This document shows positions 1 to 64,000 of a DNA stretch of 64,000 nucleotides, in pieces (the first letter of the stretch is position 1; each line of letters opens with the position of its first letter). The position numbers and the translations under genes were made by a program. A model generated the notes under the pieces. It did no database searches, had not been told where the DNA came from, and saw only the letters and a list, made by a program, of their open reading frames with translations. Origin of the DNA: Clostridia bacterium (GTDB lineage: Bacteria; Bacillota; Clostridia; Christensenellales; Borkfalkiaceae); contig JAFQWV010000028.1 in assembly GCA_017407325.1 (NCBI GenBank), forward strand, positions 62,001-126,000. Reading direction: 5' to 3'.

Positions 1-83
1 GGAAGATAAACGACTTTTCTTTTTGTCAAGTACTCGCTCGTAAGATCTACCGGCGAGCAACAACTTAAAATAAAATCACACAT
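1..83 (-). CDS. DegV family protein, N-terminal fragment (runs off window)
   Basis: Reading leftward from an ATG at 83-81, 27 codons stay open to the window edge and begin MCDFILSCCSPVDLTSEYL. This resembles the start of clostridial DegV (fatty-acid-binding) proteins, where a strand ending in S(C/S)CS is followed by the D-L-T helix. An AGG-rich Shine-Dalgarno site (AAGGCAGG) lies about 9 nt upstream. DegV proteins bind a fatty acid and in some Firmicutes are FakB subunits of fatty-acid kinase. Only the first strand is visible, so the call rests on a short match. Confidence 0.55.
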   Translation of the reverse strand, partial: MCDFILSCCSPVDLTSEYLTKRKVVYL

Positions 84-190
84 AAAATTAAACCTGCCTT
101 TTCGCTTTTTCTTTGTCTTAATTTTATACACTTTTTCCAAAAATTAGCAAGCGAAACAAAAATTTTTTGTTCTACTCTTTAAAAATTCAG

Positions 191-260
191 TTCGCTTTTA
201 AAGCGAAATGCCGTTTTATCGCGTTATTTGATTGCATTCTTTATTTTTTTGTGCTATTAT
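191..260 (+). promoter_or_regulatory. Promoter with upstream palindrome, probable leaderless start
   Basis: TTGCAT (232-237) and TATTAT (255-260) are separated by exactly 17 bp. The ATG of the following regulator gene is at 267, only 6 nt after the -10 box, and there is no Shine-Dalgarno sequence, so transcription should begin at or next to the ATG. Upstream, 191-207 is a perfect palindrome (TTCGCTTT-T-AAAGCGAA), a plausible operator for the autoregulated HTH protein. Confidence 0.55.
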
Positions 261-266
261 CGTTTT

Positions 267-899
267 ATGGACGAAAGAGATATTATTGCGAAAAACATAA
301 TATTTTATCGAAAAAAACTAAACTTATCTCAGCTAGAATTAAGCGAAAAATTACAATACTCTAACAAAAACATCTCTAAATGGGAAAAAGGAGAAACCAC
401 GCCGAGTATTTTTACGCTTAAACGGCTTGCAGAAATTTTTGGTATAACGCTTGACGAGCTTGTTTCCACCCCTGCCGAAAATAGAGAAGAAATAGCTGAA
501 CCCGTTAAAAAGAAAAAAGAAAAAACTAAACTGTCTACTAAAATTCTTTATCTTTTAATGGCAAACGCTATACTTTTAGTTCTTTCCTTTATCGCAATTT
601 GGGTGTTGCGTTTGTTAGGCGTGCAAAGGTTTAATAAATGGCTAATTCTTTTGTACATTTTACCGCTTTCTGCACTAAGCGTTTTTATCTTTATTGCATG
701 CGTTAAAAAACGCGCGGATATTATATCTTTGTCAATAGCAGGTTGGCTTACCGCGCTTTGCGTTTTTCTGTCGTTAAAATCAATAAGTGGAATAGGTTAT
801 ATCTTTATTCTTATGGCAGGAATACAAATATTAATGCTTTTGATACTTCTTATAATTAACGCTTACGTTAAAAGCAGAGGAAAAAGAAAAAGCGAATAG
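267..899 (+). CDS. XRE-family regulator with C-terminal membrane domain
   Basis: Residues 1-70 form a lambda-repressor-type helix-turn-helix (DERDIIAKNIIFYRKKLNLSQ, then KNISKWEKGETTPS and LAEIFGITLDEL). A charged lysine-rich linker follows, and the C-terminal half contains about four hydrophobic membrane segments. Such membrane-tethered XRE proteins are common in Firmicutes and often sense an envelope or small-molecule signal; the ligand is unknown. I start at the ATG at 267 rather than an in-frame upstream ATG at 228, because 228 lies inside the promoter and its codons would encode an unlikely hydrophobic stub. The mRNA is probably leaderless. Confidence 0.8.
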   Translation: MDERDIIAKNIIFYRKKLNLSQLELSEKLQYSNKNISKWEKGETTPSIFTLKRLAEIFGITLDELVSTPAENREEIAEPVKKKKEKTKLSTKILYLLMANAILLVLSFIAIWVLRLLGVQRFNKWLILLYILPLSALSVFIFIACVKKRADIISLSIAGWLTALCVFLSLKSISGIGYIFILMAGIQILMLLILLIINAYVKSRGKRKSE

Positions 900-900
900 C

Positions 901-980
901 TATTTAGCTTCGCTGGATACGTCGCTTACGCAACTCGATAGCAAGTTTTCAACTTGCATAAAGGTCGCGAACGGCAACCG
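901..980. repeat. Hairpin array A (reverse orientation, partly decayed)
   Basis: Read on the minus strand this matches the head of arrays B and C: a GTTCGCGACC segment, the hairpin GCAAGTTGAAAACTTGC, then CTATCGAG and two degenerate hairpins, the last with AGC-GAA-GCT. It follows directly after the stop codon of the XRE gene. It is the shortest and least intact of six related arrays in the window. Confidence 0.65.
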
Positions 981-1007
981 AAATAATAATTTTAAATTTT
1001 CTCATAT

Positions 1008-1073
1008 AAAAAGCAAAAATCGCGCTATAGCGCGATTTTTTATGTTTTACGTAGTAACAATTCAATCTTCCAC
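1008..1073. repeat. 66-bp direct repeat, left copy (duplicate of relQ 3' end and hairpin)
   Basis: The 66 bp are identical to 2478-2543. The repeat contains the hairpin AATCGCGCTATAGCGCGATT with a T-run and then the last codons of the alarmone synthetase gene (V-E-D-stop on the minus strand). Because only the right copy is attached to the intact gene, this left copy looks like a duplicated target made when the AAA ATPase gene was inserted. Confidence 0.85.
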
Positions 1074-1113
1074 TCAAGCATAGACAAATTTTTCAAGCGT
1101 CAAAAAATTCTTC

Positions 1114-1142
1114 TTGACAAACGGCTAAAATTATGATATATT
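1114..1142 (+). promoter_or_regulatory. Sigma-A-type promoter of the AAA ATPase gene
   Basis: TTGACA (1114-1119), a 17-bp spacer and TATATT (1137-1142) lie 40 bp upstream of the gene. The leader contains the strong site CAGGAGG just before the ATG. Confidence 0.7.
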
Positions 1143-1182
1143 AAAGTCAACTTATAAAATATCATAAATTCAGGAGGCAAAA

Positions 1183-2403
1183 ATGTATATTCATAGGCAC
1201 TTGGAAAACAAGTTTTTAAAAATGAGCAGTTTTTTCAAGGCTGTACTGGTTACAGGAGCAAGACAAGTTGGAAAAACAACTATGCTTAAACATTTAGCTA
1301 ACGGAACACGTACCTACGTTAGTCTTGACGATATTGATACTCGCACTCTTGCCAGAGAAGACCCGAAACTTTTCTTTATGCGCTATAAACCACCTATTAT
1401 CATTGACGAGGTTCAAAAAGCGCCTGAACTTTTTCCATATATAAAGATTATGTGTGACGAATCCTCCGAAAAAGGATTATTTTGGTTAACAGGCTCGGAA
1501 CAGTATCAAATGATGGAAAACATAACCGAATCCCTTGCTGGTAGAATTGGCATAATGACGTTATATCCTCTTTCTTACAACGAATTAAACGGCGTTAAAT
1601 ACGATATTCCGATTGATTTTTCGCTTGATAACCTTTTAGAAAGGGAAAAAGTAGCAAAGCCGTTTGATATGGATACGGTATTTAGTTATATTTGGAAAGG
1701 TGGTATGCCTGACGTTCAATCTGCTGACGTGGAAGTAAGAGATATTTTCTTTTCTTCCTATATTGACACTTACCTTATGCGCGACGTTAGACAAGCAGCA
1801 GGGATTACGGACGAAACGAAATTTAAAAAGTTTTTAACCGCCTGCGCTTCAAACGTATCTGAACAACTTAATCTAAACAATATCGCTGCTATTACGGAAA
1901 TATCGCACCCTACGGCAAAAAACTGGTTGTCCGTACTTGAAAGATTGCACGTTGTTTTTCTTTTGCAACCCTACGCCAACAACAAATTCAAGCGTTTAGC
2001 AAAAACGCCTAAACTTTATTTTTGGGATACGGGGCTTTGTTCCTATCTTGCAAAATGGTTAACGAAGGACACTCTGATGAGTGGGCATGACGTTGGACAT
2101 TATTTTGAAAATTTTGTAGTGACGGAACTAATCAAAGACCTACATTATTCGTCTACAAACTACGACTTAACTTATTTTAGGGATAGTAATAGCAAAGAAG
2201 TCGATTTATTCCTTGAGTCAAACAACACAATTCATCCCCTTGAAATAAAGTTATCGGCAAGCCCTGACAAGCGCGAAGTCAAAAAATACGAAATGCTTGA
2301 CAAAAATTCTATTCCACGTGGAAACGGTGGTATTGTTTGCATGTCCCCATCGGTCTTGCCAATTGATGAACTAAATAACTTTATCCCAATAAGCATTCTT
2401 TAA
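1183..2403 (+). CDS. AAA (AAA_14) / DUF4143 ATPase
   Basis: The N-terminal P-loop domain has Walker A GARQVGKTT (residues about 25-33), a Walker B-like strand PPIIIDEVQKAPELF (about 70-84) and a sensor strand LFWLTGSEQYQMM. The C-terminal half, with HYFENFVVTELIK and the strand EVDLFLESNNTIHPLEIK, is the DUF4143 restriction-endonuclease-like fold (E-VD-x(n)-ExK). The length of 406 aa is normal for this abundant prokaryotic family. Its function is poorly known; it is frequent in mobile or defence-rich regions. The gene sits between two identical 66-bp direct repeats and has its own promoter and terminator, so it is a one-gene cassette. Confidence 0.88.
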   Translation: MYIHRHLENKFLKMSSFFKAVLVTGARQVGKTTMLKHLANGTRTYVSLDDIDTRTLAREDPKLFFMRYKPPIIIDEVQKAPELFPYIKIMCDESSEKGLFWLTGSEQYQMMENITESLAGRIGIMTLYPLSYNELNGVKYDIPIDFSLDNLLEREKVAKPFDMDTVFSYIWKGGMPDVQSADVEVRDIFFSSYIDTYLMRDVRQAAGITDETKFKKFLTACASNVSEQLNLNNIAAITEISHPTAKNWLSVLERLHVVFLLQPYANNKFKRLAKTPKLYFWDTGLCSYLAKWLTKDTLMSGHDVGHYFENFVVTELIKDLHYSSTNYDLTYFRDSNSKEVDLFLESNNTIHPLEIKLSASPDKREVKKYEMLDKNSIPRGNGGIVCMSPSVLPIDELNNFIPISIL

Positions 2404-2408
2404 TCTTT

Positions 2409-2440
2409 CTCGGCTATGTTTAACATAGCCGAGTTTTTTA
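2409..2440 (+). terminator. Rho-independent terminator of the AAA ATPase gene
   Basis: CTCGGCTATG, a 5-nt loop and CATAGCCGAG are followed by a T-run, starting 6 bp after the stop codon. Confidence 0.85.
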
Positions 2441-2477
2441 TTTCGTTCAAGTCTATATATAAACATATTCTCTAACA

Positions 2478-2543
2478 AAAAAGCAAAAATCGCGCTATAG
2501 CGCGATTTTTTATGTTTTACGTAGTAACAATTCAATCTTCCAC
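2478..2543. repeat. relQ: 66-bp direct repeat, right copy (native relQ 3' end and terminator)
   Basis: Identical to 1008-1073. Here the repeat is continuous with the relQ coding region, and on the minus strand the CGCGCTATAGCGCG hairpin follows the relQ stop codon. Recombination between the two copies would delete the intervening 1.47-kb unit cleanly. Confidence 0.85.
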
Positions 2544-3206
2544 GAGCAAGCGAAGCTTACTCATCCTTAAGTCCAATTCTGCGCTGTCGTCAGCACATTT
2601 TAAAAGTTCGCGTTGCATTTCTTCGGTAAAACGCTTGTTTTTCTTGTATCTGAGTTGATGCTCTAAACTCGCCCAAAAGTCCATAGCGATAGTTCTTAAC
2701 TGAATCTCCACTTTCATTTCGCGTTTTTCGCTTGCTAAAAATATCGGCACGGAAATTATCAGATGTAAGCTACGATATCCGTTCGGTTTTGGATTCTTTA
2801 TGTAATCTTTTTTCTCAATAAGTTTAATATCATCCTGCTTTAAAAGCGCATCACTAATCAAATAAACGTCTTCAATAAACGAACAGCAAACCCTTATCCC
2901 CGCAACGTCCATAATTTCTTTTTCGATACTTTCTACGTTGTGATCAATATTTTTTCTATCCATTTTTTCTTTAATAGACTCGAAAGATTTCAATCTCGAT
3001 TTTATACTGTTTATAGGATTTCTATCGTGCTCAAGGGAAAATTCTTCGTTTAAAACGTTCAACTTAGTTTCGACTTCCATAATGGCGCAGCGATAATAAG
3101 TCATAAGTTCCATATACTTACGCAAAGTTTTCTTTCCGTCTTTAAAAACTTCGGTATTGAAAAATTTTTCAAGTGCTTTTCTCTTTTTTAAATCTTCTAT
3201 CTTCAT
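2532..3206 (-). CDS. relQ: Small alarmone (p)ppGpp synthetase, RelA/SpoT domain
   Basis: The 224-aa protein is a stand-alone RelA/SpoT synthetase domain. It has DVAGIRVCCSFIEDVYLI (acceptor-nucleotide region, about 97-115), KPNGYRSLHLII (about 140-150) and VEIQLRTIAMDFWASLEHQLRYK (about 165-188), the hallmarks of YjbM/RelQ proteins, which transfer pyrophosphate from ATP to GDP or GTP. No HD hydrolase or ACT/TGS domains are present, and the size matches RelQ (about 210-225 aa). An AGGTGACGTT site precedes the ATG. The last codons lie inside the 66-bp repeat that borders the AAA ATPase cassette. Confidence 0.88.
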   Translation of the reverse strand: MKIEDLKKRKALEKFFNTEVFKDGKKTLRKYMELMTYYRCAIMEVETKLNVLNEEFSLEHDRNPINSIKSRLKSFESIKEKMDRKNIDHNVESIEKEIMDVAGIRVCCSFIEDVYLISDALLKQDDIKLIEKKDYIKNPKPNGYRSLHLIISVPIFLASEKREMKVEIQLRTIAMDFWASLEHQLRYKKNKRFTEEMQRELLKCADDSAELDLRMSKLRLLVED

Positions 3207-3378
3207 AACGTCACCTTCAGCGCTTATTTTATCACTCTATTTTGATAAATGAATTATAACTTTGTGAAAAAACAGAAAAATAATTTGCGATATTTTATAA
3301 GCAATTAATCAGAACGTACTCCGAACTCAAATTTAATACCTTTAACGATAAGGTGATTTCATTTACTTATTAATCGCA

Positions 3379-3420
3379 TAAAAAAAGCGGATAATCGCGT
3401 TATACGGCGATTATCCGCTT
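3379..3420 (-). terminator. Terminator of the purine permease gene
   Basis: On the minus strand AAGCGGATAATCGC and its complement form a long stem with a short loop, followed by seven T. It carries the recurrent AATCGCGTTATA motif found at several gene ends. The rest of the 227-bp gap up to relQ holds nothing I recognise. Confidence 0.85.
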
Positions 3421-3433
3421 GGTTTATTTATTT

Positions 3434-5035
3434 TTAGAAAACAGTCGGAACGAAGAAGTAAACGATAAAGAGTACCGCAACTATCAAAGTAACGATTGAG
3501 ATTTCCCACTTAGGCTTTTCTTCTTTTTTGATAGCGTACTTAATTAAATCACCAACGAAAGCGATTGCAGTAATTACGACGTAAGATAAAATCGCAACGC
3601 CGATACCTTTCGTGATTGAGTACGCAAGTGGCATAATAATGATTGCAAGGAACGAAGGAACTGCAGCGCGAATATCGCTAAAGTCAATATCTTTAACGCC
3701 CTTCATCATAAGTACGCCCACGTAGATAAGAGCTGAAGACGATGCTGCACTTGGAATCATAGCAAATACAGGAAGTAAGAAGATCGCAAGGAAGAACATT
3801 ATAGCAGTCGTTAAAGCAGTTAAGCCCGTCTTACCACCTGCAGAAATACCTGCGCCAGACTCGACGAAAGTAGTAACAGTTGACGTACCGAGTACTGCAC
3901 CAACGCAAGTTGCGATAGAGTCAGAATACATTATTTTGTCGTAGTTTACAGGAGTTCCGTTTTCGTCTAAAAGACCAGCTGCAGAACAGCAACCTACGCA
4001 AGTCCCCATAGTGTCGAACATATCGATCATACACATTGTGATAACGAGCATGATTACCGTCACAATCGAACCGTCAGGGAATTTAAAGCCTTCTGTGAAG
4101 CACTTAATGAACACGCCGTCAGAGCCAAAGTAGCTCTTGAAGTTATCAACAACGTTCCAAGAAATACCAGCAGTTTCGCCTTGAATTACCGCAAGATTGG
4201 TAACGCCAAGCGGAATACCTACGATTGTAGCAACTAAGATACCGATAATAACCGAGCCTTTAATCTTAAGGTGGTCAAATACGGCAATAACTATTAACCC
4301 TAAAAGACAAACGAGTGCAACCTTAGGTGTAACAGATAATCCCGTTTTAACGGTTTGTTCGCTCCATTTAGTAAAGTCGATTAATGCAACTTGAGTGTAT
4401 TCGTTACTAACGATAATTCCTGAGTTTTGGAAACCGATATATGCGATAAATAAGCCTATACCTACAGGAATTGCTTTTTTGATTGGAGTTGGAATACCTT
4501 CAAAAATCTTTTGTCTTAGCGATACGCCCTTGATAGATACAACTGATAAAATCAAGAAGATAATACCAGAAATTAATACCATCGCTAAAGCGTTAGCAAG
4601 CGAGAAACTAAATCCGTATGCAAAATATCCAAGTCCACCGCCTATGATAGAGCCGACCATCGAGTTAAGTCCCATACCCGGCGCTTGAGCAAGCGGAAGT
4701 TTTGCAAGCACTGCCATTAAAACAGTACCGATAACCGCACCGAACGCCGTTGCCATAAACACCGCAGACCATTGTGGGTTCTCAGTTCCATTATAGAAAA
4801 ATTGGTTCGGGTTAACGGTTAAGATGTAACACATTGCAAGGAAGGTAATAATACCTGCAAGTATTTCGGTTCTTACGTTCGAGCCACGCTCTGAAATCTT
4901 GAAAAACGCATCAAGTCCACCTTTCTTTTTGGCAGGCTGTGGCTGATTTTCGCAAGTTGGCTCAGCTTGAAGAACTTCTTTTTCGCCTTCGGGTGAAGTA
5001 GTTTCAATTACTTCAGTTTTGTTTTCATTGTCCAC
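3434..5035 (-). CDS. pbuG: NCS2-family guanine/hypoxanthine permease (AzgA/PbuG type)
   Basis: An integral membrane purine:proton symporter. After a hydrophilic N-terminal tail come FFKISERGSNVRTEILAGIITFLAMCYIL and NPNQFF, then AQAPGMGLNSMVG and GTSTVTTFVESGAGISAGGKTGLTAL, which are signature stretches of the AzgA branch of NCS2 carriers. About 12-14 hydrophobic segments are visible. I choose GTG at 5035 as the start because AAGGAGG sits 8 nt upstream; an in-frame ATG at 5116 lies upstream of that site. The 533-aa length is longer than usual because of about 45 extra charged N-terminal residues. The promoter is TTGAAA-17-TACACT (5094-5066). I saw no purine riboswitch in the short leader. Confidence 0.88.
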   Translation of the reverse strand: MDNENKTEVIETTSPEGEKEVLQAEPTCENQPQPAKKKGGLDAFFKISERGSNVRTEILAGIITFLAMCYILTVNPNQFFYNGTENPQWSAVFMATAFGAVIGTVLMAVLAKLPLAQAPGMGLNSMVGSIIGGGLGYFAYGFSFSLANALAMVLISGIIFLILSVVSIKGVSLRQKIFEGIPTPIKKAIPVGIGLFIAYIGFQNSGIIVSNEYTQVALIDFTKWSEQTVKTGLSVTPKVALVCLLGLIVIAVFDHLKIKGSVIIGILVATIVGIPLGVTNLAVIQGETAGISWNVVDNFKSYFGSDGVFIKCFTEGFKFPDGSIVTVIMLVITMCMIDMFDTMGTCVGCCSAAGLLDENGTPVNYDKIMYSDSIATCVGAVLGTSTVTTFVESGAGISAGGKTGLTALTTAIMFFLAIFLLPVFAMIPSAASSSALIYVGVLMMKGVKDIDFSDIRAAVPSFLAIIIMPLAYSITKGIGVAILSYVVITAIAFVGDLIKYAIKKEEKPKWEISIVTLIVAVLFIVYFFVPTVF

Positions 5036-5065
5036 AAAAAACTTCCTCCTTAGTTTTGTAAGTAT

Positions 5066-5094
5066 AGTGTAACATAAAAACAACCTATTTTCAA
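5066..5094 (-). promoter_or_regulatory. Promoter of the purine permease gene
   Basis: On the minus strand TTGAAA (5094-5089) and TACACT (5071-5066) are 17 bp apart. The leader is only about 30 nt, too short for a purine aptamer. Confidence 0.5.
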
Positions 5095-5220
5095 TATATA
5101 AGTAAAGTTTTTTCACATAATTTTCACATTGCTGTTTGATTTTAATTTATGACGTTCAAATCACGAAAATTAATTTTCAAATCATCTGCGCCAGAGCATA
5201 TCAAGCGCGAATATGGCGCA

Positions 5221-5256
5221 AAAATTAAAAGTCGCATTTCTGCGACTTTTAATTTT
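5221..5256 (-). terminator. Terminator overlapping the end of the TIR-like gene
   Basis: A 15-bp perfect stem built on AAAATTAAAAGTCGC with a 6-nt loop; the A/T flanks supply U-runs on both strands. The upstream arm includes the last codons and stop of the gene ending at 5249. Confidence 0.75.
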
Positions 5257-6715
5257 TTATTTGTTTTAAGATTTTTGAAATTTTGTCTACTAAATACTGT
5301 CTGTTGTAGCTTGCTTCGCTTACGTCTTCAACGTAATTTTTAAGTTCTCTACGGCGTCTGCTTTTTTCGTCTTCGTCAACGTCGAAGATATTATCAATAA
5401 GTGCAAGATGGTATTCCATATTAATCTGGTCGAACACGCTTTGGTTAAGGTCGCGTTTTTTGAAGTACATATAAAGCTCTCTGCGCGATTTTATTGATTT
5501 TTCAAAATATTCGTTCGCATCGTCAAAGCGTTCCATCGCCCTGTAAAAGAGCGCTAAATTTCTATATGTATAACTTTCGTATAGCGAGCAAAGCTGAGAA
5601 TTAAGCGCAGGATTAATTTCCCTGTAAATTTGGCTGTATTCAATAGACTTTTTCGCAGATTGCTCACGGAAGATAATGACGTCTTCGTCTAAATCTTCTT
5701 TAGGGGTGTTTGCGTAAAACATCATATTGATAAAGGAAATATAGTCGTAGGCAACGGCAAGGAAAAGATAATAGAACGGATCAATTTCAGGAATTTCAAC
5801 ACCCTTTTCCGTTTTAGCCCTTTCAACAGCTTCGTTATGCGCCTTAGTCGCACGCTCAAGCCTTTCTTCCGTTTCTTCGATGTATTCGGTCAAGTTGTTT
5901 AAAAGTTTCTTATATTCTCTTCTTGGAAGATACATATTGTCGTATTCGTCTTTAGTCAGCGCGCGACACGCGTCGAAATAGTCGAACGACGAACTTATCG
6001 CAATAAGCAGATTTTCGTTGCGAATTTGGTTTTCGCTGTGAAGTAAATCGTTCAACACCTTTTCAGAGTTAGGTATATCGTCAAGCATATACGCCGATTG
6101 ACAAAATAGCATAACGACGGTTGCAAGTTCATTTTCGTATAAAATTGCGTTTTTAGTATGCCCCATAAGAATTGCCCTTAGGTTGGAAATATCCGTTATC
6201 ATTTCCATTTTATTTTTTATAAGGCTATCTTTTTGCTCGGCAAGAAAGACTTTGACGATATCGCTAGCAACTTCTTGTAAGTCGCGCTTTACAACTTTTC
6301 CGTCTACGGTTTTAGTTTCTAAAACTTCATAGTCCCAGCAACCTTTAATATCGCTCGGCGCAAGTTTTTCTGCGTTGTCAATAAAAACGGTAAGAACACG
6401 GTCAATTTTTTTCGAGCCTGTCAAAAAGCCAAGCTCGTAAAGCATATTACCCGATAACATCGACTTTTTCTCCGTCTTTTCGCAGTCAGAACAAAGCCCG
6501 TCGACAACTCTAGGCGAGAACAGCATAATCGCACCCGAACACTTTTTCATTTGCGAAATAATAGTCGCGCTTACGCCGTGTTCAAGCTCGTCGTTATCTT
6601 TACCGCCAACTATTGCGTTATATCCGTACGCTTTAAGTTGCGCTTTTACTTCGTTCGCAAGATCGTTTTTAATATTCCAACCTATAAAAACGTTACCCTT
6701 TATTTCTCTTTTCAT
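5249..6715 (-). CDS. TIR-like (CAP12/Pycsar-type) N-terminal domain fused to a helical C-terminal domain
   Basis: Residues about 8-140 resemble PF10137, the TIR-like domain of CBASS/Pycsar effectors: a VFIGWN strand, GYNAIVGGKDNDELEHGVSA, MKKCSGAIMLFSPR, then GNMLYELGFLTGSKKIDRVL, where the Glu of YELGF would be the catalytic NADase residue. Residues about 165-488 are predicted all-helical, with TPR-like stretches such as SYTYRNLALFYRAMERFDDANEYFEKS. A TIR-TPR layout fits NAD-degrading abortive-infection effectors and also signalling scaffolds. No cyclic-nucleotide synthase is adjacent, so any trigger would have to be sensed by the helical half. AAGGAAATACGG precedes the ATG. Confidence 0.65.
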   Translation of the reverse strand: MKREIKGNVFIGWNIKNDLANEVKAQLKAYGYNAIVGGKDNDELEHGVSATIISQMKKCSGAIMLFSPRVVDGLCSDCEKTEKKSMLSGNMLYELGFLTGSKKIDRVLTVFIDNAEKLAPSDIKGCWDYEVLETKTVDGKVVKRDLQEVASDIVKVFLAEQKDSLIKNKMEMITDISNLRAILMGHTKNAILYENELATVVMLFCQSAYMLDDIPNSEKVLNDLLHSENQIRNENLLIAISSSFDYFDACRALTKDEYDNMYLPRREYKKLLNNLTEYIEETEERLERATKAHNEAVERAKTEKGVEIPEIDPFYYLFLAVAYDYISFINMMFYANTPKEDLDEDVIIFREQSAKKSIEYSQIYREINPALNSQLCSLYESYTYRNLALFYRAMERFDDANEYFEKSIKSRRELYMYFKKRDLNQSVFDQINMEYHLALIDNIFDVDEDEKSRRRRELKNYVEDVSEASYNRQYLVDKISKILKQIKN

Positions 6716-6773
6716 TAACCGTATTTCCTTACTTTTTTAGCGTTTTTTTGCTTTTAATCGCGCTATATGGCGA

Positions 6774-7430
6774 TTAACCTAAAATTTTATCTATATTTTC
6801 TAAACTCGATTTAATCTCGTTAAGCATACTGGAGAGTTCTCGCCCGTCAATGTACGCGTGGTTTACCGTCGTTGAAAGAGTTACTTCAAAACCCTTTTCA
6901 GTCTCGACGAATTTTCCCCAGTTTAATCGTGGTATGCTCATTGAAAGCTTGTCGCCAAGTGGCAACGGATTTTCAACAGATAAAAAATCTATCCACGGAA
7001 GACACGATAAATAAACTAAATCTGCCCTGTCGTTTGTGGTAAAGTAATCTTTATCCCCACTTATCGCAAGCTTTTTTGCGCGCTCAATTTCTTCTCTACA
7101 CGATTTCTTAAACGCCAAAAAATCATCTACGTATTCGCACCTGCAAAAAGCAAAATTCCCGTCGTCTAAATTTACGGTAAAGCTCGGGTGCACTTTGTCA
7201 AAAACGACTAATTTTCCGTCTACTTCCCTGATTTTAGTGCCTTCACAGTTGTTTAGCGCACGCATTAATAAATAGGTAAACGGAATAAAAAATCCGCCGT
7301 ATTTTTCCCTGTTTTTGACAAGCTTAGTAACGTCAAGCCTTATATCAATCCTAAAGCACGGTTGCAAATATGAATTAAATAGCTCGTAATGAGATTTTCT
7401 GTTCCAATTTTCTAAGTCTACGATTTTCAT
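6774..7430 (-). CDS. CatA-like chloramphenicol O-acetyltransferase family protein
   Basis: The protein starts with the type-A CAT pattern (IVDLENWNRKSHYELF), has PCFRIDIRLDVT and SFTVNLDDGNFAFCRCEYVDDF, and near the C-terminus carries VNHAYIDGRELS, equivalent to the catalytic HHxxxDG motif of CAT trimers. The family transfers acetyl from acetyl-CoA. True chloramphenicol resistance cannot be inferred from the family alone, since CAT-like proteins without that activity are widespread. AGGAG lies 10 nt before the ATG at 7430; a longer in-frame reading to 7484 has no ribosome-binding site. The TIR-like gene lies 58 bp downstream in the same direction. Confidence 0.8.
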   Translation of the reverse strand: MKIVDLENWNRKSHYELFNSYLQPCFRIDIRLDVTKLVKNREKYGGFFIPFTYLLMRALNNCEGTKIREVDGKLVVFDKVHPSFTVNLDDGNFAFCRCEYVDDFLAFKKSCREEIERAKKLAISGDKDYFTTNDRADLVYLSCLPWIDFLSVENPLPLGDKLSMSIPRLNWGKFVETEKGFEVTLSTTVNHAYIDGRELSSMLNEIKSSLENIDKILG

Positions 7431-7523
7431 AAATATTTCACTCCTAATGAATATATTAACATATAATAGTATTTTTTGCAACATTAAAACAAAAATTTGT
7501 TTTTGCTTGATTAATTGTTTATC

Positions 7524-7571
7524 ATTGCGAGTAGCACTTGCTACTTTTTTGTCATTGCGAGCGTGATTTTA
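7524..7571. repeat. Partial copies of a GTCATTGCGAGC repeat
   Basis: Two truncated units beginning TCATTGCGAG stand in tandem before the intact element at 7585. The first carries a GTAGCA-CT-TGCTAC hairpin. The 520-bp stretch 7431-7950 holds only such repeats and no gene that I can see. Confidence 0.6.
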
Positions 7572-7584
7572 TTTATTTCAACCC

Positions 7585-7711
7585 GTCATTGCGAGCGTTA
7601 TAAAGTAACGCGTGGCAATCTCTAAAGAACTAACCGCGTACTTTTAACGCCCTAGAACTTAAACAACCAACAAAGCACTTTAGAGATTCTTACGCTTCCG
7701 CTCAGAATGAC
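7585..7711. repeat. 127-bp MITE-like element with imperfect terminal inverted repeats
   Basis: The left arm runs GTCATTGCGAGCG ... GGCAATCTCTAAAG. The right arm is CTTTAGAGATTCTTACGC ... GCTCAGAATGAC, its approximate complement. This arrangement (GTCATTGCGAGC / GCAATCTC paired with GAGATTC / TCAGAATGAC) is a widespread bacterial dispersed repeat. It has no coding capacity. Confidence 0.6.
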
Positions 7712-7717
7712 ATTTAG

Positions 7718-7760
7718 CCTTCACCTTGAGGGAAGGTGGCGCAACGCGACGGATGAGGTG
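7718..7760. repeat. Short dispersed repeat (CCTTCACCTTGAGGGAAGGTG type)
   Basis: The stem CCTTCACCTTGAGGGAAGG is followed by GTGGCGCAACGCGACGGATG and AGGTG. I recognise this style of dispersed repeat from other gut Firmicutes. It is adjacent to the MITE-like element. Confidence 0.45.
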
Positions 7761-7780
7761 TAAAATTATATACTAATTTC

Positions 7781-7920
7781 GGAACGCGGAGCGTTCGCGA
7801 CCTTTACGCAAGTTGAAAACTTGCTATCGAGCAAAAACTTGTTTTTTGCATATCGAGTAGCCAACGGCTACATATCGAGCAAAGCAACGCTTTGCATATC
7901 GAGCAAAACTTGTTTTGCAT
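7781..7920. repeat. Hairpin array B (CATATCGAG linkers)
   Basis: Successive perfect or near-perfect hairpins are GGAACGC/GCGTTCG, GCAAGTT/AACTTGC, CAAAAAC/GTTTTTG, TAGCC/GGCTA, CAAAG/CTTTG and CAAAAC/GTTTTG. From the second hairpin onward, (CA)TATCGAG separates the units. Stem words differ but each pairs with itself, so the structure, not the sequence, is repeated. Confidence 0.85.
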
Positions 7921-7947
7921 AAAAAACCGCGCTATAGCGCGGTTTTT
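7921..7947 (-). terminator. Terminator of the pectate lyase gene
   Basis: AAAAACCGCGC-TATA-GCGCGGTTTTT is a perfect symmetric hairpin with U-tails on either strand, four bases from the stop codon at 7951. It belongs to the CGCGCTATA family of gene-end hairpins. Confidence 0.85.
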
Positions 7948-7950
7948 CAC

Positions 7951-9651
7951 TTATTTCAAATATTTCTGAATAACACCACTAGGCCAACTTCCCATCCACG
8001 AATAACCCGTTCTGCGTTCTTCGCTAATTTCTGCTACGTCGTAGAAATAGCCGTTATACTCTGCCCATTTTTCGCTTGATTTTCTGTCGCTAAAGAAGCC
8101 TACGCCGTTAAGGTCGTAAAATCTGTACCAAATCACTGAACCCGGTTTATCGTAAATGTATTCAACTACGCCTGTCGTTGCGTTTTTAACACCGTTTTTG
8201 CTAAATGCTTTGTCAACAAGCTTATGCTCGTCAAACCATCTGACTGCAGCTAAGCCAGCTACTTGTGCCGTTTGATTATCGGTAAGCGACATTAAAAGTT
8301 CGATAATTCCAATGCTTTCAGAACCGCTGATTGACGGACGCTCGTATTCTCTTGCTTCTTTCGGCTCGTAAGTTACAGGATCGTGTTGAGCGCACCAACC
8401 TGCTTTTACGCCTTGAACTTCTATTTGAGATGCTAAAATATACTCGATACCCTTGTCGAACATAGCCTTGACTTCAGCGCGAGCAGTATCGTCAACGATA
8501 TTCGTGTACGGCGCTTTCTTTTCGTAAACGTTTCTTAGTAACTTCATAACGCTTACCATCGCGTCGTCGTTAAAGGTTACGTAGTCAGAATAATTTCCGC
8601 GCTTTGGATAAACTTGAGTAAATCCACCCTTTTCCGTTTGAAGATTTTTCAAAAAGCCTATCGCTTTCGCGAAACTGTCTTTATACTTTTGTTCGCCCGT
8701 TATAGAATATGCTTGCGCGATAGTTTCCATATGCGAATAAGTTCCGCCGTTATCAATCGTGCCCATATAACCGCCACCCTTTGCCGTCCAGCCTGACGAT
8801 TTATTGTAGGCATTACTACCACGCTCGCTCGCAACGTGTAAATCATAGCCCTTATCCCAACCGCCAACGTCAGGAATTTGCCAAGTAATCGCGTTATTCG
8901 CCTTCGTTACGATTTCTTTTTCGGTTGCACTAAGACTTCCGTCACCACTATCGCCACTCGAACCCGAGTCGCCCGAGCCTGTGTCGTCAGCCTTTCCTTC
9001 ACCCGAAAACGCGATAGCGTAAACGTTGATTGATGCTGTCGCAGTCGGCATAAGCGCGTATTCGCCCGGCGCGGTTATCTCAATTTCGTGCTTTGCAAAT
9101 TGGTCGGTTATATCAATGGTCGAAACCACTTGGCTTGACGAGTTAAAAAGTTGAATTTTTCCAAGCGTTACGCCTGAAGAACCGACTATCGCGTAAACCG
9201 TAATTTTACCCGTGGTTAATGCGTTAAAAGTTATAGATCTAGTCGAGAACGGACTAGCCGACGCGCCCAACTGGCACGCCATCGGGAAAGTTTCGCCGTC
9301 AAGACTCTTTTCTCCTGCGGTCGAAGTGAACTTTGCGTTGCTCGTTACCGTGTATATACCGATTTTATATAACCCCGAAACCTTGTCTTGGTTTACGTAG
9401 CCAACTACGTCTTTACCAAAATTTACGTAGTTAGATAACTCGGTTGGATTTTGTCCTTCACCGCTAACAGCGCCACCCGAAGACGTTTCAGTTGAGTTTT
9501 CAACCGAACCTTCTGTCGAAGTTTGAGTTGAATTTTGTTCTGAATTACCGCCCGACGACGAATTTTCTATTTCGCCACCAGCACACGAAGTTACAATAAT
9601 AGCCATCAATAGCGCGATTATTGAAATAAAAGCTTTTCTAAACTTAGCCAT
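7951..9651 (-). CDS. Secreted pectate lyase, PL10 family, lipoprotein with an extra N-terminal domain
   Basis: The N-terminus is a lipoprotein signal peptide with lipobox VTSC (about 20-23), followed by a Ser/Thr/Gly-rich linker. Residues about 75-215 form a beta-rich module, probably carbohydrate-binding. After a second Gly/Ser linker, residues about 235-566 match PL10 pectate lyase: KGGGYMGTIDNGGTYSHM, GGFTQVYPKRGNYSDYVTFNDDAM, WCAQHDPVTYEPKEAREYE followed by RPSISGSESIGII, and VIWYRFYDLNGVGFFSDRKS. The enzyme cleaves polygalacturonate by beta-elimination outside the cell. AAGGGGAT precedes the ATG; the promoter is at 9732-9704. Together with the beta-helix lipoprotein at 11399-13228 it suggests pectin use. 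Confidence 0.9.
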   Translation of the reverse strand: MAKFRKAFISIIALLMAIIVTSCAGGEIENSSSGGNSEQNSTQTSTEGSVENSTETSSGGAVSGEGQNPTELSNYVNFGKDVVGYVNQDKVSGLYKIGIYTVTSNAKFTSTAGEKSLDGETFPMACQLGASASPFSTRSITFNALTTGKITVYAIVGSSGVTLGKIQLFNSSSQVVSTIDITDQFAKHEIEITAPGEYALMPTATASINVYAIAFSGEGKADDTGSGDSGSSGDSGDGSLSATEKEIVTKANNAITWQIPDVGGWDKGYDLHVASERGSNAYNKSSGWTAKGGGYMGTIDNGGTYSHMETIAQAYSITGEQKYKDSFAKAIGFLKNLQTEKGGFTQVYPKRGNYSDYVTFNDDAMVSVMKLLRNVYEKKAPYTNIVDDTARAEVKAMFDKGIEYILASQIEVQGVKAGWCAQHDPVTYEPKEAREYERPSISGSESIGIIELLMSLTDNQTAQVAGLAAVRWFDEHKLVDKAFSKNGVKNATTGVVEYIYDKPGSVIWYRFYDLNGVGFFSDRKSSEKWAEYNGYFYDVAEISEERRTGYSWMGSWPSGVIQKYLK

Positions 9652-9703
9652 AGTTTATCCCCTTTTTATATATCGAAAGCAAAAAACGCCCCCGACTAAA
9701 GCA

Positions 9704-9732
9704 ATTATACACTATTTCCCTAATTTCCGCAA
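9704..9732 (-). promoter_or_regulatory. Promoter of the pectate lyase gene
   Basis: On the minus strand TTGCGG (9732-9727) and TATAAT (9709-9704) are separated by 17 bp, about 52 bp upstream of the start codon. Confidence 0.6.
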
Positions 9733-9772
9733 CCAAATAAACCATACTCTTTTCGTCATATCGTCCATATAG

Positions 9773-9806
9773 AAAAACTGAGATTGATTGCTCAATCTCA
9801 GTTTTT
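9773..9806 (-). terminator. Terminator of the small XRE gene
   Basis: AAAAACTGAGATTGA and TCAATCTCAGTTTTT form a 15-bp perfect stem with a 4-nt loop, just after the stop codon at 9810. Confidence 0.85.
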
Positions 9807-9809
9807 GTT

Positions 9810-10052
9810 TTATTCAATTTCTAAATTATCATAATTAAACAATTCGTCGTCTAAAAATTCAAGAACTGTCATACCAAATCCACAGGCAAGCATCATAACG
9901 GTTGATAACGTTACAGTTTTACTTTTCCCACTCATTATCCATTGCATGTGACCGTGTTGTATTCCAGATAGTTGCTCTAAGCGATACTGAGTCATCTTAT
10001 TTTCAGCAAGCAAATTGAGCACCCTTTTTGCTACCGCATCATTTACAGTCAT
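9810..10052 (-). CDS. Small XRE-family helix-turn-helix regulator
   Basis: An 80-aa protein that is almost entirely one HTH domain: NDAVAKRVLNLLAENKMTQY, RLEQLSGIQHGHMQWIMSGK, then VTLSTVMMLACGFGMTVLEFLDD. The ATG at 10052 is chosen because TTGGAGGTG ends 5 nt upstream; an in-frame start 33 bp earlier lacks a site. It is divergent from the SLOG-type gene at 10206, and the gap between them contains palindromes that are good candidates for its operator. Confidence 0.82.
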   Translation of the reverse strand: MTVNDAVAKRVLNLLAENKMTQYRLEQLSGIQHGHMQWIMSGKSKTVTLSTVMMLACGFGMTVLEFLDDELFNYDNLEIE

Positions 10053-10075
10053 ACAACACCTCCAACGAACAATAC

Positions 10076-10196
10076 GTAAGAACACTTACATATTTATTAT
10101 ATTCGTTGCAAATAAAAAATATATGAAAGTATACTTTCTTATTTGCTTGCAACTTTTTCTAAATAATGATACAATTAGGAAAGAATACTTACATAA
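10076..10196. promoter_or_regulatory. Divergent promoter region with palindromic operator candidates
   Basis: The gap holds GTAAG-AACA-CTTAC (10076-10089), a perfect palindrome GAAAGTATACTTTC (10125-10138) and a related AAGAATACTTACATAA copy near 10180. The rightward promoter is TTGCAA (10147-10152)-17-TACAAT (10170-10175). Repeated CTTAC/GTAAG-type half-sites on both sides suggest autoregulation by the small XRE protein and control of the SLOG gene. Confidence 0.55.
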
Positions 10197-10205
10197 GGTA
10201 GCGAT

Positions 10206-10664
10206 ATGATTATCACATTTTTTGGACACTCTAGTTATTGCGAAAACACCGAAGACGAACAACGCTTATTAAATCATATAGAAAAAGTTGCTGACGGTAA
10301 TCAAATTGACTTTTATATTGGTTGGTATGGAGATTTTGATAATTTTGCACTAAAATGCGCAAAAAAATATAAGGAAAAGCACGCTGACGCAAAAATAATT
10401 TTCATAACACCGTACATAGATAAAAATTATGCAAGATTAGATAATGCACTGCGTATTTTTGATGAAACTATTTACCCAAAAATAGAAAACACACCTAAAC
10501 GCTTTGCTATTTCAAAAAGAAACGAGTGGATGATAGACAAAGCAGATTATATATTCTTTTACGTCTTTTTGCATTTTGGCGGAGCGTATAACGCTTTACG
10601 CTATGCACACAAAAATAACAAGCCCTACGTTAACTTATACAAAGGAAACTATGAATTGTATTGA
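10206..10664 (+). CDS. SLOG/YpsA-like nucleotide-binding fold protein
   Basis: A 152-aa protein with a Rossmann-like SLOG pattern: MIITFFGHSSYCENTEDEQR, DFYIGWYGDFDNFALKCAKK, KIIFITPYID and then KRNEWMIDKADYIFFYVFLHFGGAYNALRYAHK. Related DUF1273/SLOG proteins bind nucleotides or nucleotide-derived signals and are often linked to regulation or defence. AAGGTAG precedes the ATG. The divergent small XRE gene is probably its regulator. Confidence 0.65.
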   Translation: MIITFFGHSSYCENTEDEQRLLNHIEKVADGNQIDFYIGWYGDFDNFALKCAKKYKEKHADAKIIFITPYIDKNYARLDNALRIFDETIYPKIENTPKRFAISKRNEWMIDKADYIFFYVFLHFGGAYNALRYAHKNNKPYVNLYKGNYELY

Positions 10665-10757
10665 AAACAATTCGAGTGTAATTTTGATATGCTTATAAAA
10701 ATTTCTGAAATTTTCTCTGTAAGCATTGACTGTCTTTTAGGCGTAAACAAATATTAA
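10665..10757 (+). pseudogene. C-terminal remnant of an XRE regulator
   Basis: In frame directly after the SLOG stop codon, 30 codons read KQFECNFDMLIKISEIFSVS followed by IDCLLGVNKY and a stop. This is the typical end of an HTH_3 domain (LxKISExFxVSIDxLLG). No N-terminal half is present, so it is a decayed fragment. Confidence 0.6.
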
Positions 10758-10771
10758 CCGTAACTTAAAAA

Positions 10772-10805
10772 CCCCCGAGCGCGAAGTTTTTCGCGCTCGG
10801 GGCTT
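10772..10805. terminator. Bidirectional terminator
   Basis: CCCCGAGCGCGAA and TTCGCGCTCGGGG form a strong stem with T-rich tails on both strands, between the converging SLOG remnant and the gene ending at 10835. Confidence 0.8.
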
Positions 10806-10834
10806 AGTTTTTTGAAATAGGGCGATTTTTGAAA

Positions 10835-11374
10835 TTAATAATAAATTTGACTTAAAAGCTCTCTGTACGACGGACAGTTATCAACGCCCGGCCTGAAAAA
10901 GCGCTTAAGAACGTTATAGGCTTCTTCTGTAAAAGTGCTTTCGCAACTTACCGCAAGCATAATAAGTCCGTAAACCATATTTTGGTAGTGAGTAGAATCA
11001 ATTTCATCGCGCACTCTTGCAAGCAAATCGACGTTCTTTACGTATTCACTAACCGAATATCTATCTGAATACGCGCTTAACTCACTTGCAGACGAAGGGG
11101 TGAACCCACATTTTTTGCACCACTTTTTATATATGTTGTATTCCCCTTGACGAAGTTGTCCGTCAAAAGCGATAAAAAACATCATAACGTTTTTCAAAAA
11201 CGCAAACATTAAATTCCCTTGCGATTTTCCCGTCTTATAAGCCATCTGGTCGCCCCAACGCTCTAACGCGTAATGACCGTCGCTTAAAAGCCTTGCTGCT
11301 TGGTCTTCGTACGCATCCAGCGTATACGTTCTTTTACAATAAAACGCGTTATCAACCATAATTACAAAATCCAT
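10835..11374 (-). CDS. Hypothetical protein, mostly helical
   Basis: I do not recognise this 179-aa protein. It appears soluble, with alternating helical stretches and one more hydrophobic segment (NLMFAFLKNVMMFFIAFDGQ). A pattern of xFDGxLxxGEYxIYKKWC resembles TerB-like acidic-pocket folds only faintly. A GGTGG site precedes the ATG. The start is 24 bp after the beta-helix gene, with which it is probably co-transcribed. Confidence 0.7.
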   Translation of the reverse strand: MDFVIMVDNAFYCKRTYTLDAYEDQAARLLSDGHYALERWGDQMAYKTGKSQGNLMFAFLKNVMMFFIAFDGQLRQGEYNIYKKWCKKCGFTPSSASELSAYSDRYSVSEYVKNVDLLARVRDEIDSTHYQNMVYGLIMLAVSCESTFTEEAYNVLKRFFRPGVDNCPSYRELLSQIYY

Positions 11375-11398
11375 TTTTATACCACCTTTTTATTTTTA

Positions 11399-13228
11399 TT
11401 AATTTCCACAATAGAAACCGATAGATTTCTTGTACGCATTGCCGAAGAAATCGCTGACTTGTGCGACTGTTTTTCCAACGCCGAGCGCAGGCGAATTCGA
11501 ATTTAGCATATACGCATTTTGATTTTCAATTCCTAAAACGCTGTCTTTTGGAAGAACACCGCTAAACGCAGGATTTTTATCGTAAATTCCGTCAGCGTTG
11601 ATTGATTTAAAGTAATCAAGCCCGCTAATCGAAGCCCCACTTTCATTATATATTAAGTTGTTAGAGCCTTTAAGCCAACTTCCGTCTACAGCGTCAAACT
11701 TGGCACTAGAAGAGCGATTATAGATAATGTTATTATAAAAATATGATTTTCGCTCTAAGTTCGACTGAATTATATATTGAGTATCGTAAGCCGTTACAAT
11801 GGTATTATTATATACGTAAATTCCGTTAGAAGCATAGTTTATGTAAATAATACCCTTATTGCCCTTGTCGTTCACCGAAAGGTTATATCTTACCGTTACT
11901 ACGTCTTTCATAGTGGAATTGTTATAGGTGCAATTAATGAACAGTCCAAAAGAATTATCGTGAGAATAATTATACTGCCAAACGGTATCCTTGCTTGCTA
12001 AATCAGCGTCAAGCATACAACCGTCTTGATATTTTCCGTCGCTAGCCCTAGGGCTTGCCATATTGCGATAGCCTTCGTTATACTGAACGACCGTGCCGTC
12101 TACGTACGACGTTACGATAGTATTTCCCGAAACGCAGTGTATAGCCGTATCGTGTATTACGTTATACTCGATAACTCCACCGTACAGATGGCGAGCAAAA
12201 ATTGCGTTTTTACCGATAAAGTTAATTTCGTTATCTTTAATAAGCACGTTAAGATGCGCGTAACTGGAGAAATAACCGTCGTATGGGCTAACTTTTTTCA
12301 CCGTAACGCTTCCGCTATCCTTTCTTTCGACGTGATACCAAGTGGCAATACCAACGTTTGAAACGTTAGAAATCTCGCATCCTACGATATTCAAACCGTC
12401 AATTCTACCAAGTCCGTCGTTCGACCAAACGTGAATACCGCCCGTTATCTTCGATTCCATAGCCATACCGCTATTTTCTGCATCACGAAAACCGTTTATA
12501 TCGTGTATATATAAATCTTTTAACGTTATATTTTTATAGGTAACGACTTCTTCCGTTCCCTTATTATTATCGCACGTGATTAAAGCGCCACGCCTATCCC
12601 CTTCGCTCGTAGCCGAATCAAAAAGTTCAAGTTGTTCAACTATTAAATTATCACAGTTAGAAATATAAAGCACACCGCCACCCGAAAGGTCGTTTCCGTC
12701 GATTTTGGGCTTTTCCCCTTCACCGTAGGCGGTAACAACTATCGGCTCGTTTTTAGTTCCGTGCGCGTCAGAAACAGCAAGACTTCCCAAAAACTTACTG
12801 CCCCTTTCAAGATAAATATGCGTTCCTGCCTCAAACTCAACCGCAGATATTTTTTCTAAAGAATTATAAGGTCTTTCAAAACTTCCGTCACCACCGACGG
12901 TTGCAAAAGACGAGAAAAATATCCCTTTTTCGCTGTATTTTTCGCCTTCTTCATCTTTACTACTTTCCCCGTTAGAGCTCGAAGAATCAAAAGTCTTATC
13001 GCCGTCGCTTGCGCTATTTTTAACGACAGAATTATCGCTAGCACTTCCGTAAATCGCAGAATTAACGCTACTGCTTATGGTCGTAGAGTTTTTACTTGTA
13101 CTACTAGCGGAAGTCAAATTGTTACTCGCGCCACCGCCACCGCTATCTTTAACCGAGCAAGCCGAAAAACTTATCCCTAAAACACAAACAAAAAATAGTA
13201 TAGCAATTTTAATAAACCTTTTTTTCAC
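11399..13228 (-). CDS. Secreted right-handed beta-helix lipoprotein (probable polysaccharide lyase or hydrolase)
   Basis: The signal peptide ends in lipobox FSAC, followed by a long Ser/Asn/Gly linker. From about residue 110 the sequence GGDGSFERPYNSLEKI and repeated V-N-x-I/V rungs (LIVEQLELFDS, NITLKDLYIHDING, GLNIVGCEISNVSNVGI) describe a parallel beta-helix of the pectate-lyase-like type. The exact substrate is unclear. GTG at 13228 is preferred because GGTGAGG lies 8 nt upstream and the predicted transcription start is near 13255, so a longer reading from 13255 would have no leader. Confidence 0.78.
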   Translation of the reverse strand: MKKRFIKIAILFFVCVLGISFSACSVKDSGGGGASNNLTSASSTSKNSTTISSSVNSAIYGSASDNSVVKNSASDGDKTFDSSSSNGESSKDEEGEKYSEKGIFFSSFATVGGDGSFERPYNSLEKISAVEFEAGTHIYLERGSKFLGSLAVSDAHGTKNEPIVVTAYGEGEKPKIDGNDLSGGGVLYISNCDNLIVEQLELFDSATSEGDRRGALITCDNNKGTEEVVTYKNITLKDLYIHDINGFRDAENSGMAMESKITGGIHVWSNDGLGRIDGLNIVGCEISNVSNVGIATWYHVERKDSGSVTVKKVSPYDGYFSSYAHLNVLIKDNEINFIGKNAIFARHLYGGVIEYNVIHDTAIHCVSGNTIVTSYVDGTVVQYNEGYRNMASPRASDGKYQDGCMLDADLASKDTVWQYNYSHDNSFGLFINCTYNNSTMKDVVTVRYNLSVNDKGNKGIIYINYASNGIYVYNNTIVTAYDTQYIIQSNLERKSYFYNNIIYNRSSSAKFDAVDGSWLKGSNNLIYNESGASISGLDYFKSINADGIYDKNPAFSGVLPKDSVLGIENQNAYMLNSNSPALGVGKTVAQVSDFFGNAYKKSIGFYCGN

Positions 13229-13257
13229 AACTTTTTCCTCACCAAAACCACTCACAT

Positions 13258-13290
13258 TAGTATTATAATACTAAATCGTCTGCGTGTCAA
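13258..13290 (-). promoter_or_regulatory. Consensus promoter with palindromic -10 region (beta-helix gene)
   Basis: On the minus strand TTGACA (13290-13285), a 17-bp spacer and TATAAT (13267-13262) match the sigma-A consensus exactly. The -10 box is centred in a perfect 16-bp palindrome TAGTATTATAATACTA (13258-13273), which could be a repressor operator. Confidence 0.75.
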
Positions 13291-13352
13291 TTAGTTAATT
13301 TTTAGCATTTATTTCATATTTCAACTTTAACAAAAAAAGAAATCAATAGTAA

Positions 13353-13386
13353 AAAATCCTTAACGGGTAAAACCGTAAAGGATTTT
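13353..13386 (-). terminator. Terminator of the ADP-ribosylglycohydrolase gene
   Basis: AAAATCCTTAACGG and CCGTAAAGGATTTT pair around a short loop, three bases from the stop codon. Confidence 0.75.
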
Positions 13387-13389
13387 GTT

Positions 13390-14310
13390 TTATATCATTT
13401 TTTCGCAAAGCGACTCGATATACTCTCTTTTTATAAGCGCGTCTTTCCAATCTTCAGGGATAGATTCGTAGCCGTACAGCGCGCCCGCTACTCCCCCCGC
13501 GATTGCGCCAACGGTATCCGTGTCAGAACCCAAATTAACCGCTTTTAAAACACAGTCTTTATAAGTGTCGGTATTTAATAAGCACCATATAACAGCTTCT
13601 AAAGTGTCAACTATATAACCACTACTTTTTATCAATTCGCGCTTAGTTTTTGCGAAATTTTCGTCAAACAATCTGTTGTAATAACCTAATTCAGTATTAT
13701 TTTTATAAAACTCTTTTGCCGTTTGTAAGCTCTCAATAACAGTGTTTTTAGAAGGATTTTTAAGCAAGCCCCACAAGATAAACGCATATATTCCACAACC
13801 TATTTTCGACCTTTCGTGCGCGTGAGTTAACGCAGAAACGTTATGAATAATTTCTATCTTTTTATCAACTTTCAAATCTTTATTGTAAAGATATAAGACA
13901 ATCGGATGAATTCTCATTAAAGAGCCGTTCCCATTATCAAATTCGCCGTCTTGACCGCATTGTAGCGCAGGCGCTTGCTTTGATAAATACTTCTTTAAGG
14001 CTATAACAGTCGTTATTCCCATATCAAAAACGACTTCGGTCGGAGTGTATTTCGCTTCAACCATCCACTTACAAAACTTTAGCATCATATCGTCGTAGTC
14101 TATGCCACTTGAAAGACTGTCCATGCACGCTAAAGCCGTACTTGTATCGTCAGACCACGCACCCCTTGGCACGGGATGAACGCCGTACCCTTTCATATCC
14201 GTTACAGGATTTATATCTAATTCTTGTCGGCTGGAAAACTCTACGGGAACGCCTAGCGCATCACCTACCGCATGTCCTATAACAACCGCTTTCACTTTTT
14301 CTATAAACAT
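13390..14310 (-). CDS. ADP-ribosylglycohydrolase (DraG family)
   Basis: The 306-aa protein has the DraG metal-site motifs: GHAVGDALGVPVEF (about 12-25), RGAWSDDTSTALA (about 49-61), a central NGNGSLMRI (about 129-137) and the C-terminal NLGSDTDTVGAIAGGVAGALYG (about 262-283). These Asp residues bind the di-magnesium centre that removes ADP-ribose from proteins or small molecules. TAGGAGCG precedes the ATG. No ADP-ribosyltransferase partner is visible in the window. Confidence 0.92.
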   Translation of the reverse strand: MFIEKVKAVVIGHAVGDALGVPVEFSSRQELDINPVTDMKGYGVHPVPRGAWSDDTSTALACMDSLSSGIDYDDMMLKFCKWMVEAKYTPTEVVFDMGITTVIALKKYLSKQAPALQCGQDGEFDNGNGSLMRIHPIVLYLYNKDLKVDKKIEIIHNVSALTHAHERSKIGCGIYAFILWGLLKNPSKNTVIESLQTAKEFYKNNTELGYYNRLFDENFAKTKRELIKSSGYIVDTLEAVIWCLLNTDTYKDCVLKAVNLGSDTDTVGAIAGGVAGALYGYESIPEDWKDALIKREYIESLCEKMI

Positions 14311-14438
14311 ATAACGCTCCTACGTCTTTTTAACCATTATACATAAATTACCAAAAAAATCAAGCCCTTTATATTTTCAAGCTAAGAAAAAACACTTATC
14401 GAGATTCTTAGGCAATAAAAAAGCAACAGTCAGTTAAA

Positions 14439-14475
14439 ATGCACCCCAAAAGTTTGTCTAACTTTTGGGGTGCAT
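14439..14475. terminator. Strong hairpin at the left edge of the peptide island
   Basis: ATGCACCCCAAAAGT and ACTTTTGGGGTGCAT form a 15-bp perfect stem with a 7-nt loop. It separates the sensor kinase gene from the host-like ADP-ribosylglycohydrolase gene. T-runs are weak, so it may be a repeat as well as a terminator. Confidence 0.6.
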
Positions 14476-14514
14476 ATCATTTCAAACTCTCGGTCAGTTT
14501 AAATAAGTATTACT

Positions 14515-15927
14515 TTAAACATTAGAAACTATTTTAAAATTTGAATTTTGATCAAATATAATTTCAATAGTTTTCAATTTTTCCCCGCATCCTTGATTTA
14601 AAAAGAATGATGCACGATATTTTCTTAGAAGTTCACAAATTGTAACAAGTCCTATTCCACTACCACCATCATTAATATGTGTAGTAATTTTTTTTGATCC
14701 AAAATGTTCTAAAACAATTGATTCAAAAGGAATTCCCGTATCACAAACTTTTACTGCATAGTTACAGTTTTTAATATAAAATTTAACTTCAATTATTTTT
14801 TCGCCTGAATATTTTGTTGCAATTATTGCATTTTCAATCAAATCCGCCAAAATCGTGATTAAATCAATTTCATTAATACTGTTTTCAATTAATTCTTGAA
14901 CCGAACAATCGACATATACTTTGAACTCAATTCCATTTTCAATGGCCTTATTTCTCATTAAGCCAAGTATACTATCAACAGCAAAAACATCTGTTTTTAG
15001 AATTTGATTATTAGTTGTTTGCGAGGTTATAAAATACTGCTTCCTATCCGCATTTTCTTTATGCAAATAATTAATAAATTCCATAAGTCTTTCTTGCGCA
15101 ATCTTGTCAGTTGTTTCTTTAGCTACAATTGTTAAAGTATTTATAAACGAAGAAATCACTTTGTTATCTCTATGTATTACTTTTGCCAACGCTTGATTTT
15201 CAGCTTCAATCTCAGTATTTTTCAGTTGTAATTTGTCAATATTTTTATTAAGCTCATCGATTTCTTTATTGAATTGTCTTTGAATATAGGTTTTTCTTAA
15301 ATGTGATTTCCAAATAAAGAACAAAACTATACCGAAAAACGCAATTAAAAAAGCAATAAAAATAATTAAAACATTTTCTTTGTTTTTTATTTCACCAAAA
15401 GACATCAACAATATTATTGCTATGCTTATATATATACAAAGATCCGAATCAACATATTTTTCTAAATTTGGTATTCCCTTTCTAAATCTTTTTATTTTAA
15501 AAAATAAAAAAACTATTATGATTTGAAAAACACCCGTTAAAATATTTTGAATTAAGTTTACTATATAAGTTGCATTAAAATTGAATATTTTTTGAGAAAC
15601 AAATAATATAAAACTCGCAAAAAATACACTTATAACAGCAACAACAAACGAAAAGGAAATTGCAATTAGACCAATTGGAATAACCGTTTTAAACGACAGC
15701 TTTAAAAGCAACTTTACCAAAAGCAAAAAAGGAACAACTAAAGCTAAAATATACAGTTCATAAACCAATTGTTTTACAATCATATATAAAAGCGATGTTA
15801 TAATTGCTCCTAAAAGCAAAAAACATCTCTTTTGTGCGGAAATTTTCATATTTTGCATTTTGCAAAATGAATAAAAACCACATAATGCAATAAAGAAATA
15901 TTTTATTGAAATTACTAATACATCCAT
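14515..15927 (-). CDS. AgrC-like sensor histidine kinase (GHKL ATPase)
   Basis: The first 210 residues contain about six or seven membrane segments. A coiled-coil (FNKEIDELNKNIDKLQLKN) leads to the probable phosphoacceptor LAKVIHRDNKVISSF (His about 253), and the C-terminus is a GHKL ATPase with N box ADLIENAIIATKYS, G1 box VCDTGIPF and G2 box GGSGIGLVTICELLRKY. This layout is that of AgrC/ComD-type kinases, which detect exported peptides. It lies downstream of the response regulator in the same direction, and a tiny peptide gene on the opposite strand sits between them. Confidence 0.85.
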   Translation of the reverse strand: MDVLVISIKYFFIALCGFYSFCKMQNMKISAQKRCFLLLGAIITSLLYMIVKQLVYELYILALVVPFLLLVKLLLKLSFKTVIPIGLIAISFSFVVAVISVFFASFILFVSQKIFNFNATYIVNLIQNILTGVFQIIIVFLFFKIKRFRKGIPNLEKYVDSDLCIYISIAIILLMSFGEIKNKENVLIIFIAFLIAFFGIVLFFIWKSHLRKTYIQRQFNKEIDELNKNIDKLQLKNTEIEAENQALAKVIHRDNKVISSFINTLTIVAKETTDKIAQERLMEFINYLHKENADRKQYFITSQTTNNQILKTDVFAVDSILGLMRNKAIENGIEFKVYVDCSVQELIENSINEIDLITILADLIENAIIATKYSGEKIIEVKFYIKNCNYAVKVCDTGIPFESIVLEHFGSKKITTHINDGGSGIGLVTICELLRKYRASFFLNQGCGEKLKTIEIIFDQNSNFKIVSNV

Positions 15928-16054
15928 TTTTATCTAATTCTAAACATTTGTAAACATTAAATCACACAAAACTACATAAAGCAATTCCCATAAAAAAATA
16001 CAGATTTTACCTGCAATTATTTATACTTAAATCAAAAATATGGAGGTAAGATTT

Positions 16055-16102
16055 ATGTCATTTTTCGATTGGATTGCAAATTGGTTCAACTGCATTTTTT
16101 AA
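16055..16102 (+). CDS. Putative 15-aa peptide (MSFFDWIANWFNCIF)
   Basis: ATG at 16055 is preceded by ATGGAGGTAAGATTT, a near-perfect Shine-Dalgarno site at good spacing, and the frame stops at 16102 after 15 codons. The peptide is amphipathic and aromatic-rich with a single Cys. A TATACT box at 16022-16027 lies about 30 bp upstream but has no good -35, as expected for an activated promoter. It lies antisense in the gap between the kinase and regulator genes. It may be a signal or bacteriocin-like peptide; the strong ribosome site in an AT-rich gap is the main support. Confidence 0.5.
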   Translation: MSFFDWIANWFNCIF

Positions 16103-16110
16103 TAACAGTT

Positions 16111-16893
16111 TCAACTATTCAATTTACAAGCATAATAATAAACAAATTCCATAAGCGTAGGAATTCCCCTTTTTGGACTTACTCTTGCGGTATAATATTT
16201 TGATAAATCATCTATCGGAGTATTAGCCCATGCCACGGAAATTGCATTTTGCATCACCCTTTCTACACTCTTAATAGTTTTTCCGTATTTTTTGCTAATT
16301 TCTGCCTTAAAATCAGCATTAGAATTATTGATGCACGTTAAAATTGCATCAATAAAATATTTGAAAGCAATTGATTTTGGACTAATGCCAATATAATTTA
16401 ATTCGTTTATTATTCTTCGCTTTTGCTTAGATTCAATTTCCTGTGCTAAAACTTGATTTTCTTCAGCTAATTCAGAATTCAAAATTCGTTTGTTATGTAA
16501 CGATTTTTTCATTGAGTATAAAAAGTCAACCACGTTTTTAGCACTATAATCCTCTTGATTCTTACAAAGAATGAAGTCAGCCCCAAGCTCTCTTGCGTAT
16601 TCATACGTAACAGAACTTGTATTGTGTGTTGTAATTAAAACAAATGGAACAATGGGAATGGTTAGTGTATTTAGTTTTCTTAAGAACTCTAACCCATTCC
16701 CATTTCCTTTGTGCAATTCTAAATCCAAAATAATAGCATCTGGTAAACCTTCTTGAACAAGCTCTATCGCTTTAAATATATTATTAGTCGCTCCAATTAG
16801 AAAAATGTCATCTTTTAAATTTATCGCCTGAGTAATTGCTTGACATTCCACGGGATCATCTTCAATTAATAAAATTTTCAATTTCCTTTCCAT
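16111..16893 (-). CDS. Response regulator with Spo0A-type DNA-binding domain
   Basis: Residues 5-125 form a CheY receiver with acidic pocket EDDP (11-14), phospho-acceptor D57 (AIILDLEL), the switch Thr in VLITTH (about 88) and K111. After a coiled linker, residues about 160-258 closely follow the Spo0A C-terminal domain: INELNYIGISPKSIAFKYF, KYGKTIKSVERVMQNAISVA with W after it, and VSPKRGIPTLMEFVYYYACK. It is probably a Spo0A-like paralogue dedicated to the adjacent peptide genes rather than the sporulation master regulator. AAGG sits 8 nt before the ATG. It is followed on the same strand by the AgrC-like kinase. Confidence 0.85.
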   Translation of the reverse strand: MERKLKILLIEDDPVECQAITQAINLKDDIFLIGATNNIFKAIELVQEGLPDAIILDLELHKGNGNGLEFLRKLNTLTIPIVPFVLITTHNTSSVTYEYARELGADFILCKNQEDYSAKNVVDFLYSMKKSLHNKRILNSELAEENQVLAQEIESKQKRRIINELNYIGISPKSIAFKYFIDAILTCINNSNADFKAEISKKYGKTIKSVERVMQNAISVAWANTPIDDLSKYYTARVSPKRGIPTLMEFVYYYACKLNS

Positions 16894-16964
16894 CGCAAAC
16901 CTTAATTATCCTTTTTTAATAATTATACCATAATTAAAAATAAAAACAAGTGAAAAGAACACAA

Positions 16965-17032
16965 AACGACAAAAAGCAACAAAAAATCACCACACTAGAG
17001 TTCAATGTAGAATTATAAAAATATGGTATCAT
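16965..17032 (+). promoter_or_regulatory. Candidate Spo0A-like box and peptide-2 promoter
   Basis: The only clear -10 before peptide 2 is an extended TGGTATCAT (17024-17032). No -35 hexamer stands 17 bp upstream, as expected for an activated promoter. At 16973-16965 the minus strand reads TTTGTCGTT, matching seven of nine positions of the Spo0A box TTTGTCGAA. That the local Spo0A-like regulator acts here is inference. Confidence 0.35.
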
Positions 17033-17093
17033 ACGAAATGTTAAAATATAAAAAGCAAAAGATTCTAACAATAATTATACGGGAGCGTTTAAC

Positions 17094-17195
17094 TTGGCAA
17101 CTATTAATAATTCTACAAAGTTTGATGTGAAATGCGTAAAAAATAGCAACAAAACAACAAAATCCGTATTAGAATTTGACTGGGGTGTTGAATAA
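17094..17195 (+). CDS. Putative 33-aa precursor peptide upstream of the ABC genes
   Basis: TTG at 17094 follows GGGAGCGTTTAAC, a good ribosome site. The peptide begins MATINNSTKFDVKCVKNSNK and ends SVLEFDWGVE. It lies directly before two ABC-permease genes and an M50 protease, separated from them by an attenuator-like hairpin, the usual layout of a precursor peptide expressed in excess over its exporter. One Cys and a C-terminal FDW motif are notable; FDW also occurs in the 15-aa peptide. There is no modification enzyme such as a radical SAM or LanM nearby. Confidence 0.6.
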   Translation: MATINNSTKFDVKCVKNSNKTTKSVLEFDWGVE

Positions 17196-17218
17196 TTTAT
17201 AAAATAAACTGAAAGCTG

Positions 17219-17250
17219 CCCTTAGGAGCATAATCTCCTAAGGGTACCTT
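17219..17250 (+). terminator. Attenuator-like hairpin between peptide 2 and the ABC genes
   Basis: CCCTTAGGAG and CTCCTAAGGG form a 10-bp perfect stem with a 6-nt loop, followed by a weak T-run (TACCTTTTAT). It would lower but not abolish read-through into the transporter genes, raising the peptide-to-exporter ratio. Confidence 0.7.
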
Positions 17251-17274
17251 TTATAAAGTAATAGGTGTTAAATC

Positions 17275-19179
17275 ATGAAAATTAGCAGTTTTAACTTAAA
17301 AAATAAATTTATTTGTTATAAAAATCTTATGTTTGATTTTTCATCTTTTGGCATATATAAAATTAACGGTGAAAATGGAACAGGTAAAACATCTATAATT
17401 GAGAAAATAGTATTCGGCAATTACTCTGTACATTTTGAAGAGGAAATGCATCTTCAATTGTGGAAAAAGAAACGGTATGAACTTTTTACATATATTCCAC
17501 AAGCAACAGCAGATAATAACCTTAATGTTGGTGAGTATATTTGCAAGGGTAATCGCAATATTAAAACTGAAGATGCTCTTTTACTCTTAAACGCTTTTGG
17601 ACTAGATGCGAGTATTGTTTCTCAAAAATTTAAAATTCTTTCCGGTGGAGAAAAGAAAAAAATACAAATAATAAGTGGTTTATTGAAAGATACGCCGTAT
17701 ATTTTTCTTGACGAACCTACAAATAATTTGGATAACGCCTCAGTTGATTGTTTAAACAAAATATTAGATAAACTCAAATATAATAAAACTATAATTTTAA
17801 TCTCACATGATGAGCGATTAGCACACTCAGTAATTACAGAATATTGCTTAGATGGTAAAAGTTTATATTCTGTTAAAAAACAAGCACATTGTGTAAATAA
17901 AGAATGCTGTAAAAACATAGAAATATCGACTAAAAAAGTTTATAGTAAGAAGCTTTCTTTTTTTAAAATCCTTGCGCCTGTTTTGCGAAATTACGGACAA
18001 ATAGTAACAACGTGCATTTTAAGTTGTGTGTTTGTTTTACTTTCATTATATGCTAATTATGAATTTAAGAATGGTTTAAATGAAGATATTCCTATAAAAG
18101 AAAATATTGTTTTGGTTCAAGGAAGTACCAATTTTGATGAGGAACTACTTTCTTATTATTTAAAGGGCGAACATATAAGTGTTGATGAAGCGCTACAATC
18201 CAGATATTTAAATCTCAATGATATATATGAAGATATAAGTAAATTGGAAGGTATCGAAAAAATCTACATAACAGACGTAAAATATCAAGCAGAAATAGAA
18301 TCAATGATAGCAAATGGTACTATAGGTAATGAACTTCATTTTGTTTCTTGCCCCCAAGAGTATGTACAAGACTGTTGGGATTATAGTATTGTTGATTACG
18401 GATTAAGTATGTTGCAAGGACAGTTCCCAAAAGATGGCGAACTAGAAGTTGCACTTTCAAAAAATTTGTTATGCACTTACTTTGGTTATACAGATGCAAC
18501 TGTTTGTAATGCAATTGGTGATAGTGTTAGCCTATCTATTTGTGGCATTGAAAAACTTTATAGAATAGTCGGATTTACTTACTTCGACTATGTCTTAGTT
18601 TCTTATAATGAAGATGTCAACTTTGGAATCTATTGTTATGATGAGTCTACATTTGGAGAATTTGGGATGGCGCAGATTCAATTTGAAACGGACAGGGATG
18701 GGTGGCCGGCAATGATCCGTGAGTCTATTATATTAACTGCTCAAGGATATGAAGCCAAAATTCTAAATCATTTAGTAACACATTATCCTGCGGGTGATTT
18801 TCTTTCCCACCACTATTGTGTTGTATGGGCAAAAACATTCAATACAAAAAGATTTATAGATGTGCTTATTCCCAATTTAATAATTGCAGTTATTCTTTCC
18901 ATAGCTTTTATAATCATTAATCATTACGCCATTAAGTATAACTTTGCATTGTTATGGGATTATGGAAACTACTATATCAATAGAAATAAAATGAAACTGA
19001 TTTACTGTGTCTTGTCGTTATCTCTATATCTATTGATTGCGCTGTTAGCTATAATTCTAAATTATTTAATTAGTCCTTATGCTTATATGAGTAGTTGGTA
19101 TTTAATAATAGATAGTTGTATCACGCTTGTTCCTTTAGGCATATCTTATTTTATAAAAAAAGGAAAATGGAAGTTTTAA
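17275..19179 (+). CDS. ABC ATPase-permease fusion, peptide exporter half 1
   Basis: Residues 1-210 are a compact ABC ATPase: Walker A GENGTGKTS (about 34-42), signature LSGGEKKKI (about 123-131), Walker B YIFLDEPTNNLD (about 142-153) and H-loop SHDER (about 178-182). One membrane segment (ILSCVFVLLSLYANY, about 250), a long outside domain of about 270 residues and three membrane segments near the C-terminus follow, the MacB/FtsX order of parts. With the next gene it probably forms a heterodimeric exporter of the small peptides, or an immunity pump. Confidence 0.8.
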   Translation: MKISSFNLKNKFICYKNLMFDFSSFGIYKINGENGTGKTSIIEKIVFGNYSVHFEEEMHLQLWKKKRYELFTYIPQATADNNLNVGEYICKGNRNIKTEDALLLLNAFGLDASIVSQKFKILSGGEKKKIQIISGLLKDTPYIFLDEPTNNLDNASVDCLNKILDKLKYNKTIILISHDERLAHSVITEYCLDGKSLYSVKKQAHCVNKECCKNIEISTKKVYSKKLSFFKILAPVLRNYGQIVTTCILSCVFVLLSLYANYEFKNGLNEDIPIKENIVLVQGSTNFDEELLSYYLKGEHISVDEALQSRYLNLNDIYEDISKLEGIEKIYITDVKYQAEIESMIANGTIGNELHFVSCPQEYVQDCWDYSIVDYGLSMLQGQFPKDGELEVALSKNLLCTYFGYTDATVCNAIGDSVSLSICGIEKLYRIVGFTYFDYVLVSYNEDVNFGIYCYDESTFGEFGMAQIQFETDRDGWPAMIRESIILTAQGYEAKILNHLVTHYPAGDFLSHHYCVVWAKTFNTKRFIDVLIPNLIIAVILSIAFIIINHYAIKYNFALLWDYGNYYINRNKMKLIYCVLSLSLYLLIALLAIILNYLISPYAYMSSWYLIIDSCITLVPLGISYFIKKGKWKF

Positions 19180-19180
19180 A

Positions 19181-20923
19181 ATGCAATTGTATTATGATGA
19201 TATTGCCATAAAGAAAAAGTTGCTGCTTAACGGAAGCAGCTTATTAGTCCCAGAAACAGGAATTACTATAATTCAAGGGAAAAATGGCTGTGGAAAGACC
19301 CTGTTATTAAAAAATATATTTTCTAATAATAAAAATTCTGACAAATCAATAGTATTTATAGATCAAAATAATAATAGTATTTTGACAGGTGTAAATGTAC
19401 TTCAAAATATATCTATGTCTAGTGATATAAATATAAATGATAAGATAAAACAACAACTCCAGAATTGGGGATATGATTATTTATTAGAGCATTCATCCTC
19501 CAAACTCAGTGGTGGTGAAAAACGCTTAGTCAATTTATTTAGGGGCATTTTATCTTCAGGAAAAATACTCCTTATTGATGAACCGACAAATGATCTTGAC
19601 AATGCTACAGTAAATAGAATAAAGCAATTATTTCAAGAGTTATCAAACTATAAACAACTAATAATCATAACGCACGACGATAGAATTATTTTAGACGGAA
19701 GCACAATTTACGAAATATTCGAAAAAAATATTATCAATCTCTCGACTGCGTTAACGGCTCTTGACGATTCTGAAAATCCTATAAAGCACACTATGACTAT
19801 TGTAACTCATAGAGATAATAAATTTTTAAATAAAGTTTTTCATTTAAACTTTATTTCTATTATTTTTGCGCTGATATTTTTTTTGGTTTCTATATTTCAG
19901 TTAGTAAATTATAATGATAACAGTTTAACGGATAATCTGAAACATATAAAAGAAAATCAAATTAATCTATATAATACTCTATCGATATCGGTAAATGATA
20001 GAATATTCGACGGCGTATATCCATTAGCAACAGTTGATTTGTTATACGATGATAATCCATTTACGCAATTACGAAAATTTAATGCTGTAAAAAAATTATC
20101 ATCGCAAAGTAATAATACAAATATTACTTTTAATTTGAATATTCCAAGCTCTGAATCGTATACTGTTTATCCATTTGAATTTTATGATGTTGCAAACAAA
20201 AAAACTTATTTTACTTTAGATTTATATCTTCAAAAATATTATGATACAAATTGGGATGTTGCAACCGTAGATACGACCGCAGTATTTGATTTGCCTTTTG
20301 AAATCACTTACACAGAAAAACCACCAATTTACAACTTTAACCCACAAAAATTTTTAGATTGTGCTAAAATATTAGAAGAAAAGACTTCTTCATCTGGACA
20401 AAAATTGGAACTGGTTTGTATTGTCATTGTCTTAAATAATAATTATTCATGTAAAGAATTTTACAATTCAACAGCTTTTAAAGATATTAATATTAATAAT
20501 AATTTAATTTGTTCTAATGAGGTAATAAATTGTATTTTAGAGGTATCTCAGTTTAAAAACATAACCGACAGTTGTTTGGTTTTAATGGTTACGGCAATAG
20601 CTTTAGTATTATTTGATACTCTTTTTCTAATATTGCTATTAAGATTGTTTAAAAACAGAATCTTTATTGTAAAAAATTATGCTTATAAAAGAGAGGACGT
20701 AATTACAGCCGCGTTAAAGAAAATAAATAATCGTTACCCTAAATTGCTTATTTTATTCATATTTATCATTATAAACTTTATTATTTGTAGAAATTTTATT
20801 TTTTTTAATATCAATTGGTTATTTTCTATATTTATGACACTATTTTTGGCTTTTAACTATTGGTGTGCTAATAGTGTTATAAGATTAATGATTCAAAAAT
20901 ACTTTAAGTGGGAAGCAAGATGA
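19181..20923 (+). CDS. ABC ATPase-permease fusion, peptide exporter half 2
   Basis: This has the same architecture as the preceding gene: Walker A GKNGCGKTL (about 33-41), signature LSGGEKRLV (about 107-115), Walker B ILLIDEPTNDLD and H-loop THDDR. A membrane segment at about 225-245, a large outside region and three C-terminal membrane segments follow. It starts one base after the stop of its partner, with AAAAGG upstream, so the two are translationally coupled. The two halves share layout but only modest sequence similarity, as in heterodimeric transporters. Confidence 0.8.
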   Translation: MQLYYDDIAIKKKLLLNGSSLLVPETGITIIQGKNGCGKTLLLKNIFSNNKNSDKSIVFIDQNNNSILTGVNVLQNISMSSDININDKIKQQLQNWGYDYLLEHSSSKLSGGEKRLVNLFRGILSSGKILLIDEPTNDLDNATVNRIKQLFQELSNYKQLIIITHDDRIILDGSTIYEIFEKNIINLSTALTALDDSENPIKHTMTIVTHRDNKFLNKVFHLNFISIIFALIFFLVSIFQLVNYNDNSLTDNLKHIKENQINLYNTLSISVNDRIFDGVYPLATVDLLYDDNPFTQLRKFNAVKKLSSQSNNTNITFNLNIPSSESYTVYPFEFYDVANKKTYFTLDLYLQKYYDTNWDVATVDTTAVFDLPFEITYTEKPPIYNFNPQKFLDCAKILEEKTSSSGQKLELVCIVIVLNNNYSCKEFYNSTAFKDININNNLICSNEVINCILEVSQFKNITDSCLVLMVTAIALVLFDTLFLILLLRLFKNRIFIVKNYAYKREDVITAALKKINNRYPKLLILFIFIIINFIICRNFIFFNINWLFSIFMTLFLAFNYWCANSVIRLMIQKYFKWEAR

Positions 20924-21354
20924 TTTTTTTTAAAACTATTTTTGTAATATATGTTACATACAGCATATCAGTAATTCTTCATGAGTTAGCTCATTTCATA
21001 TGCGCTAAGTTAATGCGTTTAAAAAATGTGGATATTTATATAGGCGAAAAATTTTTAGCTATCAATATAAAGCGTTTCCATTTTTCTCCATTAATTACCA
21101 GCGGGTATGTTGAGTTTGATTTAAATAGTTTAATAATAAAAAAGAATTGGCAAATAATAATATTTTATATGGCGGGAGCATTTGCAAATATATTAATTAT
21201 TCTAATTTCTTTAATAATTATGCCTTATACGAAGTATTCTATTTACATTGTTTTAGTTAATGTGTTTTGCGTATTAACCAATCTATTCCCTCTAAAAAAA
21301 TTACATAATGATTTTGGCAATTGTTTTCTTGTTTTTGGTAAAAAAAGAACATAG
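20920..21354 (+). CDS. M50 (site-2-protease-like) membrane metalloprotease
   Basis: The 144-aa protein has the zinc motif HELAH (ILHELAHFICAKLMRL) in the first membrane helix, a central AGAFANIL segment equivalent to the S2P (S/A)GPxAN motif, and NLFPLKKLHNDFG, where the Asp fits the third zinc ligand (NxxPxxxLDG). It starts with an ATGA overlap onto the second ABC gene, so I prefer ATG 20920 to a GTG at 20908. By analogy with YydH in the yydFGHIJ operon it may trim or release the exported peptide. Confidence 0.78.
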   Translation: MIFFKTIFVIYVTYSISVILHELAHFICAKLMRLKNVDIYIGEKFLAINIKRFHFSPLITSGYVEFDLNSLIIKKNWQIIIFYMAGAFANILIILISLIIMPYTKYSIYIVLVNVFCVLTNLFPLKKLHNDFGNCFLVFGKKRT

Positions 21355-21539
21355 TCAATGGCTTACTTGCTATTCAAAAATCAGAAAAAATAGAAAACTC
21401 CGTTCTTACCAACCTAATAAAAGCAAAAGCAAATACCGAAATGGCTTTAAACAATTTAATTAGTGCAGCGGATCAAGTTTGCTTCTATTCATATTTAGCG
21501 CATTTCCACTTATTTCATTTTCAAAGAAAAAACCTATAG
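21354..21539 (+). pseudogene. Unrecognised reading-frame remnant
   Basis: After the M50 gene an open frame reads NGLLAIQKSEKIENSVLTNL and on to LNNLISAADQ before a stop at 21539, but it has no start codon or ribosome site. It looks like the decayed tail of a helical protein. I could not assign a family. Confidence 0.3.
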
Positions 21540-21546
21540 ATATAAT
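21519..21546 (+). promoter_or_regulatory. Promoter before peptide 3
   Basis: TTTCAA (21519-21524), a 16-bp spacer and TATAAT (21541-21546). Only five bases separate the -10 box from the first ATG. Confidence 0.45.
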
Positions 21547-21551
21547 AAAGG

Positions 21552-21626
21552 ATGAAAAATAAAATGAAACAACACATTATATCTAATTTAACTTATAGTT
21601 ATAATTGGGAAACTATTATCTTTTAA
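21552..21626 (+). CDS. Putative 20-24-aa peptide upstream of the membrane-protein cluster
   Basis: The frame starts at ATG 21552 (MKNKMKQHIISNLTYSYN, then WETIIF) or at ATG 21564. For the second start, AAAGG lies 11 nt upstream. It stops 12 bp before the next gene, which has its own AAAAGGAG site. The YNW triplet resembles the FDW of the other two peptides. It may be a third signal or toxin peptide; support is limited. Confidence 0.4.
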   Translation: MKNKMKQHIISNLTYSYNWETIIF

Positions 21627-21638
21627 AAAGGAGTCAAT

Positions 21639-22049
21639 ATGAATAAAACTTTAAAAATCCTTTTTAACTTATTATCTATATTATCTATCATATTGCTAAT
21701 TAGCATGACATTTGCAAGAATCTCTTCTTATTCAATATTAAAAGAGGCTTATCCAAATGACACACTAAACGCCAAATTTTTTCTTTTAAAAATTTTTAGA
21801 GAAATAAGCTTCTGGGGTTTAACAATTTTACCAATTATTTTTTCAACTACCAAAATAATAGAATTTCGCAATAATCAAAATATATTATTTTTCATTATTC
21901 AAAATTCAATACTGGTCATGTTTTTTATTGTGTTGTACTTTATATGCCAAGCTGTTCAAGTTGTTTTATTTTTTATTATATTTCTAATCCAGTTAAGCTC
22001 TAATTTATTAGCATTATTTTATTGGAATAAACAAAAAATCAAACATTAA
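21639..22049 (+). CDS. Small four-helix membrane protein (YPNDTLN family), candidate immunity protein
   Basis: The 136-aa hydrophobic protein has four predicted membrane segments. Residues about 37-63 (AYPNDTLNAKFFLLKIFREI) recur almost unchanged in the gene at 23160-23594 (EYPNDTLNQAYFTMKIFRSI), so the two are paralogues. AAAAGGAG precedes the ATG. Small paralogous membrane proteins behind peptide and exporter genes often confer self-immunity; that role here is inference. Confidence 0.65.
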   Translation: MNKTLKILFNLLSILSIILLISMTFARISSYSILKEAYPNDTLNAKFFLLKIFREISFWGLTILPIIFSTTKIIEFRNNQNILFFIIQNSILVMFFIVLYFICQAVQVVLFFIIFLIQLSSNLLALFYWNKQKIKH

Positions 22050-22097
22050 AATATAAAGTTAATACATAACTATATTAAGTCATTTGATATTTTTAAC
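22048..22097 (+). repeat. 50-bp intergenic direct repeat, copy 1
   Basis: It begins AAAATATAAAGTTAATACAT and ends TTGATATTTTTAAC. The second copy at 22599-22648 has one mismatch. Each copy begins at the end of a small membrane-protein gene, which points to module duplication. Confidence 0.85.
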
Positions 22098-22135
22098 ATT
22101 CCGTCATGGTTTGGTTTTTAAAACGGAGGTTAAGT

Positions 22136-22591
22136 ATGAAAAAGAATATAATAACAATTTCAACTACATTAGTTTTGATATTAGTAGTAGTATATTTTAT
22201 AGCAAGATGCTCAATTACAATGAAAAATATAATAATAAATAAAAAATATTATGATATTTACACGTATAGATTAGCTAAAAATATTTCTTTTTTGCAGATA
22301 TATACTCTAATATCAACAATATTTTGCATTTTAACATTAGCTACCTACTTTATTTTTATTGAAAAATTTAACTATAAAAACAAATGGATAAAACTTGTGT
22401 TAAAAGGCGAACTACCATTTGCATTTTCGGCAATTATATTTCAAATAATTTGTTATATAGTTTTAGCAACAATGCCAGTTGGAATGCCATTTTTAATTGT
22501 TGCAGGAACTATATTGCTATTATTTAATTTTTATCCTGGAGTATTTTTTATTTTTAATTTTTTTGCCGCTTTCTCAAAAACAAAAAATTAA
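22136..22591 (+). CDS. Small membrane protein in the peptide island
   Basis: A 151-aa protein with four hydrophobic segments (for example TTLVLILVVVYFIARCS and TLISTIFCILTLATYFIF). AACGGAGG lies about 7 nt before the ATG at 22136; an in-frame start 30 bp earlier lacks a site. I recognise no domain. It is flanked by the two copies of the 50-bp repeat and is probably part of the immunity or accessory module. Confidence 0.65.
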   Translation: MKKNIITISTTLVLILVVVYFIARCSITMKNIIINKKYYDIYTYRLAKNISFLQIYTLISTIFCILTLATYFIFIEKFNYKNKWIKLVLKGELPFAFSAIIFQIICYIVLATMPVGMPFLIVAGTILLLFNFYPGVFFIFNFFAAFSKTKN

Positions 22592-22598
22592 TAAGCAC

Positions 22599-22648
22599 AA
22601 AATATAAATTTAATACATAACTATATTAAGTCATTTGATATTTTTAAC
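22599..22648 (+). repeat. 50-bp intergenic direct repeat, copy 2
   Basis: It matches 22048-22097 with one substitution. The preceding gene end (AATTAATAAGCACAAAATA) is also repeated at the end of the next gene near 23141-23159. Confidence 0.85.
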
Positions 22649-22716
22649 TGGGCATCATTATTGCCATAATAGAATCTCTTTAAATAATAACTTAGAACAT
22701 TTTAGGAAGGTTAAAC

Positions 22717-23160
22717 ATGAAAACCACTTATCGAATAATATTGGTAGGATTAATTTTGTTCCATTGTTATTGGATTATAAGAACATCGCTATCAATTAAA
22801 GATACTCTAACGCTATATAATTATTTTTCAAATGAGGATGTAAATATCTTACTTAGCAATAATCTTTCTCATCTATTTTGTTTTGTTATGTGGTTCATTA
22901 TTAGTGTGAATATATTTCTTCTATCTTTTTTAAACAATAAAAAAGTAAACACATTAATTTATAAACCTAAAGCCCAACTAATTTCCTCTATGTGCATATT
23001 AATTTTAAGCTTCTTAGTATTTTTTATATTTAATAAAAATATGGGTTTAATTACCATCATATCGTCAGCTTGTATCGCATTCTTGTTGATTATTTTAATT
23101 ATCAACACAATAACACTTATAAAACGAATAACATTCAAAAAATTAATAAGCACAAAATAA
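22717..23160 (+). CDS. Small membrane protein in the peptide island
   Basis: A 147-aa protein with about four membrane helices (FVMWFIISVNIFLLSFL, ISSMCILILSFLVFFIF, ACIAFLLIILIINTITLI). AGGAAGG precedes the ATG. The stop codon overlaps the next gene's ATG by one base. Family unknown; by position it is an accessory or immunity protein. Confidence 0.65.
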   Translation: MKTTYRIILVGLILFHCYWIIRTSLSIKDTLTLYNYFSNEDVNILLSNNLSHLFCFVMWFIISVNIFLLSFLNNKKVNTLIYKPKAQLISSMCILILSFLVFFIFNKNMGLITIISSACIAFLLIILIINTITLIKRITFKKLISTK

Positions 23161-23594
23161 TGAGTAATAAAATAATGAGTAATAAAAAAGAAAAAATAAT
23201 CAAATTTTTTATAGAATTCTTTTTTTGGTTTGGCATTGTAATTGGGGCATCTGCAGTAGTTTTTCGCATTTGTTCACTAAACTTTTTAAAAATGGAGTAT
23301 CCTAACGATACACTAAATCAAGCATATTTTACAATGAAAATTTTTCGCTCAATTTCCCTATGGAGTTTAACCCTTTTGCCGTTAGCAAGTATGTTAAAAA
23401 GAAACTTATCAAAAAATATGCCAAGGTTAACTATTTTTCAAATTGCTTTGCAAGTTATATTTATAGTTTTAATAGTTATTTTGCATAACAAGTGTTTGTT
23501 TATTCCTTTTTACATTACGTTTAGTATACAAGCGTTTTTTGCTGTTATAATTATTGTTTACAATTTACTTATTGTAAAAAAGACAAAGATTTAA
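23160..23594 (+). CDS. Small membrane protein, paralogue of the gene at 21639 (YPNDTLN family)
   Basis: The start MSNKIMSNKK contains a duplicated ATGAGTAATAAAA, so either ATG (23160 or 23175) could be used. The protein has four membrane segments and the motif EYPNDTLNQAYFTMKIFRSI followed by SLWSLTLLP, shared with 21639-22049. There is no independent ribosome site, so translation is coupled to the preceding gene through the TAATG overlap. Confidence 0.65.
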   Translation: MSNKIMSNKKEKIIKFFIEFFFWFGIVIGASAVVFRICSLNFLKMEYPNDTLNQAYFTMKIFRSISLWSLTLLPLASMLKRNLSKNMPRLTIFQIALQVIFIVLIVILHNKCLFIPFYITFSIQAFFAVIIIVYNLLIVKKTKI

Positions 23595-23658
23595 CTATTG
23601 AAATAATTAATAGGCAAATAAGTCGATTATTGAGCGTTTTAACCAATTATATACAAAA

Positions 23659-23690
23659 AAGAGCGTTATAAAAACATAACGCTCTTTTTA
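23659..23690 (+). terminator. Terminator of the membrane-protein cluster
   Basis: AAGAGCGTTAT and ATAACGCTCTT form an 11-bp stem followed by a T-run. It marks the right end of the peptide island. Confidence 0.85.
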
Positions 23691-23699
23691 TTACACGTA

Positions 23700-23753
23700 A
23701 AAACCCCAGTAGAATAAGTAGTTCTACTGGGGTTTGGACTGGTGACCCCTACG
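23700..23753. repeat. att-like copy of the tRNA-Glu 3' end and terminator (island left boundary)
   Basis: The hairpin AACCCCAGTAGAA/TTCTACTGGGGTT and GACTGGTGACCCCTACG repeat the sequence at 29008-29062, which is the true terminator and 3' end (minus strand) of tRNA-Glu. Direct repetition of a tRNA 3' end on both sides of a gene cluster is the classical mark of site-specific integration. Confidence 0.8.
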
Positions 23754-23867
23754 GAATAGATGTTTTGGAAAACGCCAATGCGTTTTGTTTGAAACAAGTT
23801 TCAAAACCAAAAATCACCAATTATATATTACTTTACTTGCTTTCGCAAGTTAGTTCGATTCTCGTAG
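23749..23867. other. Probable inverted segment next to the att copy
   Basis: The segment is bounded by CTACG (23749-23753) and CGTAG (23863-23867). Its right end reads AGTTCGATTCTCGTAG in plus orientation, which is the missing T-arm of tRNA-Glu. Inverting the segment would give GACCCCTACGAGAATCGAAC, extending the att repeat to match the intact tRNA at 29053-29072. No gene is visible inside. Confidence 0.6.
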
Positions 23868-23870
23868 ACA

Positions 23871-23910
23871 ATGAAAAAAGTAACAGCCGTTTGACTGTTA
23901 CTTTTTTCAT
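23871..23910 (-). terminator. Terminator at the end of the restriction-modification operon
   Basis: ATGAAAAAAGTAACAG and CTGTTACTTTTTTCAT are perfectly complementary around an 8-nt loop, with T-runs on both strands, 33 bp after the last stop codon of the leftward operon. Confidence 0.85.
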
Positions 23911-23942
23911 TGGTGAGCCAATTTGAGCGTAAAACGAACAAT

Positions 23943-25682
23943 TTAAAAACATTTTTCAATGATTTCATCCGAAAATTTATTATATTGGCTCGACGTATAT
24001 AAAAATTCATCTGATGAAAAATTAAATTTATGCTTTGAATAATGATTTAAATAATAATCTCTGGTTTGACTTCCATTTGTTGCCAAATCTTTTCTAAGTG
24101 TTAAAACAAAACTATTAAATGTTATTACTGTAAGTATTTTCGAGTTTGGGTCATTCCATTGATCAAGATAAACTTGCCTAATAGCTGAAAAATACTGAAC
24201 AAGATATTCGACACAATAATTTAAATATTCCTCCTTGATATTATCATCCTTATCAATATCCATTTTTTTATCATTATCCCAAACAGTATAAAGGCTTGCT
24301 TTTCCTTCACCCGGGTTTAAAGATACTAAATACCTTAAAGCAAATTTTATAATAGAAGCGACTTTTAATTTCGCAGGCTTAAGTGGCGAAAATTCAAAAA
24401 AGTTAAAAAATAAATGTTTATTATTTAATCTTTCAAGAATTTGTCGCGCCAAGCTCAAATCCGACAAAGGTTGACGAAGCATTTCTATATGTAAAAGAAC
24501 ATCAGGCGGAATCGGCTTAGATTTTGAATTAATTTCAGCAAAAATCTCACTTTGAATTTTTACCCTTTCACTTTGTGTCATATTATTAGGAAAAATTAAT
24601 CCTGTTACCAATAAATGTAACTGTTGACGCAATTTAGCAATTTTTGTTTCCACAGGATCACTTTCTTCTCCTTCGTAATGAGCAAAAATTCTATGTTGAC
24701 CGTCAATTACACAAATGCTATTCATCTTATTGGGAATGTGCATAGTGCAATTTTGGAAAGATCCCATATCTTCCAAAGCAATAGGATTACCATTATTATC
24801 CGTAAATCTTATGCCATCTGGCAATGCTACAATAATGTTATTATAAAAACATTCGCCTTTTTGATATAAAAAGTTTCGTATATCTTTAATTTTATTTAAG
24901 TCTATTAATCTTTGATATAAGCCAATGGAATCTTCCCAATTATCCTTTCTAAGTACATAACTATTCCTAATCAATGTTTCTGCTGATAACATAAAAGAAA
25001 CTAAACGCACCCCGTCTTTACGCCCTGTACTCTTTTGAGGATAAATAATAGAAACTTTAACATCTTTAGTTCCCTGTCCTGTGCTAGAGGTCATTTCAAA
25101 ATCTGAATCAGTTACACCTAAAAATCTAAAGACTTCGTACTTAACGGATTTTTTTATGCCCGATGCGCATTGATATAGATAAGATAATACATTTGGTTCA
25201 ACTATATTCCAAGGAGAAAAACGTTGTTTATCTTCTATTGCTAAATTTGTTTCATTTAAAGAAAAATAAACAAATTTAAATTTCAATTCTGATATTTCAT
25301 AATTAGACAAATCTGCCGTTTCTTGAGGGAATTCGCTTATTAAAAAAGATAAAAATTGCTCTTTATTATCAAGTATTTCAGTAGCTGTTTCCTTCTTCCT
25401 TATTATATGATCTTTGATATGATCGGCAGAAGAAGTGGTTTCTTCGCATATTACAATGATATTATTAAAAATGAAGATACCATCCACTTCAGCAGTCTTA
25501 TTACCAATAGTAAAATGTTTATTTTCACTATTAATCATACAAAATGAAGCCATTTTAAAAATAGTTTTATATTTCTTTTTAAAATTCGTGCGAATTCTAA
25601 CTTCTGCTTGTTTTCTTGCTCTTTCTTTTTTCTGTTCAGGTGTTAAATGAACACGTTTTTTCTTTGATGTAACTTTTTTCAT
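23943..25682 (-). CDS. DGQHR-domain protein (DndB-like)
   Basis: The 579-aa protein carries CVIDGQHRIFAHYEGEES at about 325-342, the defining motif of DGQHR-domain proteins, a family that includes the DndB regulator of DNA phosphorothioation. The N-terminal part, with AEVDGIFIFNNIIVICEETT (about 63-82), resembles a nuclease-like fold in which the usual ExK is EET, so it may be inactive. It overlaps the upstream methylase by an ATGA. No dndC/D/E genes are present, so its job here, perhaps control of or damage response to the methylases, is unknown. Confidence 0.78.
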   Translation of the reverse strand: MKKVTSKKKRVHLTPEQKKERARKQAEVRIRTNFKKKYKTIFKMASFCMINSENKHFTIGNKTAEVDGIFIFNNIIVICEETTSSADHIKDHIIRKKETATEILDNKEQFLSFLISEFPQETADLSNYEISELKFKFVYFSLNETNLAIEDKQRFSPWNIVEPNVLSYLYQCASGIKKSVKYEVFRFLGVTDSDFEMTSSTGQGTKDVKVSIIYPQKSTGRKDGVRLVSFMLSAETLIRNSYVLRKDNWEDSIGLYQRLIDLNKIKDIRNFLYQKGECFYNNIIVALPDGIRFTDNNGNPIALEDMGSFQNCTMHIPNKMNSICVIDGQHRIFAHYEGEESDPVETKIAKLRQQLHLLVTGLIFPNNMTQSERVKIQSEIFAEINSKSKPIPPDVLLHIEMLRQPLSDLSLARQILERLNNKHLFFNFFEFSPLKPAKLKVASIIKFALRYLVSLNPGEGKASLYTVWDNDKKMDIDKDDNIKEEYLNYCVEYLVQYFSAIRQVYLDQWNDPNSKILTVITFNSFVLTLRKDLATNGSQTRDYYLNHYSKHKFNFSSDEFLYTSSQYNKFSDEIIEKCF

Positions 25683-26593
25683 TTGTTTTTTCTTGCCTCT
25701 CGAAATTCTTCAGGTAATTTAGCCACCGCTGTATTCAAATCAGGCTCTATTACTGGAACATCTTCTCTAATGTTTACTTCGCCCCGCATTGCTTTTCTAA
25801 TTCTATCCAAGGTAATGTCATAATACTCGTCTTTTAATTCTGATCCTATAAATTTCCTTTCATCTAATAAGGCAGCCAAAGCAGAAGTCCCTGATCCCAT
25901 AAACGGATCCAAAACTACTCCGTCTTTATTTGTTAATGCCCTTATTAATCGTTGTGGAAGAGCTGAAGGAAATTGACAAGGATGTGCTGTTTTTTCTATG
26001 TGATTTGCTTTAACGTTAGGAATATCCCACACATCAGAAGGATTCTTTCCTAGAGGATTTCCGCTTAATTCACCTTTATGCTCACCCTTATAATATCTTT
26101 TCCCTGGATATTTTTGAGGAACACGTACACTATCAAGATCAAAGTTATAATCTTCACCTTTGGTAAACCATAAAATTGTTTCATGACGACCGCTAAATCG
26201 TTGAGTACTATTTAAACCATGCCCAAATGTCCAAATAATGCGATTTCGTAATATTAACGGATCAGGTAATTGCTCATTTTGGGAAGTAAATATTTCATAC
26301 ACCAAATAATCTAAAGGTATAACATTTGCATTAGATACATGATATCCTGTCTGCCAACAAATACTTCCGCCTTTTTTTAAAACTCGATAAAGTTCACCAA
26401 ATATTTTATTGTGGAGTTCTTTAAATGTTTGAATATCATCTTTGGGATTCTCATACGCCTTTTTCATGCAATAAGGTGGAGACGTTACTATCAAATCAAC
26501 ACTTTCATCTGGAATTTCTTTTAACAAATCAACGCAATCACCTTTAAATAAGGTCATGCGACTATTTTTATTATAATGCGTGTATATTTTCAT
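25679..26593 (-). CDS. DNA adenine-N6/cytosine-N4 methyltransferase, beta class
   Basis: The catalytic motif TSPPYCMKKAY (motif IV, about 38-48) precedes the AdoMet site VVLDPFMGSGTSALAALL (motif I, about 225-242), the order of beta-class enzymes. TSPPY is compatible with N4-cytosine or N6-adenine methylation. The 304-aa length fits. It has no obvious cognate nuclease of its own, since the HaeIII-like enzyme upstream pairs with the C5-methylase. The target cannot be read from the sequence. Confidence 0.85.
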   Translation of the reverse strand: MKIYTHYNKNSRMTLFKGDCVDLLKEIPDESVDLIVTSPPYCMKKAYENPKDDIQTFKELHNKIFGELYRVLKKGGSICWQTGYHVSNANVIPLDYLVYEIFTSQNEQLPDPLILRNRIIWTFGHGLNSTQRFSGRHETILWFTKGEDYNFDLDSVRVPQKYPGKRYYKGEHKGELSGNPLGKNPSDVWDIPNVKANHIEKTAHPCQFPSALPQRLIRALTNKDGVVLDPFMGSGTSALAALLDERKFIGSELKDEYYDITLDRIRKAMRGEVNIREDVPVIEPDLNTAVAKLPEEFREARKNK

Positions 26594-26609
26594 CGTCTTT
26601 ACCTTTTAA

Positions 26610-27563
26610 TTATCTCCACGAACAATTTATTGAAATTATTGTTGCAGGCATTCCGACAATTTGCACGTCGAACTTAAGACTTGTTTCAACTTTAGTAGAG
26701 GCGTTATGTATGCGGAAGTTGAATTGCCAACCACCATCCATATACAGTTCAACCGTATTAGTACTATTAGGCTTGAAATCAAAGTTAACAATACGAGTAG
26801 GTAATGAGGCAATAGGAATTTGAATTTTAGGTTTATTTGTACGACTTGATTGATTGAGTTTGCCATGTAAGTTATAAGTTTGAATTTGCGTTATTCTTTT
26901 GCTATCAATACTTATTACTTTATAAAAGTCAAATTCGCCAAGCAAGTATTCAACCATTTTACGAGGAACAGTATAATCACTGCTATTACTTTTCTGAATT
27001 TCATTCATAAAGGCTTGCAAAAGAGGTACATACACTTGTAAATCTTTTGAAGGCAATTCACTCCATTTTTTATCGAGTGTTTTTTGTTCACTCAAATAAT
27101 CAAATATAGGTTTTATTGCATTCCAATAATCTTGAGAACAAGGAACATTAAACCATTTTGCACCAAAATCTAAACTTTTTCCTATACGGCTATGTTTTAC
27201 GGCAAAATGATTATGTTTTATACTTAAGCCAATTTCCCATTTAACGTCTTTTCTTGTAATAACAATATCTCTAACGTCACCGTCTTTACCTTCTTTATCG
27301 GTTTGGCAAGTAAGAACTACCATATCTTCGCCTTCTTCTAACAGCATAGGCTCCATATCAAAAATGGTAGCAGTTGTCGCCTTAGCACTTTCAGTCAAAA
27401 CATTTTGCAAAAATGGCGAAATACTATTCCACGCATTTGCATTAGCATTTAAGGCACTATTAATTTGAACTATTGCAGGGCGGACCTTTTGTATTTCCTC
27501 ACATAACGTTAATACACAAATATATTCGTATGCACGACCTTGATTATTGCTTTGTTCACTCAT
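26610..27563 (-). CDS. HaeIII-type restriction endonuclease (predicted target GGCC)
   Basis: The 317-aa protein starts with NNQGRAYEYICVLTL, the signature opening of the RE_HaeIII family (R.HaeIII is 318 aa). It keeps the internal block KDGDVRDIVITRKDVKWEIG then LSIKHNHFAVKHSRIGKSL, with the D...E/K pattern expected of the active site. It is placed 10 bp downstream of a C5-methylase that closely resembles M.HaeIII, so cleavage at GGCC is likely. A GGAGAAAAATT site precedes the ATG. Confidence 0.88.
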   Translation of the reverse strand: MSEQSNNQGRAYEYICVLTLCEEIQKVRPAIVQINSALNANANAWNSISPFLQNVLTESAKATTATIFDMEPMLLEEGEDMVVLTCQTDKEGKDGDVRDIVITRKDVKWEIGLSIKHNHFAVKHSRIGKSLDFGAKWFNVPCSQDYWNAIKPIFDYLSEQKTLDKKWSELPSKDLQVYVPLLQAFMNEIQKSNSSDYTVPRKMVEYLLGEFDFYKVISIDSKRITQIQTYNLHGKLNQSSRTNKPKIQIPIASLPTRIVNFDFKPNSTNTVELYMDGGWQFNFRIHNASTKVETSLKFDVQIVGMPATIISINCSWR

Positions 27564-27573
27564 AATTTTTCTC

Positions 27574-28566
27574 CTATGCGTTTTCTAAGGCATCTTTAAT
27601 TGCTACTGCAACCTCATAAGCGAGGTTTACAGGAACAGCATTACCAATCATTTTGTATGCGTCATCCGTATTTTTATATATAAACTGGAAAGAATCGGGA
27701 AAACCTTGAACTCTTGCAATTTCTCTTATAGACATACGGCGATATAAATGTTCTTTGCCTTTGACAAATTCTCGCTTGTTTTGAGATATAAATTTCATTT
27801 TAGGTGCTTGCGGATGAATTTGACATTGCCTGCCTGACGCTTGCACGGTAAAAGCCTGTTCATCCCAACCTTTTACACGATTTCTACTCATAAAAATAGT
27901 TGAGTAAGAACCTGTAAAGTATTCATTATTATTTATAGCCTCAGGATTGTGGTAATTTTTTGCTCCAGCAGGCACAACTGAAAATTGCAAATCCCAAATA
28001 ATATCTCTTAACGTTAATCTATTTCTGTTTTTTGTTGAGCCTTCGGGAAACTTAAAATCAATATTTAAATCATTTCTAAATCCGATATAAAAAACACGTT
28101 TTCTTTCTTGCGCAACACCATAGTCTTTTGCGTTCACTAAAGTAATTGAAACATTATACCCACATTCTTTAAATGTTTCAATAATATTTTTAACAGCTTC
28201 AGAATGTCTATTTGCCAACATCCCACTTACATTTTCAGCAAGAAAAAATTTTGGCTTTTTGCTTTTAAGTATTCTAATATACTCATAGAATAGTTTTCCA
28301 CGAGAATCCTCTATTCCCCTCAAAGAACCTGCTTCAGACCAAGATTGACAAGGTGGTCCACCGATTATCCCATCTATCTCATCAGGAAAATCTTCTTCCT
28401 TAATTTTACGAATGTCTCCCTTTATTAGCTTCGTTTTAGGATGATTAGCCTTAAATGTTGCCCAAATAGTAGGGTCAAACTCATTAGCAACAGGAATTTC
28501 AAAACCTGCTCTTTCAAAACCTAAATCAAGTCCGCCACAGCCACTAAATAAACTAATAAGTTTCAT
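27574..28566 (-). CDS. DNA cytosine-C5 methyltransferase, M.HaeIII-like (GGCC)
   Basis: Motifs in order are [18 protein letters not shown] (I), [19 protein letters not shown] (IV, catalytic Cys in PPCQ), [11 protein letters not shown] (VI), [20 protein letters not shown] (VIII), and [20 protein letters not shown] with [14 protein letters not shown] (recognition region), then [15 protein letters not shown] (X). The recognition region looks nearly the same as the one I know for M.HaeIII, so GGCC is the expected target. The start lies one base beyond the controller gene's stop codon. Confidence 0.93.
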
Positions 28567-28567
28567 T

Positions 28568-28774
28568 TTATTTAATCTCCTTCTCTTGAGAGAATTGCAC
28601 GTTGTTTTTTATACAAAATTGTTCAAACGCATACTCTTTAAGTTTATTGGGTTGAGTAACGCCGTTTTCCCATCTATTAACAGTTGCAAAGCCAAAACCA
28701 AGAACCTTTGCAAATTCAATTTGAGTTAGTCCAAGTTGCATTCTTGCTTGATAGACTTTATCCTTAAATTCCAT
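28568..28774 (-). CDS. Controller (C) protein of the restriction-modification operon, XRE family
   Basis: A 68-aa single HTH domain: [40 protein letters not shown]. The ATG at 28774 is chosen for the GTGAGG site 7 nt upstream. As first gene of the operon before methylase and nuclease it probably times their expression after entry into a new host, as known C proteins do. Confidence 0.78.
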
Positions 28775-28801
28775 TTTATACCTCACAAATAAATCAATCA
28801 T

Positions 28802-28830
28802 ATTATATCACATTATATCAATTTATTCAA
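28802..28830 (-). promoter_or_regulatory. Promoter of the restriction-modification operon
   Basis: On the minus strand TTGAAT (28830-28825), 17 bp and TATAAT (28807-28802). The spacer and -10 contain a tandem TGATATAATG/TGATATAATA repeat that could be the C-protein operator. Confidence 0.65.
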
Positions 28831-29007
28831 GTGCTTTTAGTTTGAAAAATGGACTAAAATTCATTACTATTGAAAAATTAAATTTAGTCACCCTTACTAC
28901 CCTTAAGTTCCCCTATGTGACTGTAGGATATATCTTAATTAAACAAAACGAAAACGGTAAAAAGCAAAAAAACGCCCCTAAGGACAACCTTAAGAGCGCT
29001 GCAAATA

Positions 29008-29062
29008 AAAACACCCAATAGAAAAAATAGTTCTACTGGGGTTGCGACTGGTGACCCCTACG
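29008..29062 (-). terminator. tRNA operon terminator and tRNA-Glu 3' end (island right boundary)
   Basis: On the minus strand the 3' end of tRNA-Glu runs into CCCAGTAGAA...TTCTATTGGG and a T-run. This 55-bp block is duplicated at 23700-23753. The 200 bp between it and the operon promoter hold no gene. Confidence 0.75.
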
Positions 29063-29123
29063 AGAATCGAACTCGTGTTACCGCCGTGAAAGGGCGATGT
29101 CTTGACCGCTTGACCAAGGGGCC
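29049..29123 (-). tRNA. tRNA-Glu (anticodon TTC)
   Basis: 75 nt with encoded CCA. Acceptor GGCCCCT pairs with AGGGGTC, the anticodon stem-loop is TCGCC-CTTTCAC-GGCGG, and the T-arm is ACGAG-TTCGATT-CTCGT. The 3' half is the insertion target of the adjacent restriction-modification island and is kept intact. Confidence 0.95.
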
Positions 29124-29143
29124 TTATTTAGTTAAAATGGATT

Positions 29144-29220
29144 TGGTAGCGGCGGTCGGACTCGAACCAACGACCTGCCGGGTATGAACCGGCCGCTATA
29201 ACCAACTAAGCTACGCCGCC
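29144..29220 (-). tRNA. tRNA-Met, elongator (anticodon CAT)
   Basis: 77 nt with CCA. It starts GGCGGCGTAGCTTAGTTGGT, has GCCGG-TTCATAC-CCGGC in the anticodon arm and ends CGCCGCTACCA, matching the B. subtilis elongator tRNA-Met pattern rather than tRNA-Ile2. Confidence 0.92.
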
Positions 29221-29243
29221 ATACTGTATCCATATTTTTTTAA

Positions 29244-29319
<76 letters not shown>

Positions 29320-29334
29320 ATATTTAGCCTTGTT

Positions 29335-29363
29335 ATTCTATACAATATTTTTTATTTTGTCAA
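29335..29363 (-). promoter_or_regulatory. Promoter of the fMet-Met-Glu tRNA operon
   Basis: On the minus strand TTGACA (29363-29358), 17 bp and TAGAAT (29340-29335), 16 bp before the first tRNA. The strong -35 fits a stable-RNA promoter. Confidence 0.75.
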
Positions 29364-29432
29364 CTGTTTTTACGCTGTTTTCGAGTTTTTATTTTTTATT
29401 TTAAAAATTAGGTGCGAATTTCCACATTTTTA

Positions 29433-29461
29433 TTGAAAAAAGTCAATTTTTATGATATAAT
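29433..29461 (+). promoter_or_regulatory. tilS: tilS promoter, leaderless geometry
   Basis: TTGAAA (29433-29438), 17 bp and TATAAT (29456-29461). The ATG is at 29469, seven bases after the -10 box, with no ribosome-binding sequence, so the transcript should start at the start codon. Confidence 0.75.
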
Positions 29462-29468
29462 ACGAAAT

Positions 29469-30854
29469 ATGAAACTTTTTGCTTTAGAAAACTTAATAGC
29501 AAAAAATGACGTTGTTGCGGTCGCGTTATCTGGTGGAAAAGATTCTCAAGCGCTACTTCACGCGCTTATTTCTTTAAAAAAGGAAAAGAATTTTACCGTA
29601 AAAGCGATTAACGTTGATCATGGGATCAGAGAAAACTCTAAATCGGACAGCGAGTTTTGTAAAGCACAAGCCCAAAAATATAAAATTGAGATACTTTGCT
29701 TTTCGGTTGACGCGGTAACCTATGCAAAAGAAAACAAGCTATCCTTAGAAGAGAGTGCGCGCCATCTTCGCTATGACTGTTTTAAAAAAGCAATCACTGA
29801 CGGTTTTTGTGATAAAATTGCAACGGCGCATCATAAAAGCGATCAAGCAGAAACTGTTTTATTTAACCTGTTTCGTGGCTCAAGTTTAAAAGGAGCGGGC
29901 GGAATTAAAGAAAAAAGCGACGATAACCGCGTTATTCGCCCACTTTTAGATACAAGCCAAAAAGAAATTGAAGATTATATTTCTTTCTACTCTATCCCGT
30001 TTGTAACGGACGAAACTAATTTTAGCACCGACTTTTCGAGAAACTTTATTCGACTTGAAGTTTTGCCACTTATCGAAAAACGATTCCCGTCAGCGACGGA
30101 AAACATTGCAAGTTTTTCGAACCTAACAAAAGCTGACGACGAGTTTTTGTATCGCCTTGCTGAAAAAGAACTTATCTTTGACGGCGACAAAATTAAAATT
30201 TCTGTTAATCTTGAAAAGCCTATTTTGTCAAGAGCAATTCTACTATCTTTAAAAGCACTTGGCGTTTTAAAAGATTACACGAAAACGCATATTGAAGATT
30301 GCGAAAAATTATGCCTAAATCAAACGGGCGCAAAAGTGGTTTTGCCTAAAAATTTAGTCGCTATTAAAGAATACGATTATATAGTTTTTTATAAGGAAAA
30401 AGAAAAAACTGCCGTCTTTAAAGAGTTTTCTTTGGGCGAATTTATAACCGACGAGTTTATTATAAATTTTGAAAAAATTAGCCTTTCCGACTTTAAAAAA
30501 GAGAAAAAACAAGCCTATAAGTCGATTAACGGCGATACATTCTCACCTATCACCCTTTATGCAGACGCAGACATTTTCGAAAGCTCTACTTTACAGCACC
30601 CAACCGACGGTGACGTTTTTGAAAAGTTTGGCGGTGGAACGAAAACCTTAAACAAATATTTAATAGACAAGAAAATTCCTAAAAGCGTACGCGAAAAATT
30701 ACTCGTTATCAAAAAAGACGGAAATATTTTAGCCGTTTTAGGTGTAGAAATTTCAGACCTTGTAAAAATTACAGATAGAACTATTTCAGTTTTGAAAATA
30801 AACTGTAAAAAACGGAGAAAACTATGGAAAAGGATATTAAGAGAGTTTACATAA
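29469..30854 (+). CDS. tilS: tRNA(Ile)-lysidine synthase TilS
   Basis: The N-terminal PP-loop ATPase has AVALSGGKDSQALLHALI (about 17-34), NVDHGIRENSKSDSEFC and ATAHHKSDQAETVLFNLFRG; the C-terminal domain (about 390-461) carries FGGGTKTLNKYLIDKKIPK, which binds the tRNA acceptor. TilS converts the wobble C of tRNA-Ile(CAU) to lysidine, letting it read AUA, an essential step in an AT-rich genome. I start at 29469 because the promoter -10 box ends at 29461; a longer in-frame reading from 29412 would begin upstream of the promoter. It overlaps hpt by 31 nt. Confidence 0.93.
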   Translation: MKLFALENLIAKNDVVAVALSGGKDSQALLHALISLKKEKNFTVKAINVDHGIRENSKSDSEFCKAQAQKYKIEILCFSVDAVTYAKENKLSLEESARHLRYDCFKKAITDGFCDKIATAHHKSDQAETVLFNLFRGSSLKGAGGIKEKSDDNRVIRPLLDTSQKEIEDYISFYSIPFVTDETNFSTDFSRNFIRLEVLPLIEKRFPSATENIASFSNLTKADDEFLYRLAEKELIFDGDKIKISVNLEKPILSRAILLSLKALGVLKDYTKTHIEDCEKLCLNQTGAKVVLPKNLVAIKEYDYIVFYKEKEKTAVFKEFSLGEFITDEFIINFEKISLSDFKKEKKQAYKSINGDTFSPITLYADADIFESSTLQHPTDGDVFEKFGGGTKTLNKYLIDKKIPKSVREKLLVIKKDGNILAVLGVEISDLVKITDRTISVLKINCKKRRKLWKRILREFT

Positions 30855-31360
30855 GTGAAGAACAGCTTGCTGAAGGCGTTGAAAAAATTGCGCGTTCACT
30901 TTCTGATGACTACAAAGACAAACGCCCGTTGATGGTGTGCATTTTAAAAGGTAGTATCGTTTTCTTTTCTGACCTTATTAGAAAAATGGACATCGGGCTT
31001 GATATTGACTTTTTAAAGGCGTCAAGTTACGGCGCGCAAACCTTTTCAAGTGGTGTAGTAAACATTAAACAAGACCTTACCGCAGACATTTCAGGTAGGC
31101 ACGTCGTTTTAGTTGAAGACATAATAGACAGTGGAAGAACGCTTAGTATTTTAAAAGAATATTTTGCAAAAAGGAACCCTGCATCGGTTAAGATTTGCAC
31201 CCTACTTGATAAACCGATGAGAAGAGTTACTGCTCTTGAGCCTGACTATAAAGCGTTTGATATTGACGACGAGTTCGTCGTTGGATACGGACTTGACTTT
31301 AACGAAAAGTATAGAAATTTACCGTACGTTGGAATTTTAAAAGAAGAAGCGTATAAGTAA
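30824..31360 (+). CDS. hpt: Hypoxanthine phosphoribosyltransferase
   Basis: The 178-aa protein has the PRPP-binding loop HVVLVEDIIDSGRTLSIL (about 92-109), the LKGSIVFFSDL region (about 43-53) and ASSYGAQTFSSG (the flexible loop). It salvages hypoxanthine and guanine to IMP and GMP. CGGAGAAAACT precedes the ATG. The tilS-hpt pair is widely conserved in Firmicutes and usually continues with ftsH; here ftsH is 11 kb away, so the cluster has been split. Confidence 0.93.
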   Translation: MEKDIKRVYISEEQLAEGVEKIARSLSDDYKDKRPLMVCILKGSIVFFSDLIRKMDIGLDIDFLKASSYGAQTFSSGVVNIKQDLTADISGRHVVLVEDIIDSGRTLSILKEYFAKRNPASVKICTLLDKPMRRVTALEPDYKAFDIDDEFVVGYGLDFNEKYRNLPYVGILKEEAYK

Positions 31361-31446
31361 TGATGTTTACTTTTGGTAAATGATGGCGCGTTGCTTATGA
31401 TGACGGCTTGCGCCTTATGGTGTCGGCTTTACCTTATAAAATGAAA

Positions 31447-31486
31447 AAAGAACAGGTAGAAAATTCTATCTGTTCTTTGATTTTTT
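31447..31486 (+). terminator. Terminator of tilS-hpt
   Basis: AAAGAACAGGTAGAA pairs with TTCTATCTGTTCTTT, with a T-run at 31480-31485; the A-run on the other side could also serve the converging gene. Confidence 0.85.
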
Positions 31487-31499
31487 GTTAATAATCGCG

Positions 31500-32381
31500 T
31501 TATACGGCGGTTTTTAGTATATTTTCTTGACACGCGCTTTTAACACAGTATTCGGTTACGTCTAAAATAGTTTCTCCGTCAACTTGAAGAGGGCGTGGCT
31601 TAGTAAACTTAACCGTTATTTCATTACCTTCAAATACTGATACGTGTTTAGTGCTTTTTACGTGTTCGCCTTTAAAGATCTTTGGGAAAATCATAAGTGT
31701 TTTTAACTTGCCACTACCGTGGAAAATCATAAGCGAAACTTTACCACTTTCTCTTTCTTGGTTTGGTGTTGCTATCATACCGCCACCGTAAAATCTACCG
31801 TTCATGGTAGGTGCAATCCACACCTTTTTAAATTCGTACGTTTTTCCGTCTACAGTTACGGTTGCGTCGCACGGCTTATATCCACCGAGTAAACCTTTAA
31901 TAGCGATACCCGTGTAGTTAACCTTTTTATCTGGGTTTTCTTCTTTTTGTTTATCGCCCACTTCGCAGCAGTATCCGTCAATACCGTAGCCTACGCCGTT
32001 GATAAATAAATATTCTTCGCCTTTTATAGTAGCGACTGGAAGATTTTTCAAATATTTAGTTATATCGACAATCTCGTTATCATTTTTTTCGATATCTTTC
32101 AAAAAGTCGTTGCCCGTGCCAGATGCTAGATAATAAATTTCGCAAGGTAAAACAATTTCGCGGATTGAGTTAGCAAAGCGGTTAAGCGTTCCGTCACCGC
32201 CAATTAAAACTATTTTATCTGATTTTTGAGCTTGAGATAAATAATCTTTAATATTTTCTATTTTTGTAATATCTTGTTTAACGATTTCAAAATCGCTGAA
32301 ATAATTTTTCACCGTTTGACTTTTTTCTTCTGCAGTACCTTGTCCACTAAGTGGATTAAAAAGAATATAAACTTTATTCAT
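31500..32381 (-). CDS. Diacylglycerol/lipid kinase family protein (DagK/YegS fold)
   Basis: The N-terminus NKVYILFNPLSGQGTAEEK and the ATP-site motifs KIVLIGGDGTLNRFAN (about 55-70) and YLASGTGNDFLKDI (about 84-97) identify the DAGK catalytic domain. The C-terminal beta-sandwich contains RFYGGGMIATPNQERESGKV. DgkB/YegS-type enzymes phosphorylate diacylglycerol or related lipids. The stop codon lies inside the recurrent AATCGCGTTATA motif. Confidence 0.88.
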   Translation of the reverse strand: MNKVYILFNPLSGQGTAEEKSQTVKNYFSDFEIVKQDITKIENIKDYLSQAQKSDKIVLIGGDGTLNRFANSIREIVLPCEIYYLASGTGNDFLKDIEKNDNEIVDITKYLKNLPVATIKGEEYLFINGVGYGIDGYCCEVGDKQKEENPDKKVNYTGIAIKGLLGGYKPCDATVTVDGKTYEFKKVWIAPTMNGRFYGGGMIATPNQERESGKVSLMIFHGSGKLKTLMIFPKIFKGEHVKSTKHVSVFEGNEITVKFTKPRPLQVDGETILDVTEYCVKSACQENILKTAV

Positions 32382-32487
32382 TTTTTACACCAGCCTTTCA
32401 TTAGTTTTTTATAATTTTAATATAAAAATGTGTAAAATTTATTAAATTAATTTGATAATTTAGTGATAATTTTGTTAAATAATCGAC

Positions 32488-33324
32488 TTATTCGGCAGTT
32501 TCTTCTCTTATTTTAATATATTTTGTAATAGTATCAAACTCGTACGGTGGAATAAAAAATTCGTATTCTTCGAGTTGATATTCAAGCTTTACAGCGTAGT
32601 AGTAAGGCATAAATATCACGCCGTTTTTTACCTTTAGTTTATAATCTTTAAACTTTCCTTCGTTAATTCCAAACTCTTTATTCCAACCGCTGACGCTGAT
32701 TTTTCTTTCAATTTTTTCAATAGACTTAAAAGAATTATTATAAAAAGCAAGAACGGATTCTGTGTCGGCAATCATAACTTTATCATCTTCTGAAAAGATA
32801 TGGCAATTAAAGTTTAAAAACTCGAAAAACGGGCTTACCGACTTTTTAACACCGTCTTTTTCTCTGTACATAAACAATAATACGTCCATTTCCTGAGCTG
32901 TATCAGGAATTTTAAGTTCTTTTATTGATTTTTCGTAAATTTCTTTACTTTCTTCTATCGTCTTTTTAAAATCTTCGCTTTCAACTATTTTTTTATAAAC
33001 GGATTTTATATAAATGATAATCAAAAGAGAACTAAGAAGTAGTAAAACACCAATACACGCAGTAACTATTATTGCAACTTCGTTTTTATCTTCGTTAATA
33101 AAAAATCTAACTACTAAAAACAGACATAATAAAAAGGCGTAAAAGCAAACGTTTTTTAAAGCTTCTAAAACTTTTGGGCGAGCCTTTTTTTGGTACTCGT
33201 CAAGTTTTTGCTGATGTCTATCTTGCGCTTTTGATAAATCCCCGTCAAGCCTTCTTTCAACGAAAAGATATCCTTCTATTTTTAAATTTTCTTTTTCGGC
33301 GTTAATTCCGAATACGTTTTTCAT
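32488..33324 (-). CDS. Hypothetical membrane protein
   Basis: A 278-aa protein of unknown function. Two adjacent membrane helices occur at about 53-73 (NVCFYAFLLCLFLVVRFFI) and 80-105 (EVAIIVTACIGVLLLLSSLL), followed by a Lys/Glu-rich helix and a soluble C-terminal domain with beta-rich character. AGGGGAAAGG precedes the ATG. It lies downstream of the rsmG-SLOG pair on the same strand. Confidence 0.75.
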   Translation of the reverse strand: MKNVFGINAEKENLKIEGYLFVERRLDGDLSKAQDRHQQKLDEYQKKARPKVLEALKNVCFYAFLLCLFLVVRFFINEDKNEVAIIVTACIGVLLLLSSLLIIIYIKSVYKKIVESEDFKKTIEESKEIYEKSIKELKIPDTAQEMDVLLFMYREKDGVKKSVSPFFEFLNFNCHIFSEDDKVMIADTESVLAFYNNSFKSIEKIERKISVSGWNKEFGINEGKFKDYKLKVKNGVIFMPYYYAVKLEYQLEEYEFFIPPYEFDTITKYIKIREETAE

Positions 33325-33373
33325 AACCTTTCCCCTATAAAAACTAGTATTTAATCGCTTTATAGCCTTATTT

Positions 33374-33832
33374 TTATAATTCTATAATATCAAGTCCACA
33401 TTTTTTTGCGTAGTTTAAAGTGTAGAATGCTCCACCAGAATTTTTTCTGTTGTAGCATAATAAAACAGACGAATTATCAACCATAAATTTATTTCTTACA
33501 ATCATACAACCGTTATAGTAATGCTCTGATAAAAGAATAATTTCATCACTTTCTTTTAATAGTAGTCGATAGATTTCTTTATCATTATCGCTAAAACTTT
33601 TATCTTGATTTTTACACGGTACGCACGCGTATATATTTATAGGATGAATTTCACGAAGCTCTTTTAATATTAAAAAACACTCTGTATCAAAACCTACTGC
33701 CATACCGCAAAGAAAAGAATTAAATCCTTTTTTTATTAAAGCTTCTAATTCAAATTTTAATTTATCCTTATCAAAATCTAATAAAAGTTGTCTATTTCCG
33801 CTTAAGCTTACTGCCTTACTTTTATCAATCAT
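33374..33832 (-). CDS. SLOG/DUF1273 (YpsA-like) protein
   Basis: A 152-aa protein with SLSGNRQLL, FNSFLCGMAVGFDTECFLIL, KESDEIILLSEHYYNGCMIV, RNKFMVDNSSVLLCYN and GGAFYTLNYAKKCGLDIIEL, matching the YpsA/DUF1273 branch of the SLOG superfamily. A nucleotide-derived ligand is likely. Its start overlaps the rsmG stop by an ATGA, so the two are translated together. Confidence 0.78.
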   Translation of the reverse strand: MIDKSKAVSLSGNRQLLLDFDKDKLKFELEALIKKGFNSFLCGMAVGFDTECFLILKELREIHPINIYACVPCKNQDKSFSDNDKEIYRLLLKESDEIILLSEHYYNGCMIVRNKFMVDNSSVLLCYNRKNSGGAFYTLNYAKKCGLDIIEL

Positions 33833-34503
33833 AACGGTTTACTTCTTTCTTTTCCTTTTCCACGTGGATATTTTTTTGGAGTATTTTTAATTTTTTCAAT
33901 TATAACAAGATATCTTTCTCCCATATTTTCCGGAAGGGAATATTTTATTATTTCAGATATTTTTCCACCTAAAATATCAATTGCGTTTTTTGCGTTTTCA
34001 ATTTCTTCGTCGTTGACACTTTTATATGCAATCATTTTTCCACCGACTTTAACAAACGGTAACATATACTCACAAAGTGTGGATAAGTTAGCGACGGCAC
34101 GAGCTATAGAAAAATCAAAATTTTCTCTATATATATTATCTTTAGCTAAATCTTCGCACCGAGCATTTTTTACTTCGAAATTTTCAAAATTAAAAGTATT
34201 TTTTACAAGATTTAAAAAATTACACTTTTTACCAACACTTTCAATCAAAGTAAAATCAATATCATCTCTTAATATTTTAAGTGGAACTGACGGAAAACCT
34301 CCACCCGAGCCTATTTCCACTACTTTAGCACCAGAAGATATAAACTTTTCACCGCTTAAGCTGTCGTAAAAATGTTTTATATAAATTTCTTTATTATCGG
34401 TGATTGAAGTTAAATTAAACTCTTTATTTTTTTCAACCAAAAGGTTTTTAAAAGCTTCAAGTTTTTCGCTTATTTTAGAATCATTAAAAAAATTACTCAA
34501 CAT
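33829..34503 (-). CDS. rsmG: 16S rRNA (guanine527-N7)-methyltransferase RsmG
   Basis: The 224-aa protein has NKEFNLTSITDNKEIYIKHF then YDSL, the AdoMet motif VVEIGSGGGFPSVPLKI (about 62-78), FTLIESVGKKCNFL and DFSIARAVANLSTL. It methylates G527 of 16S rRNA. The gene starts at the left edge of oriC with no Shine-Dalgarno site; its -10 box ends 6 nt before the ATG, so the mRNA is probably leaderless. Confidence 0.93.
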   Translation of the reverse strand: MLSNFFNDSKISEKLEAFKNLLVEKNKEFNLTSITDNKEIYIKHFYDSLSGEKFISSGAKVVEIGSGGGFPSVPLKILRDDIDFTLIESVGKKCNFLNLVKNTFNFENFEVKNARCEDLAKDNIYRENFDFSIARAVANLSTLCEYMLPFVKVGGKMIAYKSVNDEEIENAKNAIDILGGKISEIIKYSLPENMGERYLVIIEKIKNTPKKYPRGKGKERSKPL

Positions 34504-34509
34504 GAAAAA

Positions 34510-34538
34510 ATTATAACATATTTATTTTAACAATACAA
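34510..34538 (-). promoter_or_regulatory. rsmG: rsmG promoter, leaderless geometry
   Basis: On the minus strand TTGTAT (34538-34533), 17 bp and TATAAT (34515-34510), then six bases and the ATG at 34503. Confidence 0.7.
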
Positions 34539-34599
34539 TAAAATTTTTAATTTTTTGAAAATATTTATTTTTCAACAAAAAAAATCCTTATAAAAAGCC

Positions 34600-35000
34600 T
34601 ATTTTTTAAGCATTTTCACATCTATTTAAGTTTATAAACAGTATTATCCACACACTTGTTCACAATTTTTTAAATTTCTTTAAAAATTAACTAAACAATG
34701 TAAAAAGTAACAAAAAATAAATTGCTTTTTTTTTATATATTAGTTATAATATATAATAGACGTAATAAAAGCTAAAAAGTTACTTAATTTTTTATCCACA
34801 AAAAAGAAAGGTATACACTTTTTACAAACCTTATTATCAACACTTTATCAACCGTAAAAATTTGATTTTAAATTTAAAAATTTGCGATAAAAAGTGATAT
34901 AATAAAAGGCTTAAATTTTTATTCACAAATTCACATCACCCTACTACTACTATTACTATAAAAATAAAAAAAATATTTTATCTATCAAGGAGCGAAAATT
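34600..35000 (+). other. Chromosomal replication origin, oriC
   Basis: The AT-rich, gene-free region contains three exact TTATNCACA DnaA boxes (34644-34652, 34792-34800, 34919-34927), near-matches TTGTTCACA (34656), TTATCAACA (34834) and TTATCAACC (34845), and very AT-rich stretches (34726-34760 and 34959-34980). Right after the 34919 box and a short CACC comes CTACTACTACTATTACTA (34941-34958), six DnaA-trios, followed by the A/T-only unwinding element. This box-trio order is the basal unwinding system defined in B. subtilis. dnaN follows directly. Confidence 0.88.
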
Positions 35001-35004
35001 TTTC

Positions 35005-36111
35005 ATGAAGGCAATCGTAAAAGGTCTCGATTTATCAAACGCAGTATTAAAGGTTGTAAAAGCAGTATCAGCAAAAACTCCTAATCAAATTTTAGAAGGT
35101 ATTAAGATTACCTGTAAAGGAGATAATCTTATTTTACTTGCTACCGATATGGAAATTGCTATTGAAAAGACTATAAGAGCCGAAACTTTTATGGAAGGTG
35201 AAATTGTCGTTCAAGGTAGACTTTTTGCTGAATTTACTAAAAAATTAGAAAATGAAGACGATATTGAACTTACCTTGTGTGAAGATAACAGATTAAAAAT
35301 AACTTACGGACAAGCTGAAGGTTATATTCAAACGATGTCAAGTGAAGATTTCCCTGTTTTAAAGAAGGATATTAATAAAAATTCTTTCACCTTAAAGCAA
35401 AAGGAATTTAAAGATATAGTAAATAAAACGAGTTTTGCATGCTCAACAGACGATTCCCGTCCAATTTTAAAGGGCTGTCTTTTAGAAGTTGAAGGTGACG
35501 TTTTAACTTGCGTAGCGCTTGACGGATTCAGACTTGCTATCGCAAAAAAGAACGTTAGAGACGTGTTTGGTAGTATTAAAGCTATAGTTCCTTCTCGTGC
35601 GCTTGTGGAAATTACCCGTCTTATTGAAAATGAAGAAGATTATATTACGGTAATTATTCAAGATAATTCGCTACTTGTAAATATTGATAACACGATTTTT
35701 ATGACTAGACTACTTGAAGGAAATTATATTGATTATAAAAAAATCGTTCCTAACAAGTTTGAAACTGTATTTAGAGCAAACAAAAATTTACTCTTTAACG
35801 CTATTGAGAGAGCTTCTATCGTTGCAAAATCTATAAAGAACAGAATTAAGTTTGAAATTAAAGAAAATTACTTAAACGTATTATCAAGCTCAGAAATTGG
35901 TAACGTCAACGAAAGCGTTATTATTAACCTTGAAGGAAAAGATTTAAATATTTTATTTAATTCTAAATATCTGATTGACACTTTAAGAGTTATTGACGAC
36001 GAATTTATTAATTTCCACTTAACAAGCCCTATCTCACCTTGCGTAATAAAGCCTTACGGCGAAGAAGATCAAGATTATTTATACCTGATTTTACCACTTA
36101 GAAGCGAGTAG
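35005..36111 (+). CDS. dnaN: DNA polymerase III beta sliding clamp
   Basis: The 368-aa protein has the three-domain clamp pattern: MKAIVKGLDLSNAVLKVVKA with TPNQILEGIKI, then CSTDDSRPILKGCLLEVEGD with FRLAIAKK in domain 2, and SPISPCVIKPYGEEDQDYLY before the end LILPLR. It encircles DNA and tethers the polymerase. AAGGAG lies upstream of the ATG. It is the first gene after oriC; dnaA, which normally precedes it, is absent. Confidence 0.96.
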   Translation: MKAIVKGLDLSNAVLKVVKAVSAKTPNQILEGIKITCKGDNLILLATDMEIAIEKTIRAETFMEGEIVVQGRLFAEFTKKLENEDDIELTLCEDNRLKITYGQAEGYIQTMSSEDFPVLKKDINKNSFTLKQKEFKDIVNKTSFACSTDDSRPILKGCLLEVEGDVLTCVALDGFRLAIAKKNVRDVFGSIKAIVPSRALVEITRLIENEEDYITVIIQDNSLLVNIDNTIFMTRLLEGNYIDYKKIVPNKFETVFRANKNLLFNAIERASIVAKSIKNRIKFEIKENYLNVLSSSEIGNVNESVIINLEGKDLNILFNSKYLIDTLRVIDDEFINFHLTSPISPCVIKPYGEEDQDYLYLILPLRSE

Positions 36112-36146
36112 TTTTTAAAAATAAGTATAAATAAACGCTTAAACGA

Positions 36147-36175
36147 TTGACAAAAAGCTAAAAAATAAGTAAAAT
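36147..36175 (+). promoter_or_regulatory. rpmH: rpmH promoter
   Basis: TTGACA (36147-36152), 17 bp and TAAAAT (36170-36175), about 70 bp before rpmH. Confidence 0.7.
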
Positions 36176-36244
36176 TCATAAGTAGTTTATAATTTTTTAT
36201 AAAAATAATTAAGAAAATAATAATATAAAATGGAGAATAGATAA

Positions 36245-36379
36245 ATGAAAAGAACTTATCAACCTAAAAAAAGACAAAGAAGCAAAGTACACGGCTTCAG
36301 AAAAAGAATGGCTTCTAAAAACGGAAGAAACGTATTAAAAAGGAGAAGAGCAAAAGGTCGTCATAAACTTTCTGCTTAA
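36245..36379 (+). CDS. rpmH: 50S ribosomal protein L34
   Basis: A 44-aa basic protein starting [20 protein letters not shown] and ending GRHKLSA, the invariant L34 pattern. It starts the conserved rpmH-rnpA-yidD-yidC-jag block. An AAATGGAGAATAG site precedes the ATG. Confidence 0.96.
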
Positions 36380-36385
36380 TTTGTT

Positions 36386-36718
36386 TTGGATTTAAGATTA
36401 AAAAAACAAAGTGATTTTAATGAAGTTTTCCGTAAAGGCAAACGCTCGTACTCTAAAAATCTCGCTTTAATTTATATTAAAAAATCAGAGCTTAAAGTTG
36501 GTATTAGCGTTAGCAAAAAACACGGAAATGCCGTTAAAAGAAATAAAATAAAAAGACTTATTCGCGCAGCGTACTACCCTTTTTTAGAAAAATTACCAAA
36601 TTATCATATAGTTTTTTTACCAAAAACGGGTATAGATTTTTCTTATAATGACCTTTTAGACGATATCAAATATCTTCTTAAAAAGGAAAAGCTTATTGAT
36701 GAAGAAAATTTTAATTAA
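36386..36718 (+). CDS. rnpA: Ribonuclease P protein component
   Basis: The 110-aa protein has LKKQSDFNEVFRKGKR, KVGISVSKKHGNAVKRNKIK and then RLIRAA, the RNR-type motif of RnpA. It binds RNase P RNA for tRNA 5' maturation. The start appears to be TTG at 36386, six bases after the rpmH stop; no ribosome site is visible, so translation is probably coupled. Confidence 0.93.
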   Translation: MDLRLKKQSDFNEVFRKGKRSYSKNLALIYIKKSELKVGISVSKKHGNAVKRNKIKRLIRAAYYPFLEKLPNYHIVFLPKTGIDFSYNDLLDDIKYLLKKEKLIDEENFN

Positions 36719-36938
36719 ACTTTTAAAGTTTTATAAAAGAAAAATATCACCAAATATTAAAAGTAGTTGTATTTACACACCGACGTGTAGTGAATACGCT
36801 ATTTGCGCGTTAAAAAAACATAATCTTTTAAAGGCGTTAAAATTAATAATTTTCAGGGTTTTAAGGTGTAATCCACTTGCACGCGGGGGTTTTGACCCTG
36901 TTCCTGATAGTAAAAAAGTCGTAAAATGGCTTTTTTAG
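36699..36938 (+). CDS. yidD: Membrane protein insertion efficiency factor YidD
   Basis: A 79-aa protein with LLKFYKRKISPNIKSSCIYT, PTCSEYAICALKKHNLLKAL and NPLARGGFDPVP, the Cys and GG motifs of YidD. It helps YidC-dependent membrane insertion. The ATG at 36699 overlaps the end of rnpA by 20 nt; AAAAAGGAAAAG precedes it. Confidence 0.93.
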   Translation: MKKILIKLLKFYKRKISPNIKSSCIYTPTCSEYAICALKKHNLLKALKLIIFRVLRCNPLARGGFDPVPDSKKVVKWLF

Positions 36939-37026
36939 ACTTTAATACGTCGGAATAAACTAATTTTTCCGACTTTTTCTTTATTTACACTTTTAAAAAC
37001 TCTAAACTTTTATTTAAAGGAGTAAA

Positions 37027-38376
37027 ATGGACTTTAATCTTTTAGCCGTATCCATTGAGACTTTTTCGGGTTTTGGCGAACCGTTCAGTCTTAATTGGAT
37101 AGGTAGAATTATTCAATGGCTCATCGAAAGCTGTAACAGTATCGGTTTAGGTATTATTCTCTTTACCCTTGCTTTAAAGCTTTTAACACTTCCTCTTGAT
37201 ATTATTTCCAGAACTTCTATGAAGAAAAATAATCTCAAAATGGAAAAGATGCGCCCTCAACTTGAAAAACTTCAACGCCAATATGCAAACAATAAAGAAC
37301 TTTACAACAGAAAAATTCAAGCCCTTTACAAAAAAGAAGGCTATTCAATGTTTGCAAGCTGTTTACCAACCTTAGTTACTTTAATTATCTTTATCGTAGT
37401 TATTAACCAATTTTCAACTTATTCTAACTATACTAACCTTCAACTCTTTAATGAAATGAGTAGAAGTTATACTGCTGCTATCGAAAATTACGATTCTAAC
37501 TACGTTTTAAGCGACGAAGACGGTAACAAGGTTTTAAACGAAAGTTATATTTTTGAAAATACTGACGAATTTAGTGCTTACCGCTCTATCGTTACGGTTA
37601 ATTCTAAAACTAACGAATATACGTTAGAATATAAAGCAACCGATATCAACGCTTTTTCTAAAAAAGTTGAAGAATTAAATAGTCAAGGCTGGAACGACGT
37701 TTTAGTTGGTGAAGATACAGCTAAATGTCATATTTTAAAGAGTGGCGAAACTTATTCTTTCAACGCTGGTATGTACCTTGCAGGCGTTTCTCAAGACGAA
37801 ATGAATATCGACGCTACGAATAAAGTTATGAATAAACTTATGAATGACTACGCGACAGCTACTGTTAAAGAAAGTGCGCGTCAGGCTTCAAAACAAGTTT
37901 ATCTCGATAACGCACCAAGCTTTTTATGGATTAAAAACTTATGGCTTCCGGATTTACCGTACAAGCACCCGGTAAATGCAAGCATTTCTAACTACGACTT
38001 CAACGCTAAACTTGTTGAGCATAAAGACGACGACGCTCAGTTTAACGAAATAACTTATTACTTGTCTGAACAAAAGAGTGCGCCTAACGGTTTCTTTATC
38101 TTAGTCGTTCTCTCCATCGGAACTATGCTTTTGCAACAAATTATAATGAATAAGTCGCAAAAAGCGCAAATGGAACTTCAAACGGTTGACGGTCAAGGTG
38201 CAGCTCAATCTAAAATGATGATGTGGTTAATGCCTATTATGTTTGGTATTTTCTCGTTCATGTACTCTGCATCTTTCTCACTTTATATGACCGTTAGTAC
38301 TGTATTTTCAATGCTTTCAACCCTTATTATCAACTTCTTCGTTGAAAGGGCTTTCAAAAAGAAATACGGCGCATAA
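37027..38376 (+). CDS. yidC: YidC/Oxa1 membrane insertase with a large insertion
   Basis: The conserved YidC core is split. TM1-TM2 with ISRTSMKKNNLKMEKMRPQL and YKKEGYSMFASCLPTLVTL are near residues 30-135, and TM3-TM5 with PNGFFILVVLSIGTMLLQQI and KMMMWLMPIMFGIFSFMYSA lie after about 355. Between them is an extra hydrophilic, probably extracytoplasmic region of about 170 residues (about 150-325). Typical Firmicute YidC proteins are about 260-290 aa; this one is 449. There is no lipobox signal peptide. AAAGGAG precedes the ATG. Confidence 0.9.
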   Translation: MDFNLLAVSIETFSGFGEPFSLNWIGRIIQWLIESCNSIGLGIILFTLALKLLTLPLDIISRTSMKKNNLKMEKMRPQLEKLQRQYANNKELYNRKIQALYKKEGYSMFASCLPTLVTLIIFIVVINQFSTYSNYTNLQLFNEMSRSYTAAIENYDSNYVLSDEDGNKVLNESYIFENTDEFSAYRSIVTVNSKTNEYTLEYKATDINAFSKKVEELNSQGWNDVLVGEDTAKCHILKSGETYSFNAGMYLAGVSQDEMNIDATNKVMNKLMNDYATATVKESARQASKQVYLDNAPSFLWIKNLWLPDLPYKHPVNASISNYDFNAKLVEHKDDDAQFNEITYYLSEQKSAPNGFFILVVLSIGTMLLQQIIMNKSQKAQMELQTVDGQGAAQSKMMMWLMPIMFGIFSFMYSASFSLYMTVSTVFSMLSTLIINFFVERAFKKKYGA

Positions 38377-38404
38377 AATTTTGCGTAATTAAAAGGAGAT
38401 AAAA

Positions 38405-39187
38405 ATGAAGGAATTTACCGCAAAGACCGTCGACGATGCCATCGAACTTGGTCTTAAGGAACTAGGTCTTACGCGCGATCAAGCAGAAATCGTCGTGATA
38501 GAACAACCTACTAAAGGTTTTATGGGTATAGGAGCAAAACCTGCTAAAGTCAGCATTTCTAAAATTAAAACTGACGCTGACCGCGCTATTGATTTTCTCG
38601 ACGGCTTGTTTGATATTTTAAACCTTGACGTAGCTACTAAAATCGAACTCGATACCGAAGAAAAAATTATCATCAACCTTACCGCTATCGACTCTTCCCC
38701 ACTTATTGGTTACCGTGGCGAAGTTTTAGACTCTTTACAATGCTTGTGCGGTGCTGTTGCTAACAAAACTAACGAAACTTATAAAAGAGTAGTTGTTGAC
38801 TGCGAAAACTATCGCGAAAAAAGAGAACAAACCTTAAAAGCTCTTGCTGAAAAACTTGCTAACAAGGCTATCAAAACTTCAAGAAAGATAACGCTTGAGC
38901 CAATGAACCCATTTGAAAGACGTGTTATTCACTCAACGCTTGCTGATTTTGATGGCGTTAAAACGGTGTCTGAAGGAAAAGAACCTGTTAGATATATAGT
39001 AATTATTCCAGATAATTACAACCCATCAAATCGCGACAGAAAGCCTTTTAAAAACGGCTCTAAAAAACGTGGTGACGGCGCTAGACGTGACAGTCGCCCA
39101 CAACAACAAAAAGCCCCTAAAAAGTCAGGCTTTGGCGGTGGCGTATTCTTAGGAAACAGCCTTAAGGACAAACCAACTGAAGAATAA
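38405..39187 (+). CDS. jag: Jag/KhpB RNA-binding protein
   Basis: The N-terminal Jag domain (MKEFTAKTVDDAIELGLKEL, with PTKGFMGIGAKPAKV) is followed by a KH-like domain (SSPLIGYRGEVLDSLQCL) and an R3H domain (NPFERRVIHSTLADFDGVKT). A basic, low-complexity tail of about 45 residues ends the protein. KhpB binds RNA with KhpA and affects cell elongation. It is the last gene of the rpmH block, followed by a terminator. Confidence 0.93.
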   Translation: MKEFTAKTVDDAIELGLKELGLTRDQAEIVVIEQPTKGFMGIGAKPAKVSISKIKTDADRAIDFLDGLFDILNLDVATKIELDTEEKIIINLTAIDSSPLIGYRGEVLDSLQCLCGAVANKTNETYKRVVVDCENYREKREQTLKALAEKLANKAIKTSRKITLEPMNPFERRVIHSTLADFDGVKTVSEGKEPVRYIVIIPDNYNPSNRDRKPFKNGSKKRGDGARRDSRPQQQKAPKKSGFGGGVFLGNSLKDKPTEE

Positions 39188-39193
39188 AAATTT

Positions 39194-39230
39194 AAAGGTA
39201 GACAAAATTCTTTGCCTACCTTTTTTATTT
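39194..39230 (+). terminator. Terminator of the rpmH-jag block
   Basis: AGGTAGACAAA, a 4-nt loop and TTTGCCTACCT are followed by a T-run. Confidence 0.85.
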
Positions 39231-39238
39231 GATATACA

Positions 39239-39267
39239 TTGTATTTTTAAAAAAATTATGTTATAAT
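39239..39267 (+). promoter_or_regulatory. Promoter of the two membrane-protein genes
   Basis: TTGTAT (39239-39244), 17 bp and TATAAT (39262-39267), 23 bp before an AAAAGGAG-preceded ATG. Confidence 0.65.
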
Positions 39268-39290
39268 ATTCTTGAAAAGGAGATTAGATA

Positions 39291-39812
39291 ATGAATAAAT
39301 GTGCGTGGAAATATTACTTAAAATTTGCTATAAGAAATTTTATCTTCATTTTTGGAAGTATTGCTTTTATTTCTTTGGTTATTATTGTGTCAGCAATAGT
39401 TCAAGGTAAATTATCTACCCAATACGGTTTGTTAAATACACTATTAATCTTTGGAGCGGTTATCTTTTTATTATCTAACTTATTTATATTTAAGTTTGGT
39501 CAAACGATAAAAAAACAACAATTAGAGCATGCCGTAATATTTAATGATAATAACGCAAAAAAACTTGGTCATTTAGTTTATCTTTCAGATGATTGGTTAA
39601 TTGACTGTGGTATGCGCGCTATTTTAAGAAAAACTATATCTAATATTAATTATGATTTTCAACACGGTCTAAGAGGTGGCACATCTTTAAAAGTTGCAAT
39701 TAATACCACAAATGGAAAGAGTTACTATATTAATTTAAAAGATGAATATCAAGTTCAAAAATTAAAGTTATGGGCAACTTATTCAGATTTTGAAATTTAT
39801 AAAAACGAGTAA
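39291..39812 (+). CDS. Hypothetical membrane protein
   Basis: A 173-aa protein with two N-terminal membrane helices (about 15-40 and 48-70) and a soluble C-terminal domain containing HLVYLSDDWLIDCGMRAI and alternating strands, possibly a bacterial PH-like fold. Unknown function. Its own promoter lies just upstream. Confidence 0.72.
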   Translation: MNKCAWKYYLKFAIRNFIFIFGSIAFISLVIIVSAIVQGKLSTQYGLLNTLLIFGAVIFLLSNLFIFKFGQTIKKQQLEHAVIFNDNNAKKLGHLVYLSDDWLIDCGMRAILRKTISNINYDFQHGLRGGTSLKVAINTTNGKSYYINLKDEYQVQKLKLWATYSDFEIYKNE

Positions 39813-39860
39813 TAAAAACAGTGTAAACAACTTAACATATGTGGAATTTTTTGGAGAATA

Positions 39861-40406
39861 ATGAAAAAACACTATTATAATTTAACTTTATGTATAATTG
39901 GCATTAGCGTTTTAATTGTTGCATTGATTTTATTTACCGCTTTAATTTTTATACTTAAAGAGTTTACTATTGTTGATATATTTAAATATACTATTGCGAT
40001 AATAGGGCTAATTTTATGTATAAATAGTATTTTTGCTTATGTTGCCTTTGGTGACGATTATTTGGTTTATAAAAAGGGTGTAATTGCTAAGCAAAAATTT
40101 ATTGATTATATTTTTTTCGATAAAGTTATAATTGATTTTGAAGCTGTTCTTGGTCAAGATGCCTATATATATTTTAAAAAGAACGATAAAATTGTTTTAA
40201 GTTATGAAGCAAAATTAGAAATCGTTAAGGATATTGTAAATAATATAAATAAGAAAAAAATTGAAGTAATTTTTAACATAAATTCCAAATGGTATAATAT
40301 GCCAAAAAAATATCATAAATTGCTTTTTCCTTATCTATCACCAAAAGATAAAAAATCGTTTTTACAAAAATATGGCGAAGAATATAGCAAAAACTTAAAC
40401 GATTAA
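39861..40406 (+). CDS. Hypothetical membrane protein
   Basis: A 181-aa protein with two membrane helices near the N-terminus (LTLCIIGISVLIVALILFTA and FKYTIAIIGLILCINSIFAY) followed by a soluble domain with many Lys. TTGGAGAATA precedes the ATG. Probably co-transcribed with the preceding gene; no family recognised. Confidence 0.72.
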   Translation: MKKHYYNLTLCIIGISVLIVALILFTALIFILKEFTIVDIFKYTIAIIGLILCINSIFAYVAFGDDYLVYKKGVIAKQKFIDYIFFDKVIIDFEAVLGQDAYIYFKKNDKIVLSYEAKLEIVKDIVNNINKKKIEVIFNINSKWYNMPKKYHKLLFPYLSPKDKKSFLQKYGEEYSKNLND

Positions 40407-40428
40407 ATTAATTATAAGGTTTGCAACA

Positions 40429-40503
40429 ATGAATAATAAAGTATATGAAGCAAAAATAAAGTGGATTTCAAAAGAAAATGGTGGAAGAAATTTTGGAGAA
40501 TAG
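40429..40503 (+). pseudogene. Truncated 24-aa gene start before hairpin array C
   Basis: ATAAGG and an ATG open a frame that reads MNNKVYEAKIKWISKENGGR, then NFGE and a TAG. This looks like the first strand of a larger protein that has lost its remainder. Hairpin array C begins 18 bp later, so the array may mark the break. Confidence 0.45.
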
Positions 40504-40520
40504 CTTTTTTATTAATAACG

Positions 40521-40658
40521 ACGGAACGCGAAAGCGTTCACGACCACTATGCAAGTTGAAAACTTGCTATCGAGCAACCGTTAGGTTGCATATCGAGCTG
40601 CGTTAGCAACATATCGAGCGCGAACGAAGTTCGCGCATATCGAGTAGCCTTAAGGCTA
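40521..40658. repeat. Hairpin array C (CATATCGAG linkers)
   Basis: Hairpins in order are GAACGC/GCGTTC, GCAAGTT/AACTTGC, CAACC/GGTTG, a weak GC-GTTA-GC, CGCGAAC/GTTCGCG and TAGCC/GGCTA, joined by (CA)TATCGAG. Head and linker match array B, while the inner stems are different words. Confidence 0.85.
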
Positions 40659-40662
40659 CAAA

Positions 40663-40706
40663 AAAACCTTAATTAATCGCGCTATACGCCGATTAATTAA
40701 GGTTTT
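40663..40706. terminator. Bidirectional terminator after parB
   Basis: AAAACCTTAATTAATCG pairs with CGATTAATTAAGGTTTT around a loop containing the CGCTATA motif. A- and T-runs flank both sides. Confidence 0.8.
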
Positions 40707-40712
40707 ATCTTT

Positions 40713-41621
40713 TTATTCACCTATTGGTTTATTAATTCTGTCAAGCAAATCGCTTATTCTGTCAAGGTCGTCACGAGTGTAGTAGTCTATGTAAATTCTG
40801 CCCTTTTTGTCGTTTCCGATTGCGCCGACTTTAGTGCCGAAGCTTCTTTGCATTCTAACTACTAAGTCTTTAAGCTCAACGCTCATATTCGCGCCTTGTC
40901 CTTTTTTCTTTTTATCTTCCGGTGGATTGTAATAATCTTTTACTGCAATTTCAACTTCGCGAACGGAAAGTCTGTTTTTAACCGCTTTTCTTGCGATAGA
41001 AATTTGAACTTCTTCAGGAAGTGTAATTAATGCGCGCGCGTGGCCTTGAGATAAGTCGCCTGTTGAAACGTAGTCGATAACGATTGGACAAAGAGTTAAA
41101 AGTCTTAAAGTGTTTGCAACGGCAGAACGGCTTTTACCGATACGGTTAGCAAGCTCTTCCTGAGTGATGTTATAGTCGTCAAGAAGTTGTTTCATTGCAT
41201 TTGCAGCTTCAATCGGATTCAAGTCTTCGCGTTGAAGGTTTTCGATAAGCGAAATTTCTTTAATCTTTCTTTCGTCGAAATCTTTAATAACCGCAGGAAT
41301 AGTAGTTTTTCCAGCAAGTTTTGACGCGCGAAATCTTCTTTCCCCCGCGATAATCATATACTTTGATCCACGCTTTGTAACGACAATCGGCATAATAACG
41401 CCGTGAACTGCGATAGAGTCGGCAAGCTCTCTGAGTGCCGTTTCATTAAAGATTTTACGTGGTTGGTTAGGGTTTGCTTCAACCTTAGAAATATCTAACT
41501 CAACAACGCTATTTTTAATTTCTTCGGCGTCTTCCCCTAAATTTTCAAAAGAGAAATTAACGTAATCCTCCTGAGTGTCCTGAAGGAGTGCTGCAAATCC
41601 TTTTCCTAATCCTTTAGCCAT
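40713..41621 (-). CDS. parB: Chromosome-partitioning protein ParB (Spo0J)
   Basis: The 302-aa protein has VVELDISKVEANPNQPRKIF, the CTP-binding motif AGERRFRASKLAG (about 90-102), ENLQREDLNPIEAA, the HTH TQEELANRIGKSRSAVANTL and a C-terminal dimer domain. ParB clamps load at parS and spread using CTP. It overlaps parA by 8 nt. Four parS-like sites lie 3.7-5.4 kb away at 45329-47033. Confidence 0.95.
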   Translation of the reverse strand: MAKGLGKGFAALLQDTQEDYVNFSFENLGEDAEEIKNSVVELDISKVEANPNQPRKIFNETALRELADSIAVHGVIMPIVVTKRGSKYMIIAGERRFRASKLAGKTTIPAVIKDFDERKIKEISLIENLQREDLNPIEAANAMKQLLDDYNITQEELANRIGKSRSAVANTLRLLTLCPIVIDYVSTGDLSQGHARALITLPEEVQISIARKAVKNRLSVREVEIAVKDYYNPPEDKKKKGQGANMSVELKDLVVRMQRSFGTKVGAIGNDKKGRIYIDYYTRDDLDRISDLLDRINKPIGE

Positions 41622-42387
41622 CTATTTCACCTCTTTGTAAAAATTCTTCAACGAGTTCGTTGTATGCAATCGTACCACGGCAACGCTTATCGTGTAGCAT
41701 TACGGGCTTACCGTGGCTCGGAGCTTCAGAAATTCTGATATTTCTCGGTATAACCGTTTCAAACATTTTCTTTCCGAAAAACTTTCTAATCTCGTCAAAA
41801 ATCTGACGGGAGATAAGTGCGCGTTTATCGTACATAGTAATAAGCACGCCTTCAATGGTAAGCTTAGGGTTAAGGTGCTTATTGACTAGTTTAATAGTGT
41901 TCATAAGTTGGCTTAAGCCTTCTAACGCGTAGTATTCACTCTGAATAGGAATAAGAACGGAATCTGCACTTGTAAGCGAGTTTATCGTAAGTAGTCCAAT
42001 CGCAGGCGGACAGTCGATAAATATGTAATCGTAAAGTGGACGGATAACTTCAAGCGCCTGAGAGAGTTTCTTTTCTCTGCCACGCATTGAAACGAGTTCA
42101 ACTTCAGCGCCGGCAAGGTCTATACTTGACGGCATTACGTCAAGGTTTTCAACTTCCGAGCGCATTATAACAGCTTTTGCCGTTTCGAGCCCCATCAAAA
42201 CGTCGTACACCGACTTTTTAACACCGCTTTTGTTTATTCCAAGACCTGTCGTTGCGTTGCCTTGCGAATCCATATCAACAAGCAAAACCTTCTTGCCCTT
42301 AAGCGCGACGCCTGCGGCAAGGTTTATGCAAGTCGAAGTTTTTCCTACGCCACCTTTTTGGTTAGAAATGGCAATAATTTTACCCAT
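41614..42387 (-). CDS. parA: Chromosome-partitioning ATPase ParA (Soj)
   Basis: Deviant Walker A KGGVGKTSTCINLA (about 10-23), the A' strand VLLVDMDSQGNATTGLG and Walker B YIFIDCPPAIGLLT are complete in a 257-aa protein, the size of Soj. AAGGGGTC precedes the ATG. It works with ParB in origin segregation. Confidence 0.95.
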   Translation of the reverse strand: MGKIIAISNQKGGVGKTSTCINLAAGVALKGKKVLLVDMDSQGNATTGLGINKSGVKKSVYDVLMGLETAKAVIMRSEVENLDVMPSSIDLAGAEVELVSMRGREKKLSQALEVIRPLYDYIFIDCPPAIGLLTINSLTSADSVLIPIQSEYYALEGLSQLMNTIKLVNKHLNPKLTIEGVLITMYDKRALISRQIFDEIRKFFGKKMFETVIPRNIRISEAPSHGKPVMLHDKRCRGTIAYNELVEEFLQRGEIDG

Positions 42388-42423
42388 AAAACTGACCCCT
42401 TAGTTTTTTTCTAAAAGATTGTT

Positions 42424-42470
42424 CCTATCGCAGTGAAAAGACGGTTTTCACAGCGATAGGTTTTGTTTTT
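42424..42470. terminator. Hairpin between ftsH and parA
   Basis: CCTATCGCAGTGAAAA and TTTTCACAGCGATAGG form a 16-bp stem with a 5-nt loop, positioned after ftsH and before parA on the minus strand. The better T-run is on the plus strand, so termination of ftsH may be partial. Confidence 0.6.
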
Positions 42471-42493
42471 ACATTAATTAATCGACTTATAGC

Positions 42494-44533
42494 CTAGTTT
42501 GTGCCGTTATCTTCGCTTGACGAATCTTTTCTGACTTCGTTTTCAAGTGGGTTTCTGAAGCCACCATCACTTTCTACTTCGTTCATTTTTGCAATAATTT
42601 CGTCAGCTGAAATTCCTTCCATAATCATATCGACTTCGTCTTGATAAATGGTTTCTTTTTCAATTAAGACTCTCGCCATAGTGTCAAGAAGCGATTTGTT
42701 ATCAGAAAGAAGTTTAATAGCTTTTTCATGTGACTCTTTGATAATACGCTCAACTTCCATATCAATAGCTTTTGCTTTTTCTTCAGAGTAGTCAGAGCGT
42801 GTTTGATAATCGCGACCAACGAAGATTTCCGCACCGTCAGCGTACGAGATAGGTCCGATACTGTCGCTCATACCCCACTCGGTAACCATTTTGCGCGCGC
42901 GACGGGTAATTACCATAATGTCGTTGCTTGCGCCGGCTGAAATATCTTTAATAATAAGCTCTTCTGCAACTCGACCGCCTAAAGTCATAACGATATCGTC
43001 TAAGAGCTTAGACTTTGTCAAGTGGTTGTCGTCGCTGTCAGGTCTAGTCATAGTATAGCCTGCAGCCATACCTCTTGGAATAATAGAAACTTCGTGAACA
43101 GGGTCGCAGTTAGGAAGTAGTCTTGCCAAGATTGCGTGGCCTGCTTCGTGGTATGCAGTAATGCGTTTGTCAGTCTCTGTAACAAGTCTGGATTTTTTCT
43201 GTGGGCCGATGATAACTTTATTAATACCCTCGTATAAGTCGGTATTCGTGATAGTTTTTCTGTCTGCTCTTGCCGCTAAGATTGCAGCTTCGTTTAGTAA
43301 GTTTGCTAAATCTGCACCACTAAAGCCTGCTGTCATACGCGCTAAAATCTTAAAGCTTACGTCTTTTGCAAGCGGTTTGTTGCGCGCGTGTACGCGCAAG
43401 ATTGCTTCTCTTCCACGAACGTCTGGCATATTGACGTAAATTTGACGGTCAAATCTTCCCGGTCTTAAAAGTGCTGGGTCAAGTACGTCTGCACGGTTCG
43501 TTGCTGCCATAACGATTATACCTTCGTTCGTTTCAAAACCGTCCATTTGAACGAGAAGTTGGTTTAAAGTCTGTTCGCGTTCGTCGTTACCACCACCAAG
43601 ACCAGCTCCACGTTGACGACCTACGGCGTCAATTTCGTCGATAAAGATAATACAAGGTTGATTTTTCTTTGCCGTGTTAAATAAATCTCTTACACGTGAT
43701 GCACCGACACCGACGAACATTTCAACGAAGTCAGAACCACTTATCGAAAAGAAAGGAACGTTCGCTTCACCTGCAACTGCTTTAGCAAATAATGTCTTAC
43801 CTGTACCCGGGCTACCAACTAAAAGTACGCCACGTGGAATTTTTGCACCAAGGTCTGAAAACTTTTTCGGAGTTTTCAAAAACTCAACGATTTCTTGAAG
43901 CTCAACCTTTTCTTCTTCTGCGCCGGCAACGTCGCTAAATCTAACCTTTACGTTTGAGATAACTTGCGCTTTGGTCTTTCCAAAGTCCATAGCGCTTTTT
44001 CCACCACCACCGCCAAGCTGACGCATCATAATAACTACGATAAAGATACCAACGCCGATAGTAAGTAGTGGCATTATTATTGACGAGAAGAACGAACCTT
44101 CGTTCGGGTCTGTATAAGTTACACTAAGCCCTGACGCCATCAAGCCGTCGATAATGCGTGAATCATTATCTGATCTTGCGTAAACCGATTTGTAAACGAG
44201 TGCATTTCCCTTGTACGCCTTAAGCACGTAATCGTCAACGACGATTTTAGTAATTTCTCTGTCTACATAAGTTACCGTACCGTCTTTATCTGTCGATTTG
44301 ATTTTATCTACGACAACAAAACCGTTACCCTTATATAAAACCTTCTGACCGTTTTCGGTAAACGTTGATTCATCATAATTTGCATCGTCAATAAGAGTTA
44401 AGCCTGCCTTTTCATAAAACTTATCAAGCGTTAGCTCCGATGCGTTGTTATAGAAGGTGTAAAACCCAATAAGTACAACGACTGCAAGAATTGCAATTAT
44501 GATGAGTAAAGTTTTCGTTGAACTTTTTTTCAT
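42494..44533 (-). CDS. ftsH: ATP-dependent membrane zinc protease FtsH
   Basis: An N-terminal helix ([20 protein letters not shown]), an extracytoplasmic loop of about 110 residues and a second helix lead to an AAA domain with [18 protein letters not shown] (Walker A), [11 protein letters not shown] (Walker B) and the arginine-finger region [11 protein letters not shown]. The M41 zinc motif is [10 protein letters not shown]. The 679-aa protein degrades misassembled membrane proteins and short-lived regulators. GGGAG precedes the ATG; a palindrome at 44551-44571 lies in the leader. Confidence 0.96.
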
Positions 44534-44550
44534 CTAAAATCTCCCAATAT

Positions 44551-44571
44551 GGATAACTTAATAAGTTATCC
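44551..44571. promoter_or_regulatory. Palindrome in the ftsH leader
   Basis: Arms GGATAACTTA and TAAGTTATCC are perfect complements around one base. Each arm with its flank (TTATCCAAA outward one way, TTATCCATA the other) differs by one base from the DnaA box TTATNCACA, so either a repressor operator or a weak DnaA site is possible. Confidence 0.4.
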
Positions 44572-45240
44572 AAAGTCTTTTATACTATTTTAACATAATA
44601 TCAAAATTTTAGCAATTATTCAAGATAAATTTTAACTAAATACATTAAAAATTATGCCGTATATTAAGTTAAATTATGTATATGAAATTTAATTTCAAAA
44701 ATGTGTTCAAATTGTTAAAATTTGGTTAATATTAGTAAAAATTTGTAAAGAGTATATTATTACCAAAAAAATAAATAGCGCAAAGAAAAAACATAAGCGC
44801 AAAATTCATAATATCAAAAATTAAGCCTTTTCCACCCATTTTATCACAAATTTTATTTAGCGCAAATTTATTCTAACGCAACAATGTTAAGCGCAGATAT
44901 ACGCAATGAATTTAGATAAATTTTGCAACTAAATAATATCAAATGCGCGGAAATTTTTACTTTGTTTAGCGTATTATATTATTTCTAATAAAAACTAGCA
45001 TTTTTACTTAATATATCTATAATTTTTTATTAAAAACGATTGTTTTTTGGCAAATTTACAATAAAACAAACCTAAATCTACTCTAATTGCTGTAATTATA
45101 TGATAATTTCTCACTACGCATCAAAATTTTTCGTTAATTTCAACAGTTTTTGTACAACCTATAATTTATGCGGTATATTTATCTAACTTATTAAGTTTTT
45201 TAGCGTCATTATTAAAAATCGCTGATTTTACCAGTAAATT

Positions 45241-45352
45241 TAAACGAATTCTAACAGAATCGTATTATTTTTTCACCGACTCTTTTTCTAGCTATTCTGT
45301 GACAAAAATATTGTTTTTTCACCATAAATGTTCCATGTGAAACACTCTTGCG
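45241..45352 (+). repeat. Composite centromere repeat 1 with parS-like site
   Basis: ATTCTAACAGAAT (45248-45260), then 33 bp, then ATTCTGT (45294-45300), then 28 bp, then TGTTCCATGTGAAACA (45329-45344), then CTCTTGCGC. The parS-like 16-mer differs by one base from TGTTCCACGTGAAACA of B. subtilis. Confidence 0.8.
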
Positions 45353-45720
45353 CCGATTTTTATTAATAAGCGCAAAGGTTCGAAAAATTAAAAATTTAAT
45401 AGAAATTTTGATAGTTTTTAATACTTTTTAATTATTTTTATCGAACGTAAGCTTGTATTAAATATACTTAAAATAGTAGAATTTTACTCAAAAACAATTA
45501 ATAACGTAATTATTTCCAATAAATTTCGGTATGAATAGACAAATATTCTTAATATTTTTATATAATGCATCATAATTTATTATCGCACTACGTTATTTAC
45601 TGAAGTTTTCAAGCTTTTTTGCAATTTTAATTCATTTAATCTTATATTTATCTGACCTACCACCAATATCATAGCTTTTACGTTGGTATTTCTAAAATCT
45701 ATCATTTTTTAAGCTTGATT

Positions 45721-45842
45721 TAAACGAATTCTAACAGAATATGTAATTTTTTTCTTGATATTTTATTACTCTAATTCTGCGAGATAAATACCGTTTTTTA
45801 GCTTAAATTCATACAAAATGTTTCCCGTGAAACAGTCTTGCG
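45721..45842 (+). repeat. Composite centromere repeat 2 with parS-like site
   Basis: ATTCTAACAGAAT (45728-45740), 33 bp, ATTCTGC (45774-45780), 38 bp, TGTTTCCCGTGAAACA (45819-45834), then GTCTTGCGC. The 10-bp longer gap before parS relative to copy 1 equals about one helical turn. Confidence 0.8.
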
Positions 45843-46303
45843 CTTACTTACTATTTGATGTGCAAAATCATATTATGTTACTATTAGTCAGACGATTACT
45901 TATATTAACAATGTATTTAGCTTAGTTAATCCAACCGTTAATACGTTAAAAATAGTTGATATTTACTATAATTTTTTAAATTTCGGGTGATTTTTAAGAG
46001 AATTTACTATTATTTTTGCTGTATTTTTAAAATATTATTCTGTTACAATGCGTTTTATAAAGATATTTTTATATTTGTAGTTTTTATTGATCAATCCCTG
46101 CGTTTATTTTAGTTTTTTTGAAGCAAGAGTAGGTGAGAGTATACGTTCGATGGTTAGATTTTGTCGATATAATATTTAGTTTTTAATATTTATATAAATA
46201 TCATCATAAATTTAGCACTTAGATTTAACATACTTATAATATTTTGCACTTAAATTAAAAACTTAAGCTTTTTGCTTAAAATTCAACGTTGCTTATCAAA
46301 ATT

Positions 46304-46364
46304 TAAACGAATTCTAACAGAATTGTATTTCTTTTTACGGCGACTATTTAAGATATAATTCTGT
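46304..46364 (+). repeat. Composite centromere repeat 3, lacking parS
   Basis: ATTCTAACAGAAT (46311-46323), 34 bp, ATTCTGT (46358-46364). No parS-like sequence follows, which separates the repeat from the ParB site and implies its own function. Confidence 0.75.
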
Positions 46365-46601
46365 CTAAAATATTAGCTGTTTTTGTTATTTTTTTACAAA
46401 ATTTTATCAATTTATAATAATTTGCACCTAAATATTTCTTTTGCGTTAAATTTTGAAAATCAGGTTTTATAGCAGGGGATTATTAGATAAAAGCAAACTT
46501 TAACCATTTTTACATTATCTATAATACCTAAAATAAATCACATTTAACGTTGATTTTTAGAATAATATTAATACTATTGCTCTTTTTACAGATCATTTTC
46601 G

Positions 46602-46718
46602 CGAATTCTAACAGAATAAGACTCTATTTCTCGGCAAATTTAATCGCCGTATTCTGTCACATATTTACAACAAACAACCTAAAAACTAAAATTATGTTTC
46701 ATGTGAAACACCCTTGCG
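46602..46718 (+). repeat. Composite centromere repeat 4 with parS-like site
   Basis: ATTCTAACAGAAT (46605-46617), 33 bp, ATTCTGT (46651-46657), 37 bp, TGTTTCATGTGAAACA (46695-46710), then CCCTTGCGC. Confidence 0.8.
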
Positions 46719-47017
46719 CTTACATTTGTTAATTTGCGTCTGCGTCTATTTTATATGTGTAAGCGCAAATATATCAATACGGCGCATAATTATATTTTAA
46801 ACAGTTGAAACGTTGTATATAGTTTTTATATGGCGAGTTTTAACATACTATAAATAATTTATATTGCTTGATTTAGTGATACATTTAAGGTGATTTATTT
46901 CGGTATTTTTTTGCTTGTTTTGGTTTGATTTACAAGATTCTTATCTGCATATTTTATGAATATTTGATACGCAAACATGAATATTTTACGCGTTTTATTC
47001 AGAGCGCGATTTGCGTT

Positions 47018-47033
47018 TGTTCCATGTGAAACA
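47018..47033 (+). promoter_or_regulatory. parS-like site without flanking repeat
   Basis: TGTTCCATGTGAAACA is identical to the 45329 site. No ATTCTAACAGAAT element precedes it. Half-sites TGTTTCAC (47053) and TGTTTCACG (47245) follow in the same AT-rich zone. Confidence 0.8.
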
Positions 47034-47382
47034 GCGTTCAAAAAATTGGAATTGTTTCACAAATCAAAACGTTAAGAAAAAATGAAACAAAAATTCAACC
47101 TTTTTCAAACTATTTTTTGGTGATATTTCGTTATATTTTAATAAAAATCACCCTAAAAACAGTATATTTTTTGCCATTTTTTTATAATTTGAATAAAAAT
47201 TGCCTTTTTTGAATAATTTACAAGGAAAATTTCCCAAAATATAATGTTTCACGAAAATACTCTCAGGTTTTATCTTAGATTTTTGCGGTTTTCATACTTT
47301 TTATACTTTTTTATAAATTTCTTATTGTATATTTTTATACGATTTTATTCATTGTCAGATATCAATTTTTTGCATAAAATAT

Positions 47383-47410
47383 ACACCCTTAAGTTAAAAC
47401 TTAAGGGTGT
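47383..47410 (-). terminator. Terminator of the cvpA gene
   Basis: ACACCCTTAAGTT, a 2-nt loop and AACTTAAGGGTGT form a perfect stem; the T-rich tail is on the minus strand, 16 bp past the stop codon. Confidence 0.8.
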
Positions 47411-47426
47411 AGGTGCTTTTTAATTT

Positions 47427-48143
47427 TTAAAGCTGTATTAAGCTTAGTATCCATTCAATTAGGTTATAGTTTGTGATAAAAGTTGCAAGATAAGACTGGG
47501 CAATATAGCCTTTTAAACCGTCAATAAACGTAAACGGTATTATTTTTATAATAAATAATATAAAGCTTAGTTTTCTAAACAGTCCAAAAAGCCCGAAGAT
47601 TGCGCCTAAAATGCTGTCAGCTTTTTTAATTCCTTCAAATTCTCTTAATCTTTCACCAAGTTTTCGTAAGAACATAAAGATTATCTTAATTAGTATAAAG
47701 ATAAGTAAGAACGAAAAGGCTAAAACAATATAATTTGTCACTGCGCGAGCGATGTGAATATTTAGGTCAATTTTTACGCTTGCATCTCCCTTACTATACT
47801 CAAGTATCGTTTCTTTGATGGTTGCAACAAACGGTAGACCGTCAACTGCACTAGGTATATCGCTTGCTGAAATTTCTCTAAAGCTTGAAAAGGTTTTGTT
47901 TGATATACCGTATATAAAGTTGTAAAAATTTTCGTTAAAAAGTGGAATTTTTATCAACAAATTAAACACTGCTTTACAAAATATGGCGGCGCAAATAATT
48001 GCAACTATCGTTGCTATTGATCCAGCAAGTTGTTTAAACATTCCACGAATTGCGCCCCAGACACCAAAAGCAATGAATAACGCGATTAAAATCAAATCTA
48101 GATTTTCAAAAATTAACGAAAAACTAAAAAGTAAGTTATCCAT
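47427..48143 (-). CDS. CvpA family membrane protein
   Basis: A 238-aa protein with four to five membrane helices and the CvpA opening: a first helix followed by GVWGAIRGMFKQLAGSIATI. The charged segment KLGERLREFEGIKKADSILG precedes a final hydrophobic pair. CvpA proteins relate to colicin V production and envelope homeostasis. There is no ribosome site; the -10 box TAAAAT ends 6 nt before the ATG, suggesting a leaderless mRNA. Confidence 0.8.
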   Translation of the reverse strand: MDNLLFSFSLIFENLDLILIALFIAFGVWGAIRGMFKQLAGSIATIVAIICAAIFCKAVFNLLIKIPLFNENFYNFIYGISNKTFSSFREISASDIPSAVDGLPFVATIKETILEYSKGDASVKIDLNIHIARAVTNYIVLAFSFLLIFILIKIIFMFLRKLGERLREFEGIKKADSILGAIFGLFGLFRKLSFILFIIKIIPFTFIDGLKGYIAQSYLATFITNYNLIEWILSLIQL

Positions 48144-48149
48144 AGTTTT

Positions 48150-48178
48150 ATTTTAGCACATCATAGTTTATTTAGCAA
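48150..48178 (-). promoter_or_regulatory. cvpA promoter, leaderless geometry
   Basis: On the minus strand TTGCTA (48178-48173), 17 bp and TAAAAT (48155-48150), followed by six bases and the ATG at 48143. Confidence 0.6.
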
Positions 48179-48236
48179 GTATAAACAGAAAAAACGAAGT
48201 TATAAAAATTTCTAAGTTAGTCAATAATCATTCTGT

Positions 48237-48788
48237 ATGGTTGAATATAAGTTTTTTTGTAAAAATGAAGTAAGCTCAAGTGGTGTTTCGTATGCTTTAT
48301 CTCAAATGGGTTTTGATGAAATACCCGTTATAATTTGCGTAGGCTCTGATATAACGATAGGTGATTCGTTAGGTCCTATCGTTGGGACTATTTTGAGAAA
48401 TAAAAGATTGCCGTGTATAATTTACGGTTCTCTTGACTTACCGGTTGTCGCGCAAGACATATATTACTTAAAGGAGTTTGTAAAAAAAGCCCACCCATAC
48501 TCGAAGGTGCTGGTAATTGATGCTGCTGTAGGGGCTAGTCAAGACGTTGGGTTTATTAAAGTTTTGGCTGACGGGCTAAAGCCAGGGCTTGGTGCAAATA
48601 AGAATTTACCAAAAATAGGTGATGCTTCAATTATTGGGATAGTTGCTAAAAAGTCGCCTAAAAATGAAGCGTTGTTTCACTGCACAAGACTTGGGTTTGT
48701 AAATAGTCTCGCAGAGGTTATCGCTGACGGAATTTGCGACTATTTCAAAACCGAGTTTAAAATTGAAGAAAGCAAAAAAGCAAACTAA
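48237..48788 (+). CDS. YyaC-like (DUF1256) sporulation-associated protein
   Basis: The 183-aa protein has VIICVGSDITIGDSLGPIVG, YGSLDLPVVAQD, VLVIDAAVGASQDVGFIKVL, LKPGLGANKNLPKIGDASII and the end FVNSLAEVIADGI, matching YyaC, a hydrogenase-maturation-protease-like protein made in sporulation and located next to parAB in B. subtilis. The presence of yyaC suggests a spore-forming ancestry. There is no Shine-Dalgarno site; an AATAAT box ends 8 nt before the ATG. Confidence 0.85.
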   Translation: MVEYKFFCKNEVSSSGVSYALSQMGFDEIPVIICVGSDITIGDSLGPIVGTILRNKRLPCIIYGSLDLPVVAQDIYYLKEFVKKAHPYSKVLVIDAAVGASQDVGFIKVLADGLKPGLGANKNLPKIGDASIIGIVAKKSPKNEALFHCTRLGFVNSLAEVIADGICDYFKTEFKIEESKKAN

Positions 48789-48830
48789 AAAAACCGCCTA
48801 TAACGCATTTAATCGCGCTATAAGCGGTTA
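48787..48830 (+). terminator. Hairpin between yyaC and gltX
   Basis: AACCGCCTATA and TATAAGCGGTT can pair around a loop containing the AATCGCGC motif; A- and T-runs flank it. It lies between two converging genes. Confidence 0.5.
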
Positions 48831-48842
48831 TTTATTTGTTTT

Positions 48843-50285
48843 TTAAGAGTTTTTAAGCATATCGAGTGAGAATTGTAGACGGCGAAGGGTTTCTTCTTTT
48901 TGCAAGATTTCTGCCATTTCTGTAGCTCCACCCGGTGTAACTGCCTGACCTGTAATTGCAATTCGCATTACCCAGAAGAACGCGCCCGTTTTTACGCCGA
49001 GAGCAGTTGCTTTTTCAGATAACTTTTCAAAAAGCGTTGCGTTCGTAAAGTCAGAAATACCTTTTACGCTTTCGATAATTTCAGGAAGAAGCGAGATGGC
49101 AACTTCAGAGTTCGTTTTGTTTTTCTTGTTAAAGAAAAGTTCTTTATCGTAAGAATTAAATTCTGCAAGCCAGTCTATTTTTTCTGGTATTTCAGATAAG
49201 ATTTCAACGCGCGATTTTAAAAGCTTAGCAAGTTTTTTAATATCAAATTTGCCGTAAACTTTAGATTTTTCAAAGAAAGGCTTTGCTAGTGCAAAAAATT
49301 CTTCGTCGTCCATTGCCTTTAGATATTCGCCGTTTAGCCAGCGAAGTTTGGTCTCGTCAAAGATAGAAGGTGATTTAGAAACGCCGTCGAGCGAGAATTT
49401 TTCAATCATATCGTCAAGATTCATTTTCTCGACGTTGTCTTTTGGACACCAGCCAAGTAGCGCGATATAGTTCATAATAGCAGGGGCAGTAAAGCCTTTT
49501 GCTATAAAGTCGTCAAAGTTAGCGTCGCCATAGCGTTTTGAAAGCTTTCTCGTTGCGTCTTTCATTATAACAGGAAGGTGGATATACTCAGGTCTTTCCC
49601 AACCGAAAGCGTCGTACATAAGATTGTATTTAGGGGTAGACGAAAGGTATTCAACACCACGAATAACGTGACTAATTTCCATTAAGTGATCGTCAACGAC
49701 GTTAGCAAAGTTGTAAGTCGGCATACCGTCGCTTTTGATTAAAACGTTGTCGTCAAGGTCAGAATAATCAACTGAAATTTCGCCAAAAACAAGGTCGGTG
49801 TAAGTTCCAACGCCGTGTTCGGGAATATTTTGACGGATAACGTAACTATCGCCACGCTTAATTCTCATTTCGACTTCTTCTTTAGAAAGGTTTAGACAGT
49901 GCTTGTCGTACTTTGCGTTCTCGTCGTCTTTTTTTAGTTCCTCAAGGCGCGCTTTGTCGCAGAAGCAATAGTACGCGCCACCTTTTTCAACCAAAAGCTC
50001 AGCGTACTTTTTATAGATTTCCATACGCTCGCTTTGAACGTACGGACCGAAGCTACCACCAACGTCTGGACCTTCGTCGTAGATAAGTCCACCGTCTTTA
50101 AGCGTTTGATAGATGACTTCAACTGCACCGTCAACGTATCTTTCACGGTCGGTATCTTCAATACGTAAAATGAAATCGCCACCGCGTGCTTTAGCATAAA
50201 TATAGGCGTATAGCGCGGTTCTCATGCCACCAAGGTGCATAAAACCTGTTGGGCTTGGTGCAAATCTCGTTCTGACTTTCTTCAT
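48843..50285 (-). CDS. gltX: Glutamyl-tRNA synthetase
   Basis: Class I synthetase with RTRFAPSPTGFMHLGGMRTA (HIGH region), the RIEDTD motif, GMPTYNFANVVDDHLM and the KMSKS equivalent KLSKRYG. The 480-aa length is typical. It charges tRNA-Glu and, if GatCAB is used, tRNA-Gln. TTGGAG precedes the ATG. Confidence 0.96.
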   Translation of the reverse strand: MKKVRTRFAPSPTGFMHLGGMRTALYAYIYAKARGGDFILRIEDTDRERYVDGAVEVIYQTLKDGGLIYDEGPDVGGSFGPYVQSERMEIYKKYAELLVEKGGAYYCFCDKARLEELKKDDENAKYDKHCLNLSKEEVEMRIKRGDSYVIRQNIPEHGVGTYTDLVFGEISVDYSDLDDNVLIKSDGMPTYNFANVVDDHLMEISHVIRGVEYLSSTPKYNLMYDAFGWERPEYIHLPVIMKDATRKLSKRYGDANFDDFIAKGFTAPAIMNYIALLGWCPKDNVEKMNLDDMIEKFSLDGVSKSPSIFDETKLRWLNGEYLKAMDDEEFFALAKPFFEKSKVYGKFDIKKLAKLLKSRVEILSEIPEKIDWLAEFNSYDKELFFNKKNKTNSEVAISLLPEIIESVKGISDFTNATLFEKLSEKATALGVKTGAFFWVMRIAITGQAVTPGGATEMAEILQKEETLRRLQFSLDMLKNS

Positions 50286-50299
50286 AAATTACTCCAATA

Positions 50300-50989
50300 T
50301 CAAATTTTTTGATCTACTTTTTCTTTAATTTTTTCAATGCGATTATGGTAGAAATAGCTGTAAAGCTCGTTTCCACTAACTATTATGTGGTCGATTAAAT
50401 TAGCGTTGTAAAGCTTTAAAATTAAGCAAAGTTTCTCGGTCGCCAAATCGTCTTCAAAAGTAGGCAAGCAAATACCGCTTAAATGATTGTGACAAAGAAC
50501 GACGAAGCTTGGCGAAAGCGAAACGACGTGCTTTGAAAACTCTGTCAAATCAATCTCGACCGATTGTTTACTGTGGTCGCAAATAATTTTCTTTCCGATA
50601 ATTCGTTGCTGACTGTCAAGGAAAAACGCAACGAAAACTTCATTATCAAATTTTTGGAAATACTTGTAAATAGGCATCTGAATCGCTTCAAAACTAAACT
50701 TTTCAGGGAATCCGTCGTCTTTTAAAAATCTGTCGTACACGTGCCCGAGCGTTGATAAAAATAAAGCAGCACTCTCGCCCACGCCCTTAACTTGCATAAG
50801 CATTCTAGGATCTGTTGACAAAATCTTTTCAATTGAGCCGAACTGAGAAAGTAGGTCGTGCGCGATAGGGTTGGTGTTTACGCGTGGAATTGCATAGAAT
50901 AAAAGAACTTCTAAAATCTCGTGTTCTTCAAGTAGGCTCGCGTTTTCCATCAACTTTTTACGCATACGCTCTCTGTGCTTTTCGTGCAT
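50300..50989 (-). CDS. radC: RadC family protein (JAB/MPN domain)
   Basis: After an N-terminal helix-hairpin-helix region (FGSIEKILSTDPRMLMQVKG then VGESAALFL) comes the JAB domain with VVLCHNHLSGICLPTFEDDL, which keeps the H-x-H-(x)n-D metal pattern. RadC is used as a DNA-repair name, but its role is uncertain. I start at ATG 50989, where GGAGAAAACT is positioned correctly, rather than an in-frame TTG 12 bp earlier that would sit on this site. Confidence 0.88.
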   Translation of the reverse strand: MHEKHRERMRKKLMENASLLEEHEILEVLLFYAIPRVNTNPIAHDLLSQFGSIEKILSTDPRMLMQVKGVGESAALFLSTLGHVYDRFLKDDGFPEKFSFEAIQMPIYKYFQKFDNEVFVAFFLDSQQRIIGKKIICDHSKQSVEIDLTEFSKHVVSLSPSFVVLCHNHLSGICLPTFEDDLATEKLCLILKLYNANLIDHIIVSGNELYSYFYHNRIEKIKEKVDQKI

Positions 50990-51104
50990 AGTTTTCTCCA
51001 AAAGTGTTTTTGCAAATTGCCTGTAATTTATTTTACCATATTTTAAAAAAAGTGTATAATATATTTAACGGAATTTTAAGTAAAATTATAAAAAAGGGCT
51101 AAAT

Positions 51105-52373
51105 ATGGAGTCAAATTTACCAAAAATTATTGAAAGTCTTTCAAGTCTTTTGCAAATTGACAGCGTAAAAACAGAAAAACTTGACGACAAGCCGTTTGGA
51201 GAAGGCGTTTTTCGCGCACTTGATTATTCTCTAAACCTTGCAAAAGAAATGGGTTTTGAAACGTACAACTATTCAAACTATATAGGTGAAGTCGTTTGGG
51301 GAAAGGGTGAAAGCATAGCGATTTTGTGCCACTTAGACGTCGTTCCCGTTGGTGACGAAACGAAATGGAAGCATCCACCATTTTCTGCTACGCTTGATAA
51401 CGGCGAAATCTACGCTCGCGGTGCGCTCGACGACAAAGGTCCGTTTATCGCAACGCTTTACGCGCTTAAACGCTTAAAGGACGAAGGCTTTTTGCCAAAC
51501 AAGGAAATCAGACTGATTTTAGGTTGCGATGAAGAAAGCGGTTGGGGGTGTATTAAACACTATAAAACTATTCGCGACCTTCCCGAAACGGGTTTTTCTC
51601 CCGATGCAAGCTTCCCTGTAATTTATGCAGAGAAAGGAATTTTACACGCAAAATTTTTCTTTGATTACGACAAAAAGTTGCTTTTTGATTTAAAGGGCGG
51701 AGTCGCTTCTAACGTCGTTTGCGATAAAGCGACTGCAAATTGTAAAATAGACGAAAGATTAATTGATAAGTGCGGTCTGAACTTAGTCGACGGCTTTGTG
51801 GAGAGTTTGGGAATATCGGCACACGGCTCCGAGCCGGATAAAGGCGTCAACGCCATTAAGAATTTAATTTTATACCTTAACGAAATTAACGCCGTTAATC
51901 GCGCTATATACGAGCTTTTGTTTGAAGATAAGTTGAAATTAAAGGCTTTTTGCGACCAAACGGGAAATTTAACAATGTCACCGAACGTTATAAAAATTGA
52001 AAACGGCAAGATTTCAGTTACGGTAGATTTTAGATATCCTGCAACGCTAAACTTCGACGAGATTTTTGAAACTATTAAAAAAATCGCACCGCTTGAAGTT
52101 TTATCACACCAAAAACCACTGTTTAACGATATTGAAAGTCCACTTATTCAAACTCTTAACAAGGTTTATGAAAAGCATACGGGGAAAACTTGTAAGCCTA
52201 TTGCGATAGGTGGCGGAACTTATGCACGCGCACTTAAGCTTGGCGCAGGATTCGGTCCTGAAACGGAAGACGACGAAAACCTGTGCCACCAACCGAACGA
52301 GCGTATTTCTATAGAAAAATTAGAGTTTTTAGAAAAAGTTTATCACGACGCAATAAAAGAACTTTCAAAATAG
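51105..52373 (+). CDS. pepV: Dipeptidase PepV-like, M20 metallopeptidase
   Basis: The 422-aa protein has the di-zinc ligands of M20/PepV: AILCHLDVVPVGDETKW (about 74-90), GALDDKGPFIATL (about 106-118), CDEESGWGCIKHY (about 139-151), FSPDASFPVIYAEKG and a C-terminal GGGTYARAL. The lid domain lies between. It hydrolyses dipeptides in the cytoplasm. AAAAAGGG precedes the ATG. An internal AATCGCGCTATA lies in frame near 51897. Confidence 0.92.
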   Translation: MESNLPKIIESLSSLLQIDSVKTEKLDDKPFGEGVFRALDYSLNLAKEMGFETYNYSNYIGEVVWGKGESIAILCHLDVVPVGDETKWKHPPFSATLDNGEIYARGALDDKGPFIATLYALKRLKDEGFLPNKEIRLILGCDEESGWGCIKHYKTIRDLPETGFSPDASFPVIYAEKGILHAKFFFDYDKKLLFDLKGGVASNVVCDKATANCKIDERLIDKCGLNLVDGFVESLGISAHGSEPDKGVNAIKNLILYLNEINAVNRAIYELLFEDKLKLKAFCDQTGNLTMSPNVIKIENGKISVTVDFRYPATLNFDEIFETIKKIAPLEVLSHQKPLFNDIESPLIQTLNKVYEKHTGKTCKPIAIGGGTYARALKLGAGFGPETEDDENLCHQPNERISIEKLEFLEKVYHDAIKELSK

Positions 52374-52380
52374 GTGAGTT

Positions 52381-52797
52381 ATGGGAAAAGTTAAAACGGG
52401 GAAAATTAAAGCGCTGGTTATTAGTGGAATTTGTGTCGTTTTAGTTTTGGTTGCGTTAATTACTTTCGTGGGTATTAAAGTTGGCTCTAATCCGCAAGCC
52501 GAAACGATTATTACCGCAATCACTAAAACTAAGCCAAGTTTAAATATCTACGACCTTAAAGAAGAAAAAGGCGATTTTGACGACTATATCCAAGTCGATA
52601 TTTTGTGTAATTCCGACTATGAAAGCGTTAAGTACACCGTAACTATTTACGACGATGACGGCGAAGTGTATTCGCAAAAATCGTACACCGCAACAGACTT
52701 AAAAAAGGGCGAAACCTTTGAACATAAGATATTACTTACTCAATTTGAGTCGCTTATGGTATACGAGTTTGGTGTAAAACTTGACACTTATAAATAA
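52381..52797 (+). CDS. Hypothetical signal-anchored protein
   Basis: A 138-aa protein with one N-terminal membrane helix (ALVISGICVVLVLVALITFV) and an outside beta-rich domain (YESVKYTVTIYDDDGEVYSQ, then KGETFEHKILL), similar in style to FxLYD-type domains. It begins 7 bp after pepV and is probably in the same operon. No function assigned. Confidence 0.7.
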   Translation: MGKVKTGKIKALVISGICVVLVLVALITFVGIKVGSNPQAETIITAITKTKPSLNIYDLKEEKGDFDDYIQVDILCNSDYESVKYTVTIYDDDGEVYSQKSYTATDLKKGETFEHKILLTQFESLMVYEFGVKLDTYK

Positions 52798-52842
52798 AAA
52801 GCCTTATTAAAAGCCTTATAAACGGCGCATTTCTGCGTTTCT

Positions 52843-52900
52843 TTTGAGTGCGCTCGACCTTGATGACCGTCTAGGTCTATCAAGTCCAATCGCACTCAAA
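52843..52900. repeat. 58-nt long hairpin of unknown role
   Basis: Paired arms in order are TTTGAGTGCG/CGCACTCAAA, CTTGAT/ATCAAG and GACC/GGTC around a GTCTA loop, with small internal loops. It is not followed by a T-run, so it is not a normal terminator; it may be a structured RNA or a mobile hairpin. Confidence 0.55.
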
Positions 52901-52959
52901 GAGCCTTGAACTGCTTGTTTCTAAGCCTTTTAACCATATAATAAGTACGGCGATTGAAA

Positions 52960-53070
52960 GAACAATACATAACAGTCGGGTTGCCCGACCGACCTGCCAG
53001 TCGTGTAGGCTGACGCTTTTTTAAGTTTTGGTAATAAACAATACGTAACAGTCGGGTAACCCCGACTGAA
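52960..53070. repeat. Pair of ACAGTCGGG hairpin repeats
   Basis: AACAATACATAACAGTCGGG (52960-52979) recurs at 53038-53057 with one substitution. Each is followed by a GTCGGG/CCCGAC hairpin; the second ends with CCCCGACTG and AAAAAAGGGGG before the next gene. Confidence 0.6.
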
Positions 53071-53085
53071 AAAAGGGGGATTGTA

Positions 53086-53565
53086 ATGGTTTTATATGAA
53101 TTAAGTTTTGATTTTAATAATTTTTTAAAATGTTTTATTGCATTAGCTGTTGCTGTTATACTTTTTATATGTTATTTTAAAAAGTTGCAACAAAAAAACA
53201 AAGGTGCAATAATATTTGTGTCAATATTTTGTAGTATTTTTTTACTAATATCATTATACTTGAGTATCGGCTTTATTTCTGATTACAGTAAGAAAAAGGA
53301 CTGTTTAAATTCTAATGACTGTCCGACTGTTAGTGGCGTTGTGGAAAACTATCATCCTATGCCTTACAGCGGACACGATAGAGAGCATTTTGAAATAGAC
53401 GGTGTTTATTTTGAATATTCTGATTTTGAAATTACTAATGGTTACCATAATGCAGCGTCAAGGGGTGGAGTTATAACTCAAAATGGACAAAAGTTGTTGA
53501 TAAAATATTACTATGATGTGAGGTATGACAGAAATATTATTCTTTATATTGAAGAAATTGAATGA
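53086..53565 (+). CDS. Hypothetical membrane protein
   Basis: A 159-aa protein with two N-terminal membrane helices and a soluble C-terminal domain with SGVVENYHPMPYSGHDREHF and FEIDGVYFEYSDFEI, which may form a small beta-barrel. AAAAAGGGGG precedes the ATG. No family recognised. Confidence 0.68.
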   Translation: MVLYELSFDFNNFLKCFIALAVAVILFICYFKKLQQKNKGAIIFVSIFCSIFLLISLYLSIGFISDYSKKKDCLNSNDCPTVSGVVENYHPMPYSGHDREHFEIDGVYFEYSDFEITNGYHNAASRGGVITQNGQKLLIKYYYDVRYDRNIILYIEEIE

Positions 53566-53634
53566 GGTGATGCTGAAAAATGAAGAAGGTTTTATTCAAT
53601 TAAAAAAGATTTTGAAATATTATAGGGTAAATTA

Positions 53635-54360
53635 ATGAAAAAGTTTAATTTTTTTAAAAAAAATACATTTAATTACGCCTGTGCAGTGTTGTTTTCTTTT
53701 TTATGCCTAATGTTTTTTGGTGCAATTATAATTTATGTCTTTACAAATAGTTCACCCGTACTATTTTATAGATTATTAAATATAGTTGTTACGTGCCTTT
53801 TTCTCGTGTTTTTGTTTTTTTCTTTAAAAATTTTAGTTTCAACTATAATAAATTATAAAGCAACATATCAAATTGGCAATGGCAAGCTAAAGTTTGTTGG
53901 TAAATGTCCAACGTATAGTAATGTTCCTGCGAATACAATTATAAAAAAGTCAAAAAAACATGTAGAAAGCGTTATTGATGTTTCTGGAATTAATTTTATT
54001 TTTATTACTAATAAACAAGCAACAAAAGTTGGGACTTGTGTGATTGAAAAAGAAGAAATAAACGGAATAAAACAAGTTATGGGGCAAATGTATATTTTAA
54101 GGGAATTTGTTTATAATGAAGAAAGATGTTGTGAATCTTTTATGTTTGAAAGTTTAAATAAGCGAAAAGATTATTTAAGTCAATTTTATAAAACTTTATG
54201 CTCAATGATTTTTCAAGAAGATGCATTAAACGAATTATATAAAAACGGTTTTTGCGGAGATATTTTTCTTTCTTCCACAATTTATCAGCCAAGAAAGCAG
54301 GTGTTTGACGAAATGTTTGAAAAATACTCAGTCCCAGTGGAAAAAATTCATATCTTTTAA
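53635..54360 (+). CDS. Hypothetical membrane protein
   Basis: A 241-aa protein. Two hydrophobic helices near the N-terminus (YACAVLFSFLCLMFFGAIII and YRLLNIVVTCLFLVFLFFSL) are followed by a soluble domain with many Cys and Lys (KKHVESVIDVSGINFIFITN). It lies downstream of the previous small membrane protein. Function unknown. Confidence 0.68.
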   Translation: MKKFNFFKKNTFNYACAVLFSFLCLMFFGAIIIYVFTNSSPVLFYRLLNIVVTCLFLVFLFFSLKILVSTIINYKATYQIGNGKLKFVGKCPTYSNVPANTIIKKSKKHVESVIDVSGINFIFITNKQATKVGTCVIEKEEINGIKQVMGQMYILREFVYNEERCCESFMFESLNKRKDYLSQFYKTLCSMIFQEDALNELYKNGFCGDIFLSSTIYQPRKQVFDEMFEKYSVPVEKIHIF

Positions 54361-54398
54361 ATCAAATTAAATGATTAGCAATAATTTTGATGCTAAAT

Positions 54399-54438
54399 AA
54401 GCCGAGAGTTTGAAAAAACTCTCGGCTTTCACTTTTTT
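54399..54438 (+). terminator. Terminator after the gene ending at 54360
   Basis: AAGCCGAGAGTTT pairs with AAACTCTCGGCTT around a 4-nt loop, with a T-run at 54432-54438. Confidence 0.8.
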
Positions 54439-54481
54439 AAACTTCATACCTTCTTCCGTTTATATTAGTAAGTTTGTTTGA

Positions 54482-54601
54482 CGTATCGACCTTACCTTTG
54501 CTTTAAATTCAAGTGAGTGGGTTGACATATCAGACCAAACGGCGTATAATGAAAATAGTAGTTTAAACGAAAAACTTGCAACTTTAAAGCGATTGTCTTA
54601 A
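54482..54601 (+). pseudogene. Coding remnant containing a consensus promoter
   Basis: An open frame without a start codon reads RIDLTFALNSSEWVDISDQT then AYNENSSLNEKLATLKRLS and stops. It looks like the C-terminus of a lost gene. Inside it, TTGACA (54522-54527)-17-TATAAT (54545-54550) is a perfect promoter for the gene at 54669. Confidence 0.35.
54522..54550 (+). promoter_or_regulatory. Perfect-consensus promoter of the gene at 54669
   Basis: TTGACA, exactly 17 bp and TATAAT. The predicted leader is about 110 nt and contains no recognised aptamer. Confidence 0.7.
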
Positions 54602-54668
54602 TCTGTATAGTTATAATATCTGACAGGATCTAATTGTTCTTGAAATTCAAAAGAAATAAGGATTTGCT

Positions 54669-55094
54669 ATGAAATTTAGTTATAAAAAATATAAATATGA
54701 CTTGTTAATTAAGTGGATAAGATTGCCTTTAGAATGTATTGCATTATTAGTTTTCGCAATTTGTCTCAAAGCGTGGTTATTTTTTTCTTTATTATCTATT
54801 ATTTTTATTTTAACTTTAATCCATTGTATTAAAATTTTAAAAAGGTATGGAGTTGTTTTTTTTAAAGTTAGGGAAAAAGATTGCGTCAATGCGCAAGGAA
54901 TAATTGCAGATATAAAAATTTGGAAAAATATAACGAGTTTTCAAGATAGGTTGTTTAACGATTACGTTCTTGTTACAATAAATGATAAAGACTATACGTT
55001 ATTTAATAAAGGGGATTTAAATGTTGGGGATAATGTTTTTGTAAAATACTTACCGCAAGCAAATATAATTCTTGAAATAAGTAAATGTGCATGA
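54669..55094 (+). CDS. Hypothetical membrane protein
   Basis: A 141-aa protein with two close N-terminal helices (about 15-50) and a soluble C-terminal part with CVNAQGIIADIKIWKNITSF, and VLVTINDKDYTLFNKGDLNV with GDNVFVKYLPQAN, suggesting a small OB- or SH3-like barrel (NfeD-like in outline). AAATAAGG lies upstream of the ATG. Function unknown. Confidence 0.68.
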   Translation: MKFSYKKYKYDLLIKWIRLPLECIALLVFAICLKAWLFFSLLSIIFILTLIHCIKILKRYGVVFFKVREKDCVNAQGIIADIKIWKNITSFQDRLFNDYVLVTINDKDYTLFNKGDLNVGDNVFVKYLPQANIILEISKCA

Positions 55095-55109
55095 TTAGTT
55101 TTTACTGAG

Positions 55110-55140
55110 CCGAGAGTTTTTTCAAACTCTCGGATTTTCG
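55110..55140 (+). terminator. Terminator after the gene ending at 55094
   Basis: CCGAGAGTTT and AAACTCTCGG pair around a 4-nt loop, followed by ATTTTCGTTT. The stem matches the terminator at 54399. Confidence 0.75.
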
Positions 55141-55186
55141 TTTGTCAACATATTATATAATTAATAAAATCCTTAGAAAAAAGTTA

Positions 55187-55343
55187 TATGTCGGGTTGGC
55201 AATTTTTTCGTAGAAAAAATCTGCGCGACAATAATGCAAAACGCAGTTTTGCAATTCATGTAAGCCGTACGCATTAAGTAGGCTTGCAATTCATGAGCAA
55301 CGCCAGTTGCTCATTTCATGAAAGTTGAAAACTTTCAAATCAT
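55187..55343. repeat. Hairpin array D (ATTCATG/ATTTCATG linkers)
   Basis: The head GGCAATTTTTTCGTAG...CTGCGCGACAATAATG is followed by hairpins CAAAAC/GTTTTG, TAAGCC/GGCTTG, AGCAAC/GTTGCT and AAAGTT/AACTTT, each joined by CAATTCATG or CATTTCATG. The head is shared with array F. Confidence 0.8.
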
Positions 55344-55350
55344 TAAAAAA

Positions 55351-55373
55351 AGGCGATAACCGTGTTATCGCCT
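55351..55373 (-). terminator. Terminator of nifJ
   Basis: AGGCGATAAC, CGT and GTTATCGCCT form a perfect 10-bp hairpin with a T-run on the minus strand, 14 bp after the stop codon. Confidence 0.8.
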
Positions 55374-55386
55374 AATTTTTATTTAA

Positions 55387-58300
55387 TTAGTCTTTCTTAG
55401 CAAGACGCTTATAACTTTCGTATCTAGCCTTGTTTTCCTTTTCAGCTTGTTTGAAGAGTTCTTCAGCAAGTTCAGGTTGCGCTTTCTTAAGTGTAGCGTA
55501 TCTGTTTTCGCCGAGTAAGAAGTCTTGGTAACTTAAAGTAGGTTCTTTAGAGTCAAGCTTGAACGGATTTTCATCAGTGTCAACTAGGGTTGGGTTATAT
55601 CTGTATAAGTGCCAGTATCCGGTGTCAACAGCCTTCTTTTCTTCAGCTTGAGAGTTAGTCATGTTGATACCGTGGTTGATACATGGAGCGTAGCAGATAA
55701 GAAGTGATGGTCCGTCGTAGCTTTCAGCTTCAACGATAGCGTTCAAGAATTGTTGCTTGTTAGCGCCCATAGAGCATTGAGCAACGTAAACGTAGCCGTA
55801 GCTCATAGCGATCATACCAAGGTCTTTCTTCTTAATTCTCTTACCGCCGGCAGCGAACTTAGCAACAGCGCCAGTAGGGGTAGACTTAGAAGATTGACCA
55901 CCGGTGTTAGAGTAAACTTCAGTATCGAGAACTAAAACGTTAACGTCTTCGCCCATAGCAAGAACGTGGTCTAAACCGCCGTAGCCGATATCGTAAGCCC
56001 AACCGTCACCACCGAAGATCCAAACAGACTTCTTGATTAAGCAGTCGCTAGCAGCGCTGATTTGGTTGTAGATAGCTTTGAGTTCGCCACGAGAATTCTT
56101 GATAGCAGAAGGGAGAAGCTCGATGATTTCAGCAGCAGTCTTCTTAGAGATTTCTGCGTTCTTTCTGTTAGCCATCCATTCTTCCATAGATGCCTTAATC
56201 TTGCCTTTTGCGCCAAGTTCGATAGCCTTTGCCATATCTTCAGCAAGTTTAGAACGGCGTTGAGCGTAAGCAAGGTTCATACCGTAACCGAATTCAGCGT
56301 TGTCTTCGAACAAGCTGTTAGCCCAAGCAGGACCGTGACCTTTAGCGTTCTTAGTGTATGGGCAAGTTGGAGAGCTACCGCCGTAGATTGAAGAACAACC
56401 CGTTGCGTTAGCAATAACCATTCTATCGCCGAACATTTGAGTAATAACTTTGATATAAGGAGTTTCACCACAGCCAGCACAAGCGCCAGAGAACTCGAAG
56501 AGTGGCTTATTGAATTGGCTACCCTTAACTGAAGTAGACTTAGCAAATGAAGTGTCAACTTCTGGTAAGCTTTCGCTGAATTCGTAGTTAGTGCCTTCTT
56601 CCTTAAGTGATGCTTCAAACGGAATCATTTCGAGAGCCTTGTTCTTAGAAGGACATACGTTAGCACAAACGCCGCAACCCATACAGTCAAGTGGACTTAC
56701 TTGAATTCTGAATTCAAGGTTCTTGTTACCGATACATGGAGAAGTTTTGTAAGTGATAGGCTTTTCAGTACCAACTTCGTTAAGAGCTGGACGGATACAA
56801 GCGTGTGGACAAACGAAAGCACATTGGTTACATTGGATACAGTTTTCAGGAATCCACTTAGGAACCATAACTGCTACACCACGTTTTTCGTATTGAGTAG
56901 TACCTGTAGGAACAGAACCGTCAGCGTTGAATGCAGAAGATGGAAGCTTGTCGCCTTCGAGAGCGATGATTGGGTGAACGACTTCTTGGAAGTACTTGTT
57001 ATCAGCAAGTTTGATAGCGTCAGCGCCTTCAGTTGTAGTAGCCCAGTCGCTTGGGATATTAACTTTTCTTAAAGCAGCGATAGCGCCGTCGATAGCAGCG
57101 TAGTTAGCGTTAACTACTGCATCGCCTTTCTTGCCGTAAGTAACTTTAACTTTTTCCTTCATATAAACTTCAGCATCAGCGTAAGGGATGATTGAAGCGA
57201 TATTGAAGAAGCAAGCTTGTAATACCATGTTTTGTGACTTTGGTGAACCAGCTGCTTTTGCAACCTTTAACGCGTCGATTACGTAAAGTTCAGCGTTCTT
57301 CTTAGCAAGAGCGTTCTTCATTGATGCTGGAAGGTGAGTGTTAAGTTCTTCGTCAGTCCATTGAGCGTTAAGTAAGAACTTACCACCTTGCTTTAAGTCA
57401 GAAACCATATCGTAACGGGTTACGTAAGATGGGTTGTGACAAGCAACGAAGTCAGCAGCGTCGATAAGGTAAGAAGATTGGATAGGAGTGTCACCAAATC
57501 TTAAGTGAGAAACGGTAATACCACCAGACTTTTTAGAGTCGTAGAAGAAGTAGCCTTGAACGAACTTGTCAGTGTGGTCACCGATAATTTTGATAGAGTT
57601 CTTGTTAGCACCAACAGTACCGTCAGAGCCAAGACCGTAGAACTTACAAGAAACAGTACCTTGAGGTGCTGCGTCGTATTTTTCGCTAAAGTCAAGTGAA
57701 GAGTTAGTAACGTCTTCGTAAATACCAACGGTGAAGTGATTCTTTGGCTTGTCTTGTTCGAGGTTCTTGTAAACAGAAAGTACCATTGATGGGTTAAATT
57801 CTTTAGAACCAAGACCGTATCTACCACCAACGACGGTAATACGTTTTTTAGCTTCCATAAGTGCAGTGCAAACGTCGAGATATAAAGGTTCGCCAAGTGA
57901 GCCTGGTTCTTTAGTTCTGTCAAGTACTGCAATTTTCTTGGTTGTCTTAGGAAGTGCCTTTAAGAACGCCTTAGTAGCAAACGGACGGTAAAGACGAACT
58001 TTAACCATACCGTACTTCTTGCCTTCTGCGTTGAGTTTGTTGATAGTTTCTTCAACAGCGTCAGCACCGCTACCCATAATAACGATAACGTTTTCAGCAT
58101 CTGGTGCACCAACGTAGTCGAATAAGTGGTAGTTTCTACCGGTAAGCTTGTTAACCTTGTCCATCATCTTTTGAACGATTTCAGGTGTAGCTTCGTAGTA
58201 CTTGTTTGCAGTTTCTCTGTTTTGGAAGTAAGTGTCAGAGTTTTGTGCAGTACCCTTTTGGATAGGGTGTTCTGGGTTGAGAGCACGGCTTCTGAAGTCT

Positions 58301-58896
58301 TCGATATCCTTCATGTCAACGAGTGCTTTCATATCTTCATAATCAATAGCGTCAATCTTAGAAACCTCGTGGCTAGTTCTGAAACCGTCAAAGAAGTGTA
58401 AGAAAGGAACTTTTGATTTTAAAGTTGCAAGGTGAGATACAAGTGCAAGGTCCATAACTTCTTGTACAGAGTTAGAAGCAAGCATTGCAAAACCTGTTTG
58501 ACGGCAAGCCATAACGTCAGAGTGGTCGCCGAAAATGTTAAGAGAGTGTGCAGCAAGAGCACGAGCACTAACGTGGAAAACCGTTGGCATTAATTCGCCA
58601 GAGATTTTGTACATGTTAGGAATCATTAAAAGTAAGCCTTGGCTTGCTGTGTAAGTAACGGTTAATGCGCCTGCGCAAAGTGAGCCGTGTACTGCACCAG
58701 CAGCGCCACCTTCAGATTGCATTTCTGCTAGACGAAGTTTTTGACCGAACATGTTTACTCTACCAGCAGTAGACCATTCGTCAGCAACTTCTGCCATTGG
58801 TGATGACGGTGTTATCGGGTAAATAGCTGCAACTTCACTGAATGCATAAGCAACGTAACTTGCGGCGGTATTACCGTCAATAGTCATTTTTTTCAT
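55387..58896 (-). CDS. nifJ: Pyruvate:ferredoxin (flavodoxin) oxidoreductase
   Basis: The single-chain 1169-aa enzyme contains all fused domains: the N-terminal AYAFSEVAAIYPITPSSPMA, a gamma-type region (FYGLGSDGTVGANKNSIKII), two [4Fe-4S] clusters (CIQCNQCAFVCPHACIRP and CMGCGVCANVCPSKNK), the proximal-cluster segment FSGACAGCGETPYIK and the TPP/Mg site IFGGDGWAYDIGYGGLDHVL. It converts pyruvate and CoA to acetyl-CoA, CO2 and reduced ferredoxin, marking a strict anaerobe. GGAGGTTAG precedes the ATG. Confidence 0.97.
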   Translation of the reverse strand: MKKMTIDGNTAASYVAYAFSEVAAIYPITPSSPMAEVADEWSTAGRVNMFGQKLRLAEMQSEGGAAGAVHGSLCAGALTVTYTASQGLLLMIPNMYKISGELMPTVFHVSARALAAHSLNIFGDHSDVMACRQTGFAMLASNSVQEVMDLALVSHLATLKSKVPFLHFFDGFRTSHEVSKIDAIDYEDMKALVDMKDIEDFRSRALNPEHPIQKGTAQNSDTYFQNRETANKYYEATPEIVQKMMDKVNKLTGRNYHLFDYVGAPDAENVIVIMGSGADAVEETINKLNAEGKKYGMVKVRLYRPFATKAFLKALPKTTKKIAVLDRTKEPGSLGEPLYLDVCTALMEAKKRITVVGGRYGLGSKEFNPSMVLSVYKNLEQDKPKNHFTVGIYEDVTNSSLDFSEKYDAAPQGTVSCKFYGLGSDGTVGANKNSIKIIGDHTDKFVQGYFFYDSKKSGGITVSHLRFGDTPIQSSYLIDAADFVACHNPSYVTRYDMVSDLKQGGKFLLNAQWTDEELNTHLPASMKNALAKKNAELYVIDALKVAKAAGSPKSQNMVLQACFFNIASIIPYADAEVYMKEKVKVTYGKKGDAVVNANYAAIDGAIAALRKVNIPSDWATTTEGADAIKLADNKYFQEVVHPIIALEGDKLPSSAFNADGSVPTGTTQYEKRGVAVMVPKWIPENCIQCNQCAFVCPHACIRPALNEVGTEKPITYKTSPCIGNKNLEFRIQVSPLDCMGCGVCANVCPSKNKALEMIPFEASLKEEGTNYEFSESLPEVDTSFAKSTSVKGSQFNKPLFEFSGACAGCGETPYIKVITQMFGDRMVIANATGCSSIYGGSSPTCPYTKNAKGHGPAWANSLFEDNAEFGYGMNLAYAQRRSKLAEDMAKAIELGAKGKIKASMEEWMANRKNAEISKKTAAEIIELLPSAIKNSRGELKAIYNQISAASDCLIKKSVWIFGGDGWAYDIGYGGLDHVLAMGEDVNVLVLDTEVYSNTGGQSSKSTPTGAVAKFAAGGKRIKKKDLGMIAMSYGYVYVAQCSMGANKQQFLNAIVEAESYDGPSLLICYAPCINHGINMTNSQAEEKKAVDTGYWHLYRYNPTLVDTDENPFKLDSKEPTLSYQDFLLGENRYATLKKAQPELAEELFKQAEKENKARYESYKRLAKKD

Positions 58897-58971
58897 TTGA
58901 AACTAACCTCCGTTTCTATTATAAATTTTTTAAACATAATTTTAGGGTGGGTAAATCGCCCACACGATACT

Positions 58972-59000
58972 ATTATAAAATTTTATATTGATAAAGTCAA
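58972..59000 (-). promoter_or_regulatory. nifJ: nifJ promoter and structured leader
   Basis: On the minus strand TTGACT (59000-58995), 17 bp and TATAAT (58977-58972). The roughly 70-nt leader contains a small GTGGGCGATTTACCCAC hairpin near 58965-58949. Confidence 0.65.
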
Positions 59001-59105
59001 TATCTTTAGCCAAAAAATCAATAAAAAAATACATTTTTTTTATGTTTTCACGCTTTAAAATAAAGAAACGGTGGAAAAAGTGTAAAATTTAGTAAATTTT
59101 TAATT

Positions 59106-59343
59106 AATGAAATGAAAAGTCTTAGAACTTTTCGTGAAATGGCGTGCGCCATGAAATAATTTTTTTAAAAATCATGAAATGCAACTTCCGTTGCATTGCG
59201 GTCGCGGAATTTTTCCAAAATTCCCGAAAATTATTATATAATGATACGGCAGTTTTTAAAAAACGGTCCGACCTTTACGCAAGTTGAAGACTTGCATATC
59301 ACGCAAAACAAAGTTTTGCATATCACGTAGACAAAGGCTACAT
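59106..59343. repeat. Hairpin array E (mixed GAAATG and CATATCACG linkers)
   Basis: The first half uses (C)ATGAAATG linkers with hairpins AAAAGT/ACTTTT, GGCG/CGCC, GCAAC/GTTGC and GGAATTTT/AAAATTCC. The second half uses CATATCACG linkers with GCAAGTT/GACTTGC, CAAAAC/GTTTTG and a decayed TAG/CTA. It therefore combines the two linker types seen separately in arrays B/C and D/F. Confidence 0.8.
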
Positions 59344-59412
59344 CAAAATTTATTTTGCAATCTTGACAAACTGCCCCCCGCGTGATAATATATTTAAAAG
59401 GTTAGTAGTAAC

Positions 59413-59823
59413 ATGGGTAAAGTATTTAAAAATAGTTGTAAAAATTTAGTGTTTTTAATTCTATCTGCAATATACACGGCGATAATAATAGCAATTTACT
59501 TTTTGTTTGAATTACCAAAAGAGTTGTTTATAATTGCGTTATTAATATCGCTAAGTCCTTTCATAATTTATTTTGGATTAGGTTTTTATTGGGTCTTTCA
59601 AAGTGTTTTAATTGATGAAAACGGAATAACTTTTTATTTGTTTGGTAAAAGATTAATCGGTTTTTCGTGGGAAGAAATAGAAGAAATTTCCATTGAAAAT
59701 CATAAAATAAGTAAATATTTAATCAAAATAAAAAACCAAAATAAATACTACAGTATTGATTTAACAAAAAGGATCAAATATTTAATGGATAAAAACGCTC
59801 CAATTAAATTAATGAATAGATAA
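59413..59823 (+). CDS. Small membrane protein with PH-like domain
   Basis: A 136-aa protein with two membrane helices followed by a beta-rich domain (SVLIDENGITFYLFGKRLIG, then FSWEEIEEISI) typical of bacterial PH-like membrane proteins. The promoter is TTGACA (59363-59368)-17-TAATAT (59386-59391). Function unknown. It is the first of three similar proteins in a row. Confidence 0.65.
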   Translation: MGKVFKNSCKNLVFLILSAIYTAIIIAIYFLFELPKELFIIALLISLSPFIIYFGLGFYWVFQSVLIDENGITFYLFGKRLIGFSWEEIEEISIENHKISKYLIKIKNQNKYYSIDLTKRIKYLMDKNAPIKLMNR

Positions 59824-59879
59824 AGTTTGTGTAGGGATAGTATTCTGGAAGCAACAGTTAATAACTTTTGGAGAAGATA

Positions 59880-60332
59880 ATGAAAAATAAAAAAGGATTT
59901 TCATTGGCAAGTGTCGGGTTTACGGTTAGCGCTTTATTTATAATTTTATTTATACTCACTATAATAATTCTGCATATTATTTTTGAAGAAAAATTACAAT
60001 GGGGTCTGCTGGTGTTATCAGTAATTCTTTTGTGTTTATTTATGTTTTGTTTAATTTTTTTCTTCAAACATAAAATAATAGTCGATAATACAAAAAAAGT
60101 AATAACTATCCATCAATTTAAAACATATATTTTCAGTTTTGAAGATATAGAGCAAATTTATGCTTCAACCGAATACAGTTTAGATGAGAATAGGTATTGT
60201 TATATTATCGTAGTTTTAAAAGACGGTAACAAAAAAAGATTTGACGGTTATTCATCTATTTTAAAGAAAAATGAAAATGTCGAAAAAACAAAACAAATAA
60301 TAAGAGAACTCAACAGTTTTCTAAAAAAGTAA
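59880..60332 (+). CDS. Small membrane protein with PH-like domain
   Basis: A 150-aa protein with two membrane helices (about 12-35 and 42-65), then KHKIIVDNTKKVITIHQFKT and FEDIEQIYASTEYS, the PH-like strand pattern also seen in its neighbours. ATG 59880 is chosen for the TTGGAGAAGATA site; an upstream in-frame TTG at 59868 would remove it. Confidence 0.65.
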   Translation: MKNKKGFSLASVGFTVSALFIILFILTIIILHIIFEEKLQWGLLVLSVILLCLFMFCLIFFFKHKIIVDNTKKVITIHQFKTYIFSFEDIEQIYASTEYSLDENRYCYIIVVLKDGNKKRFDGYSSILKKNENVEKTKQIIRELNSFLKK

Positions 60333-60348
60333 ATGATAATTAACTAAA

Positions 60349-60380
60349 AAGTGGGCGAATTTTTCGCCCACTTGCTTTTT
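60349..60380 (+). terminator. Terminator between membrane-protein genes
   Basis: AAGTGGGCGAA, a 3-nt loop and TTCGCCCACTT are followed by a T-run. Confidence 0.85.
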
Positions 60381-60479
60381 TTATTCTTACTACTTGAAAA
60401 ATTTTATTTGATATAGTATAATACAATAAAACGTAACCAAACGACAAAGTAATTCGAAAAAAGGAAAAAGGAAATCTTT

Positions 60480-60917
60480 ATGAAAACGGTTCTTAACGAA
60501 GAAAAAGAAATGTTTTTTATGTGTCTGTGGATTTTGCCGTTAATACCTATAATTGCAATATTTATTTTAGCGTTAGTAAACAATAGTTTTTCTTGGCTTT
60601 TGATTTTAGTATTTATTTTATGGTTTATTGTGTTTGGTTATATTTATTATTGCAACCACTGCGTAATAATTTTTGAAGAAAAAAATTTTATTATTAAACA
60701 AAAAAATAATAAACAAGTTATCCAATATAGTAACGTAATTTTAATTGAAGAAATTAGATATTCAAGTGCGCTAAGAACAAACAAATACAAAATACACTTA
60801 AAAGAAAATTGTTTAAGCGAAAAGAAAGTTTTTGTTACTTCTAACAAAATAATTCAAAGAAAAATTAAAGACATTTTTAAAAACACAGAAATAAAAGTCG
60901 GTACAGTTGTTGATTAA
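60480..60917 (+). CDS. Small membrane protein with PH-like domain
   Basis: A 145-aa protein with two membrane helices and a C-terminal PH-like stretch (CVIIFEEKNFIIKQKNNKQV). Its promoter is TTGAAA (60394-60399)-17-TATAAT (60417-60422). The 24 bp around its ribosome site and first four codons (60468-60491) recur exactly at 60926-60949 before the next gene. Confidence 0.65.
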   Translation: MKTVLNEEKEMFFMCLWILPLIPIIAIFILALVNNSFSWLLILVFILWFIVFGYIYYCNHCVIIFEEKNFIIKQKNNKQVIQYSNVILIEEIRYSSALRTNKYKIHLKENCLSEKKVFVTSNKIIQRKIKDIFKNTEIKVGTVVD

Positions 60918-60937
60918 TAAGAAACAAGGAAATCTTT

Positions 60938-61882
60938 ATGAAAACGGTTATAAGAGACGGGGTTTTTGAAACTAACAGTTCAAGCACGCATACGCTTACT
61001 TTAAGAAAGAAAAATACTAAAAAGGTAAATTGTTCGTTCCAGATCAGGTCGCGCGTTGCAAAAATGGTAATGCTTTTAGGGCTTATAAATAACGCCGAAG
61101 ACGAGTTTACCTATAACAGCGGGATACTTTACGACCTTTACGAAGATAAAGAATTTAAAGAAGTGCTAGGCGAGATTTTTAGACTTTCGCCTTACTTAGA
61201 AAAAAAATACAAAGGGAAAAATCAAGACAGTGACTTTCTTTGCGACTTGCGTTTTGATTTAATTAAAAACGGTGTGGATATATCTAAGTTTTTAGAAGAA
61301 AAAGAAGGTAACTCAGAAAATTCTGAATATTTTCCGTACGTAGAATTTTTCGTGTTCAGAGTAGATGCGCGAGATAAAGTTTTGCGTTTTAAAGAGTTTG
61401 CGCTTAAAGAGTTTTGCGCCCAAGAAAATTTGTCTTTAGAAGATGCGATGGACCTTTTATATTTTGAAGGGTGCGCCTATAACACGGTTAGCATACTTTT
61501 AAGGCGCGAAAATGCCGAAAAAGAGCTTCTTGATTATTTAAAAAGAAACCCAAGCTTTAAAAAGAATTTTGAAGAAAGTGGAGTCTCTAGCATAGTCGAG
61601 TTTTCTAAAGATTACGTTAAAAAAGAAATGGAAAAATTCAAAAAATCATCAAACAGCAAGGAAATTTTCTGTTCGAGATATTTTGGCGAAGGCTCGCTTT
61701 TCGAGTGTGATTGCGGTTTTGAAAATTACAGTTTTATGTTCGACAATTTCGACTTGTCAAAAGTAAAAACCGATAAAGACTTTGAAGAGCTTGCCAAGAA
61801 ATATTTATCCGACGACTACTTCTTTGAAGCGAGCGAACTTTACTGCGCTTTATATAAAGAAGGTTGTGGCGAAATTTATTAA
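60938..61882 (+). CDS. Hypothetical protein with FETNSSSTHTL motif
   Basis: The 314-aa protein opens MKTVIRDGVFETNSSSTHTL, a motif (GVFETNSSSTHS) that I recognise from uncharacterised proteins of phages and Firmicutes. The rest is mostly charged helices with CDCGFENYSFMFDNF and a C-terminal Cys pair. No enzyme family is evident. It is translationally coupled to the radical SAM gene that starts 2 bp after its stop, so it may be substrate or partner of that enzyme. AAGGAAAT precedes the ATG. Confidence 0.65.
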   Translation: MKTVIRDGVFETNSSSTHTLTLRKKNTKKVNCSFQIRSRVAKMVMLLGLINNAEDEFTYNSGILYDLYEDKEFKEVLGEIFRLSPYLEKKYKGKNQDSDFLCDLRFDLIKNGVDISKFLEEKEGNSENSEYFPYVEFFVFRVDARDKVLRFKEFALKEFCAQENLSLEDAMDLLYFEGCAYNTVSILLRRENAEKELLDYLKRNPSFKKNFEESGVSSIVEFSKDYVKKEMEKFKKSSNSKEIFCSRYFGEGSLFECDCGFENYSFMFDNFDLSKVKTDKDFEELAKKYLSDDYFFEASELYCALYKEGCGEIY

Positions 61883-61883
61883 G

Positions 61884-62750
61884 ATGGAACTTATATCAAA
61901 TTATAAAAATGGGAATTATACCGTTAAACTATACTCTGACGGAACGAAAATAAAAGAAACCGAGGCCGATAGCTTTATCGCAGAATTTCCCGACAGTATC
62001 GACCTTAAAATTACAAACTATTGCGACTTAAACTGTCCAATGTGCCACGAAAAGTCGAATATAGACGGAAAAGAAGGCAACTTAGATAGTCCTTTTTTAG
62101 AAAGTCTGCCAAGTGGAATTGAACTTGCGATAGGTGGCGGAAATCCGCTAAGTCACAGCGCGCTTTTACCCTTTTTAGAAAAAATGAAAAAAAGGGAAAT
62201 AATTTGTAACCTAACCGTAAACGAAAAACACCTTATAAAAAATAAAGAATTCGTTCAAAAATTAATAGACGAAAAACTTATCTACGGTTTGGGAATTTCA
62301 GCGTTCGAAGTCTTTGACGAAACGGTTGCGTTTGCAAGGAAAAACGAAAATTGCGTACTGCATATAGTTACGGGCGTTTTTGAAAATTTCGAAAAAATTA
62401 TAGACAAAAATTTAAAAGTTTTGTTTTTGGGATATAAGAAGTTTGGCAAAGGCAAAAACTATTTTTCGCTCGATATTTTAAGGAATATCGAAAAGACGAA
62501 AAAACTAATTCCAAGGCTTATAAGTCGATTTTCGCGCATTTCTTTCGATAATTTAGCCCTATCTCAACTTGATATAAAGCGCCTTTTAACCGATAGCGAG
62601 TGGGATAAAATGTATATGGGTGACGACGGCGAAGGCAGTATGTATATAGACTTAGTTGAACAAAAATTTGCAAAAAGTTCAATCTCGACCAAGCGGTTTA
62701 GTCTAAAAGACGATATAAAAGAAATGTTTTTGATATTAAAAATGAAATGA
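61884..62750 (+). CDS. Radical SAM domain protein
   Basis: The 288-aa protein carries KITNYCDLNCPMCHEKSN (about 45-62), the CxxxCxxC cluster motif, then the glycine-rich IELAIGGGNPLSH (AdoMet binding). The C-terminal half is shorter than in most peptide-modifying radical SAM enzymes and shows no SPASM cysteines. The ATG at 61884 follows the upstream stop by one base; a longer in-frame reading from 61782 would overlap the previous gene by 100 bp. Its stop codon (ATGAAATGA) falls inside the first linker of hairpin array F. Confidence 0.82.
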   Translation: MELISNYKNGNYTVKLYSDGTKIKETEADSFIAEFPDSIDLKITNYCDLNCPMCHEKSNIDGKEGNLDSPFLESLPSGIELAIGGGNPLSHSALLPFLEKMKKREIICNLTVNEKHLIKNKEFVQKLIDEKLIYGLGISAFEVFDETVAFARKNENCVLHIVTGVFENFEKIIDKNLKVLFLGYKKFGKGKNYFSLDILRNIEKTKKLIPRLISRFSRISFDNLALSQLDIKRLLTDSEWDKMYMGDDGEGSMYIDLVEQKFAKSSISTKRFSLKDDIKEMFLILKMK

Positions 62751-63020
62751 AAAGTCGATAACTTTTCATGAAATGGCTTGCGCCATGAAATGATTTTGAA
62801 AAAATCATGAAATGCAACTCGTAGTTGCATTGCGGTCGGGGAATTTATAAAAATTCCCGAAAAAATTATATGTTAATTTGGCAATTTTTCTTTGGAAAAA
62901 TCTGCACGACAATAATGCAAAACAAGTTTTGCATTTCATGCAAGGCGTACGCAAAAGTAGGCTTGAATTTCACGAGCAACGACAGTTGCTCATTTCATGA
63001 ACTTTAAGTTCATTTCATCA
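62742..63020. repeat. Hairpin array F (CATGAAATG/CATTTCATG linkers)
   Basis: Hairpins AAAAGT/ACTTTT, GGC/GCC, ATTTT/AAAAT, GCAAC/GTTGC and GGGAATTT/AAATTCCC are followed by the head shared with array D and then AAAAC/GTTTT, CAAGGC/GCTTG, AGCAAC/GTTGCT and GAACTT/AAGTTC. Linkers are ATGAAATG or ATTTCATG (or ATTTCACG). It is the largest of the six arrays and starts at the radical SAM stop codon. Confidence 0.85.
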
Positions 63021-63051
63021 AAAAAATTTGTAAAAAATTTTCAATTTGCTA

Positions 63052-63080
63052 TTGAAATCACACTAATAGTGTGATATAAT
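63052..63080 (+). promoter_or_regulatory. Promoter whose entire spacer is a palindromic operator
   Basis: TTGAAA (63052-63057) and TATAAT (63075-63080) are separated by exactly the 17-bp palindrome TCACACTAATAGTGTGA (63058-63074). A repressor bound there would occlude RNA polymerase completely. Confidence 0.8.
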
Positions 63081-63086
63081 ATAATC

Positions 63087-63173
63087 AATTAAAGGAAAAC
63101 ACACCCCCCTATGATATATTAACCCCCTGAAAAAGACTTTGCGCTAAGTGCGTAAAGCCTTTTTCTCAGTTTA
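63087..63173 (+). ncRNA. Putative short regulatory RNA or leader
   Basis: From the promoter at 63052-63080 transcription would begin near 63087 and end at the strong hairpin 63127-63169 (CTGAAAAAG...CTTTTTCTCAG), giving about 85-90 nt. The only frame is MIY-stop at 63111-63122 behind AAAGGAAAAC. No protein gene follows on this strand, so a stand-alone RNA is the simplest reading. Confidence 0.5.
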
Positions 63174-63180
63174 TTCAGTT
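63127..63180 (+). terminator. Terminator of the putative small RNA
   Basis: CTGAAAAAG-A-CTTT-G-CGC pairs with GCG-T-AAAG-C-CTTTTTC-T-CAG around a short loop, followed by TTTATTC and a T-run on the plus strand. Confidence 0.75.
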
Positions 63181-63183
63181 TTT

Positions 63184-64000
63184 TTACAAAATTTCTTTAA
63201 ACAAATCGTTATTGAAAACAAGTTCGTTTAATATCGTGCGACCGATCGGCGTTTTTACTTCGTTTTTTTCTTTAAGCCAAAGACGTTTTCTTTCTTCGTC
63301 AAAATTGTTAGGGTGTTTTAGGTAATAGAGAAGGAATTGATAAATGGCTTGGATAACATCGATATCTTTTGCAATTTTTGCGTTTAAAGTTTTTTGTTCA
63401 TACCACTCGTCCCAAGCGTAAACGTAATCGCTCATAGAGTCGATATTCTTGTAAGTGCCCTTTAAAAATAGGCTCATAATTTTATAATTTTCTCGTTCGT
63501 TGTAGTCGGGATATTTAGGTTTTTCGTATTTAGCAATATCCTCAAGTTCCGTTTCGGCAAGATCGTGAATAAGTAGCATGTTTAATATTTTTTGTTTATC
63601 ATACGAACTATCTTGCGGGTAGTCTTTTGGGAGGAAAAGCAACCCAACAAACCAGCACGAATACATATGTTCGACAATGCTTTCAGGCGATGGGATATTT
63701 TGTTCTACCCAACCCGTCCTCAAAACGTTTTTTGCGTTTGAATAAATATTGCAAACAGTGTTTTTTTGCGAAAATTGTTTTTTCTTATTAAGGAATTCGG
63801 AGAAATCTTCGGCACACATATAGAAAAATGACGTAATAATATTATCTGCTAAGCTTTCTGCGTCGATGCATTTTTCATAAACTTTTAAAAATTCTTCTAT
63901 ATATGGGACAATATTGAAATTGGGGATTTTATCGGATAGTTCTATACGGGCTTGCAAAAGAGAAGCCACAGTAAACAAATCGAGCAGAAGTGCGACACGA
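63184..64000 (-). CDS. HD-domain hydrolase (YfbR/HD_3-like), 5' end beyond window
   Basis: The visible part has SPESIVEHMYSCWFVGLLFL, LLIHDLAETELEDIAKYEKP and AKIAKDIDVIQAIYQFLLYY, the H...HD...D pattern of HD_3 (5'-nucleotidase YfbR or related) phosphohydrolases, located in the second half. The frame remains open to the window edge with no convincing start (a TTG at 63978 lacks a ribosome site), so the N-terminus lies outside. Substrate unknown; nucleotide hydrolysis is likely for the family. Confidence 0.78.
   Translation of the reverse strand, partial: RVALLLDLFTVASLLQARIELSDKIPNFNIVPYIEEFLKVYEKCIDAESLADNIITSFFYMCAEDFSEFLNKKKQFSQKNTVCNIYSNAKNVLRTGWVEQNIPSPESIVEHMYSCWFVGLLFLPKDYPQDSSYDKQKILNMLLIHDLAETELEDIAKYEKPKYPDYNERENYKIMSLFLKGTYKNIDSMSDYVYAWDEWYEQKTLNAKIAKDIDVIQAIYQFLLYYLKHPNNFDEERKRLWLKEKNEVKTPIGRTILNELVFNNDLFKEIL

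Follow-up and report, generated by a model that had tools for sequence, protein, structure and literature searches.

A leaderless aromatic peptide family beside GHKL kinases and Spo0A-type regulators in Clostridia: candidate signals of a two-component system

Known systems built on small bacterial peptides differ in how the peptide is made and where it acts. In the AgrC/AgrA and ComD/ComE systems, each signal is released by cleavage of a precursor, with AgrB acting on AgrD and a C39 transporter on ComC, and linear pheromones that work with membrane kinases are, as far as they are known, likewise cut from longer precursors. MgrB/SafA-type microproteins of enterobacteria are very small (about 47 to 65 amino acids [aa]), possess a transmembrane segment, are produced under the control of the system that they modulate, and presumably contact its kinase within the membrane. 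Leaderless communication peptides (LCPs, e.g., SIP) are mostly 8 to 10 aa long and bind a cytosolic receptor, RopB of the RRNPPA family (PMC10518010). A survey of two-component quorum sensing assigned the HATPase_c_5 kinases to the LytTR family without mentioning Spo0A (PMC8895600). A literature search, with most subscription journals outside its reach, returned no description of a leaderless-peptide/GHKL/Spo0A-type arrangement, and the family of tiny aromatic peptides beside an AgrC-like kinase and a Spo0A-like regulator that we report here is apparently undescribed.

The window (the whole 64-kb stretch of DNA that was analyzed) contains a leaderless aromatic peptide gene of 15 codons at positions 16055 to 16102 (+), whose codons ATG TCA TTT TTC GAT TGG ATT GCA AAT TGG TTC AAC TGC ATT TTT TAA read as MSFFDWIANWFNCIF and which is preceded by a GGAGG ribosome-binding site at 16042 to 16046 (+). 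These coordinates exactly bear out the first-pass annotation, which had reported a 15-aa open reading frame (ORF) behind GGAGG between a response regulator and a kinase. The gene occupies a 183-nt gap between the two, both of which lie on the minus strand; it stands head-to-head with the kinase gene, with start codons 127 nt apart, and tail-to-tail with the regulator gene. An Rfam scan of 14300 to 17400 found no family.

The kinase gene (14515 to 15927, −) encodes a GHKL (HATPase_c_5) membrane histidine kinase, the predicted receptor, as evidenced by Pfam and by a 470-aa structure model with a polytopic N terminus. A series of long helices precedes the signaling helix at residue 183 of the model, which is consistent with a polytopic sensor, and fold matches of the cytoplasmic half include the AgrC kinase core. 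Residues H252 and N366 and those of the G box are invariant. The locus thus shares with AgrC/AgrA and ComD/ComE a polytopic GHKL kinase, a response regulator, an adjoining peptide gene, and feedback on the signal gene, the last of which is predicted here. It differs in that their regulators are of the LytTR type, whereas the output domain here is Spo0A_C by Pfam. Moreover, the 95% complete genome has no match to AgrB (PF04647) or to the C39 peptidase (PF03412), and the peptide has no GG motif, in contrast to the double-glycine leaders of ComCDE/Blp systems.

The nearest described principle is that of the LCPs. In both cases the peptides have no leader or cleavage sites and are hydrophobic and aromatic, the gene lies by that of its known or predicted receptor and is often divergent from it, and the neighboring targets vary; LCPs also exert positive feedback on their own gene, as is predicted here (PMC10518010). 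The differences are that the peptides described here are amphipathic helices of 12 to 21 aa and that their neighbors are a GHKL membrane kinase and a Spo0A-type (Spo0A_C) regulator rather than a cytosolic RopB/Rgg (RRNPPA) receptor.

Evidence that the ORF is a gene comes from its recurrence. A homolog of the kinase occurs in 12 other genomes of 300 within the family, and an alignment-based scan of named genomes identified 53 loci in records titled Lachnospiraceae, Ruminococcus, Oscillospiraceae, and other Clostridia, where a single-sequence scan of genome contigs had found no matches. Searches at the order and class levels added further loci, and a search of viral contigs found none. A strict rule (12 to 22 aa, at least four F/W/Y residues, and a ribosome site of at least 5 nt) was applied to the kinase-regulator gaps of 59 non-redundant homologous kinase loci from other Clostridia. 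It detected an antisense ORF in 33 of the 59 gaps and a sense ORF in 1, compared with 0.5 in dinucleotide shuffles. The antisense count rises to 42, with peptides of 13 to 21 aa, when gaps are included in which the ribosome site is of the GGGGGGG type or the aromatic residues are fewer; this larger figure consists partly of calls made by eye, and the automatic count is 33 of 59. Seven further loci carry a peptide on the sense strand of the same gap (six from the class search, together with L083; e.g., MNWYEDFLWWLKYWLY and MEEWFDALWQWVSKWL). Peptide gene and kinase therefore occur together in several families of Clostridia, at 49 loci in all (42 antisense and 7 sense), and the peptide is kept beside the kinase even in L019 and L020, where no regulator adjoins. 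Also, a terminator-like hairpin lies 3′ of 32 of the 42 antisense peptide genes (0.9 in shuffles), unlike the window, where the peptide gene has no obvious terminator. The gene family and its kinase linkage are direct observations.

Such short reading frames invite the objection that an ORF of only 15 codons arose by chance, or that it is a leader peptide or a conserved stretch of nucleotides that encodes no functional peptide. When the strict rule was extended to 222 intergenic regions of these loci, it returned the known peptides, that of L083, and only three unrelated matches, so recurrence lies far above both the shuffles and the intergenic background, and a chance ORF is rejected. In the window, no same-strand gene directly follows the ORF. 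The amphipathicity, silent-change excess, and covariation with the sensor described below also speak against this explanation, which we regard as extremely improbable. Judged from these comparisons, the ORF for the 15-residue peptide is a genuine gene, and it belongs to a widespread tiny-peptide family in gut and rumen Clostridia.

Within the window's own genus, the kinase is absent from six other genomes, and the neighboring first ABC gene has no close homolog in a 200-genome sample of the family, being found only here. The island that carries the peptide locus was therefore probably acquired, and the reading of the window rests on distant relatives.

Comparison of eleven pairs of related loci revealed more silent than replacement changes in the peptide codons (pS 0.47 versus pN 0.23). 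Frame-disrupting changes, which the first-pass annotation had named as a refutation, were not found among these distant relatives. Frame +1 has no silent excess, and frame +2 has a smaller one. The pair L016/L017 gives pS 0.69 and pN 0.08; outside it the test is modest, and as a supportive rather than decisive result it suggests purifying selection on the peptide codons. The family peptides, of which MWGLLKSFWSWVRTLWLI, MFKAFWSWFLTLLLI, MGFWEWFWSLFSI, MWDWWKFILDLLNQ, MSFWERVIDFFAKLIG, MWARFFNWFSSLFMFR, and MAEFWRILRDLFAA are examples, are leaderless, amphipathic, and aromatic, 12 to 21 aa long (many of them 13 to 16 aa), and, like that of the window, ultrashort products with their own ribosome site and an adjoining kinase gene. 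When pooled, they contain 39% F/W/Y. Their mean helical moment at 100 degrees is 0.52, compared with 0.26 (standard deviation [SD], 0.018) in shuffled peptides, and the moments at 160 and 180 degrees are not raised. Across the family, charge varies between −3 and +3.

The response regulator (16111 to 16893, −) consists of receiver (Response_reg) and Spo0A_C domains, as identified by Pfam, and its D57 is invariant. Its Spo0A_C match scores 59.4 bits against a Pfam cutoff of 25, and the nearest solved DNA-binding domain to its own is Spo0A-C (1LQ1). It is not the sporulation regulator Spo0A, a candidate that was rejected since the match to the full-length Spo0A equivalog TIGR02875 reaches 86.9 bits, below the cutoff of 200, and since the genome encodes a separate, better Spo0A_C match (134 versus 61 bits). 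An expectation-maximization (EM) search of the regions upstream of the peptide genes revealed a tandem repeat, ACAAAAACCAACAAAAAGCAA, with a 10-bp period, which most loci have at a matching position, mostly 75 to 100 nt before the start codon. Variants such as TTCGACAAAA read as the classical Spo0A box on the complementary strand, and they fit the regulator because its DNA-binding domain is closest to Spo0A-C. The likeness to Spo0A thus extends to the family of the DNA-binding domain and to TTCGACAAAA-type sites repeated in tandem every 10 bp, and the difference is that the window regulator does not serve as the sporulation regulator.

In the window, the EM motif appears as the Spo0A-box-like tandem repeat ACACAAAACTACATAAAGCAA at 15964 to 15984 (+), a predicted regulator site that precedes the candidate promoter of the peptide gene. 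In a scan of the 64 kb with a weight matrix from which the window locus had been withheld, the best site lies at 16969 to 16989, with an overlapping register at 16959 to 16979. This top regulator-type repeat (16959 to 16989, +; 20.7 and 16.7 bits) is a near-copy of the peptide gene's site and is located between the regulator gene and a divergent operon. Genome-wide, its closest matches are itself, the site before the peptide gene, and one A-rich match elsewhere. Many other loci likewise have their best sites ahead of the peptide gene and just upstream of the regulator gene, oriented as for a divergent target.

The predicted target operon begins with a 33-aa ORF, MATINNSTKFDVKCVKNSNKTTKSVLEFDWGVE, read with a TTG start at 17094 to 17195 (+) and followed by a terminator at 17217 to 17246. 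It has no homolog in 200 genomes of the family. This ORF resembles an exported-peptide precursor, with its own terminator and a position behind the best regulator box and before the ABC and M50 genes. The latter predicted targets span 17275 to 21354 (+) and comprise two fused ABC ATPase-permeases (17275 to 19179 and 19181 to 20923; Pfam ABC_tran), which weakly match the bacteriocin-export ABC family TIGR03608, and an M50-type peptidase (20908 to 21354; Pfam Peptidase_M50). Putative divergent targets vary among loci: L016 has caspase-type and companion genes, L039 has an RHS protein, those of L055 lie near ABC homologs, and others occur elsewhere. The putative target in L016 (12427 to 14186, +), divergent from the regulator, encodes a TIR-like-looking pair of small proteins and an EACC1-type caspase, a hint that peptide sensing may be connected with a system for conflict or cell death.

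If the peptide is a ligand, its sequence should track that of the receptor. Among 34 loci, the correlation of peptide distance with the distance of the kinase membrane part (r = 0.55) is higher than that with the distance of the catalytic part (r = 0.40). The partial correlation with the sensor, given the catalytic part, is 0.42, a value that none of 2,000 permutations reached, while that with the catalytic part, given the sensor, is 0.07 (P = 0.20). The sensor correlation persists without the densest clade (0.29). The peptide co-diversifies with the membrane sensor domain of the kinase, as expected of a ligand and its receptor.

This pattern bears on two other functions. The peptide could be a leaderless bacteriocin or a membrane-active peptide resembling phenol-soluble modulins, with the two-component system controlling its production and perhaps sensing for immunity. 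An amphipathic aromatic helix would suit such a role, as would the weak bacteriocin-export match of the nearby ABC genes. The variable charge of the family, the single copy per system, the lack of an immunity gene tied to the peptide, and rapid divergence that parallels that of the sensor domain all argue otherwise, and we consider this function improbable.

The main rival of the pheromone reading is a membrane-bound feedback microprotein that, like MgrB on PhoQ, is controlled by the regulator and modulates the kinase of the same cell, with no cell-to-cell signaling. Most of the evidence seen here would be expected from it as well: a short, amphipathic, aromatic peptide with no leader or export gene tied to it, a regulator motif upstream, and covariation with the sensor domain. 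The likeness, drawn from general features, is that of a very small protein tied to a histidine kinase, and the difference is that MgrB and SafA are longer and carry a transmembrane segment, for which the many peptides of 13 to 16 aa are short. Against a microprotein, moreover, several parallel systems with unlike peptides coexist within one genome (L041/L046, L048/L069, and L016/L027), and predicted targets in several loci resemble competition genes, as in known quorum-sensing modules. We therefore judge it unlikely, with perhaps one chance in a handful, and favor the pheromone.

Expression of the peptide gene appears to be guarded by RNA structure. An inverted repeat at 16005 to 16051 (+) pairs TTTTACC (16005 to 16011) with GGTAAGA (16045 to 16051), and its right arm overlaps the ribosome site. 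Between loci, the two arms vary in concert (e.g., CTCCGT/ACGGAG, CCGCCTTTCTTT/AAAGAAAGGTGG, and AACCTCT/AGAGAGGTT), and across 42 loci the mean pairing energy of a locus's own arms is −13.8 kcal/mol, compared with −10.4 (SD, 0.33) for permuted arms, beyond all 2,000 permutations. Covarying arms, like the shared motif, were observed directly. The loop contains a candidate −10 element, TATACT (16022 to 16027, +), at a position that agrees with relatives; −10 enrichment on its own is weak (23 versus 12 of 42), and promoter positions are thus candidates. Because this element sits in the loop, a transcript from the peptide's own promoter would be without the left arm. For transcripts from this promoter, the ribosome site has a predicted openness of 0.44; for read-through transcripts the value is 0.23, and these should be silent. 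Insulation from leaky expression is the simplest use of the hairpin, and the palindrome may have a role at the DNA level.

The first-pass annotation had also proposed that the operon transcript is antisense to the peptide mRNA, a proposal called into question by the head-to-head and tail-to-tail arrangement in the window and by the seven sense-strand loci. A further rival is a type I toxin-antitoxin system, in which a small hydrophobic toxin is repressed by the antisense operon transcript. The predicted sequestration of the ribosome site in longer transcripts and the position of the peptide opposite the operon strand in most loci are compatible with it. Nevertheless, seven loci have the peptide on the operon's own strand, where the operon transcript would not be opposite to it, such pairs are without constant kinase linkage, and the Rfam scan found no family; we give a toxin-antitoxin pair next to no credence. 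The sense-strand loci lead us to reject an antisense-RNA role for the operon transcript. Moreover, about ten loci that belong to one clade (L021, L022, L024 to L027, L069, L074, L077, and L079) have a perfect TATAAT 12 nt ahead of the start codon of the kinase gene, so that kinase and peptide genes form a divergent pair there, and the best reading is that antisense orientation is incidental. A Spo0A-box-like site lies behind the TATAAT in the same ten loci, and the kinase has no ribosome site, suggesting a leaderless kinase mRNA and a promoter common to the divergent peptide gene.

We consider it likely that the leaderless amphipathic aromatic peptide is an unprocessed, or nearly unprocessed, ligand of the adjoining GHKL kinase, coupled to a Spo0A-type feedback module. 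In this model, the peptide would act on the membrane kinase, which would phosphorylate the Spo0A-type regulator. The regulator would bind the 10-bp tandem repeats that precede the peptide gene, producing positive feedback, and would also bind upstream of a divergent target (in the window, the 33-aa ORF/ABC/M50 operon) to activate it. The hairpin would hide the ribosome site in transcripts begun upstream, leaving it accessible in those from the peptide's own −10, and would keep the loop off until the regulator turns the peptide promoter on. Translation, export, binding, the sign of the response, and contact between regulator and DNA are what we infer. The initial suggestion that an unprocessed peptide signals to an AgrC-like kinase thus gains support as the best explanation from the 49 loci shared with the kinase, retention without a regulator in L019 and L020, codon changes, and co-diversification with the membrane domain; signal activity itself is predicted. 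Most likely, the peptide is the kinase's own signal, in what would be a new style of bacterial cell-to-cell communication. With somewhat less assurance, we lean toward a widespread quorum-sensing class in Clostridia that combines unprocessed peptides of 12 to 21 aa, GHKL kinases, Spo0A-derived regulators, and a promoter-embedded hairpin that silences read-through.

If this is true, pairing a leaderless peptide with a membrane kinase would make processing genes unneeded, and it would explain a set of uncharacterized two-component systems in gut and rumen Clostridia. About fifty peptide sequences are ready for synthesis and testing. A cultured test case probably exists, because the record of L054 (peptide MAEFWRILRDLFAA) is titled as a strain, Bacterium 1XD21-13.

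Other features of these loci deserve mention. About ten loci of a rumen clade with tandem kinases have no recognizable peptide, a point against the signal reading. In eight rumen loci with tandem kinases (L044, L051, L058, L064, L065, L070, L080, and L082), the peptide-less gap holds a conserved non-coding element on the operon strand, approximately GCGAGAATTTTTCATATCACCACCAAAGCCCGCTG followed by a terminator-like hairpin, which is possibly a small RNA or an attenuator. In the window, positions 23943 to 28566 (−) contain what appears by eye to be a DNA modification island, with two methyltransferase-like genes and a DGQHR-motif protein. Finally, one clade encodes a conserved 90-aa protein that belongs to no Pfam or NCBIfam family (L008, 1125 to 1397, +; L011, 1087 to 1365, +; L014, 2482 to 2754, −); its gene lies just downstream of the kinase gene and faces it, and regulator-type sites occur nearby in several loci.
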